Positions 1 through 38,442 of a stretch of DNA of 38,442 nt are shown piece after piece. The notes below the pieces were generated by a model. The model was not told the origin of the DNA, did not search any database, and worked only from the letters and a program-made list of their open reading frames with translations. The position numbers were made by a program, and so were the translations under genes. Source of the stretch: Alkalinema sp. RU_4_3 (GTDB lineage Bacteria > Cyanobacteriota > Cyanobacteriia > Leptolyngbyales > Leptolyngbyaceae); contig JAAUSA010000019.1 of NCBI GenBank assembly GCA_012031975.1, positions 1-38,442 on the forward strand. Reading direction: 5' to 3'. Positions within the stretch are counted from its first letter, which is position 1. The number at the start of each line of letters is the position of its first letter.

Positions 1-2
1 CC

Positions 3-930
3 CTCTCCATCACCATCGCCAGCGACGACAACGACCCCACCACAGCCCCAACAAATCGCCACCAAACTCGTCAACCGCCCAGACATCCTCGGCGTCATCG
101 GCCACTACTCCAGCGGCGTCACCCTCGCCACCGCCGACATCTACAAAACCAGCCAACTCGTCAGCATCTCCCCCATCAGCTCCGCCGTCCAGATCTCCAA
201 CAAAAGCCCCTACCTCTTCCGCACCATCCCCAGCGACGCCATCACCGCCCGCGCCCTCATCGACCACATGCGCCAAACCCTCAATCGCAAAAAAGCCGTC
301 ATCTACTACACCGCCACCAGCGACTACAGCAAATCCCTCAAAGGCGAACTCAACAGCTCCCTCCTCCGCCAAGGCGGCCAAGTCATCGCCGAATACGATC
401 TGGGCCAATCCGGCTTCAATCCCAAACAAACCCTCCAAGCCGCCATCCAACAAGGCGCAGACACCATCCTCCTCGCCACCAGCGGCGACACCCTCAATCG
501 CGGCCTCCAAGTCGTCCGAGCCAACAAAAACCAACTCCCCATACTCAGCGGCGACGACGTCTACAGCCCCGAAACCCTAGAAATCGGTGGCCCCTCCGCC
601 AAAAACATGATCGTCGCCGTCCCCTGGCACATCCTCGCCCCCGGATCTGAAGACTTCGCCCTACGATCGCGCAAAATCTGGGGCGGCGACGTCAACTGGC
701 GCACCGCCACCGCCTACGACGCCACCGTCGCCCTCACCATCGCTCTCCAGAAAGCCCCCAGCCGCGCCAGCCTAAAAAACGCCCTCAGCGCCCCCGCCTT
801 CTCCGCCCCCGGCGCCTCCCGCACCGTCAACTTCCTCCCCTCGGGCGATCGCAACGCCCCCGTCCAACTCGTCAAAATCGTCGAAGGCAACCGCTCCAGC
901 TACGGCTACGACTTTGAACCCATTCCCTAA
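3..930 (+). CDS. ABC transporter substrate-binding protein, branched-chain amino-acid type (5'-partial, frameshifted)
   Basis: This is the C-terminal two thirds of a periplasmic type-1 binding protein (Peripla_BP_6, LivK/UrtA-like). Its role would be to capture a small solute, probably an amino acid, for an ABC importer. Family signatures are visible: IGHYSSGVT near the start, LVSISPISSA, the FRTIPSD stretch, then a second lobe with AVIYYTATSDYSKS, DTILLATSGD and AYDATVALTIALQKA. The gene is open from the left edge, so its start lies outside. Codons before about position 46 read in frame 3 (ITIASDDNDPTTA) and after it in frame 1 (QQIATKLV). Removing one C from the CCCC at 46-49 joins them, so a one-base insertion is inferred. 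Codons end in C to an unusual degree compared with the rest of the window. Substrate is not determinable. Confidence 0.85.
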   Translation, partial: SPSPSPATTTTPPQPQQIATKLVNRPDILGVIGHYSSGVTLATADIYKTSQLVSISPISSAVQISNKSPYLFRTIPSDAITARALIDHMRQTLNRKKAVIYYTATSDYSKSLKGELNSSLLRQGGQVIAEYDLGQSGFNPKQTLQAAIQQGADTILLATSGDTLNRGLQVVRANKNQLPILSGDDVYSPETLEIGGPSAKNMIVAVPWHILAPGSEDFALRSRKIWGGDVNWRTATAYDATVALTIALQKAPSRASLKNALSAPAFSAPGASRTVNFLPSGDRNAPVQLVKIVEGNRSSYGYDFEPIP

Positions 931-1009
931 CAATCCGTAGAAACACTCCTGTTGGAGAATGAAAACCTAGGATAAGTTAAATATAAAAAGCTACCCGTGG
1001 AGTCCCCTG

Positions 1010-1560
1010 ATGAAACTTCTCTCTCGATCGCTCATTCTCGCCCTGACGACCATTGCCTGTAGTGCCACAACTAGCCTAGCCCAGAGCACCTGGAAACCTA
1101 CAGCGATCGCACAGGCGGCTACAGCATCTCCATGCCAGGCCAGCCCCAGGATCTTCCAGGCAACCAATACACACTGCCTTCAGGAGATACCCTTGTCTAC
1201 CAAGGCAAAGGCTCACTGATAGAAAACCAGCAAGGTATTAAAGTAATGTATGGCGTAATGTACACCGATTTGCCTGTAGCATTCCGTAAAAATAGCAAAG
1301 CAGCACAACAGGCCCTTGCAGGTATCACTTGCGAAAACTCTAGTTTCATGGACGCGAAACAACTCACAAGCCAACAAACCTTCCGACTCAATGGCTTTCC
1401 TGGACGGGAAATTAAATGCCAAGGAGAAGAAATCGCCCTTGCCAAAATCCGCGCTTTCCTAGTCGGAGAACGCCTCTACATCCTCATTGCCGCCACAAAC
1501 CACGAACCCGGAGCCGCCAAAAGCATTGACGGTTTCATGAAATCTTTCAAAATCCGATAG
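1010..1560 (+). CDS. Secreted hypothetical protein (frameshifted after signal peptide)
   Basis: A small exported protein of about 183 aa after repair. It begins with a Sec signal peptide (MKLLSRSLILALTTIAC, then SLAQS). The mature part starts STWKTYSDRTGGYSISMPG, which resembles the opening of cyanobacterial proteins with a GGYSIxMPGxP motif, and ends with a fold containing CENSS, GFPGREIKC and RLYILIAAT. The signal peptide is in frame 2 and the body in frame 1. Adding one A to the AAA at 1094-1096 restores a single frame, so a one-base deletion is inferred. The product is likely periplasmic. No catalytic residues are recognisable and function is unknown. Confidence 0.65.
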
Positions 1561-1613
1561 CAAGTTTAGATCGATCGCATTATCTAACGCGACAATGCGA
1601 TCGACCAGATTAA

Positions 1614-2562
1614 CTATCGACGCAGATAGCTAAAATTAGGATTCGGTCTACCGACATAGCAGGTCTGGTTGAAACCATACTTTTGGATCACGGCTAAAGA
1701 CTGTTCAGCCTCAGCCCGATTATTCTCAAAATCAAACATCCAGTGATTTCCATCAACAATCTTCCAGCGATTGTTAATCAAACTCACCATCGTTGTCGCA
1801 GGATTGAACGGGATACAGTCCTCCCCAGCGATCTGGCCAACTGGAGAAGCATCATTGGTCAGCATATATTGAAAAGAAGGCTGGGGCCGTCCGACAAAGC
1901 AGGATTTATTCATGTTATACTGTTGAATCGTTCGCATGGATCGCAGGGCACTGTCGCGATCGCTCCCAAAAGCAAACATCAGATGATTGCCATTCTCGAC
2001 GATCGTCCAGCGATCGCCCACTAGCTGCACATCAATATTTTTCGGATTAAACGGAATGCAATCTTCCTGGAGAGCGACGGATTCCAGAGAAACTGAATTA
2101 GAGCGATATTGTTGATTAGTTTTGCGATCGTTTAGAACAACATAGACCGACTTAGGCGGCACCCCCCCCTTGCGCGACCGCAAACCAGAGCTTACTCAAG
2201 TTTTCTGGAGTGGAGAAGGCACAGAAACCATAGAGACGCTGGTTGGTTTCAGCATTGTAGATGTCTACCCAGGTTCTAGAGGAGCTAGTATTGAGACCGC
2301 AGGGAGGCAAATCGGGGGCCGATTCAAAGAGGACGGGGCTGAATTTTTGCCAGTTGGTGACGCTGAGGTTGTAGTAATTGAAGCCGTTGCGTTCTTCCTT
2401 CCCTGTAAAGGCCAGAACAGGTCGCGTAACTTTGCGAATGGCCAGGTCCTTAATCACTTGGGGCTGGATCACCAGTGGAGCCGCCTGGACTGTGAGACTA
2501 TAGTTGGTAGCGAGAAGGCTGAGTATAGAGGCGATCGAGAGCAGTCTTTTTGAATGAATCAT
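1614..2562 (-). CDS. Secreted repeat protein with two EDCIPFNP repeats (frame broken in a G8 tract)
   Basis: About 315 aa once repaired. A signal peptide (start 2562; LLSIASILSLLATNYSLT) leads a first domain of about 120 aa with WFAVAQGG, then two tandem repeats of roughly 70 residues. Each repeat opens with EDCIPFNP, continues through a WxIVxxGNHxMFxF core and ends with CxVGRPxPxFxY. This repeat is common in cyanobacterial exported proteins of unknown function. The N-terminal part (down to 2152) and the repeat part (from 2183) are in different frames. The break falls in eight G on the coding strand (2162-2169); seven G give the continuous sequence QGGVPPKSVYVVLND. Two equally spaced Cys per repeat may form disulphides. 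It probably works outside the cytoplasm; nothing shows a reaction. Confidence 0.7.
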
Positions 2563-2567
2563 GGTGT

Positions 2568-2609
2568 CTCTCCCCTGGGGGTGTTTGGATACCTGTTGTT
2601 AGGGGAGAG
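2568..2609 (-). promoter_or_regulatory. Hairpin able to mask the ribosome binding site of the gene starting at 2562
   Basis: On the minus strand the Shine-Dalgarno region AGGGGAGAG (2576-2568) lies five bases before the ATG at 2562. A perfect 9-base complement, CTCTCCCCT, lies 24 bases further upstream (2609-2601). Pairing would hide the ribosome binding site. The same stem could instead serve as a weak terminator for the small gene at 2619-2720, although no T-run follows. Seen directly; its use is inferred. Confidence 0.4.
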
Positions 2610-2618
2610 GGCTAGGGT

Positions 2619-2720
2619 TTATGCAGATGGCTTGGGAACTTTCGCTCGTTTTTCTTGCGATCCTTGTACAAGTCCCTTGAGGCCTTTCACCGCTTTATCC
2701 TTGAGATTGAACATGGCCAT
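2619..2720 (-). CDS. Small basic protein, 33 aa, coupled to the TPR gene
   Basis: A 33-codon ORF whose product starts MAMFNLKDKAVKGLKG and ends RAKVPKPSA. It is Lys-rich and its central part could form an amphipathic helix. Support for it being real is positional: its ATG lies nine bases after the TAG stop of the TPR gene, and that stop sits in AGTTAGGAAAC, which also supplies a Shine-Dalgarno-like AGGA at correct spacing. This arrangement suggests translational coupling. A second in-frame ATG follows at 2714. No family is recognised and the function is unknown. A chance ORF of this length cannot be excluded. Confidence 0.4.
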   Translation of the reverse strand: MAMFNLKDKAVKGLKGLVQGSQEKRAKVPKPSA

Positions 2721-2729
2721 CTTTGTTTC

Positions 2730-4401
2730 CTAACTTTTTAACTCAGGCTCGTCGGGTGTTACTTGTTTCCAGATTTTCAACCAGCCTGCTGCGGCTGTCA
2801 TTTGATCTTGCTGCACTAAAACCTGCATATAGACATTTGAAAAGATGATGAAATCATCAAAGTGAAAGCGCTGATGCTTGAGAATGGGTTTGAGTGACGC
2901 TGCTGCTTGATCAATTTTGCCCTCTCTCAAGTAATATAGGGCGACGCCTACGGTAGCTGGGATATAGTCGGGATAGTCTGCAACAATTTGATGGCAAATC
3001 TTATAGGCTTCCTGATTTTGGCCCTGCTGCTCATAGGCAACAGCTAAATTCTGGAGTAAATCCGGAGCAACTTTCAGAGATAAAGCTTCCTTAAGCAGGG
3101 CCTCTGCTTCGCGTCCTCCAACCTTTGTATTGGTTCTCAACGCAATCAAAGCCTGAGTCAACAAGGCTTCAACCTGAGGAGGATGTTCGTACGGTGGCTC
3201 GTCATGAAACTCATAGTTAATTAGGAAAACCTCCTGCCATTTTCCCTGCATCCACAGACGAACATTTTCTGGCTCTATCTGACTGGCCTGCACGAGGCGA
3301 TTGGCCATTTGATTACGCAGCTTATCCGAGCCCCTCTGGCCTAGGGCAAAGGTTTTGAGCATATCCCAAGATTCTTGCGTATCAGAATGTCTAGCCATTT
3401 CTGCCGCCATTGTACAGGATATTGGATCACCGCGATCGAGCATAACGGCAATCCAATGAATAACACTAGGGTGCTGATTGAGGAAATCGTGACAGAGCTG
3501 TTTTCGCTGGGCCGCAGGAGCTTCAATAATCAGCGGAACATTGGTGGTTAATGCTTTCTGAATGCCGCCGACCATCCAATGATCGACGGTAAAGGGCCAA
3601 GCACTATGGCAATTTCCCTGGGATTGACTGAGGTTTTTGAGATTATCTTGGACAACCTTTAAATTAGGGGATTGCTGCAATGCTTTGTGCCAGAGCTTTC
3701 TAGCCTGGGTGATTTCCCCTTGGCGGGCCAAGGCCACAGCGACAAAGTGGAATCCCATGGCGGGCAGGATTTCGAGTTCTGTTTTGTCCTGCTGCAATTC
3801 TTGCCAGAGTTCGACGATCGCCCCATCATCCCCCAAATAACTAAGCCCTTCAAATTTCTTCTGCCAGGCATTGGAAGCGATTAACTGACTGGCCTGTAGA
3901 CGTTTCCCTAAGTCCTTGGCGCGATCGGTTTGACCGCACATCACATAGTAACGAATTAAATTGGACAGGGCATGGATATTCTCGGCTTCAATCCCTAGGA
4001 CCTGTTCGCCATAGTCAATGGCTCCTGCCAAGTTGTCTTGGATGTAGGCAATCAGACTGAGGTTATTGAGGGCGGCGGTCATGTCAGGTTTGCGCTTGGG
4101 TATATAGGGCTAAGGCAAAGGTGTAAATACGTTCTTCGTCCTTGGGTTGGAGAGCCATGGCTTTGGCGCAGGCTTGACAGTAGCCTTCATTGTCATCCAT
4201 CTCTAGGGCGAGGGAGGCCATGCGCTGGTAGGCTTCGATCTGGCCAGGGTATTTTTTGCAAAAAGCTTGGATTTCTTGGTAGGCTTGGGCTTCGTGACCA
4301 GAGAAGAAGAGGCGATTAATTTGGATGCAGTGGTGAGGGTGTTGGCGTTTGAGCCTAGGGTGGATGGGTGCTGGGAGGCGCGATCGGAGGCTGAGATGCA
4401 T
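2730..4401 (-). CDS. Tetratricopeptide-repeat protein (frameshifted)
   Basis: About 556 aa after joining. Helical TPR-type pairs run through the protein: AYQRMASLALEMDDNEGYCQACAKA near the N-terminus, ALNNLSLIAYIQDN, LSNLIRYYVMCG, LARQGEITQARKLWHKAL and, near the C-terminus, LLQNLAVAYEQQGQNQEAY. It is probably a cytosolic scaffold; no enzyme domain is seen. The N-terminal 106 codons end at a TGA at 4086-4084 while the rest runs on from an ATG at 4082 in another frame. Removing one A from the AAA at about 4089-4091 gives ALYTQAQPDMTAALNN, a natural TPR join. The ATG at 4401 directly abuts AGGAGG. The first roughly 30 residues look unlike TPR sequence and adjoin a transposase remnant, so the original N-terminus may be lost. 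Confidence 0.65.
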
Positions 4402-4411
4402 CCCTCCTATG

Positions 4412-4540
4412 CTACGGCGTAAGGGCCATCGTCTGGCGACTGGGTAATACAGCCTCGCTGTAGCCCTTCTGTTCAATTAATGCCATAAGCACAGCACGGG
4501 CACTGATGCGGCTATAGATCAAGGTCGATTTTAACGTCAC
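4412..4540 (-). pseudogene. Transposase fragment (possibly ISAzo13-like)
   Basis: On the minus strand a short open stretch encodes LIYSRISARAVLMALIEQK followed by GYSEAVLPSRQTMALTP and a stop. The pattern SxRISAxxVxxALxxxKGYxxxxLPSxxTM is that of the N-terminal region of cyanobacterial ISAzo13-like transposases, recalled from the family rather than searched. No catalytic domain and no clear terminal repeats remain. It lies immediately upstream of the TPR gene start. Confidence 0.4.
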
Positions 4541-4703
4541 TACTCTAGCATGGCTGGTACTTTATTTGGCTGTCAAGCCCAAGCTAGCTGCCTGACGGTG
4601 TTTTGCCTGGTTGTGGAGCGGAGTTACTCTCAGATCCCCGTCTTTCTGGACGAGAAGATATTCTTTCGTTATATCGGGCTGTTGCTAGTGAGTGGATGGA
4701 AAG

Positions 4704-5478
4704 CTAAGGTTGTATGGTGCATTGGTAGTAGAGCCACATGTCGGTATTGGTGGCACGATCGCCCTCCATAACCAGTTCTACATTACTACGCCAGGAATAG
4801 ACTTTAACATTATCGAAATGGGGGTTTAATTGGAGGATTTGAGCTTCGGGGCGGATGTAGTAGGTGTCTAGGCGGAAATTGTGGGATTCATCTTTGAGGA
4901 TGGCGTGGGGGAGCTGTTTTGCTGGGTTGTAGGATCGATTGGCAAAGCGGAGAATGCCGAGCATGACGAGGTTGGTGTAGGTGGTGAGGGGATTGGGGGG
5001 AGAGTTGGGATTTGGGGTTGATCAGGCGATCGAACCCCTGAAGGTTATGGCTGGAGAAGAAGAGGATGGAGCCGGGTTTGCCGATGCGGTGGAGTTCTTG
5101 GAGGATGAGGTGGCGATCGTCATGGGAAACGTAGTCGATGCCGTTGAAGCTGAATAGGAGGAGGTCGAAGCTGTTGTCGGGGTAGCGGCTGAGGTCGCGG
5201 GCGTCGCAGGTGTCGAAGGTAGTGGAGGGGAGGCTGGGGAAGCGTTTGCGGCAGGTGGCGATCATTTCGGGGGAGTTGTCGATGCCGATGTATTGGGCGA
5301 CTTTGGGTTGGAAGTGTTTTGTGGTGCGGCCTGCTCCGACGCCGATGTCGAGCATGTTGAGTTGGGGGTCGAGGCTGTCGAGGAGCATTCGCTCGGCGGG
5401 TTGGAGCTGCTGAAGATTTTTATAATGTTGGACGACGCTGTTGGTGGCGTAGGTTTTTTGGTTCTTGGATGGGGTCAT
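4704..5478 (-). CDS. Class I SAM-dependent methyltransferase (frameshifted)
   Basis: About 257 aa after repair. The Rossmann methyltransferase core is clear: MLDIGVGAGRTT is motif I, the SAM-binding Gly-rich loop; YIGIDNSPEM is motif II; CDARDLS and FDLLLFSFNGIDYV are motifs III-IV; and GKPGSILFFSSHNLQGFDRL is the post-core strand. The C-terminal part (NFRLDTYYIRPEAQ, VELVMEGDRA) lies in another frame. The break is at a six-C run on the coding strand (4995-5000); one C fewer gives NPLTTYTNLVMLGILRFANR. The start at 5478 (MTPSKNQ) is preferred over 5520, which would overlap the upstream gene. The substrate is unknown; a small molecule is more likely than nucleic acid given the domain type. Confidence 0.8.
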
Positions 5479-5516
5479 TGTCTTGTTTCTAGCAGCGTCA
5501 CATTTTAACACCAAAT

Positions 5517-7316
5517 TCACCTGGTTGTGGAAGGGTAGCCTCGTGAGGTCAGTAGATTTTTCAGCCGTTCTACTTCAGCCTTCTCGGTCGCGAGTTCAGT
5601 ATTGAGCTTTGTCTTTTCTGTTGTTAGTTCTGTTGTTTCTGCACGGTGCTGTTCTCTGAGGTTCTCTTTTTCAGCTTTTAGGGTTTTATTCTCATCGACT
5701 AATGCTAGTTTTTCTTTTTCTGCGGTCTGGCGATCGGCTGCTGCTTTTTGTTTCTCTGTGTCATAGGCGGTTCGCAGTGTTTCCTGGGCTAGGGATTGCT
5801 TCGTTTGATATTGGCTGGATTCGATCGATCGTATGGTCTTTTCTTTTTCTAAATCAGATTGCAACATGTCTATCAGGGCCTGGGCTGACTTCCTAGTGGA
5901 CTTCGCTTCATTGGCCTGATTGTGAAAGAATCCACTAGCAATTAAGGCTGCGACACAAAAACTGATGGACATGTTTTTATCCCAAGACAATCCTAAATTG
6001 AGACTTGGTAGTTTAAATCCTTCGTAAATTACAGATTTGCCGATCGCGGCTAGACCTTTAACTGACAATCCAGCATGCGTATTGAAGCCCAGATTTGAAA
6101 ACTTTAGAATGACAGAAGAATTTCCGTAGGCTTGAATGCCAAAGTAATTATGACTGATTGAGCAGTAGCGAACGATTAACTTTCCGTAGGTTTCGATCGC
6201 GCCTACTTTCCGCCCATGGCCATTGCCTCGAAACCGAGTGTTTTCGACAATAGCACAGCCATCTTGCACGACGTACAGACCTGCATCAGTATTCTTGAGA
6301 ATAGCACAGTCTTTCAAGGTAAGATGACATTCTGAATTTACCCAAATTGCCTTCTCGTTGTGATGCTCTATTGTTGTTTTTGTAACTTTGAGGCGGCTGG
6401 TTTCGCAGAGTTTGATTGCTTCGGTAAAGCCTTCATAGAAATGGGAATGACTCACTTCAGCATCAGCACCACTGCCCAGGAACAAGCTTGGCCAGCTATT
6501 GCCATGGAATTTGCATTGCTCTATGGTGCCACGGCTACGCTGATAGATGCAAGCTCCATTTTTGCCATGATCGAATAGTTCGCTCTGGCTGATCTGAAAT
6601 TCTATGGTATTTCGCAGTAGGATGCCGATGCCTTGGTTGTTGAAGATTTTGCAGTGGTTGAGGGCGGTGCGATCGCAGCTTTTTATTTTAATCCCGTCAT
6701 TGCGACTGCTATGGATTTGACAATGGTCGAGGGTGACTTCATTACCTCCATCGACTAAGATTCCATACCCTGCATATTTTATTTCACAATTGTCGAGGTG
6801 GATTTTGTTGCGATCGTTGCTGTAGATCCCAACTTCACTGTTTTGAATGATGCAATGGCTGGCAACTAGCTTTGTCTGGGGGCTGATTAGATTCAATGCA
6901 TTGTGGTGACCGGCTTGGATGGTGCAGTTTTTAATCTGGAGATCGCCCTTTAGTTGAGTGACGCTAGCGGTGATATTTCGGAGATATGAGTTTGTGTCGG
7001 CAAACTGTGTTGAATTGAGAAAGAGGTTTTGGAGAAGGATATGATCGCTATCGCAGATAATCCGACCCGCAATTTCAGGGCGATCCTGTTCATCGCCTAA
7101 AATTGTTAGGGGGCGATCGATCGTAAAACTCTCTCTGTAGGTGCCAGCGGTCAGGAAAATTGTGCTGTGGTCTGGGGCTTGGGCGATGGCTTCGGCGATC
7201 GTGCTGTAGTCGCCGTTGCCTTGGGGATCGACTAGGAGGACTGTGCCTTGGGCGATCGCTTTTTCTGGATGGCTGGTGCCTTCGTGGGTTAGGACGTCAC
7301 GCTTGATTTGTTGCAT
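5517..7316 (-). CDS. Right-handed beta-helix protein with C-terminal hydrophobic segment and coiled coil
   Basis: An intact protein of 599 aa. After a short leader, GNGDYSTIAEAIAQAP is the typical opening of pectate-lyase-like/NosD-type beta-helices. About 400 residues of beta-helix rungs follow (repeated xxIxNCxI, VTLDHCQIHSS, ALNHCKIFNNQGIGILL, FRGNGHG). Around residue 445 a hydrophobic stretch (MSISFCVAALIASGFF) precedes about 120 residues of charged heptad-rich coiled coil (EKEKLALVDENKTLKAEKEN and onward). There is no signal peptide, so the helix domain may be cytosolic and the hydrophobic stretch a short membrane anchor or simply a buried segment. No polysaccharide-lyase catalytic residues can be assigned. 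A structural or adhesive role is a guess. It ends just before the methyltransferase gene and may be co-transcribed with it. Confidence 0.75.
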   Translation of the reverse strand: MQQIKRDVLTHEGTSHPEKAIAQGTVLLVDPQGNGDYSTIAEAIAQAPDHSTIFLTAGTYRESFTIDRPLTILGDEQDRPEIAGRIICDSDHILLQNLFLNSTQFADTNSYLRNITASVTQLKGDLQIKNCTIQAGHHNALNLISPQTKLVASHCIIQNSEVGIYSNDRNKIHLDNCEIKYAGYGILVDGGNEVTLDHCQIHSSRNDGIKIKSCDRTALNHCKIFNNQGIGILLRNTIEFQISQSELFDHGKNGACIYQRSRGTIEQCKFHGNSWPSLFLGSGADAEVSHSHFYEGFTEAIKLCETSRLKVTKTTIEHHNEKAIWVNSECHLTLKDCAILKNTDAGLYVVQDGCAIVENTRFRGNGHGRKVGAIETYGKLIVRYCSISHNYFGIQAYGNSSVILKFSNLGFNTHAGLSVKGLAAIGKSVIYEGFKLPSLNLGLSWDKNMSISFCVAALIASGFFHNQANEAKSTRKSAQALIDMLQSDLEKEKTIRSIESSQYQTKQSLAQETLRTAYDTEKQKAAADRQTAEKEKLALVDENKTLKAEKENLREQHRAETTELTTEKTKLNTELATEKAEVERLKNLLTSRGYPSTTR

Positions 7317-7405
7317 AGGGCCTGGGAGATGGGGGTTGGTGCGATCTCTGTCTGAGCCCTAGGAAGATATGCAACTTGAACTTTCAATCGTCACAAGGCC
7401 TCCTT

Positions 7406-7828
7406 CTAATCATCCACAGCGACCATCACATCACTGGATTTGATCAGGGCGTAGGCTTGTCGTCCCTCTTTCAGTTGCAGTACTTCGGCTGAAGAACGGG
7501 TAATGACAGATACGGCTTCGACACCCGGAGCAATCTCAAGCAAAATCTCAGCATTAACACTGCCTAACCGCACCTGTTTAATGATTGCGGCAAAAACATT
7601 ACGGGCGCTCACGCGCATTGCATGGATTTCCAAATCCCGGTGAGGTGACTGTTTCTTAACGGCAGTTGACTGCGCGTTGAGGTCAGGCATTTCTTGATCT
7701 AACGTCCTCACCAACTGACGCAACACATCGGTTTTTGATCGCTGCGTCTGCTGACAATAGCGCTCAAGCGTCTGCCGCTCAGTCTCAGGCAATTGAAAAG
7801 TGACCCAACCTTGATCTTTACGAGGCAT
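7406..7828 (-). CDS. Ribbon-helix-helix/TOBE fusion, probable molybdate-responsive regulator
   Basis: A 140-aa protein with two domains. Residues 8-45 (WVTFQLPETERQTLERYC, then SKTDVLRQLVRTL) match a CopG-type ribbon-helix-helix DNA-binding fold. Residues 73-140 are a single Mop/TOBE molybdate-binding domain (SARNVFAAIIKQVRLGSVNAEI, ITRSSAEVLQLKEG, ALIKSSDVMVAV). ModE normally pairs a winged helix with two TOBE domains; here a smaller DNA-binding module is used. The gene is divergent from modA, and a palindrome lies between them 8-24 bases upstream of its own start, so autoregulation and control of modAB by molybdate are inferred. Both domains look intact. Confidence 0.75.
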   Translation of the reverse strand: MPRKDQGWVTFQLPETERQTLERYCQQTQRSKTDVLRQLVRTLDQEMPDLNAQSTAVKKQSPHRDLEIHAMRVSARNVFAAIIKQVRLGSVNAEILLEIAPGVEAVSVITRSSAEVLQLKEGRQAYALIKSSDVMVAVDD

Positions 7829-7835
7829 GATAAGC

Positions 7836-7888
7836 TACCAACTTAGTTGGTAATATCTTGACATAAGGTTGGTACTTGTTCAAATAAT
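7836..7888. promoter_or_regulatory. Operator-promoter between the RHH-TOBE gene and modA
   Basis: A perfect inverted repeat, TACCAAC-TTA-GTTGGTA, spans 7836-7852. A third identical half-site, GTTGGTA, lies at 7868-7874, exactly 22 bp (about two helical turns) after the second arm and in the same orientation. On the + strand a consensus -35 TTGACA (7858-7863) and a -10-like AATAAT (7883-7888) flank this third half-site with a 19-bp spacer. A dimeric regulator bound here could block both modA and its own gene. The sequence elements are seen; binding by the adjacent RHH-TOBE protein is inferred. Confidence 0.6.
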
Positions 7889-7913
7889 AAGAGGCTGTTA
7901 AAAAAAAACACCC

Positions 7914-8738
7914 ATGCGTGCGAAGTTCTGGCGAGTTGGACTACTAGGATTTTTGGTGACGCTACTCCTGATTGCTTGCGCCCAACTTGCGCCGCAACCT
8001 CAGTCGATTCAGCCAAAGGCAACTCAATCCGCTGCTCAAACTTCGACGCTTTTGGTGGCTGCTGCCGCAAGTCTCCAGAAAGCACTCCAAGAAGTTATAC
8101 CCCTTTACGCCCAAGCAAATCCAAACCAGACCATTTACTATAACTTTGCTGCTTCTGGTGCATTGCAACAGCAGATCGAGCAGGGCGCACCTGCTGACGT
8201 GTTTATCTCAGCGGCTGCCAAACAGATGAAAGCTTTGCAGGAAAAGGGGTTGCTGGAATCGGGAACTCAAAAGAGCTTACTGACCAATCAATTAGTTCTG
8301 ATTATCCCGAAGCAAACTTCTGTGGCCTTGACTGACTTTAAGCAACTTGTTCGGCCAGACGTTAAGCGCATCTCAGTTGGAGAACCCCGCAGTGTTCCAG
8401 CAGGACAGTATGCTACAGAAGTCTTGAAGAACCTGGGAATTTTAGAGCAGGTACAATCTAAATTTGTGCTGGGGAACAACGTTAAATCTGTTCTAACGGC
8501 GGTAGAAACAGGCGATGTCGATGCCGGGATAGTTTATATTACCGATGCTAAGGGCTCAGACAAAGTGACGATCGCCGCAACGGATGATGAAAAGCTTCAT
8601 GCACCGATCGTCTATCCCATCGCAGTTTTGAAGGCGAGTAAATCACTGGGTAAGGCTAAGGAATATGTTGAATTCTTGCAAAGTGACAGTGCAAAGGCTG
8701 TATTTAAAAAATATGGATTTGGAATTGCCAATTCTTGA
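7914..8738 (+). CDS. modA: Molybdate ABC transporter, periplasmic binding lipoprotein
   Basis: An intact 274-aa molybdate/tungstate-binding protein. A lipoprotein signal (FLVTLLLIAC, lipobox Cys22) anchors it to the membrane. The mature part carries ModA signatures: LLVAAAASLQKALQEV, YNFAASGALQQQIEQGAPADVF, TNQLVLIIP, SVGEPRSVPAGQYATEVL and AGIVYITDA. It delivers the oxyanion to the ModB permease encoded four bases downstream. The start is preceded by a run of nine A (7900-7908) and lacks a well-placed Shine-Dalgarno sequence; GAGG at 7891 is too far upstream. Expression is probably controlled from the operator-promoter at 7836-7888. Confidence 0.93.
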   Translation: MRAKFWRVGLLGFLVTLLLIACAQLAPQPQSIQPKATQSAAQTSTLLVAAAASLQKALQEVIPLYAQANPNQTIYYNFAASGALQQQIEQGAPADVFISAAAKQMKALQEKGLLESGTQKSLLTNQLVLIIPKQTSVALTDFKQLVRPDVKRISVGEPRSVPAGQYATEVLKNLGILEQVQSKFVLGNNVKSVLTAVETGDVDAGIVYITDAKGSDKVTIAATDDEKLHAPIVYPIAVLKASKSLGKAKEYVEFLQSDSAKAVFKKYGFGIANS

Positions 8739-8742
8739 TTAA

Positions 8743-9396
8743 ATGCTCATCCCCGATTTGTCTCCTCTATGGATTTCTCTGAAAGTGTCCCTGTTCGCAA
8801 CGATGATCACCTTGGGACTCGGAACCTTTTCTGCTTATAGAATGTACCGATATCAAGGAAAGGTGCGATCGCTGATTGAGGGTATTCTAATTGCACCTTT
8901 GATCTTGCCGCCAACGGTGATCGGTTTTGTGCTGCTCATCTTGCTGGGTAAAAATGGTGTTTTGGGACAGATTCTGACCCAGTGGAATTTGAGGGTTGTG
9001 TTTACATGGTATGCCGCTGTTTTAGCGGCAATTGTTGTATCATTTCCACTGATGTATCGATCGGCTTTAGGGGCTTTTGAGCAAATTGAGGTGTTGATTT
9101 TGGACGCAGCAAAAATTGACGGGGCCTCAGAAATCGCTGTGTTTTGGTATATCGCTTTACCCTTAGCATCTCCTGGCATTATGGCGGGTACAGTGCTGAC
9201 CTTTGCTCGTGCGTTAGGGGAGTTTGGTGCAACATTGATGATTGCAGGAAATATCCCAGGACAAACTCAAACAATGCCAATGGCGATTTACTTCGCAGTT
9301 GAGGCTGGCGCAATTCAGGAGGGATGGTTCTGGGTGATTATGGTAATTCTTATTTCTTTAGCAGGAATTGTTACAGTTAACTCTTGGAAAGTCTAG
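8743..9396 (+). CDS. modB: Molybdate ABC transporter permease
   Basis: A 217-aa inner-membrane permease with about five hydrophobic segments and the conserved cytoplasmic EAA loop (DAAKIDGASEIAVFWYIALP, then LASPGIMAG), which docks the ATPase. GEFGATLMIAGNIPGQTQTM is characteristic of ModB. The length is normal for stand-alone ModB. Many cyanobacteria carry a ModB-ModC fusion; here the frame stops after VNSWKV and no ATP-binding cassette follows in any frame, so the ATPase must be encoded elsewhere or has been lost. It follows modA by four bases, in the same transcript. Confidence 0.9.
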   Translation: MLIPDLSPLWISLKVSLFATMITLGLGTFSAYRMYRYQGKVRSLIEGILIAPLILPPTVIGFVLLILLGKNGVLGQILTQWNLRVVFTWYAAVLAAIVVSFPLMYRSALGAFEQIEVLILDAAKIDGASEIAVFWYIALPLASPGIMAGTVLTFARALGEFGATLMIAGNIPGQTQTMPMAIYFAVEAGAIQEGWFWVIMVILISLAGIVTVNSWKV

Positions 9397-9403
9397 CCAA
9401 TGT

Positions 9404-9409
9404 TATAAT
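9404..9409 (+). promoter_or_regulatory. Extended -10 promoter upstream of the small gene at 9436
   Basis: TGTTATAAT just after modB is a perfect -10 hexamer (TATAAT) with an upstream TG-type extension. It would start transcription near 9416, about 20 bases before the next ATG. No convincing -35 is present, as is usual for extended -10 promoters. Confidence 0.4.
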
Positions 9410-9435
9410 TCAGGAACATCTTATTAATAGCGGCC

Positions 9436-9663
9436 ATGTCCGATTGCCCTCCCCCCGAATCCCTCCCCTTCCTGCAAGCCCTCTGCTGGCAAACCACAGG
9501 GATTGATCCACCCCCACTGGAAATGCTCCATCGCTACGAACGGGGCTGGCACTATCGCGGGGTTTTGGCCGATTTGGGGCCAGAGGAAACGGAATATTTG
9601 CGATCGCTCTGTCAAGAATACAGCTCCTGGCTAACCGACAGCCTCAATGCCATCAAACCCTGA
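9436..9663 (+). CDS. Hypothetical protein, 75 aa, upstream of AbiEii-like gene
   Basis: A small, acidic, soluble protein (MSDCPPPESLPFLQALCWQ start; WHYRGVLADLGPEETEYL in the middle). It ends five bases before the AbiEii-like gene, so the two are probably co-transcribed, in the position an antitoxin often takes in AbiE-type pairs. The sequence does not resemble the AbiEi winged-helix antitoxin, so an antitoxin role is only a hint from position. No Shine-Dalgarno is obvious. Confidence 0.5.
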   Translation: MSDCPPPESLPFLQALCWQTTGIDPPPLEMLHRYERGWHYRGVLADLGPEETEYLRSLCQEYSSWLTDSLNAIKP

Positions 9664-9668
9664 ACGCC

Positions 9669-10228
9669 ATGTTCCAAACAGAGCACCACCAGCAAATCCT
9701 GCAAATCCTCCAACGCCTCAACGCCGACACCCTCAGCACCTGTAAAGCCTACTTTGGCGGTGGCACATTACTGGTTCTTGATAATGGAGAATATCGAGAA
9801 AGTCGCGACATCGACTTTATTTGCCCCTTTGGTGAAGGGTATCGCAACCTCCGAAATCTAGTGGCAGCACAAAACCACGATGCATTTGTCTGAGCCAAAA
9901 CGATCGGATTGCTGAAAAACTACTCGACAATGCCGATCGCTGGAATGACGATTCGGTTGAGGCCAGGGATCTAATCGATCTAGCCATCCTGCGCCTTGCC
10001 AGTCGATGCCCCGAGGCAGCCATCAGTAAAGCCGAAGGGGCCTATGCTGTTCAAAACGACCTCAAAAAAGCCATCCAGCGGTTCCAGTCCAAACCCGATT
10101 ACCGCGATCGCTGCTATCGATCCCTGAAAATCGATCGCCCCAACCAGATCATCAGCGGTTTAGACCTGATCGCCCAAGACTTCGGATTACCCTTTACCGA
10201 ACGCAGCTTCCAAGAGCAACAACCCTAG
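9669..10228 (+). pseudogene. AbiEii/AbiGii-like nucleotidyltransferase, internally deleted
   Basis: The 5' part (9669-9893) encodes the start of a nucleotidyltransferase-fold protein: FGGGTLLVLDNGEYRESRD, followed by IDFICPF with the usual GG and DxD-type metal-binding residues. It then stops at a TGA. The 3' part, in another frame, encodes CLSQNDRIAEKLLDNADRW followed by ARDLIDLAILRLASRCPEAA, and ends with LIAQDFGLPF; this is the normal C-terminal half of the cyanobacterial AbiEii-like family. Roughly 60-70 residues that usually join the two halves are absent, so this is a true internal deletion, not a single-base error. The product is probably inactive as a toxin. Its end overlaps the ImmA-like gene tail-to-tail by 42 bases. 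Confidence 0.6.
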
Positions 10229-11035
10229 CCCTTGACGATCTCCACGATCGATAGAACACAAGGCCCACCCCCCCATATTCGTCAGCATCGTCTCAACGGT
10301 CGCCGGAATAATCTGCTCGACTAACGGCACAATTCCCATCCGCTTGCGCACTACCCCGATCGCGCCAAGATCGACTAGCTCAATCCCCCGATCCCTTGGC
10401 ACAAATCCCCCGGACCAGGACCCACTCACCCGACTCCACCACAGATCCCAGCCCGCTGTGCCCTGGCGCCAGACCATCAGTGCGCAATTGCTAGAGCACA
10501 GCTCCACCATCCGCATCAGCGTCGCCACCAGGGAGGTTTGATACCTGCCCGCCAACTGTTTGCCCACGCCGATCTCGACTCCTAAATCCCGTAGGTCCTG
10601 GAGGAAGAGGCCGCTGGGCATGAGTAATTCGGCGGCGCCGCGATCGCACAAAACTTCTTTGTAATCTTCTGTCAGCCAGCGGGGCGATCCGAGGCGCTCT
10701 CCTACGTCGGCTTGGGCGTCGAATAGAAACTCCATCAGTTCATGGCCTTCTGTAAATCGCTGGCGGGCCAGGGAATCCTCCGATCGGATCAGCACTAAAC
10801 CCCGGTTGCTATCGAGCAAAATCCCCTGCTGATCTTGATCTAGGGGCACCCGCTTGGGTTCGGGCATGCCAAAATGCCGATAGACCTTGGACAGATCCGT
10901 CGGAACCCCGGCCCCTAGTTTTGCCTCTGTTCGCAAAAATTCCACATAGGCTAGTACATCCGCCTCACTCTGAAGCGAACCGTAGCAGTGCAAAAATGCA
11001 TAGCCTGGATGTTGGTATTGGCGATCGACAGACAA
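10187..11035 (-). CDS. ImmA/IrrE family metallo-endopeptidase
   Basis: An intact 282-aa protein. The zinc-protease core is seen at residues 94-105 (FTEGHELMEFLF), with a following segment DYKEVLCDRGAAELLMP (124-140) that matches the ExxxxxxAAxLLMP helix of ImmA/IrrE proteins. The usual HExxH appears here as H98-E99-L-M-E102, so the second zinc ligand would be Glu rather than His. Such proteases cleave a cognate XRE repressor to switch on repressed genes (known for ImmA/ImmR and IrrE/DdrO). Here an XRE gene lies 75 bases upstream in the same orientation, which supports that pairing. The last about 80 residues may be a sensor region. Confidence 0.8.
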   Translation of the reverse strand: MSVDRQYQHPGYAFLHCYGSLQSEADVLAYVEFLRTEAKLGAGVPTDLSKVYRHFGMPEPKRVPLDQDQQGILLDSNRGLVLIRSEDSLARQRFTEGHELMEFLFDAQADVGERLGSPRWLTEDYKEVLCDRGAAELLMPSGLFLQDLRDLGVEIGVGKQLAGRYQTSLVATLMRMVELCSSNCALMVWRQGTAGWDLWWSRVSGSWSGGFVPRDRGIELVDLGAIGVVRKRMGIVPLVEQIIPATVETMLTNMGGWALCSIDRGDRQGLGLLLLEAAFGKG

Positions 11036-11110
11036 CAGAAAACTCCTGGAAAGATCCTCAAATCACCCTTCCATTGTTCCGTGCCCGCGCTCCCTTTGCC
11101 AACCGAAAAC

Positions 11111-11479
11111 CTACGAGTCCCCGGAGGTCATCTGAATCACGTTGTACAAAAGCTGCCACTTGTCCGCTGTCTTCGGCTGGTTTCCCCGGTACCGCAGGGC
11201 CGCCAGCATTTTCACGTCATCCGGTGGCAGCCCTGCACTGGCGGCAAACTCGGCCAACCCCGCTGGTAACTCGTCTTGGGGCTCCACTTCTCCCAGACCT
11301 AGGACCGAAGAGAGTTTGTATCTAACATTCCAAGAGAGATTATTCGACTCCCCGCGCTCGATCTGCGACAGATAGTTGCGGGAGATGCCAACGCGATCGG
11401 CCAGTTCCTGCTGACTCAATTTCTCTTGCTGGCGGCGATCACGCACCCGCCTACCAAAATCCTGAGTAAGGTCATCCAT
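11111..11479 (-). CDS. XRE-family repressor, partner of the ImmA/IrrE protease
   Basis: A 122-aa DNA-binding protein. Residues 9-65 form a lambda-repressor-type HTH (RRVRDRRQQEKLSQQELADR, then VGISRNYLSQIERGE). The C-terminal part (LAEFAASAGLPPDDVKMLAALRYRGNQPKT) is the short tail found on XRE proteins encoded next to ImmA/IrrE proteases and may be the cleavage or interaction region. It is first in a two-gene unit with the protease and diverges from the four small genes at 11700-12945, which it probably represses together with itself. Confidence 0.8.
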   Translation of the reverse strand: MDDLTQDFGRRVRDRRQQEKLSQQELADRVGISRNYLSQIERGESNNLSWNVRYKLSSVLGLGEVEPQDELPAGLAEFAASAGLPPDDVKMLAALRYRGNQPKTADKWQLLYNVIQMTSGDS

Positions 11480-11527
11480 ATATAGTCACCTAGAGAAAGA
11501 TCCGTCAGCTCGGCCTGACAACCCTAG

Positions 11528-11579
11528 TTTACACGATTTGTCTAAAAAGGTTGCAACTTTCTAAAAGGCTTGCTATAGT
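11528..11579. promoter_or_regulatory. Bidirectional promoter sharing one palindromic -35, with candidate XRE operator repeats
   Basis: The + strand has TTGCAA (11551-11556), a 17-bp spacer and TATAGT (11574-11579). TTGCAA is its own reverse complement, and on the minus strand the same six bases are followed by a 17-bp spacer and TGTAAA (11533-11528), a 4/6 match to -10. Both transcripts would therefore use one -35 element. The centre is the 8-bp palindrome GTTGCAAC (11550-11557), flanked by direct repeats TCTAAAAAGG (11541-11550) and TCTAAAAGG (11560-11568), 19 bp apart. A repressor on these repeats would shut both directions. Elements are seen; the regulatory link is inferred. Confidence 0.55.
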
Positions 11580-11699
11580 AATGACATGAGCTGACAACCA
11601 CAGTTCGCAGCCACTATTAACTGAGATAGTCAGACTAGTCCTGATTCCAGGACAGCAAGCTGGTTAGTAAGTTTATCCTTTTGTAAACGGTTGGTTGTT

Positions 11700-11930
11700 A
11701 TGCAACAGTCACAGGTCATTTCCCCCGTTGATAGTCCTGAAGTTCTACTTCTGCCAAGGCCGAATCCGGACAATTGGCAGCGGCAGAAATTTAAACGCAA
11801 ACGCGGTAAAGAAGGGAGTAAATCCTGGCGCAGAAAGCGGCTCCATTGGCGAGATGTCGATCGCGAATGGCAGCATTTCCACCGCTACTGGATGAAACCC
11901 GTCAAAAAATCTTCTCATCACCCTACCTGA
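11700..11930 (+). CDS. Small basic protein, 76 aa, first gene of the XRE-divergent operon
   Basis: Unrecognised. The protein is strongly basic and aromatic, with a central stretch RQKFKRKRGKEGSKSWRRKR followed by LHWRDVDREWQHFHRYWMKP. This could bind nucleic acid, but no fold can be assigned. The ATG at 11700 is chosen over an upstream TTG at 11691. The leader from the predicted promoter is about 115 bases. The next gene begins nine bases after its stop, so translation may be linked. Confidence 0.6.
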   Translation: MQQSQVISPVDSPEVLLLPRPNPDNWQRQKFKRKRGKEGSKSWRRKRLHWRDVDREWQHFHRYWMKPVKKSSHHPT

Positions 11931-11939
11931 GGATGATTT

Positions 11940-12245
11940 ATGAACCTAACCCAATCCCGTTCAACTGGGCGTTTTTTTTCCCTCCAGCAGGGCCAAGTCG
12001 GACAGTTTCTTTCCGATCGCGTCCTCCATGTGACAAAACCCTTCCAAAAGGCGACTGACTGCTACTACATCGGCTTTGATGAGCGTAAGCAAGCGATGCG
12101 GTTTATGCGACGTCTAGGCACGTCGGGCCAGGTTTTGAGCCTCCAGCGCGCCCAATATATGTCCCAGTCCTACGAAATTCAAATCACCTTAGATCGCACC
12201 ATTGCCAGTGATTTGGCCCTCTGGGAACGCCTGAACATTCAGTAA
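11940..12245 (+). CDS. Hypothetical protein, 101 aa, second gene of the XRE-divergent operon
   Basis: Unrecognised. A compact soluble alpha/beta-type protein (GRFFSLQQGQVGQFLSDRV start, KATDCYYIGFDERKQAMRFM in the middle, YEIQITLDRTIASDLALWER near the end). A good Shine-Dalgarno (GAGG, 11930-11934 region) precedes the ATG. No motif, signal peptide or membrane segment is seen. It sits in a tight operon with the genes on either side. Confidence 0.65.
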   Translation: MNLTQSRSTGRFFSLQQGQVGQFLSDRVLHVTKPFQKATDCYYIGFDERKQAMRFMRRLGTSGQVLSLQRAQYMSQSYEIQITLDRTIASDLALWERLNIQ

Positions 12246-12268
12246 ATATAATTCAAGGGAGAATCGCC

Positions 12269-12535
12269 ATGATCCAACATTTGATTCTGAATCTCAACCC
12301 CAACGCTAAGTTCGATTGGGAGCGCTGTACGCTTCATCATCCGATTACAGCCCAGCAGCCTTCTTTGCCAGAAATGATCGCCGGAGCAATCGATGCTGAG
12401 CCCGGTTCCTATTTGGTTTCAGTCAGTATCGAAGTTAAGGTCCTTGAACGGGCTGCCATGGATCAAGTTCCAGCTCGGTTAATTAGCAAGCTCGATCTGC
12501 CGCAACTGCCCGTATTAACTGAACTCGCTGCCTAA
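12269..12535 (+). CDS. Hypothetical protein, 88 aa, third gene of the XRE-divergent operon
   Basis: Unrecognised. A small acidic protein (MIQHLILNLNPNAKFDWER start, SYLVSVSIEVKVLERAAMD in the middle, ending LPQLPVLTELAA). The alternating hydrophobic pattern in LVSVSIEVKVL suggests a beta-strand core. GGGAGA seven bases before the ATG is a good ribosome binding site. Spacing to the previous gene is 23 bases. Confidence 0.65.
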   Translation: MIQHLILNLNPNAKFDWERCTLHHPITAQQPSLPEMIAGAIDAEPGSYLVSVSIEVKVLERAAMDQVPARLISKLDLPQLPVLTELAA

Positions 12536-12570
12536 TTAAAAACCCACCCACCAATCCCATGAGGTTTCCT

Positions 12571-12945
12571 ATGCGCTTTACCCTTGTACAGTATCCCGCT
12601 GCGATCGCCCAAGCTGCCCAAGCCGTCAATGAGATCGATCACCGCATTGGCGAACTGAAGCAGCATATTACCAAACTAGACGGCAATGCCGAACTGGTTG
12701 TCGCCTTCGATACGAATCTGAAAAACGACAACCAGCGTAAGGCCCGCCGTTTTGAGGTTTTGCAAGTTAATCTGGAATATGAGCAGGCGATGAAATCGTT
12801 AAATCGACTGAGCACTGATCGCGCCAATGCCATGGCCATGCTAGAGCAGTTGCGCAATGAATTTAGTGCGATGAAGGTGGAAATGCGGTTGTCGATTGTC
12901 GATCGTCTAGCAGGTGTTGAATCGCGGGAATTGGTCGGTTTGTAA
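12571..12945 (+). CDS. Coiled-coil hypothetical protein, 124 aa, fourth gene of the XRE-divergent operon
   Basis: Unrecognised. Most of the chain is predicted helical with heptad-like spacing (AAQAVNEIDHRIGELKQHIT, LQVNLEYEQAMKSLNRLSTD, MAMLEQLRNEFSAMKVEMRL), so it probably dimerises or bridges partners. An ATG at 12559 is also possible, but GAGG at 12561-12564 is placed six bases before the ATG at 12571, which is preferred. This is the last gene of the operon; a hairpin follows at 12958. Confidence 0.65.
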   Translation: MRFTLVQYPAAIAQAAQAVNEIDHRIGELKQHITKLDGNAELVVAFDTNLKNDNQRKARRFEVLQVNLEYEQAMKSLNRLSTDRANAMAMLEQLRNEFSAMKVEMRLSIVDRLAGVESRELVGL

Positions 12946-12957
12946 TTCCAATGGTAG

Positions 12958-12976
12958 GGGCGCGTATCCCGCGCCC
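12958..12976. terminator. GC-rich hairpin between convergent genes
   Basis: GGGCGCG-TATCC-CGCGCCC forms a perfect 7-bp stem with a 5-base loop between the end of the small-gene operon and the convergent ilvA end. There is no T-run on either side, so it is either a factor-assisted terminator or part of a dispersed GC-rich repeat. Confidence 0.4.
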
Positions 12977-12997
12977 GCTGCCTATGAATCAAACCGA

Positions 12998-14509
<1,512 letters not shown>

Positions 14510-14623
14510 GGGATATACATTGATTTCTGGCAGCAGGTCTTCTATTGTACCAGGGATATACAGACCCCTGACCCGGTCAGCCCATGCAGGTTCCTTCCCC
14601 CTTGACAAAAGTGTCGCCTTCAT

Positions 14624-14919
14624 AGACGAGAAAAACTAGGAATTATTGACGACAACTTAAAATTTTAGGAAATCTTTCGTTTGCGGCGATCGAGTTGCCT
14701 AGCAGTGAAACCACCTTTATATCGAGGGTTTAGCGGTTTTAGAGCGATTGACAGCTCTGGTTTTTTTGGATAGAAGGAAAGACAGTATTGAAAGGTCAAA
14801 TTTCGTAATTTTGCTTCTGGTGTGAGATGTTGCTAAACATAAAGCAATTGCTTAGAACAATAACAAAATTTGATCTTTACTGACTTTCTGTTCCCCTTCA
14901 AATAGACCCCCTTGGAACT
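14624..14919. promoter_or_regulatory. Divergent intergenic region upstream of the polysaccharide cluster
   Basis: About 300 bases without a gene between ilvA and the capD-like gene (the non-coding part extends to 14510 if ilvA starts there). It holds a 12-bp perfect palindrome AAGCAATTGCTT at 14842-14853 with an additional TTGCT at 14830-14834, a possible operator for the polysaccharide cluster. A small hairpin AGAGC/GCTCT (14741-14758) followed closely by seven T (14761-14767) looks like an intrinsic terminator on the + strand, though no gene precedes it; a short RNA ending there is possible. No tRNA or open reading frame is seen. Confidence 0.35.
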
Positions 14920-16884
14920 ATGCATGTGCTCCTTGACAAACTCGCTAAAGCTCGAAATCGCCATCTTTTGCTGGTAGATACGCTGTCGCTAACGGCTTCC
15001 AGCCTGGGATTACTGGCCGTCATCAAGGATGAATCTCCCTTGAATCATCCAATGTTGACGTTGAGCACCATTATAGGGCAACAGGATCTATTTCCTGTGC
15101 TTTTGCTCGTTGGCGTTAGTTTACTGCTGTTTCACTTCCGAGGCGTCTATCGCGTCTATTGGCGCTATGCCCGCCTAGATGACTTGATGCGATTGGCCCA
15201 GTTGGTCCCCATGGTGATGGCGGCTCAGCTTGTCGTCCTGACGCTCTATAACCAAGTGATGGCTGGCCAGGCGACGGGTAATCCTCTGTTGGAGGGACGT
15301 TTTGCCTTGCTGAATGGATTGATCGCCTGCTGTCTGATGATTTCGACACGCCTGATGCTGCCTTGGCTCGATCGCCAAACCCAAGACCTGCCCCCGGTCA
15401 ACCAAGGCCAGCGTGCCCTGGTGATTGGGGCGGGGAGTGCGGGTACGGCCCTGGTCCTGGCCATGCAAAAAAATCCTCGATTGGGTTTTTATCCTGTGGC
15501 ATTTTTAGATGATGATGCTGAAAAGCATGGTCTAGAAATTTGTGGTATTCCGGTCTTGGGCGATCGCAGCTATCTGGCCCAGGTGATTCGCGGCTCTGAA
15601 ATCCAGCGGGTGGTGATTGCTATGCCCGTGGCTTCCGGTCAGGTGATTCGCGAACTGGCCCATGAGTGTACCCGCCTGGGGGTCCGGACGACGAGTCTAC
15701 CGGGGGTGGCCGAACTGCTCAGCAGCAATCGTCGCCTGGACACGAGTTTGCGGGAGGTTCAGATTGAGGATTTGCTGCGCCGCGAACCGATTTCGACCGA
15801 TACAGAGCAGGTCTTTCATCTGCTCAGAGGCAAACGAATTCTGATTACAGGGGCGGGAGGATCGATCGGCAGCGAACTCTGCCGCCAAATCCTGCAATGC
15901 CAGCCCGCTGCCATTATGATTCTCGGCAAGGGCGAAAATTCTGTGTTTGAGATTCAGCAGGAACTCCTCCAGCTTGAAAAAGAGCAGCTGATCGCGACGC
16001 TCAATCCCCGTGAACGCATCCAAACCTTCATTGCCGACATTCGGAATATCGATCGCCTGGATCTGGCCTTCCAGACCATCCAGCCCAATATTATTTTCCA
16101 TGCTGCTGCCCATAAGCATGTGCCCCTGATGGAACACCATTCTCCGGAAGCCATCAGCAGCAATATTCAAGGCACCTGGAATCTGCTCAAAATGGCCGAG
16201 CGCTACGATGTTGGGCATCTGGTGATGATTTCCACCGACAAGGCTGTCCGACCGACTAGCGTCATGGGTGCCACCAAGCGGGTGGCCGAAATGCTCGTCC
16301 TCCATACGGCCAAACGCCTGAATAAGCCCTACGCGGTAGTGCGTTTTGGCAACGTGCTAGGCAGTCGTGGGAGTGTGATTCCTACCTTTAAGAAACAAAT
16401 TGCCCGAGGGGGGCCGATCACGATCACCCATCCCGAGGTCAATCGTTTCTTCATGACTATCCCTGAGGCCGTCCAGCTTGTGCTTCAGGCTGCCGTGATT
16501 GGCAAAGGGGGTGAGGTGATGATGTTGAAAATGGGTGCGGCGGTCAAAATTGTCGATTTGGCGAAGGATTTGATTCGCTTATCGGGTTATGAAGTTGATA
16601 AAGAAATTCCGATTGTTTTCACCGGTCTACGCCCTGGGGAAAAGCTCTATGAGGAACTCTTCCTGCCCGGCGAGCATTACGATCCAACCGAACATGAAAA
16701 GATTCTGATCGCCCGAAACGCCAGTGCGTCTCTACCTAAAGATCTCCTCCTTACGGTGGAGGCGCTATGTCGCGCAGCTCGTGAAAATGATGTCATCACA
16801 ATTCAGTCTCGTCTTCAGCAATTGGTCCTGGGTTACAAACCTGAGAAAATTCTGGAGAAAGCCGATCGGCGGATTTCTGCCTAG
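14920..16884 (+). CDS. Membrane-bound nucleotide-sugar 4,6-dehydratase (CapD/FlaA1/WbpM type)
   Basis: An intact 654-aa protein. Four membrane segments occupy about residues 15-35, 55-72, 92-113 and 128-149. A CoA-binding-like Rossmann domain follows (VIGAGSAGTAL, about 167-177), then the catalytic SDR domain with GAGGSIG (311-317). The active site reads STDKAVRPTSVMGATK (438-453). The tyrosine of the usual YxxxK is replaced by Met449, with Lys453, as in the SMK triad of WbpM and PglF. It should convert UDP-GlcNAc to the 4-keto-6-deoxy sugar at the inner membrane. It opens the polysaccharide cluster; the DegT aminotransferase at 34056 could use its product. Confidence 0.88.
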   Translation: MHVLLDKLAKARNRHLLLVDTLSLTASSLGLLAVIKDESPLNHPMLTLSTIIGQQDLFPVLLLVGVSLLLFHFRGVYRVYWRYARLDDLMRLAQLVPMVMAAQLVVLTLYNQVMAGQATGNPLLEGRFALLNGLIACCLMISTRLMLPWLDRQTQDLPPVNQGQRALVIGAGSAGTALVLAMQKNPRLGFYPVAFLDDDAEKHGLEICGIPVLGDRSYLAQVIRGSEIQRVVIAMPVASGQVIRELAHECTRLGVRTTSLPGVAELLSSNRRLDTSLREVQIEDLLRREPISTDTEQVFHLLRGKRILITGAGGSIGSELCRQILQCQPAAIMILGKGENSVFEIQQELLQLEKEQLIATLNPRERIQTFIADIRNIDRLDLAFQTIQPNIIFHAAAHKHVPLMEHHSPEAISSNIQGTWNLLKMAERYDVGHLVMISTDKAVRPTSVMGATKRVAEMLVLHTAKRLNKPYAVVRFGNVLGSRGSVIPTFKKQIARGGPITITHPEVNRFFMTIPEAVQLVLQAAVIGKGGEVMMLKMGAAVKIVDLAKDLIRLSGYEVDKEIPIVFTGLRPGEKLYEELFLPGEHYDPTEHEKILIARNASASLPKDLLLTVEALCRAARENDVITIQSRLQQLVLGYKPEKILEKADRRISA

Positions 16885-17182
16885 GTCTGGTGAATATGCG
16901 AGTTGAGGTGATTTGTCAGGGTGCGATTCGAAGGTTAAGACTGCTTTAAACCCATCATCAATAAAACGACAGCCCATCCAGTTTTTGGACATCCGCTCCA
17001 ATGGTTAAGAAAATCTAAATAAAAACTGGAACAGATCGGTCGATTGAGTCAAGGCAGTCAAACGTTACAATCCATGCTTAACAAATCACTTCAAAGTCAA
17101 TGCAAATTATCGTGCATCTTAGCCATGGCTTGATTCAGGTCAGCGAGCTTGCCCATAGACAACCCGACGAGGGGGTGTAGCT

Positions 17183-18584
17183 ATGGGTACAGGACAATTG
17201 GGCCGCCTTGCGCGGTCTTGGCAGCAGCTCACCCGTGGGTCTACTGCTCGGCAGATTTTTGGGGCCGCTACGGTGGTGGCGGGCGTTACGCTTCTGGTGA
17301 AGGGGTTGGCGATCGCTAAGGAATTTACGATCGCTTGGCAGTTGGGCACGGGTGATGGGATTGATGCTTTTTTAATTGCCTTTTTGATCCCGGCCTTTGT
17401 GATCAATGTGGTGGCGAATTCCCTGAATGCGGCGCTGATGCCCACCTATATTCAGGTGCGCGAGCAGCAGGGTCGGGGCGCAGCGGGCAAACTTTTGGGA
17501 GGGGTCTGCTGGGTCAGCTTGGGTCTGCTGGGCCTATTGATGCTAGGCGTAGCGGGTTTGGCCCCCTGGTATCTGCCGAGGGTGGCGCCTGGGTTTGGGG
17601 CGGCGAAACTTCAGTTGACCCTGCATCTGCTGTGGGTGATGGTGCCCCTGATTGGCATTAACGGGATGGCGGTACTCTGGGGTGCGGTGCTGAATGCTGG
17701 GGAGCAGTTTGCGCTCGTGGCGATCGCCCCGCCTTGACCCCGATTGCGATGGTGGGCCTGCTGCTGGGTTGGCCCCAACTGCAGGGGTATGCCCTGGCGG
17801 TGGGGTTGGTGGTGGGGGCGGTTTTGGAGTTGGGGCTGATTGCGGTGAGTTTGCGGCGGCAACGTTTGGCGATTCGGCCACGTTGGACGGGCTGGTCCCC
17901 GGAGTTGCGTCAGGTGGCGGGGCAGTTTTTTCCGGTGATGGCTGGGGCCTGTGTGTTTGCGAGCAGTGAATTGATTGATCAATCCATGGCCTCCCAGTTG
18001 CCCGCTGGGTCTGTGGCGGCCTTGGGCTATGGCAATAAGATGGTGTCCCTGCCGTTGACGCTGATGACGACGGCGATCGGCACCGCTGTGATGCCCTATT
18101 TTTCCCAACTAATTGGCCAAAATAAGTGGTCGGAGCTGCACCAGTTGCTCCGGCAGATGTTGCCGCGAATTTTTGGGGTGCCTTGGCCCTGGCGGGGGGA
18201 TTGGCTCTGTTGTCGGTGCCGATCGTTCGATTGCTCTTTCAGCATGGGGCTTTTACGGCGAAGGATACGGCGGCGGTGGCCCAAGTTCAGGCGGCCTTTG
18301 CGCTGCAGATTCCCTTTCATCTGTGCGGCATTATTACCGTGCGGCTGCTTTCTGCGGCCAAGGCGAATCAAGTGATGTTGTATAGCGCCTTGATTAGTTT
18401 GACCGTCAATGTGGTGTTGAATCTTCTATTTATGCGCTGGTGGGGTGTGGCGGGTATCGCGCTATCCACTAGCTGTGTCTATATTGTTTCCGCCTGTTTT
18501 CTTTGGTGGTCTTGGCGCCATGTTTCCAAGAGTGCTTTCAAGAGTGCTTCCAAGAGTGTTTCCAAGAGGTGTTCCCATGATTAA
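17183..18584 (+). CDS. MurJ/MviN-type lipid-linked oligosaccharide flippase (two frameshifts)
   Basis: About 467 aa after repair, a polytopic membrane protein of the MurJ (MOP) family. Seen: AATVVAGVTLLVKGLAIAKE, GIDAFLIAFLIPAFVINVV, NAALMPTYIQV, VAALGYGNKMVSLPLTLMTT and VRLLFQHGAFT, all characteristic. Within this cluster it most likely moves undecaprenyl-linked repeat units across the inner membrane (Wzx-like role) rather than lipid II. The frame breaks twice: a C is missing at 17727-17730 (restores AIAPALTPIAMVG) and a base is missing in TTTTTGGGG at 18170-18178 (restores RIFWGALALAGGLALLS). The C-terminal tail is Lys/Ser-rich and encoded by tandem 12-bp repeats. Its stop overlaps the next start by eight bases. 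The roughly 300 bases upstream (16885-17182) hold no gene that I can see; GAGGGGG precedes the ATG. Confidence 0.78.
18522..18569 (+). repeat. Four tandem 12-bp repeats in the 3' end of the flippase gene
   Basis: The units are GTTTCCAAGAGT, GCTTTCAAGAGT, GCTTCCAAGAGT and GTTTCCAAGAGG. They stay in frame and encode VSKS-AFKS-ASKS-VSKR, a positively charged cytoplasmic tail. Unit number can change by slippage without breaking the reading frame. Confidence 0.85.
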
Positions 18585-19688
18585 TCAGTTTCGATCCCAG
18601 CGCATTACCTTTGTGATTTGCTCCCTGCGGCCAGGGGGAGCGGAGCAGGTGATCGCCCGTATGGCTGCCTATTGGGTGGATAAGGGGTGGGATATTACGA
18701 TTTTGACCCTGGATAATGCCACGGGTGAAGATATTGTTCCCTTAGATGGGCGGGTGAATCACCAGGCGCTGGATGCGGTGGGCCAATCGCCTGATTTGGT
18801 CAGTGCTTTGAGGCAAAACTTCGATCGCGTCCAACGTTTGCGTCGGGCCATTTTGGCCAGTCGGCCCGATGCGGTGATTAGTTTTATTGAGATGACCAAT
18901 GTGCTGACTCGGTTGGCCACGCTGGGATTGGGGATTCCGGTGATTTTGTCGGAGCGATCGAATCCGGCCCTAGAGCCCGTGGAGCGGACTTGGGAAATGC
19001 TGCGGCAGTGGCTGTACCCAGGGGCGGATGCGATCGTGTTTCAGACGGCCCGCGCCCAGGCCCATTTTTCGCAGCGGATTCAGGCGCGATCGCGGGTGAT
19101 TCCTAACCCGGTGTTGCCGCCGACGTATCCGACTCGCCCTAAACCTAAAAATGAACCCAAACTCGTTTTAGGACTGGGTCGTTTAATCCAGCGTAAGGGC
19201 CATGACCTATTGATGAACGCCTTTGCCCTGGCAGCTGCGACCGACATGACTGGGAACTGCAAATTGTTGGGGAAGGGGAAGCGCGTCCCGAGTTGGAAGC
19301 GCTTAGGGATTCCCTTGTGGCGCAAAACCCTAGTTTGCGATCGCGCATTCATCTGCCTGGGGCGGTCACCCATGGCGGAGAGGTTTTGGCGACGGCGGAT
19401 CTGTTTGTGTTGAGTTCCTATTTTGAGGGCTTGCCTAATGCATTGTGCGAGGCCATGGCCCAGGGTTTGCCAGTGATTTCCACGGACTGTCCCAATGGGC
19501 CGAGGGAAATGATCGCCTCGGGCATTGATGGTCTCTTGGTGCCCATGGGTGATGTGGGTGCCTTGAGTCATCAGCTCAAACAGCTCATGGCTCAACCGGA
19601 GTACCGTCGTCAATTGGGCCAGAATGCCAATCAGATCCTTAATCGCTGCGGCGTGGAGAATATTATGACTCAGTGGGAAAATACCGTT
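18577..19688 (+). CDS. Glycosyltransferase family 4 protein, first of a contiguous pair (frameshifted)
   Basis: About 371 residues, the usual GT4 length. The N-lobe has ITFVICSLRPGGAEQVIARM (Gly-rich acceptor loop); the C-lobe has LVLGLGRLIQRKGHDLL, the nucleotide-sugar site, and SSYFEGLPNALCEAMAQGLP, the EGxPxxxxEA motif of retaining GT4 enzymes. It is expected to add one sugar to the lipid-linked repeat unit at the cytoplasmic face. The ATG at 18577 overlaps the flippase stop. The frame breaks near 19243-19246; adding one base gives AAATDHDWELQIVGEGEARP. No stop codon separates it from the next GT4 domain, so it is either fused to it or has lost its stop by another indel. Confidence 0.78.
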
Positions 19689-20814
19689 ATGGCGGTCCAG
19701 CGCGATCGCCGTTTGGTCTTTCTAATTCGCGATCTCAATGTCGGCGGTGCCCAAACTCAATTGGTGGCGCTGGCGATCGGCATGGCGGCGGCGGGCTATG
19801 CTGTGACGGTGCTACATTTCTATGCCGATGGGGTGATGCTCAAACCCCTACAGGCGGCGGGGATTCCTACGGTCTGTCTGAATAAGCGCAGTCGCTGGCA
19901 CCTGTGGGACTTTGGCAAACTTGATTGCCACCCTGCGTCGCCTGGATGCGCCTGTGATTCATGGCTACCTGGGGGATGCCAATCTGATGCTGGCGCTGTT
20001 GAAACCGCTGTTTCCCAGGACCAAAATTGTCTGGGGCGTGCGGGATGCGGATGCGGCGCCTGGACTTTATGGGTGGGTGGGCTATGTTTTGACGGCCTTG
20101 GAACGGGTGCTGGCCCATGCGGCTGACTTAATTATCTTCAATTCCCAGGCGGGGAAAACCCACTATCTGACCCAGGGGTTTCCCGAAAAGAAACTGCGGG
20201 TGATTCCCAATGGCATTGATGTGCAGCGGTTTCAGCCCGATCGAGCCGCTGGGGTTGCTATACGCGAGGCCTGGGAGGTCAAGCCAGAGGAAATTCTAAT
20301 TGGTATGGTTGGTCGGTTTGATCCGCGTAAGGATCATCCTACGTTTCTGCGGGCGGCGGCGACCTTGACCGATCGCTATCCCCAGGTGCGGTTTGTCTGT
20401 ATGGGCCATGGTCCGGCTGAATATTTGGCAGGGCTGCAAACGCTGAGTGCGGAATTGGGGTTGGGCGATCGGTTGATTTGGAGTCCGGCGCGTCAGGATA
20501 TGCCTGCGGTGCAAAATGCCCTGGATATTGCGGTGCTGGCTTCCTATACCGAAGGGTTTCCGAATGTGGTGGGCGAGGCGATGGCCTGTGATGTGCCCTG
20601 TGTGGTGACGGATGTGGGGGATGCGGCTTGGATCGTGGGGGATCAGGGGGAGGTGGTGCCGCCTCGGGACGCCGCTGCCTTGGCTGCTGCCCTGGGGCGC
20701 CAGGTGAGTGCTCACTTGGCTGAAACGGTGCCACCGCCTTTGCGCGATCGGATTGTGGAGGAATTTTCGATCGATCGGTTGGTCGATCGGACGGCCCAAG
20801 CTCTGTTCTCCTAG
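19689..20814 (+). CDS. Glycosyltransferase family 4 protein, second of a contiguous pair (frameshifted)
   Basis: About 374 aa from the internal ATG at 19689. Signatures: LVFLIRDLNVGGAQTQLVAL (N-lobe loop), VIHGYLGDANLM, IIFNSQAGKTHYL, RVIPNGIDVQRFQPDR, GMVGRFDPRKDHPTFLRAA and SYTEGFPNVVGEAMACDVPC (EGFPNVVGEA motif). The sugar donor is unknown. An extra T in the TTT at 19911-19913 breaks the frame; removing it gives WHLWDLANLIATLRRLDAP. The upstream GT4 reads into this one in the same frame. The polymerase-like gene follows after 12 bases. Confidence 0.8.
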
Positions 20815-20826
20815 ACCCTCACTGCT

Positions 20827-22092
20827 ATGTATCCCACACCTGATGCTACCCCTTGGACCTGGCAAGAGCGCTACCACTGCTTTCTGGCGGTGTTGGCCAC
20901 GGCGATTTTTTTCACGGATCTCGATACCTATGTCTATTGGGCGGCGGTTTCTCCCCTGCCGCCGATTACTTGGATTTATCTGTTCTGTGTGCTCGCGCTG
21001 CCGCTGATCTTGGCTTCTCCCTACCGCTGTCTTTCCAAGCCTTTGATGATTTGGGGGGCTGGCTATTTGTTGTTGAGTCTGGGGGCCTATGTGACCTTCG
21101 GTACAGGCAATGAATTAGAGGTGCAGGAATTGCGCACTCGCTTTTTATCGACGATTTTTATCGTTGTGATGATGGCGATTTTCTCTAGTCAGTCACGGGT
21201 TCATCGCTGGGTGCGCTGGACTATTGTGATTGCCACCTGTATGGCTGTGTTTAACAATATTTTGGGGGCCAGTGACCCCATGTTGTTTGGTGATTCTGGG
21301 GTGGTGGGGCGGGCGGGCGGGTTTTATGTGAATCCCAATAAGGCGGGTATGGCCCTGATGCTGGGCATTGTGTTTGGCACAGGTGTCCTGCCGGGGGGAT
21401 TGCGCATTCCCTTTATTCTGGCCTGTGGGGTGGGGGTCCTGCTGACCTTTTCGCGGGGCGCGATGCTGATTTGGATTTTGCTGGTGGGTTGGATGCTCTT
21501 TCGCAATCAAATTCCCCATAGGCATGGGATTGGCTGGTTTACCAGCTTAATGGTGGCGGGTCTGTTTACGGGGCTCCAGGGAGAGGAAATTATTCGCAAT
21601 TTTAATCTTCCGCCCCAGCTAATCGAGCGTCTGGAATGGTTTAAAAATCCCCTAGAGAACAAAGGCGACTCCGAGGGGTCCTCTGGAGCCCGGCAGGAAA
21701 TGGCTGAAAATGCCTGGGATATGTTTTTACAGCGGCCCTTCACAGGCCATGGTGTGGGTTCTACGATTACCTGGAGTTTTCCGATTTCTACCCACAATAT
21801 GTATCTCGCCAATATGGCAGACCATGGTTTGGTCGGGGCGCTACTGCTGCCGGGCCTAACCCTGGCGGTGGTCTGGGGTGCCAAGGGGATGGCCCAACGG
21901 CTTGTCCCTGCCCTGTCAGTCACCATGTTGATCTGGGGGATATTTAGCCATAATTTGCTAGATGAACGCTACATTTTGCTTTGCTTTGCTTTGATGGGCA
22001 GTATGACGATCGCTTCTCAAGCAACAGAACTGTCTCAAGTCAAGTCCGAGCCAGATTATTCTCTTTTACCAACTCAGGAATATCATGACTAA
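20827..22092 (+). CDS. O-antigen polymerase/ligase-like membrane protein (Wzy/WaaL superfamily)
   Basis: An intact 421-aa protein with about ten hydrophobic segments. It contains GRAGGFYVNPNKAGMALMLG and a periplasmic-loop motif RPFTGHGVGSTITW followed by STHNMYLANMADHGLVGALL, both typical of the Wzy_C/O-antigen ligase family. It would polymerise or transfer lipid-linked repeat units on the periplasmic side. Sequence alone does not tell polymerase from ligase; its place beside the flippase and glycosyltransferases favours polymerase. It overlaps the next gene by eight bases (ATGACTAA), suggesting coupling. Confidence 0.8.
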   Translation: MYPTPDATPWTWQERYHCFLAVLATAIFFTDLDTYVYWAAVSPLPPITWIYLFCVLALPLILASPYRCLSKPLMIWGAGYLLLSLGAYVTFGTGNELEVQELRTRFLSTIFIVVMMAIFSSQSRVHRWVRWTIVIATCMAVFNNILGASDPMLFGDSGVVGRAGGFYVNPNKAGMALMLGIVFGTGVLPGGLRIPFILACGVGVLLTFSRGAMLIWILLVGWMLFRNQIPHRHGIGWFTSLMVAGLFTGLQGEEIIRNFNLPPQLIERLEWFKNPLENKGDSEGSSGARQEMAENAWDMFLQRPFTGHGVGSTITWSFPISTHNMYLANMADHGLVGALLLPGLTLAVVWGAKGMAQRLVPALSVTMLIWGIFSHNLLDERYILLCFALMGSMTIASQATELSQVKSEPDYSLLPTQEYHD

Positions 22093-23272
22093 GATCAGAA
22101 TTTTGTTTGTCACGACCGATTTGACCACGGGCGGTGCGGAGGTGATGCTGTACCGATTGCTGATGCGATTGGACAAGTCGCGGTTTGAGCCCGTTGTTCT
22201 TTCTCTGCTCGATGGTGGGGAATGGCAGTCGAGAGTCGAGGCCCTTGGGGTCAGGGTCCATTCCCTCGGAATGAAACGCGGTCTTCCTAATCCCAAGCAG
22301 GTTTGGCAACTGGTGCAATTGGTTAAGCGGATCTATCCCGATGTGATTCAGGGCTGGATGTACCATGGGAATATTGCTGCTTCACTGGCTGCCCTGGCCT
22401 TTCCCCGACCCGTGATCTGGTGTATTCAAAACACGACGGAACTGCAATACGAAAAACCCCTGACGGCGGCTTTAATCCGGGCCGGGAAGTTTTTCTCAAA
22501 GTTGACTGCCAGTATTGTCTATGTGTCCCATGGTGCCCAGCAGCAGCATGAATTGATGGGCTATTCGGCGAGCCAGGGCTGTGCGATCGCCAATGGCTGT
22601 GAAACCGATCGCTTTTTCCCCAATCCCTCGGCCCGTTTGGCGATTCGGATGGAATTGGGACTCGATCTTGATACGCCCCTGATTGGTCTGATGGCTCGCT
22701 TCCATCCGATGAAGGATCAGGCCACTTTTCTGACGGCGGCGGCCCATATGAATCGGCATTATCCAGAGGTTCATTATGTGATGGCGGGTAGCGATATTAC
22801 GCCTGAAAATGCTGCCTTGATGGCGCAGATCGAGGCGCTGAACTTGGGCGATCGCGTCCATCTACTGGGTATTCGCCAAGATACCGATCGCATTGCGGCG
22901 GCGCTGGATCTCTTCTCATTATCCTCGGCCTATGGCGAGGCATTGCCGCTGGTGTTGGGTGAGGCGATGGCTTGCTGTACGCCCTGTGTTGCCACCGACG
23001 TGGGAGATTCTGCTCGGGTGATTGGCAATACGGGCCGGATTGTGCCGCCCCAGGACCCTGTAGCCTTGGCGAAGGCCTGGACAGAAATTCTCACGATGGA
23101 GCCTGGCGATCGGGCGGCCTTAGGTCAAGCGGCGCGCGATCGAATTATTGAGATGTTTGATATTGAGGCCGTTGTGGCGCAGTATGAGCGGCTTTATACC
23201 CAGGTTTTGACGGGGGAGGAATTTGATCCGAGGGCGATCGGTTTGGATTGTGCGCCTTCGCTCGGCATCTAG
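22085..23272 (+). CDS. Glycosyltransferase family 4 protein
   Basis: An intact 395-aa GT4 enzyme. LFVTTDLTTGGAEVMLYRLL is the N-lobe loop, VQGWMYHGNIAASLAAL and IVYVSHGAQQQHELMGY follow, then LIGLMARFHPMKDQATFLTA and SSAYGEALPLVLGEAMACCTP, where the first Glu of the usual EGxP motif is in GEALP. It is expected to transfer a sugar from a nucleotide donor, retaining configuration, to the growing repeat unit. The start overlaps the polymerase stop. A dispersed repeat follows its stop at once. Confidence 0.87.
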   Translation: MTKIRILFVTTDLTTGGAEVMLYRLLMRLDKSRFEPVVLSLLDGGEWQSRVEALGVRVHSLGMKRGLPNPKQVWQLVQLVKRIYPDVIQGWMYHGNIAASLAALAFPRPVIWCIQNTTELQYEKPLTAALIRAGKFFSKLTASIVYVSHGAQQQHELMGYSASQGCAIANGCETDRFFPNPSARLAIRMELGLDLDTPLIGLMARFHPMKDQATFLTAAAHMNRHYPEVHYVMAGSDITPENAALMAQIEALNLGDRVHLLGIRQDTDRIAAALDLFSLSSAYGEALPLVLGEAMACCTPCVATDVGDSARVIGNTGRIVPPQDPVALAKAWTEILTMEPGDRAALGQAARDRIIEMFDIEAVVAQYERLYTQVLTGEEFDPRAIGLDCAPSLGI

Positions 23273-23276
23273 GGAG

Positions 23277-23369
23277 GCCCCCTAGCCCCCAAGTTTGGGG
23301 GGACAGGAATCGTTGGGTGGTCAAGTTTGCCCAGTTCAAAGTCCCCCAGAATTGGGGGATTTAGGGGGC
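23277..23369. repeat. MITE-like dispersed palindromic repeat, 93 bp
   Basis: The ends are inverted copies: GCCCCCTAGCCCCCAA on the left and TTGGGGGATTTAGGGGGC on the right, differing by a short insertion. Each end is itself a hairpin (CCCCCAA-GT-TTGGGGG and TCCCCCA-GAAT-TGGGGGA). This kind of C5/G5 element is widespread in cyanobacterial intergenic DNA. It lies between a glycosyltransferase and asnB and may act as a terminator. Confidence 0.7.
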
Positions 23370-23425
23370 GAGCGACCGCAGCGATAGTCAGATGAATCAT
23401 AAATACTTCTTTTGGAGAACAAACC

Positions 23426-25371
23426 ATGTGTGGAATTACAGGATTTTGGCAAGCGCCCGAGAAAGATCAAGCAACGCAGCAGAATATTTTGACTCACATG
23501 TCAGACCAGCTCTACCATCGCGGTCCTGATGCGGGCGGAACCTGGAGTGATCCGGAATCTGGGATTGGGTTGGGCCATCGTCGCCTATCGATCGTCGATC
23601 TTTCCCCCGGTGGCCATCAGCCGATGCATTCGAAGGGCGATCGCTATGCGCTGGTGTTCAATGGCGAAATTTATAACTACCAGGAGATTCGTCAGCAGTT
23701 GGAAAGCCTGGGGCATGGTGGTTGGCGAGGCACGTCCGATACGGAAGTGATGCTGGCGGCTTTTTCTCAGTGGGGAGTCGAAGGTGCCCTAGGGAAATTT
23801 AATGGCATGTTTGCCTTTGCGCTGTGGGACAAGCAGACTCGTAAATTATTCCTGAGCCGCGATCGCCTTGGTGAAAAACCCCTTTACTACGGCTGGTGCG
23901 GGAATACGTTGCTGTTTGGTTCTGAATTGAAGGCATTGAAGGCCCATCCGGAGTTTGATGCGGCGATCGATCGCAATGCTGTAACGCTGTTTTTGCGGTT
24001 TAACTATATTCCGGCGCCCCACTGTATTTATCAGGGGTTTTACAAACTGCCGCCGGGGACTGTGATCTGTTTTGAGGCGCCGCATCACCGGGCTGAGCCC
24101 GAGGCCTATTGGTCCTTTAAGGCTGTGGCGGAGGCGGGGATTGCTGCGCCTTGGGAGGGGAGCGATCAGGAGCGATCGCTGAGGTTTCTGATTTGCTCCA
24201 GGATGCGGTTAATCTGCGAATGGTGGCGGATGTGCCCGTAGGGGCATTTTTGTCGGGGGGAATTGACTCGTCGCTGATTGTGGCTTTGATGCAGCGCAGT
24301 AGTCAACGGCCTGTGAAGACTTTTTCGATTGGGTTTGCCGAGGGTGCGTTTAATGAGGCGGTCTATGCGAAGGAGGTTGCCCAGCATTTGGGTACTGATC
24401 ATACGGAGCTGTATCTGTCGCCCCAGGATGCGATCGATGCATTGCCCCGCATGGCTTCCATGTATGATGAGCCCTTTGCCGATAGTTCCCAAATTCCAAC
24501 GTTTTTAGTCTCTCAGTTGGCCCGGCAGCAGGTGACGGTCAGCCTTTCGGGGGATGGCGGGGACGAACTGTTTGGGGGCTACAGTCGCTATTTGGATGGG
24601 GAACGGATCTGGAACCGGATTGCGCCGATTCCCAGGGGACTGCGGCAAACCTCTGCCCGGATGCTGACCCAACTGTCGGCGGCCCAGTGGAATAAAGGGA
24701 TAGCTCCGGTGCAGAGTTTTCTGCCAGCGGGCTTAAAACAACCGACACCGGGCGATCGCCTCCATCGGATTGCCGATGTGGTGGGGGTGGCGGATGGGCC
24801 GGCGCTTTATTTGGATTTGATGTCCCATTTTAAGCAGCCCGCGAGTCTGGTGCCCAATGCCCAGGAACCCCAGGATCTGTTTCGCGATCGCAGCCAGTGG
24901 GCTAGGGGAGCAGATTTTTCCCAGCATATGATGTACATGGATACCTTGACCTATTTGCCCGATGATATTTTGGTTAAGGTCGATCGTGCTGGGATGGCCG
25001 TGAGTTTGGAGGGGCGGATTCCTTTGCTCGATCATCGTTTGGTGGAATTGGCTTGGCGCTTGCCCATGCAGTACAAGATTCGGAATGGGGAAACCAAGTG
25101 GATTCTGCGGCAGGTGCTCGATCGGCATGTGCCCCGTCAGATGTTCGATCGGCCCAAGCAGGGCTTTGCCATTCCCATCGAGCAATGGCTCAAGGGTCCC
25201 CTGAAGGAATGGGCTGGGGATTTGCTGAATGTCGATCGAATCCGCCGGGAGGGGTTTTTGGATGCCGATCGAATTGGGCAACGCTGGGAGGATTATTTGG
25301 GCGATCGTCATAATTGTGCCTATGCCCTTTGGGATGTGCTGATGTTCCAAGCTTGGCTCGCGGAGGTCTAA
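23426..25371 (+). CDS. asnB: Asparagine synthetase-like glutamine amidotransferase (frameshifted)
   Basis: About 648 aa after repair. The N-terminal class II glutaminase domain begins MCGITGF with catalytic Cys2 and has LYHRGPDAGGTW, RRLSIVDLSPGGHQPM and FNGEIYNYQE. The synthetase domain carries the ATP-pyrophosphatase loop LSGGIDSSL and later LSGDGGDELFGGYSRY. It uses glutamine nitrogen to make an amide from an ATP-activated acid. In polysaccharide clusters, AsnB-like proteins such as WbpS are thought to amidate uronic acids, a fitting role beside the sugar dehydrogenase at 27515. A missing G near 24169-24173 breaks the frame; restoring it gives SDQEAIAEVSDLLQDAVNL. TTGGAGA lies upstream of the ATG. 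Confidence 0.88.
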
Positions 25372-25649
25372 GGATGAATTTTCTAATTTCATCTCATCCC
25401 TAAGATAGATCTCAGAATGGATTTCCCTTCTAGGATCTATGCTTTTAGATAGAGGAATTAAGAAAGCATCTTTTGCACAATAGAAGAGTCAGTGAAGTTT
25501 GTGCAAATAAAACGACGCTGACAATTCAAAACCCAATTAAATACTTTCCGTTCTTGGATTCTTGTCCAATCGCTACGAAGATCGCCTGTCTGCTTTAGTG
25601 TCTGTTTTAAATCTGTTTTCAAAATCCATTTGAATGTGGGGGCGGAGGA
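25372..25649 (+). other. Intergenic region after asnB
   Basis: No gene is seen in these 278 bases. A 7-bp inverted repeat ATAGATC/GATCTAT (25405-25411 and 25434-25440), followed by GCTTTT, could form a weak terminator for asnB. The remainder is AT-rich leader, ending in a good ribosome binding site (GGAGG) just before the ATG at 25650. Confidence 0.3.
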
Positions 25650-27429
25650 ATGATCATGGGGCGCATCGTTTGTTTAAGCAAATTATTGCTAGCTTCCATT
25701 GTCCTAATGGGCTGCCGTCACTCCTTCCGCCCAAAATTCGTCTATACCTCAAGCTGCGGATAGTATGACTAGCTTAGCACCTCTTTCTTGGGTCGTACCC
25801 AGCACTACCCGCATTGGCCTGATGGATCGCCCCGGTACGGTTTTGACCGCTGATATTGCCGCTGCCCGAGGTGAATCTGAGGGGTTTCAAATTGGGATTC
25901 GCAGTGGGGCTTCGGCGCCGCTGAGTAATGTCAATGTGGAGGTCTCGGATCTGCTTGGTCCCCATAGTGCCAAGATTAGCAAGGCTGACATCACGCTTTA
26001 TCGCGAACAGTTTGTCAGGGTGGATAATCCGACCAAAACTGCTGCGGATAGTGCTAATCCTTCCCTTGGGGCCAATTGGTATGCGGATGGGCTAATTCCC
26101 TTTACCCATCCCATCACCAAGCAACCCCTGTCCGGTAATCGGCTGGATGCGGCGCCTTTTTCGGTGACCCTGGGGAGTAATCAGGTGGTGTGGGTAGATG
26201 TCTACGTGCCCCGTGATACGCCCGCCGGGGTCTACAAAGGGCAATATACGGTTAGTAGTGATCAAGGCAACAGCATCGGCGAAATTAGCCTCCGGGTCTG
26301 GGACTTTGAAATACCCCTCCAGCCTAGCCTTAATTCAGCTTTTACATTTTGGCAGGATGGCAGCCTGGCGGCGGCCTCAGAGCTGGTTCGCCATCGCCTG
26401 ATGCCCGGCAATACGCTGCAACCTCGCCAGGAGGAGGCCCTGCTTAAGCTGGGCTTAAATACGACCCGCTTGGTGTTTGACGGTGGGGCTGATGTGAACA
26501 ACCCCATGTTAAAGCCCCTGCCGGATCTAGCTGACCTGACTGCCGATCGAGATAGTCGTAGCAGTAAAGCGCTTCGCTATATCTATTTGGCCGATGAGGT
26601 GGGGAATTATCCGCAACTCTTTGATGAGTTGAAGCAATGGAGTCGCCTGGCGGATGCCGCTAGTTTATCGACCTTAGTCACGATGGCGCCGACCCCGGAG
26701 CTGTTTGACAATGGCAATGGTAAATCGGCGGTGGATATCTGGGTGGTGACGCCGGAGCTGTACGATCAGTCGCCTGCCAATGTGCAGGCGGCCCTAAATA
26801 ATGGCGATCGCGTCTGGTCCTATAATGCCTTGGCTCCCGATGACTATTCCCCTAAATGGCAAATTGACTTTGACCCAATTAATTTCCGGATTCAACCGGG
26901 ATTTATCAACCAAAGTCTGGGTCTATCAGGATTGCTCTACTGGCGGGTGGACCTTTGGACCAATGATCCTTGGAATAATGTGCAGACGACCCTTGTGGAT
27001 AATCTGCCCTTTCCAGGGGAAGGTATGCTGGTCTATCCCGGTGCGGATGTGGGGGTGCGGGGGGTCGTCCCTTCCATGCGGCTGAAATGGCTGCGGGATG
27101 GGGTAGATGACTATGACTACATTGAGTTACTTAAACAAGCCGGGCAGCCTGATCTGGCCCTAGAACTCAGTCGTCAAATTGGTCCAGACTGGCGCAATTG
27201 GAACCGCGATCCCCAGGAACTTGAAAAGGTGCGTCGAAGGATTGGCGAAGAATTGGAGAAAATTACCCTGGCTGAAATAGCAGGCAGTTTTAATCTAGCC
27301 AGTCTTGACTCCGAGTTGGATCAAGCTGGCGCTCCAGAGGAAATAGCCGCAGAGGCAATAGCTGCAGAGGCAACAGCCCCTATGGAGGTTACTGATCCCG
27401 ACCCTGACGTAGGTCCGATGGTCGTCTAG
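25650..27429 (+). CDS. Exported DUF4091 (glycoside-hydrolase-like) protein (frameshift in signal peptide)
   Basis: About 592 aa after repair. A signal peptide (MIMGRIVCLSKLLLASIVLM) follows GGAGG; with one G removed from the GGG at 25709-25711 it continues AAVTPSAQNSSIPQAADSM into the main chain. As written, the signal frame instead reads a lipobox-like LMGC and soon stops. The body matches DUF4091 proteins: ARGESEGFQIGIRSG near the start, VPRDTPAGVYKGQYTVS, then a TIM-barrel-like part with LYWRVDLWTNDPW, LVYPGADVGVRGVVPSMRLK, and DGVDDYDYIELL near the end. DUF4091 is related to GH123-type hydrolases. A role in trimming or remodelling the polysaccharide outside the cytoplasm is inferred. The C-terminus is a low-complexity Ala/Glu tail. 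Confidence 0.72.
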
Positions 27430-27514
27430 CGCTACACCGCTTAAATCGATTTGCTCATGGGCTATTCAATTAGCCTGTCTATTCCGTTTGTGCTCATTAA
27501 TCTAGGATTTTAAC

Positions 27515-28849
27515 ATGAATACTCAACTTTCAAAAATCAAACTGACGGATGCAACGCCAGTTAGTATTAGCAATGTCAAAGTTGCTGTAATTGGTCTCGG
27601 TTATGTCGGCCTACCGGTGGCCCTAGAATTTGCTAATAAATTCTCCAATACTGTGGGCTTTGACATCAACGTCCAAAAGGTCACCCAACTCAACGATGGC
27701 ATCGATGTTACGGGTGAAGTTTCTGAAGAGATTTTGAAAAATACGCTGCTGAACATTTCCTGCGATCCCTCGGATTTGATGGACTGTAACTTCTTTGTGG
27801 TTGCCGTCCCCACCCCGGTGGATAAGCACCATCGCCCTGATTTAACGCCCCTAATTAAGGCCTCGGAATTCATTGGCAAAGTGTTGAGCAAAGGTGCGAT
27901 CGTCGTCTATGAATCCACCGTCTATCCAGGCGTCACCGAAGAGGTCTGTGGTCCGATTTTGGAAAAGGTTTCGGGCCTGAGGCAAAGCGTCGATTTCAAA
28001 CTGGGTTATTCCCCCGAGCGGATTAACCCTGGTGATAAAGAGCACACGCTCACCAAGATTGTTAAGGTCGTCTCCGGTGAAGATGCAGTGACACTCGATC
28101 GCGTCGCCGAAGTCTATGGCGCCATCGTGGATGCAGGTGTCTACCGCGCGCAATCGATCAAGGTGGCTGAAATGGCCAAGGCGATCGAGAACACCCAGCG
28201 GGATTTGAATATTGCTTTGATGAATGAAATTGCTTTGATTTGCGATCGCATGGATATCCGTACGCTCGATGTGCTAGAAGCTGCGGGTACTAAGTGGAAC
28301 TTCCTGCCCTTCCGTCCAGGCCTGGTGGGCGGCCATTGCATTGGTGTTGATCCCTACTATCTGACCACAAAAGCTGAAGAATTAGGCTATTACCCCGAGG
28401 TGGTCTTGGCAGGGCGACGGATTAATGACAATATGGGACCATACCTTGCCCAGCGGATGGTAAAGCTTCTCGTCGGTGCCAATGTGGCGATCAAACGTGC
28501 TCGCATTGGTATTCTCGGTCTCACCTTTAAAGAGAACGTTCCTGATGTTCGTAACAGCCGAGTGCCTGACATTGTTAAGGAACTCAAACAGTTTGGCCTG
28601 ACGCCGATTATTCATGATCCCCTTGCCGATCGCGTCGAGACCTTGCATGAATACGGTTTGGAGCTGGTGGATTGGGATGCCCTCAATGACCTTGATGGTG
28701 TGATCATCGCGGTCAATCACCAGCAATACCTGGATATGGAAGTGAAGGAGCTCCTGAAGGGTCTACGCATCGGTGGTGTGGTCCTGGATGTCAAGTCCAT
28801 GCTCGATCCCACCCTGATGAGCCAGACGGTTCACTATGCCAGTTTATAG
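27515..28849 (+). CDS. Nucleotide-sugar 6-dehydrogenase (WbpA/WbpO/TviB type)
   Basis: An intact 444-aa NAD-dependent enzyme. It has an N-terminal Rossmann loop VIGLGYVGLP (25-34), VAVPTPVDKHHRPDL, the STVYPGVTEEVCGPIL segment, and the catalytic GGHCIGVDPYYLT with Cys275. These are features of the UDP-N-acetylhexosamine (GlcNAc/GalNAc) 6-dehydrogenase branch rather than plain UDP-glucose dehydrogenase. It oxidises the C6 hydroxyl twice to give a uronic acid. The epimerase directly downstream and the AsnB-like enzyme upstream suggest that the uronic acid is then epimerised and amidated. The exact substrate cannot be read from the sequence. Confidence 0.87.
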   Translation: MNTQLSKIKLTDATPVSISNVKVAVIGLGYVGLPVALEFANKFSNTVGFDINVQKVTQLNDGIDVTGEVSEEILKNTLLNISCDPSDLMDCNFFVVAVPTPVDKHHRPDLTPLIKASEFIGKVLSKGAIVVYESTVYPGVTEEVCGPILEKVSGLRQSVDFKLGYSPERINPGDKEHTLTKIVKVVSGEDAVTLDRVAEVYGAIVDAGVYRAQSIKVAEMAKAIENTQRDLNIALMNEIALICDRMDIRTLDVLEAAGTKWNFLPFRPGLVGGHCIGVDPYYLTTKAEELGYYPEVVLAGRRINDNMGPYLAQRMVKLLVGANVAIKRARIGILGLTFKENVPDVRNSRVPDIVKELKQFGLTPIIHDPLADRVETLHEYGLELVDWDALNDLDGVIIAVNHQQYLDMEVKELLKGLRIGGVVLDVKSMLDPTLMSQTVHYASL

Positions 28850-28931
28850 GTTTACAAAGCTATGTAAACTGCACATTGCTTCTCAACCCCCCGCTTCATA
28901 ACTCTTACCCCCTATCCATCCCCCTAGTACC

Positions 28932-29962
28932 ATGACTAAAATTCTCGTCACAGGCTGCGCCGGATTCATCGGATTTCACCTAGCTAAGCGTCTGCTTGAA
29001 CGGGGCGATCGCGTTGTCGGGCTCGATAATCTGAATGACTACTATGATGTCCGGCTGAAGCATGATCGGCTCAAGCAACTCAAGACCTATGCCGACTTTA
29101 AGTTCTGCCAGATGGAACTTGGGGACCGCGACGGTGTGGCCCGATTGTTTGAAGTTGAGCGCTTCGATCGGGTGGTGAATTTGGCGGCCCAGGCAGGCGT
29201 ACGCTATTCCCTTACCAATCCCCATGCCTATGTCGATAGTAATCTGGTTGGATTTATCAACATACTCGAAGGCTGTCGCCATAATGGAATTGAGCATTTG
29301 GTCTATGCTTCCTCCAGTTCGGTCTATGGGGCAAATACGCTGATGCCTTTCTCGATTCACCATAATGTGGATCATCCGGTGAGTCTCTATGCTGCCACAA
29401 AAAAAGCCAATGAGCTAATGGCCCATACCTATAGCCATCTCTACGATCTGCCGACCACGGGACTGCGCTTCTTCACCGTGTATGGTCCCTGGGGACGGCC
29501 TGACATGGCTTTGTTCCTGTTCACTAAGGCGATCTTGGAAGGTAAGCCGATCGATGTGTTCAACTATGGTGAAATGCAGCGGGATTTCACCTATATCGAT
29601 GACATCATCGAGGGTGTTGTCCGTGTGCTGGACAACAGGGCTAAGGGGAACGGCGACTGGAAGAGCGATCGCCCCGATCCCGGTACCAGCCGTGCCCCCT
29701 ACAAATCTACAACATTGGCAACAATAATCCCGTGCAGTTGATGCATTTTATCAACGTACTGGAAAAGCACCTGGGCAAAACTGCTGAAAAACGATTGCTG
29801 CCAATGCAGCCCGGTGATGTGCCTGCCACCTACGCCGATGTGGACGATTTGATTAAAGATGTCGGCTTCAAACCTGCCACTTCGGTGGAAACCGGGATCG
29901 CCCGTTTCGTCGAATGGTATCAGAAATATTATAGTCCGACTTTGGTCAACAGCCAACGCTAA
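28932..29962 (+). CDS. NAD-dependent epimerase, UDP-glucuronate 4-epimerase (CapI) type (frameshifted)
   Basis: About 343 aa after repair; an extended SDR enzyme with GCAGFIG (8-14), the SSSSVYG serine region and Y153-A-A-T-K157. [20 protein letters not shown] and [16 protein letters not shown] are specific to the CapI/UDP-glucuronate 4-epimerase group, which interconverts gluco- and galacto-uronic acid nucleotides. The frame breaks in the AAA at 29703-29705; one more A gives [16 protein letters not shown]. It is 82 bases after the dehydrogenase and probably acts on its product. Confidence 0.85.
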
Positions 29963-30015
29963 GGGCTTGTCAGCACTACCGCAACAAGATGATGTTCCCT
30001 CTACTTACAATGCCG

Positions 30016-30050
30016 CCTATTGCTCGCTAGGTGAATAACCGGGCAATAGG
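30016..30050 (+). promoter_or_regulatory. Hairpin just upstream of a glycosyltransferase ribosome binding site
   Basis: CCTATTGC (30016-30023) and GCAATAGG (30043-30050) are perfect inverted repeats; the stem can extend by CG/CG past one mismatch. The ribosome binding site AGGAG follows at 30055. No T-run is present, so it is not a standard terminator. It may stabilise the downstream message or mark the end of the epimerase transcript. Confidence 0.35.
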
Positions 30051-30065
30051 TCCCAGGAGATGCCC

Positions 30066-31265
30066 ATGCAAAATCTACAGACCCATCCTGCGCAACGGAC
30101 TCAAGTTCTTTCTAGCTCGCCGCGCAAACTTTTGATTGCTACGACGATCGCCCCTAGTCTGCGGGGATTCTTTATTCCTTTCGCTGAATATTTTAGGGCG
30201 CGGGGCTGGCAGGTGGATGGTATTGCCCAGGATGCCACCAGTTGCCCCCAATGTGTTGCCGCCTATGATCACGTCTGGGATATCCCTTGGTCTCGCAATC
30301 CCCTGGATGCTAAGAATCTTCTGCAAGCCCCCTCCCAGGTCCGAGAACTCCTCCGAGAGCACCAGTACGATCTGATCAATGTTTCGACGCCCGTAGCCTC
30401 CTTTGTGACCCGGATGGCCCTGAACCACTACCGGGATCAGGGGCGTGTTAAGGTGATTTATACGGCCCAGGGCTTCCATTTCTATAAAGGGGGCTCACCC
30501 TTGAAAAATGCGGCTTACCTGGCGATCGAAAAGGTGGCTGGGCAATGGACCGATCAGCTTGTGGTGGTCAACCGTGAAGATGAAATTGCTGCGCTGACGA
30601 ATCATCTGATTCCTCAAAACAAGGTCCAGCGGATTCCCGGTACGGGGGTTAATTTTAATCGCTTCAACCCCGATGGCATTTCTGAGGTGCAAGTCGCCGC
30701 ATTGCGTCAGGAATTGGGTTTGGGCGCGGGCGATCGCTTTTTCCTTTCGGTGGCCGAACTGATTCCGCGTAAACGGATCGATGATATTTTGCAGGCCTTT
30801 GCGAAGCTGGGCGATCCGACGGTCCATTTGGTACTAGCGGGTAAGGGCGAACTCCTCGATCCCTTGCAGGCGCAGGCGATTCACCTGGGGATTTCGGCCA
30901 ATGTGCATTTTCTGGGGCAGCGATCGGATATTCCGGTTCTGCTTAAGGCGGCTAGCGCGCTTGTGCTTGTTTCCCAGCATGAAGGGTTGCCCAATTGCAT
31001 CATTGAGGCGCTTTATTCCCAGACACCAGTGATCGGGAGTGATATTCGAGGCACCCGTGATCTGCTTCAGGGGGGGAGCGGTCTGCTGGTGGGGCTTGGG
31101 GAAATTGCCAGCTTGACTGAGTCAATGCGCTGGGTTTTGAATAATCCTCAAGAGGCTGAAGTGATGGCGCGCCAAGGCCGTCGTGGGGTTCTTGACTATG
31201 GTATTCCTGAAGTTTTGCAGCAGTATGAAGCACTTTACCAAACTGTCCTAGGAGAAATAGCATGA
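30066..31265 (+). CDS. Glycosyltransferase family 4 protein
   Basis: An intact 399-aa GT4 enzyme. It has a Glyco_trans_4-like N-lobe (LLIATTIAPSLRGFFIPFAE, QGFHFYKGGS), then RIPGTGVNFNRF, FFLSVAELIPRKRIDDILQA and SQHEGLPNCIIEALYSQTP (EGLPNCIIEA motif). It resembles EpsD/CapM-like transferases that add an early sugar. The ATG at 30066 is preferred over 30060 because AGGAG lies six bases before it. Its stop overlaps the next start by four bases (ATGA), so it is translated together with the initiating sugar transferase. Confidence 0.87.
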   Translation: MQNLQTHPAQRTQVLSSSPRKLLIATTIAPSLRGFFIPFAEYFRARGWQVDGIAQDATSCPQCVAAYDHVWDIPWSRNPLDAKNLLQAPSQVRELLREHQYDLINVSTPVASFVTRMALNHYRDQGRVKVIYTAQGFHFYKGGSPLKNAAYLAIEKVAGQWTDQLVVVNREDEIAALTNHLIPQNKVQRIPGTGVNFNRFNPDGISEVQVAALRQELGLGAGDRFFLSVAELIPRKRIDDILQAFAKLGDPTVHLVLAGKGELLDPLQAQAIHLGISANVHFLGQRSDIPVLLKAASALVLVSQHEGLPNCIIEALYSQTPVIGSDIRGTRDLLQGGSGLLVGLGEIASLTESMRWVLNNPQEAEVMARQGRRGVLDYGIPEVLQQYEALYQTVLGEIA

Positions 31266-31945
31266 ATAGTTTATCCCTGAATGAATCTTTCAGTTTGTCC
31301 CAGCAAATTGAGCGCGATCGCCTCCGTCATATTAGTCTTGGAATTAAATCTCTGGTCGATCGCGCGGTTGCTTTAGTGGCACTTTTGTTATTGTCTCCTG
31401 TGTTGGTGGTGGTAGCGATCGCTATTTACCTTCAGATTGGTTCTCCGATTGTATTCTGCCAGTTGCGTCCGGGCAAACAGGAGCGTTTGTTTGCGTTCTA
31501 TAAGTTTCGGACGATGACGAGTGCCTGCGGGGCGGATGGTCGGTTGTTGCCGGATGCCGATCGGATGACACCGATTGGTGAGTTTCTGCGTCGGACGAGT
31601 TTGGATGAGCTGCCCCAATTGTGGAATGTGGTGCGGGGGGATATGAGTATTGTGGGGCCGCGTCCGCTGTTGGTGCAATATCTCAATCGCTATAGTCCGG
31701 AGCAGGCGCAGCGCCATGCGGTTAAGCCTGGGATTACAGGGCTGGCACAGGTGCGGGGTCGCAATAGTCTGAGTTGGGAGAAGCGGTTTGAGCATGATGT
31801 TTGGTATATTCAGAATTGGAGTCTCTGGTTGGATTGCCAAATTTTGATGGAGACTGTCCTAAAGGTGATCCGCAAGGAAGGCATTTCCCAGGAGGGGTAT
31901 GCGACCTGTGAGGAATTTATTGGTACGATTCAGGGTACGGATTAA
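31262..31945 (+). CDS. Initiating sugar-phosphate transferase (small PglC/WcaJ-type)
   Basis: A 227-aa monotopic phosphoglycosyl transferase. One hydrophobic segment (ALVALLLLSPVLVVVAIAIY) is followed by GSPIVFCQLRPGK, FYKFRTMT, the catalytic DE pair in TSLDELPQLWNV, RGDMSIVGPRPLL and PGITGLAQVRGRN. It moves a sugar-1-phosphate from UDP-sugar to undecaprenyl phosphate, starting the repeat unit. Small PglC-type enzymes often use 2-acetamido-4-amino-6-deoxy sugars, which fits with the WbpM-like and DegT genes here. Confidence 0.9.
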   Translation: MNSLSLNESFSLSQQIERDRLRHISLGIKSLVDRAVALVALLLLSPVLVVVAIAIYLQIGSPIVFCQLRPGKQERLFAFYKFRTMTSACGADGRLLPDADRMTPIGEFLRRTSLDELPQLWNVVRGDMSIVGPRPLLVQYLNRYSPEQAQRHAVKPGITGLAQVRGRNSLSWEKRFEHDVWYIQNWSLWLDCQILMETVLKVIRKEGISQEGYATCEEFIGTIQGTD

Positions 31946-32034
31946 ATTTTCGTTGATGCGATGATGGTGTGATGCCATCATCGCATTCGGTTATAAACCA
32001 ATTGTTCAATTTTCCTATAACATCAGGTATCCCC

Positions 32035-32939
32035 ATGGCAGATACAGAAGTTTTGTTAAAACAAGGTCTCACGCCTGAGCAGATCGCTCTGCTCCCAAGC
32101 GAGGAGGACGTACTGTTCTATGAGACCCATGGTTGGTTTCAGACGCCGGAGGTGATTCCCCACGATTGGATCGATCGCGCCGTCGAAGCCATGCATCACT
32201 ATCACACAGGGGCGCGGGACTGGCCCATGCCGATGACTTCCGGCTTTACGGATTGGCAGCCGGGGAACAAAACGGCGGTGCGGAATAATGAGTTTGTTTC
32301 TCTACAGAACAAGGTGCTGAGGGAATTTGCCCTGCAGCCGATGATTGGTGCGATCGCGGCCCGGTTGGCCCGGAGCCAGGAGATTCGGCTGTTGGATGAC
32401 CAGTTGGTGTTCAAGCCGCCGACGCCAGCAGACCACCATAGTGCCGTGGGTTGGCATGCCGATGCGGCCTACTGGTCCACCTGTAGTTCTAATCGGTTGC
32501 TGACGGCTTGGATCCCATTCCATGATTGTGATGTAGAATTGGGGCCGTTGGTGGCGATCGATCGCAGTAACCATTGGCGGGGCACGGAAAATGCTCGCCA
32601 TTTTAATCAGACAGACCTATCGATTTATGAAGCTGAGCTGGCCCGAGAACAAAAAGAAATCGTTAAGATTCCCATGACTCTTAGGAAAGGGCAGGTAAGT
32701 TTTCATCATTGCTGGACGATCCATGGCAGCTACCCCAATTGGGAAATCAGCCGCGATCGGCCTTGGCATTACATCTCCAGGATGGTGATAATCACTATCG
32801 TCCCTTTTGGAATGCTAAGGGGGATCCTGTGCATATTTTTGATGAACAGGTCTGCCGTAAGCTACCCAATGGAGAGCCGGATTTCAGTGATCCTTGGGCG
32901 TTTCCTACAATCTGGTCTGAGTTGTGGTCTGAGTCGTAG
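32035..32939 (+). CDS. Phytanoyl-CoA dioxygenase (PhyH) family protein (frameshifted)
   Basis: About 301 aa after repair. A Fe(II)/2-oxoglutarate oxygenase fold is indicated by GWHADAAYW (HxD metal ligands), GPLVAIDRSNHW and the distal His in FHHCWTIHGSYPN. A G missing in the GGG at 32741-32743 breaks the frame; adding it gives NWGNQPRSALALHLQDGDNHY, a standard PhyH ending. The start at 32035 (MADTEVLLK) is chosen over 31969. It would hydroxylate or otherwise oxidise a small substrate, plausibly a sugar or acyl decoration of the polysaccharide; the substrate is unknown. It ends 13 bases before the acyltransferase gene. Confidence 0.82.
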
Positions 32940-32952
32940 CTAAAGGAGAACT

Positions 32953-34038
32953 ATGGTGGATCTACAAATCCTACATCCCGAACGCGATCGATCGCGCTGG
33001 AATGAGGTCTTGAGTCAGCTGCGCTACGATGCCTATCATTTGCCGGAGTACGTCCAGCTAGAGGCGATTCGGATGCAGTCTGAGGCGGAGGCGATTGTGG
33101 TGGCCGATGGCGATCGGGTAATGTTTTTGCCCTATCTGGTGCGATCTTGCTGTGAGCTATTTCCCGATGTCGAAGATACGGAAAACACCTTTGATGTGAT
33201 TTCGCCCTATGGCTATCCTGGGGTTTTGACCAGTACGACGGATGGGACGTTTATCCGGGGGGCTTGGGAGGCTTTGAAGGGGGGCTTGGGCGATCGGGGG
33301 ATCTGTGCGGCCTTTTTGAGATTGCATCCGATGCTGAGTGAGGCCTTTGTGCAGGCATTGCCGGAGACGGAGTGGGTGGCTAATGGGAAGACGGTTTCTG
33401 TGGATTTGATGATCACGGAGCAGGAGCTTTGGGCACACACACGTAAGGGGCATCAAAGCACGATTAATAAAACAAAGCGCTTGGGGTTTGAGCATCGGAT
33501 TGTGCCTGCGAAGGAAAACTTCGATCTCTTTTGGTCGGTGTATAAGGAAACCATGGATCGGGTTTCGGCCCAGCAGGCCTATTATTTCAATGGGGACTAT
33601 TTCGATCGACTGCTGAATATGGATCGCCATATGCAGTTGTGTCTGACGGAGCTGGAGGGCGATCTGGCCGCTGCTTGCCTGTTTTTTGAATGCAATGGCA
33701 TTGTGCAAATGCATTTGGGTGGCACGAAGAGTGAATATATGTCGCAGTCGCCGTTTAATGGGTTGATTGACTATGTGCGCTATTGGGCCAAGGCTCGCGG
33801 GAATGAGTTTTTGCATCTAGGTGGTGGGATTGGCGGATCGACCGAAGATAGCCTGTTTAAGTTCAAGTCTGGGTTCTCCCGTCAGCAGCATGACTTCTAT
33901 ACGGTGCGCTGCATTGTCGATCCGGTGCAATACCAAACCCTCGTTGAGCGCCGCGCTCAGGCGATCGGCCAAACCAGCCATGCTTTAATCCAAGGCCATT
34001 TCTTCCCGGCCTATCGTGCTTCTGCCATTGCAGCCTAA
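32953..34038 (+). CDS. FemAB-like GNAT acyltransferase (Acetyltransf_6 type)
   Basis: An intact 361-aa protein. The two-lobed FemAB-like layout is visible: an N-lobe with DAYHLPEYVQLEA and DVISPYGYPGVLTS, and a C-lobe with RKGHQSTINKTKRLGFEHRI, SVYKETMDRVSAQQAYYF, GIVQMHLGGTKSEYM and FLHLGGGIGGSTEDSLFKFK followed by SGFS. FxFKxGFS near the end is typical of the family. Members transfer acyl or aminoacyl groups to amines. Just upstream of the DegT aminotransferase, it may acylate the 4-amino sugar, replacing a PglD-type acetyltransferase, which is absent here. AAGGAG precedes the ATG. Confidence 0.78.
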   Translation: MVDLQILHPERDRSRWNEVLSQLRYDAYHLPEYVQLEAIRMQSEAEAIVVADGDRVMFLPYLVRSCCELFPDVEDTENTFDVISPYGYPGVLTSTTDGTFIRGAWEALKGGLGDRGICAAFLRLHPMLSEAFVQALPETEWVANGKTVSVDLMITEQELWAHTRKGHQSTINKTKRLGFEHRIVPAKENFDLFWSVYKETMDRVSAQQAYYFNGDYFDRLLNMDRHMQLCLTELEGDLAAACLFFECNGIVQMHLGGTKSEYMSQSPFNGLIDYVRYWAKARGNEFLHLGGGIGGSTEDSLFKFKSGFSRQQHDFYTVRCIVDPVQYQTLVERRAQAIGQTSHALIQGHFFPAYRASAIAA

Positions 34039-34055
34039 TTTTTTACAAAACCCCT

Positions 34056-35214
34056 ATGAATTCTCCAATTTTTCTTTCGTCGCCCCACATGGGCAATACC
34101 GAGCAGCAGTACGTTAAGGATGCTTTCGATACGAACTGGATCGCGCCCCTAGGTCCCAATGTAGATGGGTTTGAAACGGAGTTTGCGGAGCTGGTCGGCA
34201 GTGATTATGCGGCGGCTACCGTTTCAGGAACCGCTGCGTTGCATATGGCCCTGCGGCTGGTGGGCGTGGGTGAAGGTGACGAGGTGCTATGTTCCAGTCT
34301 GACCTTTATTGCTACGGCGACTCCAATTCTCTACCAGGGGGCAAAACCTGTCTTTATTGATAGCGATCGCAGCTCTTGGAATATGGACCCTGAGCTGTTG
34401 GTGGCTGAAATTGAGAAGCGGGCAAAGCAAAACCGTCTGCCGAAGGCGGTGGTGGTGGTCCATCTCTATGGTCAGAGTGCGGATTTAGATCCGATGATTG
34501 AGATTTGCGATCGCTACGAAATCCCGTTGATTGAGGATGCGGCGGAGGCTTTGGGGGCTGACTATAAGGGACGGATGCCAGGGACCCTTGGACGCTGTGG
34601 GATTTACTCGTTTAATGGCAACAAGATCATTACCACATCGGGTGGGGGCATGTTGGTTTCTAATGATGAATTGTTGATTGCCAAATCACGGTTTCTCGCG
34701 ACCCAGGCCCGTGATCCGGCGCCCCACTATCAGCATTCGGAGTATGGCTATAACTATCGTATGAGCAATGTGCTGGCGGGGATTGGTCGGGGGCAGATTC
34801 AGGTTTTGGGCGATCGCGTTGAGGCCCGGCGGCGGAATTTTGAACGCTATCAGGCCGCGCTGGGGGATTTCCCTGGGATTGAATTTATGCCTGAGGCGGC
34901 GTTTGGGCGTGCTACCCGGTGGTTGACGGCCTTGACCATCGATCCTGAATGGTTTGGTGTGGATCGCGAAACCATCCGGCTCTCCCTGGCGGCAAAACAG
35001 ATAGAAGCTCGTCCGGTGTGGAAACCGCTGCATCTTCAGCCGTTGTTTGACAATTGCGAAAGGGTTGGGGGGAAGGTGTCGGAGGATCTGTTCGAGCGGG
35101 GGCTCTGTCTGCCGTCGGGGGTCTAATCTGACGGAGCAGGAAGTCGATCGGGTGATTGAGGCGATTTTTGGACTGTCAGGCGGGGGCAGTGGAGCGATCG
35201 GGGTGTCGGCTTAG
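34056..35214 (+). CDS. DegT/DnrJ/EryC1 sugar aminotransferase (frameshifted near 3' end)
   Basis: About 385 aa after repair. This PLP-dependent enzyme shows SGTAALHMALRLVGVGEGDE, SLTFIATATPILYQGAKPVF, IEDAAEALGADYKG and the PLP lysine K190 in YSFNGNKIITTSGGGML. It is close to PglE/perosamine-synthetase types that transfer an amino group from glutamate to a 4-keto-6-deoxy nucleotide sugar. The dehydratase at 14920 could supply that substrate. A fifth G at 35117-35121 causes an early stop at 35126; removing it gives LPSGSNLTEQEVDRVIEAIF and a normal C-terminus ending at 35214. Confidence 0.87.
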
Positions 35215-35281
35215 GGGGATGGGGGGTGGGAGTAGCGCGTTTTGGGGCAGAATAGTGGTGTGAAACTATACTGAACAACCC

Positions 35282-36505
35282 ATGTCTAGCAATGTAGCTC
35301 CGCTGAAAGATGGCATTCTGCGATGGCAGCCCCTTTTGGGATTGGCGACTCTCCAAGCTGCTATCACCCTGCTGTGGGTTGTGTATAATGCCTATCTGGT
35401 GCAGCTCTTGGGTCGCTTTGGGTTTCCGCCGATTTGGGCGATCTATTTGCTGGTGATTGAGAGTTTGGTGAGTGTATTTTTGGAGCCCATTATGGGTGGG
35501 CTGTCCGATCGCCCACATTCATCTGGCCCGGCTCAACGGCAACTGCTCGATCGATTTCCGATGATTGCGATCGGTGTGTTTTTCACTGCTATATTCAGCC
35601 TGGCTATTCCGTTGGTTGCCATGGGCAGTGGTCTCCAAACTGTTGCTGCCTGGATCTTGCCCTGTCTGATCGTGGCCTGGGCGTTTTGTATGAGTATTTT
35701 TCAGAGTCCAGCGATGGCGCTGATTGGGCAGTATGCTGGTGAGACGAGGCTGCCCCAAGCCACTAGTGTGCTGATGCTATTTTCAGTGGTTGTGCGGGTT
35801 TTTAGTGCTTCAGCGACGGAATTTATTCTGAGGCTTGGTCCGATCGTTGCCTTTGGGCTTGCCTCTGGCAGTCTACTCGTCGCACTCTTTCTCCTCCGCT
35901 GGCTGCACCCGACATCAAGCCACGCTGATCAAATGGGACAAACCACTAGTCATTTACCGATTGCACGCCTTGCGTTAGTGTTTTTTGTGGGCTGTGGTAT
36001 CGGGCTGACGGGGCGATCGATTGGTGCAACCCTGGGTGGTAAGTTCTTGATGCCGGGGGTGAGTTTAATGTTGGTTTGGTTCTTGGCTCAGACGGCGGTG
36101 ATGATTCCGGCGGGTTGGGGGCTGGAACGTTGGGGGCTGAAGCGGGTGTTGCTTGGGAGTCTGGGGCTGGTGGGATTGGTGCTGGTGACGATCGCGCGCC
36201 ATGGGGATTCGCCTTGGTTGGTGGTGTTTACCTTGATGCTTGGCGTGGCTCAAAGTTTTATTCTTAGCGGTACTTTTCCCTTTGCGCTGAATCAGGTGCC
36301 AGAGAATCGATCGGGCCTAGGCATTGGTATGTACTTCAGTGGTGCTGCGACAGCCGGGGCGTTGTTTGGGCTGGTGGTGCAATTTATGGGTAAGCCTAGC
36401 CCACAGCAGGCGGCTTGGCTTGGGGCCTTAGGGATGGGGATGGCGATCGCTGGGGTTGTGGCTAGTTTGCGGGGCGATCGATCGGCTAAAGTAATGGCGG
36501 AATAG
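35282..36505 (+). CDS. Major facilitator superfamily transporter
   Basis: An intact 407-aa membrane protein with about twelve hydrophobic helices in two bundles separated by a polar stretch (TSSHADQMGQTTSH). The loop after helix 2 (EPIMGGLSDRP) matches the GxLaDr-type MFS signature. The second half contains GWGLERWGLKRVLLGSLGL and NQVPENRSGLGIGMYFSGAA. It resembles SLC45/sugar-cation-type or drug MFS proteins, but the substrate is not evident. It lies last in the + strand cluster and may or may not belong to polysaccharide export. Its 3' end overlaps the convergent NTPase gene by 78 bases. Confidence 0.8.
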   Translation: MSSNVAPLKDGILRWQPLLGLATLQAAITLLWVVYNAYLVQLLGRFGFPPIWAIYLLVIESLVSVFLEPIMGGLSDRPHSSGPAQRQLLDRFPMIAIGVFFTAIFSLAIPLVAMGSGLQTVAAWILPCLIVAWAFCMSIFQSPAMALIGQYAGETRLPQATSVLMLFSVVVRVFSASATEFILRLGPIVAFGLASGSLLVALFLLRWLHPTSSHADQMGQTTSHLPIARLALVFFVGCGIGLTGRSIGATLGGKFLMPGVSLMLVWFLAQTAVMIPAGWGLERWGLKRVLLGSLGLVGLVLVTIARHGDSPWLVVFTLMLGVAQSFILSGTFPFALNQVPENRSGLGIGMYFSGAATAGALFGLVVQFMGKPSPQQAAWLGALGMGMAIAGVVASLRGDRSAKVMAE

Positions 36506-37747
36506 GTTGCAGCGCAGGGTGGCGCGATTGTCGTTGACAATGATTACGCCTCGATTTTGTAGGGGGTTGCGCAGGGGGGGGGCGATGGCGATCGGGTCTG
36601 GGGATTGGGCGATGGTCTGGACTATGGGAAGGAGTTGGTGGTGAGTTAGGGTGCGGTGGAGTTTTGTGAGGTAGGGGTGGTAGAGGGGATGGTTGGGGGT
36701 TAGGTCAGTGGGGCTGAGGGATTGTGTGGCTAGGGCATGGATGGTCAGATGGACTAGGAAGGGGAGGCCTCCTACGATCGCCATGATCTGTTCGGCCTCT
36801 GCGTTTGTCCAGTCGAGTTGGTAGGCTTTTGCTAGGGTGATGATTTCCTGGGGGGTAAATTCTGGGACTGTGATTAATTTCCCTACATTAAAGGGCGATT
36901 GGTTGATATCCAATGGCACAAGGGATTCGATGTTTTCGCTGGCGTATACTAGAATTGATCGAAAGTTGTGCCAGTTGCTGTCAGTTTTTGTTTTTTCATG
37001 CATTACACGTAGCAATGTGAAAAAGTCTTTTGCAACGGTCGGGTTTAGTAATAGGCGATCGAGTTTGTCAATACAAAGTGTGATGGGTTCTGGACATTTT
37101 GGCAGTAAGTAGCTTGAAAAACAATTCAAGCAAGCATTGCTGCTGCCAACGTATCCTAAATCAATTAAATCTTTGTATTTTTGAATTTCCTGGGACAGGC
37201 CGAGATTGAAGGCAATGTGACTGTAAAACCAGCCTAGAAAGGTGGTTGTGTCGGTGAGGTTTTCGTCTTGGAGTTCGCGGAGGGAGCAGTAGAGGGTTTT
37301 GTGACCGAGGTGATGGGCGCGATCGAGGATTCGGCGGGCGAGGGAGCTTTTGCCGAACTGTCGGGGGCCGCAAATTCGCAGGAGGGCGCTCTGGTATTCG
37401 ATGCTGCTGTACCAGATTTCTTCCTGGGGCGATCGGCGAATGTAGTAGCTGGCTTCTATGGGGATCACGCCTTCTGGGGGTTCTGGGGGGAAGCTTGTTG
37501 TGGGTTTGGGTTCGCTGCCGGAGGCTGAGATTTCTAGCCAGTTGAGATCGAGGCAGTGGCAGAATTCACAAAAGTTATTTTTCGAGATCGGCATGCCTCG
37601 GCGAAATTTGCCTGCTGTTGCGGCGGTGACACCAATTTCGTTGGCAAGATCTGCGTTGGTGAGGAATCCTCGACGCTTGATGACGGTCTCAATCAGCGGT
37701 AGGCAGCTTTCTTTGACTCTGAGTCCGATCATCATGGGTCGCACCAC
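36428..37747 (-). CDS. HTH-AAA-like NTPase (AAA_35 type)
   Basis: An intact 439-aa protein. Residues 9-75 form a helix-turn-helix-like domain (RRGFLTNADLANEIGVTAAT) found at the N-terminus of many cyanobacterial NTPase signalling proteins. The P-loop is GPRQFGKSS (127-135). The Walker B strand reads LCIDKLDRLL, with D227-K-L-D230 where family members usually have Asp-Glu. Downstream are ILVYASENIESL (sensor-like), MAIVGGLPFLVHLTIHAL (the GG-P motif of STAND-type NTPases) and RCNLFRHYF. It is probably a cytosolic signalling or defence ATPase, lacking any effector or sensor repeat domain. ATG choices at 37747, 37735 and 37732 are all possible. Confidence 0.72.
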   Translation of the reverse strand: MVRPMMIGLRVKESCLPLIETVIKRRGFLTNADLANEIGVTAATAGKFRRGMPISKNNFCEFCHCLDLNWLEISASGSEPKPTTSFPPEPPEGVIPIEASYYIRRSPQEEIWYSSIEYQSALLRICGPRQFGKSSLARRILDRAHHLGHKTLYCSLRELQDENLTDTTTFLGWFYSHIAFNLGLSQEIQKYKDLIDLGYVGSSNACLNCFSSYLLPKCPEPITLCIDKLDRLLLNPTVAKDFFTLLRVMHEKTKTDSNWHNFRSILVYASENIESLVPLDINQSPFNVGKLITVPEFTPQEIITLAKAYQLDWTNAEAEQIMAIVGGLPFLVHLTIHALATQSLSPTDLTPNHPLYHPYLTKLHRTLTHHQLLPIVQTIAQSPDPIAIAPPLRNPLQNRGVIIVNDNRATLRCNLFRHYFSRSIAPQTSHNPSDRHPHP

Positions 37748-37833
37748 TCCAGATTTTCTTATATACTCCTACCACATCTTTATCGGCTGGGGGAAGCTAT
37801 GCAAGTTCTTGGTTAGTTGGATTGGGCGATTGC

Positions 37834-38331
37834 ATGTATTATGTCGAGTTGGAAATTGATGGGGTATTTTTGCCGCCATCGGGGACAAAAGGTGTTGTTT
37901 TCTTTTCAGAGGTGCAGTTTCAACTGGATAAGAAGCTGTATGAGCGTTTGTGGAGTGAGTCTTCGCGGTACTTCTACCAGAATTGTACAAGGTTTTCGGA
38001 CTGGCAGGCGGTGGTGATTTATCCGAGTCGGAGTATGGAGCAGAAGAATGTGCATGCTCATCGATCGCTTCTAAACGGTGGGCAGGTGCATCGGGTGTAT
38101 CTGAATGAGTTAGGGGACGTGGAGACTTTGCCTCTGGGGCTGGCGGTAATGGTACTGACGACAAAGACGCAGCGGCAGATGCCGAGGGTGGCAAAGGCCT
38201 TGTTGGCACGCAATTGCCAAGAAGTTACCAATCCGACGGAGAGTCGCGCCATAATGGAAATGATCAGTACGATCGTGGTTTACAAATTTACACATTTGAG
38301 TCGGAAGGAGGTTGATGGGGTACCAACTTAA
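37834..38331 (+). pseudogene. Rpn-family nuclease (DUF2887/PD-(D/E)XK type), N-terminally truncated
   Basis: About 165 codons matching the C-terminal three quarters of cyanobacterial Rpn-like nucleases: EIDGVFLPP (catalytic Asp), VVFFSEVQFQLDK (ExQ motif), DWQAVVIYPSRSMEQ, VYLNELGDVETLPLGLAVM and TIVVYKFTHLSRKEV. The usual opening of about 40-50 residues, which includes the first helices of the fold, is absent, and a few residues before IDGVF are also missing. The metal-site residues remain but the product is probably non-functional. It diverges from the HTH-AAA gene. The last 110 bases of the window show nothing recognisable. Confidence 0.6.
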
Positions 38332-38442
38332 GACGGAATATAACCTTGCAGTCAATGTAGTAATAAGCACATAAGACGGGACCAAAAAATAGCTCCGTGG
38401 CATTGCCCAGAGCTAAATATCGTACCCTAAGGTATTCAACAA

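Follow-up and report, generated by a model that had tools for sequence, protein, structure and literature searches.

The locus analysed here lies in a window of 38,442 nucleotides, which is the whole stretch of DNA that was studied. It comprises a gene for a small protein joining a ribbon-helix-helix (RHH) domain to a TOBE/Mop domain, and this gene is divergent from modA and modB (Table 1). The intergenic gap measures 85 bp and contains all three half-sites of a candidate operator: TACCAAC (7836-7842), GTTGGTA (7846-7852) and a further GTTGGTA (7868-7874). The divergent arrangement with modA, the perfect TACCAAC/GTTGGTA palindrome and the third half-site exactly 22 bp beyond the second were all recovered as given in the initial annotation.

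Table 1. Coordinates of the features at the regulator-modA locus, as positions in the window.
Feature	Position	Strand	Evidence
RHH-TOBE regulator gene, 140 aa	7406..7828	-	ORF, TOBE/Mop matches, full-length cyanobacterial orthologues
TOBE/Mop oxyanion-binding domain, residues 74-136	7421..7609	-	Pfam/NCBIfam, genome search, ModE alignment, invariance
Ribbon-helix-helix (RHH) DNA-binding domain, residues 1-48	7685..7828	-	RHH_1 matches in orthologues, predicted helices, fold matches
Palindromic operator TACCAACTTAGTTGGTA, 7 bp upstream of regulator ATG	7836..7852		genome uniqueness, conservation
Probable modA -35, TTGACA	7858..7863	+	sequence; kept in window and L034-L038
Third half-site GTTGGTA, 22 bp from second	7868..7874	+	sequence; relatives
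Possible modA -10, AATAAT, 19-nt spacer; weak, not conserved	7883..7888	+	sequence, promoter scan, relatives
modA, molybdate-binding protein, probable target	7914..8738	+	TIGR01256, E 6.8e-65, above cut-off
modB, molybdate permease, 4 nt after modA, probable target	8743..9396	+	TIGR02141, E 9.4e-71, above cut-off

Profile searches detected one TOBE stretch in the regulator (residues 74-136, E 3e-13; PF03459, 50.2 bits against a cut-off of 22.3), which was also matched by the Mop family TIGR00638 (E 4e-18, 65.2 bits against a cut-off of 55). The N-terminal 48 residues follow the order beta-strand, helix, helix. The Pfam family RHH_1 was matched by 21 of 27 orthologous N-terminal domains at E <= 1 (best E 2.9e-4), and the window protein itself scored below threshold (E 0.031, 14.7 vs 20.5 bits). 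Since a profile of the N-terminal domain gave only chance matches to designed proteins when searched against PDB sequences, a fold comparison was needed. The monomer prediction of residues 1-48 (pLDDT 82) places helices at 15-28 and 32-46, and the top PDB fold matches of this model were nearly all RHH proteins (PutA, Arc, CopG, NikR, AmrZ and ParG), with modest individual scores (Z 5-6, E 0.3-3). The fold search with the whole protein matched the TOBE part. Over 112 distinct sequences the RHH domain is the most conserved portion of the regulator, with approximately 20 invariant positions, among them Q6, W8, T10 and Q12 on the presumed recognition strand. By its strand, two predicted helices and the profile match obtained via orthologues, the N-terminus is assigned to the RHH (CopG/MetJ/Arc) type, and the fusion of an RHH to a single TOBE that had been read from the sequence was thus upheld.

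Residues S74, R76, T110, S113 and K130 of the regulator were invariant in the first 17 orthologues and align with S126, R128, T163, S166 and K183 of Escherichia coli ModE, which we take to be the oxyanion-ligand positions. Three of them, S74, R76 and K130, have counterparts in the tungstate TOBE protein Tub (Ser4, Arg6 and Lys60), which there belong to the type-2 site (PMC11980592). As judged from these alignments, the oxyanion-ligand residues are conserved in the regulator and binding of molybdate or tungstate is predicted.

The core palindrome TACCAA-N5-TTGGTA (TACCAANNNNNTTGGTA) occurs a single time in the 5.25-Mb genome, at the window operator, and the reversed control pattern occurs twice. 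Hexamers start at 7836 (TACCAA), 7847 (TTGGTA), 7858 (TTGACA, the -35 element) and 7869 (TTGGTA), that is, in exact 11-bp steps. A sigma-70 scan of the modA promoter with spacers of 16-18 nt found no promoter, and the candidate -10 AATAAT is not conserved in the window's clade. The third half-site had been placed inside the -35/-10 spacer of modA; the conserved -35-like TTGACA agrees with this placement, whereas the -10 does not strengthen it, and the position within the spacer is therefore only likely, as it depends on the -35 while the -10 is weak.

Full-length RHH-TOBE orthologues were identified in the window's order, in named cyanobacterial genomes and in a sample of the cyanobacterial phylum. 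In a strict search (E 1e-25), 46 of 386 cyanobacterial genomes gave matches, part of which were TOBE-only; within one Nostoc-type genus, RHH-TOBE orthologues were present in 13/13 genomes. No relatives of the regulator were found in the viral contigs searched, and the plasmid matches were mostly TOBE-only, with no clear RHH-TOBE among the matches listed. modA was divergently adjacent at 59 of 134 RHH-TOBE loci. In Leptolyngbya FACHB-36 (L096:4503-5671) the RHH-TOBE gene and a gene for a ModC-like ATPase point towards each other.

Operator conservation was assessed on 28 non-redundant upstream regions of modA-linked orthologues, with shuffled sequences as control. TACCAA-N5-TTGGTA with at most two mismatches was present in 26/28 regions, compared to 1.1% in shuffles (best match with 0 mismatches in 17 regions, 1 in seven, 2 in two, and 3 in the remaining two, L052 and L062), and throughout the set 4-7 nt separate the end of the palindrome from the start codon of the regulator. 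The loss of half-sites in relatives, which the initial annotation had named as a refutation, was thus not observed in these linked regions as a whole. A second element, TTGGTA-N6-TACCAA, was found 18-22 bp beyond the palindrome in most regions (23 of the 28 with at most two mismatches, against 0.5% expected). Most linked orthologues outside the window's clade accordingly have a four-site layout (TTGGTA-N6-TACCAA ... TACCAA-N5-TTGGTA). The operator of three half-sites described earlier is the form of the window's small clade, and a fourth half-site is present in most of the remaining linked orthologues; the form lacking a clear outer half of the N6 pair is seen in the window, Phormidesmis priestleyi ULC007, Acaryochloris, Chamaesiphon and one unclassified Synechococcales MAG.

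In the five nearest relatives the third half-site keeps its position, with a distance of 21 bp in one of them, and across the linked orthologues its spacing ranges over 18-22 bp. The offsets of the 11-bp grid, including TTGACA, are the same in L034, L036, L037 and L038, and nearly so in L035. Exact half-site distances in the linked set cluster near 11-12, 18-22, 29-34 and 41-45 bp, which is roughly what proteins reading the DNA from a single helix face would require.

Among the Nostoc/Dolichospermum copies that do not adjoin modA the palindrome is lost in many, with 4 mismatches in 12 of 27. Second RHH-TOBE copies away from modA were observed in Nostoc beside a CBS-like gene (L047:5001-5435 and L058:5001-5435); here the palindrome is weakened and the TTGGTA-N6-TACCAA pair is often still recognisable.

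modBC often lies apart from modA in Nostoc-type genomes, and a 22-bp-spaced inverted repeat, TACCAA-N16-TTGGTA, is located approximately 100-300 bp before modBC in 6/6 of those compared (G427, G083, G065, G230, G431 and G378). Two TACCAA-N5-TTGGTA palindromes lie between a second SBP_bac_11 gene and an SLH-OprB porin gene in G431 and G065, and G426 has the same two upstream of the homologous SBP_bac_11 gene; in G230 and G428 this site holds only an imperfect palindrome. G431 also carries a palindrome with an upstream half-site before a further SBP_bac_11 gene. Paired palindromes between divergent SBP_bac_11 and SLH-OprB genes are found at L191:6677-6981 and L192:7692-7993. Over 16 genomes the palindrome was counted 46-48 times, vs approximately 8 for the reversed control pattern. 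Some matches are intragenic, for example G431:C1:3821756 in an ORF of 510 aa; these are likely due to chance and were not counted as targets. Judging by the related sites before modBC and the accessory uptake genes, in some genomes the regulator probably controls other loci as well. This refines the initial annotation, which had read regulator, ligand domain and operator from a single locus. Because the comparison covered genomes with the regulator, it is linkage, together with these sites in trans, that connects the motif to the regulator.

Published work on Anabaena variabilis describes a Mo-transport gene under repression by molybdate and tungstate, and a 'modE homolog' located just upstream of modA (PMC4284476); the domain make-up and operator of this homolog are not given in that review. 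Genome G431 carries modBC at 1.607 Mb and, 2.68 Mb away at 4.288 Mb, an RHH-TOBE gene divergent from modA, as well as several nitrogenase sets including a V-nitrogenase (VnfD reading frame of 607 aa); it matches A. variabilis, although it may be a sister strain. Since this matching genome has an RHH-TOBE gene beside modA, the published 'modE homolog' is probably an RHH-TOBE protein.

Taken together, the RHH-TOBE protein is in our judgement very probably a one-component repressor, responsive to molybdate and tungstate, of molybdate uptake and of its own gene. The TOBE/Mop domain would bind the oxyanion between subunits, and RHH dimers would insert their beta-ribbons into TTGGTA/TACCAA half-sites approximately one helical turn apart, several dimers carried on one TOBE core facing the same side of the DNA. 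With plentiful molybdate, acting as co-repressor, the protein would sit over the -35 of modA and over the beginning of its own gene, so that uptake is switched off and its own synthesis limited; with scarce molybdate it would release both. Further targets in Nostoc-type genomes would be modBC and the accessory binding protein and porin.

The direction of control could be the reverse, with a regulator that is mainly an activator, or an apo-protein that binds DNA and is released by molybdate, giving induction instead of co-repression. E. coli ModE is annotated as a dual regulator and sets a precedent for activation by an oxyanion-bound regulator, but the sites overlap both the -35 of modA and the region where translation of the regulator starts, as is typical of repression, and in A. 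variabilis the effect of Mo and W on the transport gene is repression and not induction (PMC4284476). We consider this direction unlikely. Slightly less probable again is that the palindrome serves another regulator, and that the RHH-TOBE protein, encoded beside modA by chance, mainly stores molybdate. Stand-alone Mop proteins with a similar TOBE are common in related genomes, and such proteins have been described as storage proteins of cyanobacteria (PMC3627308). Against a storage role, the strongest conservation falls on the RHH and not on the TOBE, the sites track both the regulator gene and the uptake genes elsewhere in the genome, and the ModE domain (TIGR00637) was found above cut-off in 0/17 genomes having the regulator. 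The palindrome was also considered as an RNA element controlling translation of the regulator, as the transcript UACCAAC-UAA-GUUGGUA could fold into a stem of 7 bp whose end lies 7 nt ahead of the AUG. In 168 stem pairs there were 0 compensatory double changes and 16 pairs were broken, and half-sites recur in everted order, or as 22-bp-spaced repeats at modBC; a hairpin was rejected as highly improbable, and because the stem is without compensatory changes the palindrome is read as a DNA site.

Returning to the molybdate-responsive repressor, Tub is a hexamer built as a trimer of dimers (PMC11980592). As single TOBE domains of the Tub/Mop kind assemble in this way, a regulator hexamer, if the assembly is kept, would hold three RHH dimers, matching the three half-sites. 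In a more far-reaching version, which is possible although we hold it to be doubtful, one hexamer would read three half-sites at once on one DNA face. These would start at 0, 11 and 33 bp of the grid, and the hexamer at 22 bp, which is the -35 of modA, would be a degenerate site; RHH-TOBE would have replaced ModE in the cyanobacteria having it, and the whole uptake route including the outer-membrane porin would be controlled.

The protein was compared to known systems. With E. coli ModE it shares a TOBE/Mop whose ligand positions carry identical residues, a gene adjoining and divergent from the modA operon, and, presumably, repression of modA with molybdate or tungstate. ModE has a winged helix and two Mop domains, whereas the regulator has an RHH, one TOBE and an operator of TTGGTA half-sites, and a profile search of the window protein gave no match to the ModE winged-helix domain (TIGR00637). 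The nickel repressor NikR likewise joins an RHH to a C-terminal ion-sensing oligomerisation domain. NikR half-sites are two helix turns apart (PMC5385501), which the 22-bp-spaced repeats at modBC resemble by analogy and not by membership. The sensor of NikR binds a metal, while that of the RHH-TOBE protein is a TOBE for an oxyanion, with half-sites also packed at 11 bp; the NikR C-terminal nickel-binding domain was not matched in the window protein, whose C-terminal half is the TOBE. Lacking the ModE winged helix and second TOBE as well as the NikR metal domain, RHH-TOBE is ModE-like in role and NikR-like in design, and a member of neither.

The molbindins Mop, MopII and Tub (hexamers with eight oxyanions) have a single TOBE that aligns free of gaps and with the same ligand positions; they are stores, whereas the RHH-TOBE protein adds a DNA-binding domain and linker, in keeping with a regulator. 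The A. variabilis gene, in the same place next to modA in the genome matching the species, probably belongs to the same family. TaoR-like and HTH-TOBE proteins are one-component regulators for Mo/W as well; they sense through TOBE and/or PBP-like domains and bind DNA through an HTH, and RHH-TOBE is absent from the major architectures in that survey, which covers gut genomes only (PMC11980592). Within the collection of papers searched, none combined ribbon-helix-helix, TOBE and molybdate. RHH-TOBE is a variant combining known kinds, not a new class.

Many cyanobacteria thus appear to sense molybdate via a small RHH-TOBE protein on a conserved, helically phased operator at uptake genes. This provides a candidate Mo-uptake regulator for cyanobacteria including heterocystous nitrogen fixers, for which the literature found names only a 'modE homolog', and joins a Mop sensor to an RHH reader in parallel to NikR for nickel. 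The phased operator and a hexameric core suggest an unusual DNA-reading stoichiometry, and the sites at the porin and second binding protein suggest a Mo-regulated outer-membrane step in molybdate uptake.

Some further observations were made on gene content and isolated palindromes. The window yielded no ModC-like sequence, and the L034-L038 loci gave only one weak ABC match (29%, L037). modB is stand-alone in the window and in L034-L038, and a fused modBC is present in most other cyanobacteria compared. Palindromes near HSDR_N-domain proteins of approximately 300-340 aa were seen at L195:2755-2771 and L193:8376-8392, one of them approximately 2.7 kb from modA. In G420 a palindrome (L193:11985-12001) lies upstream of a regulator with HTH and PBP_like domains that resembles VnfR, followed by a NifH/VnfH-like gene; going by its position, cross-talk between the Mo switch and V-nitrogenase control is possible there.
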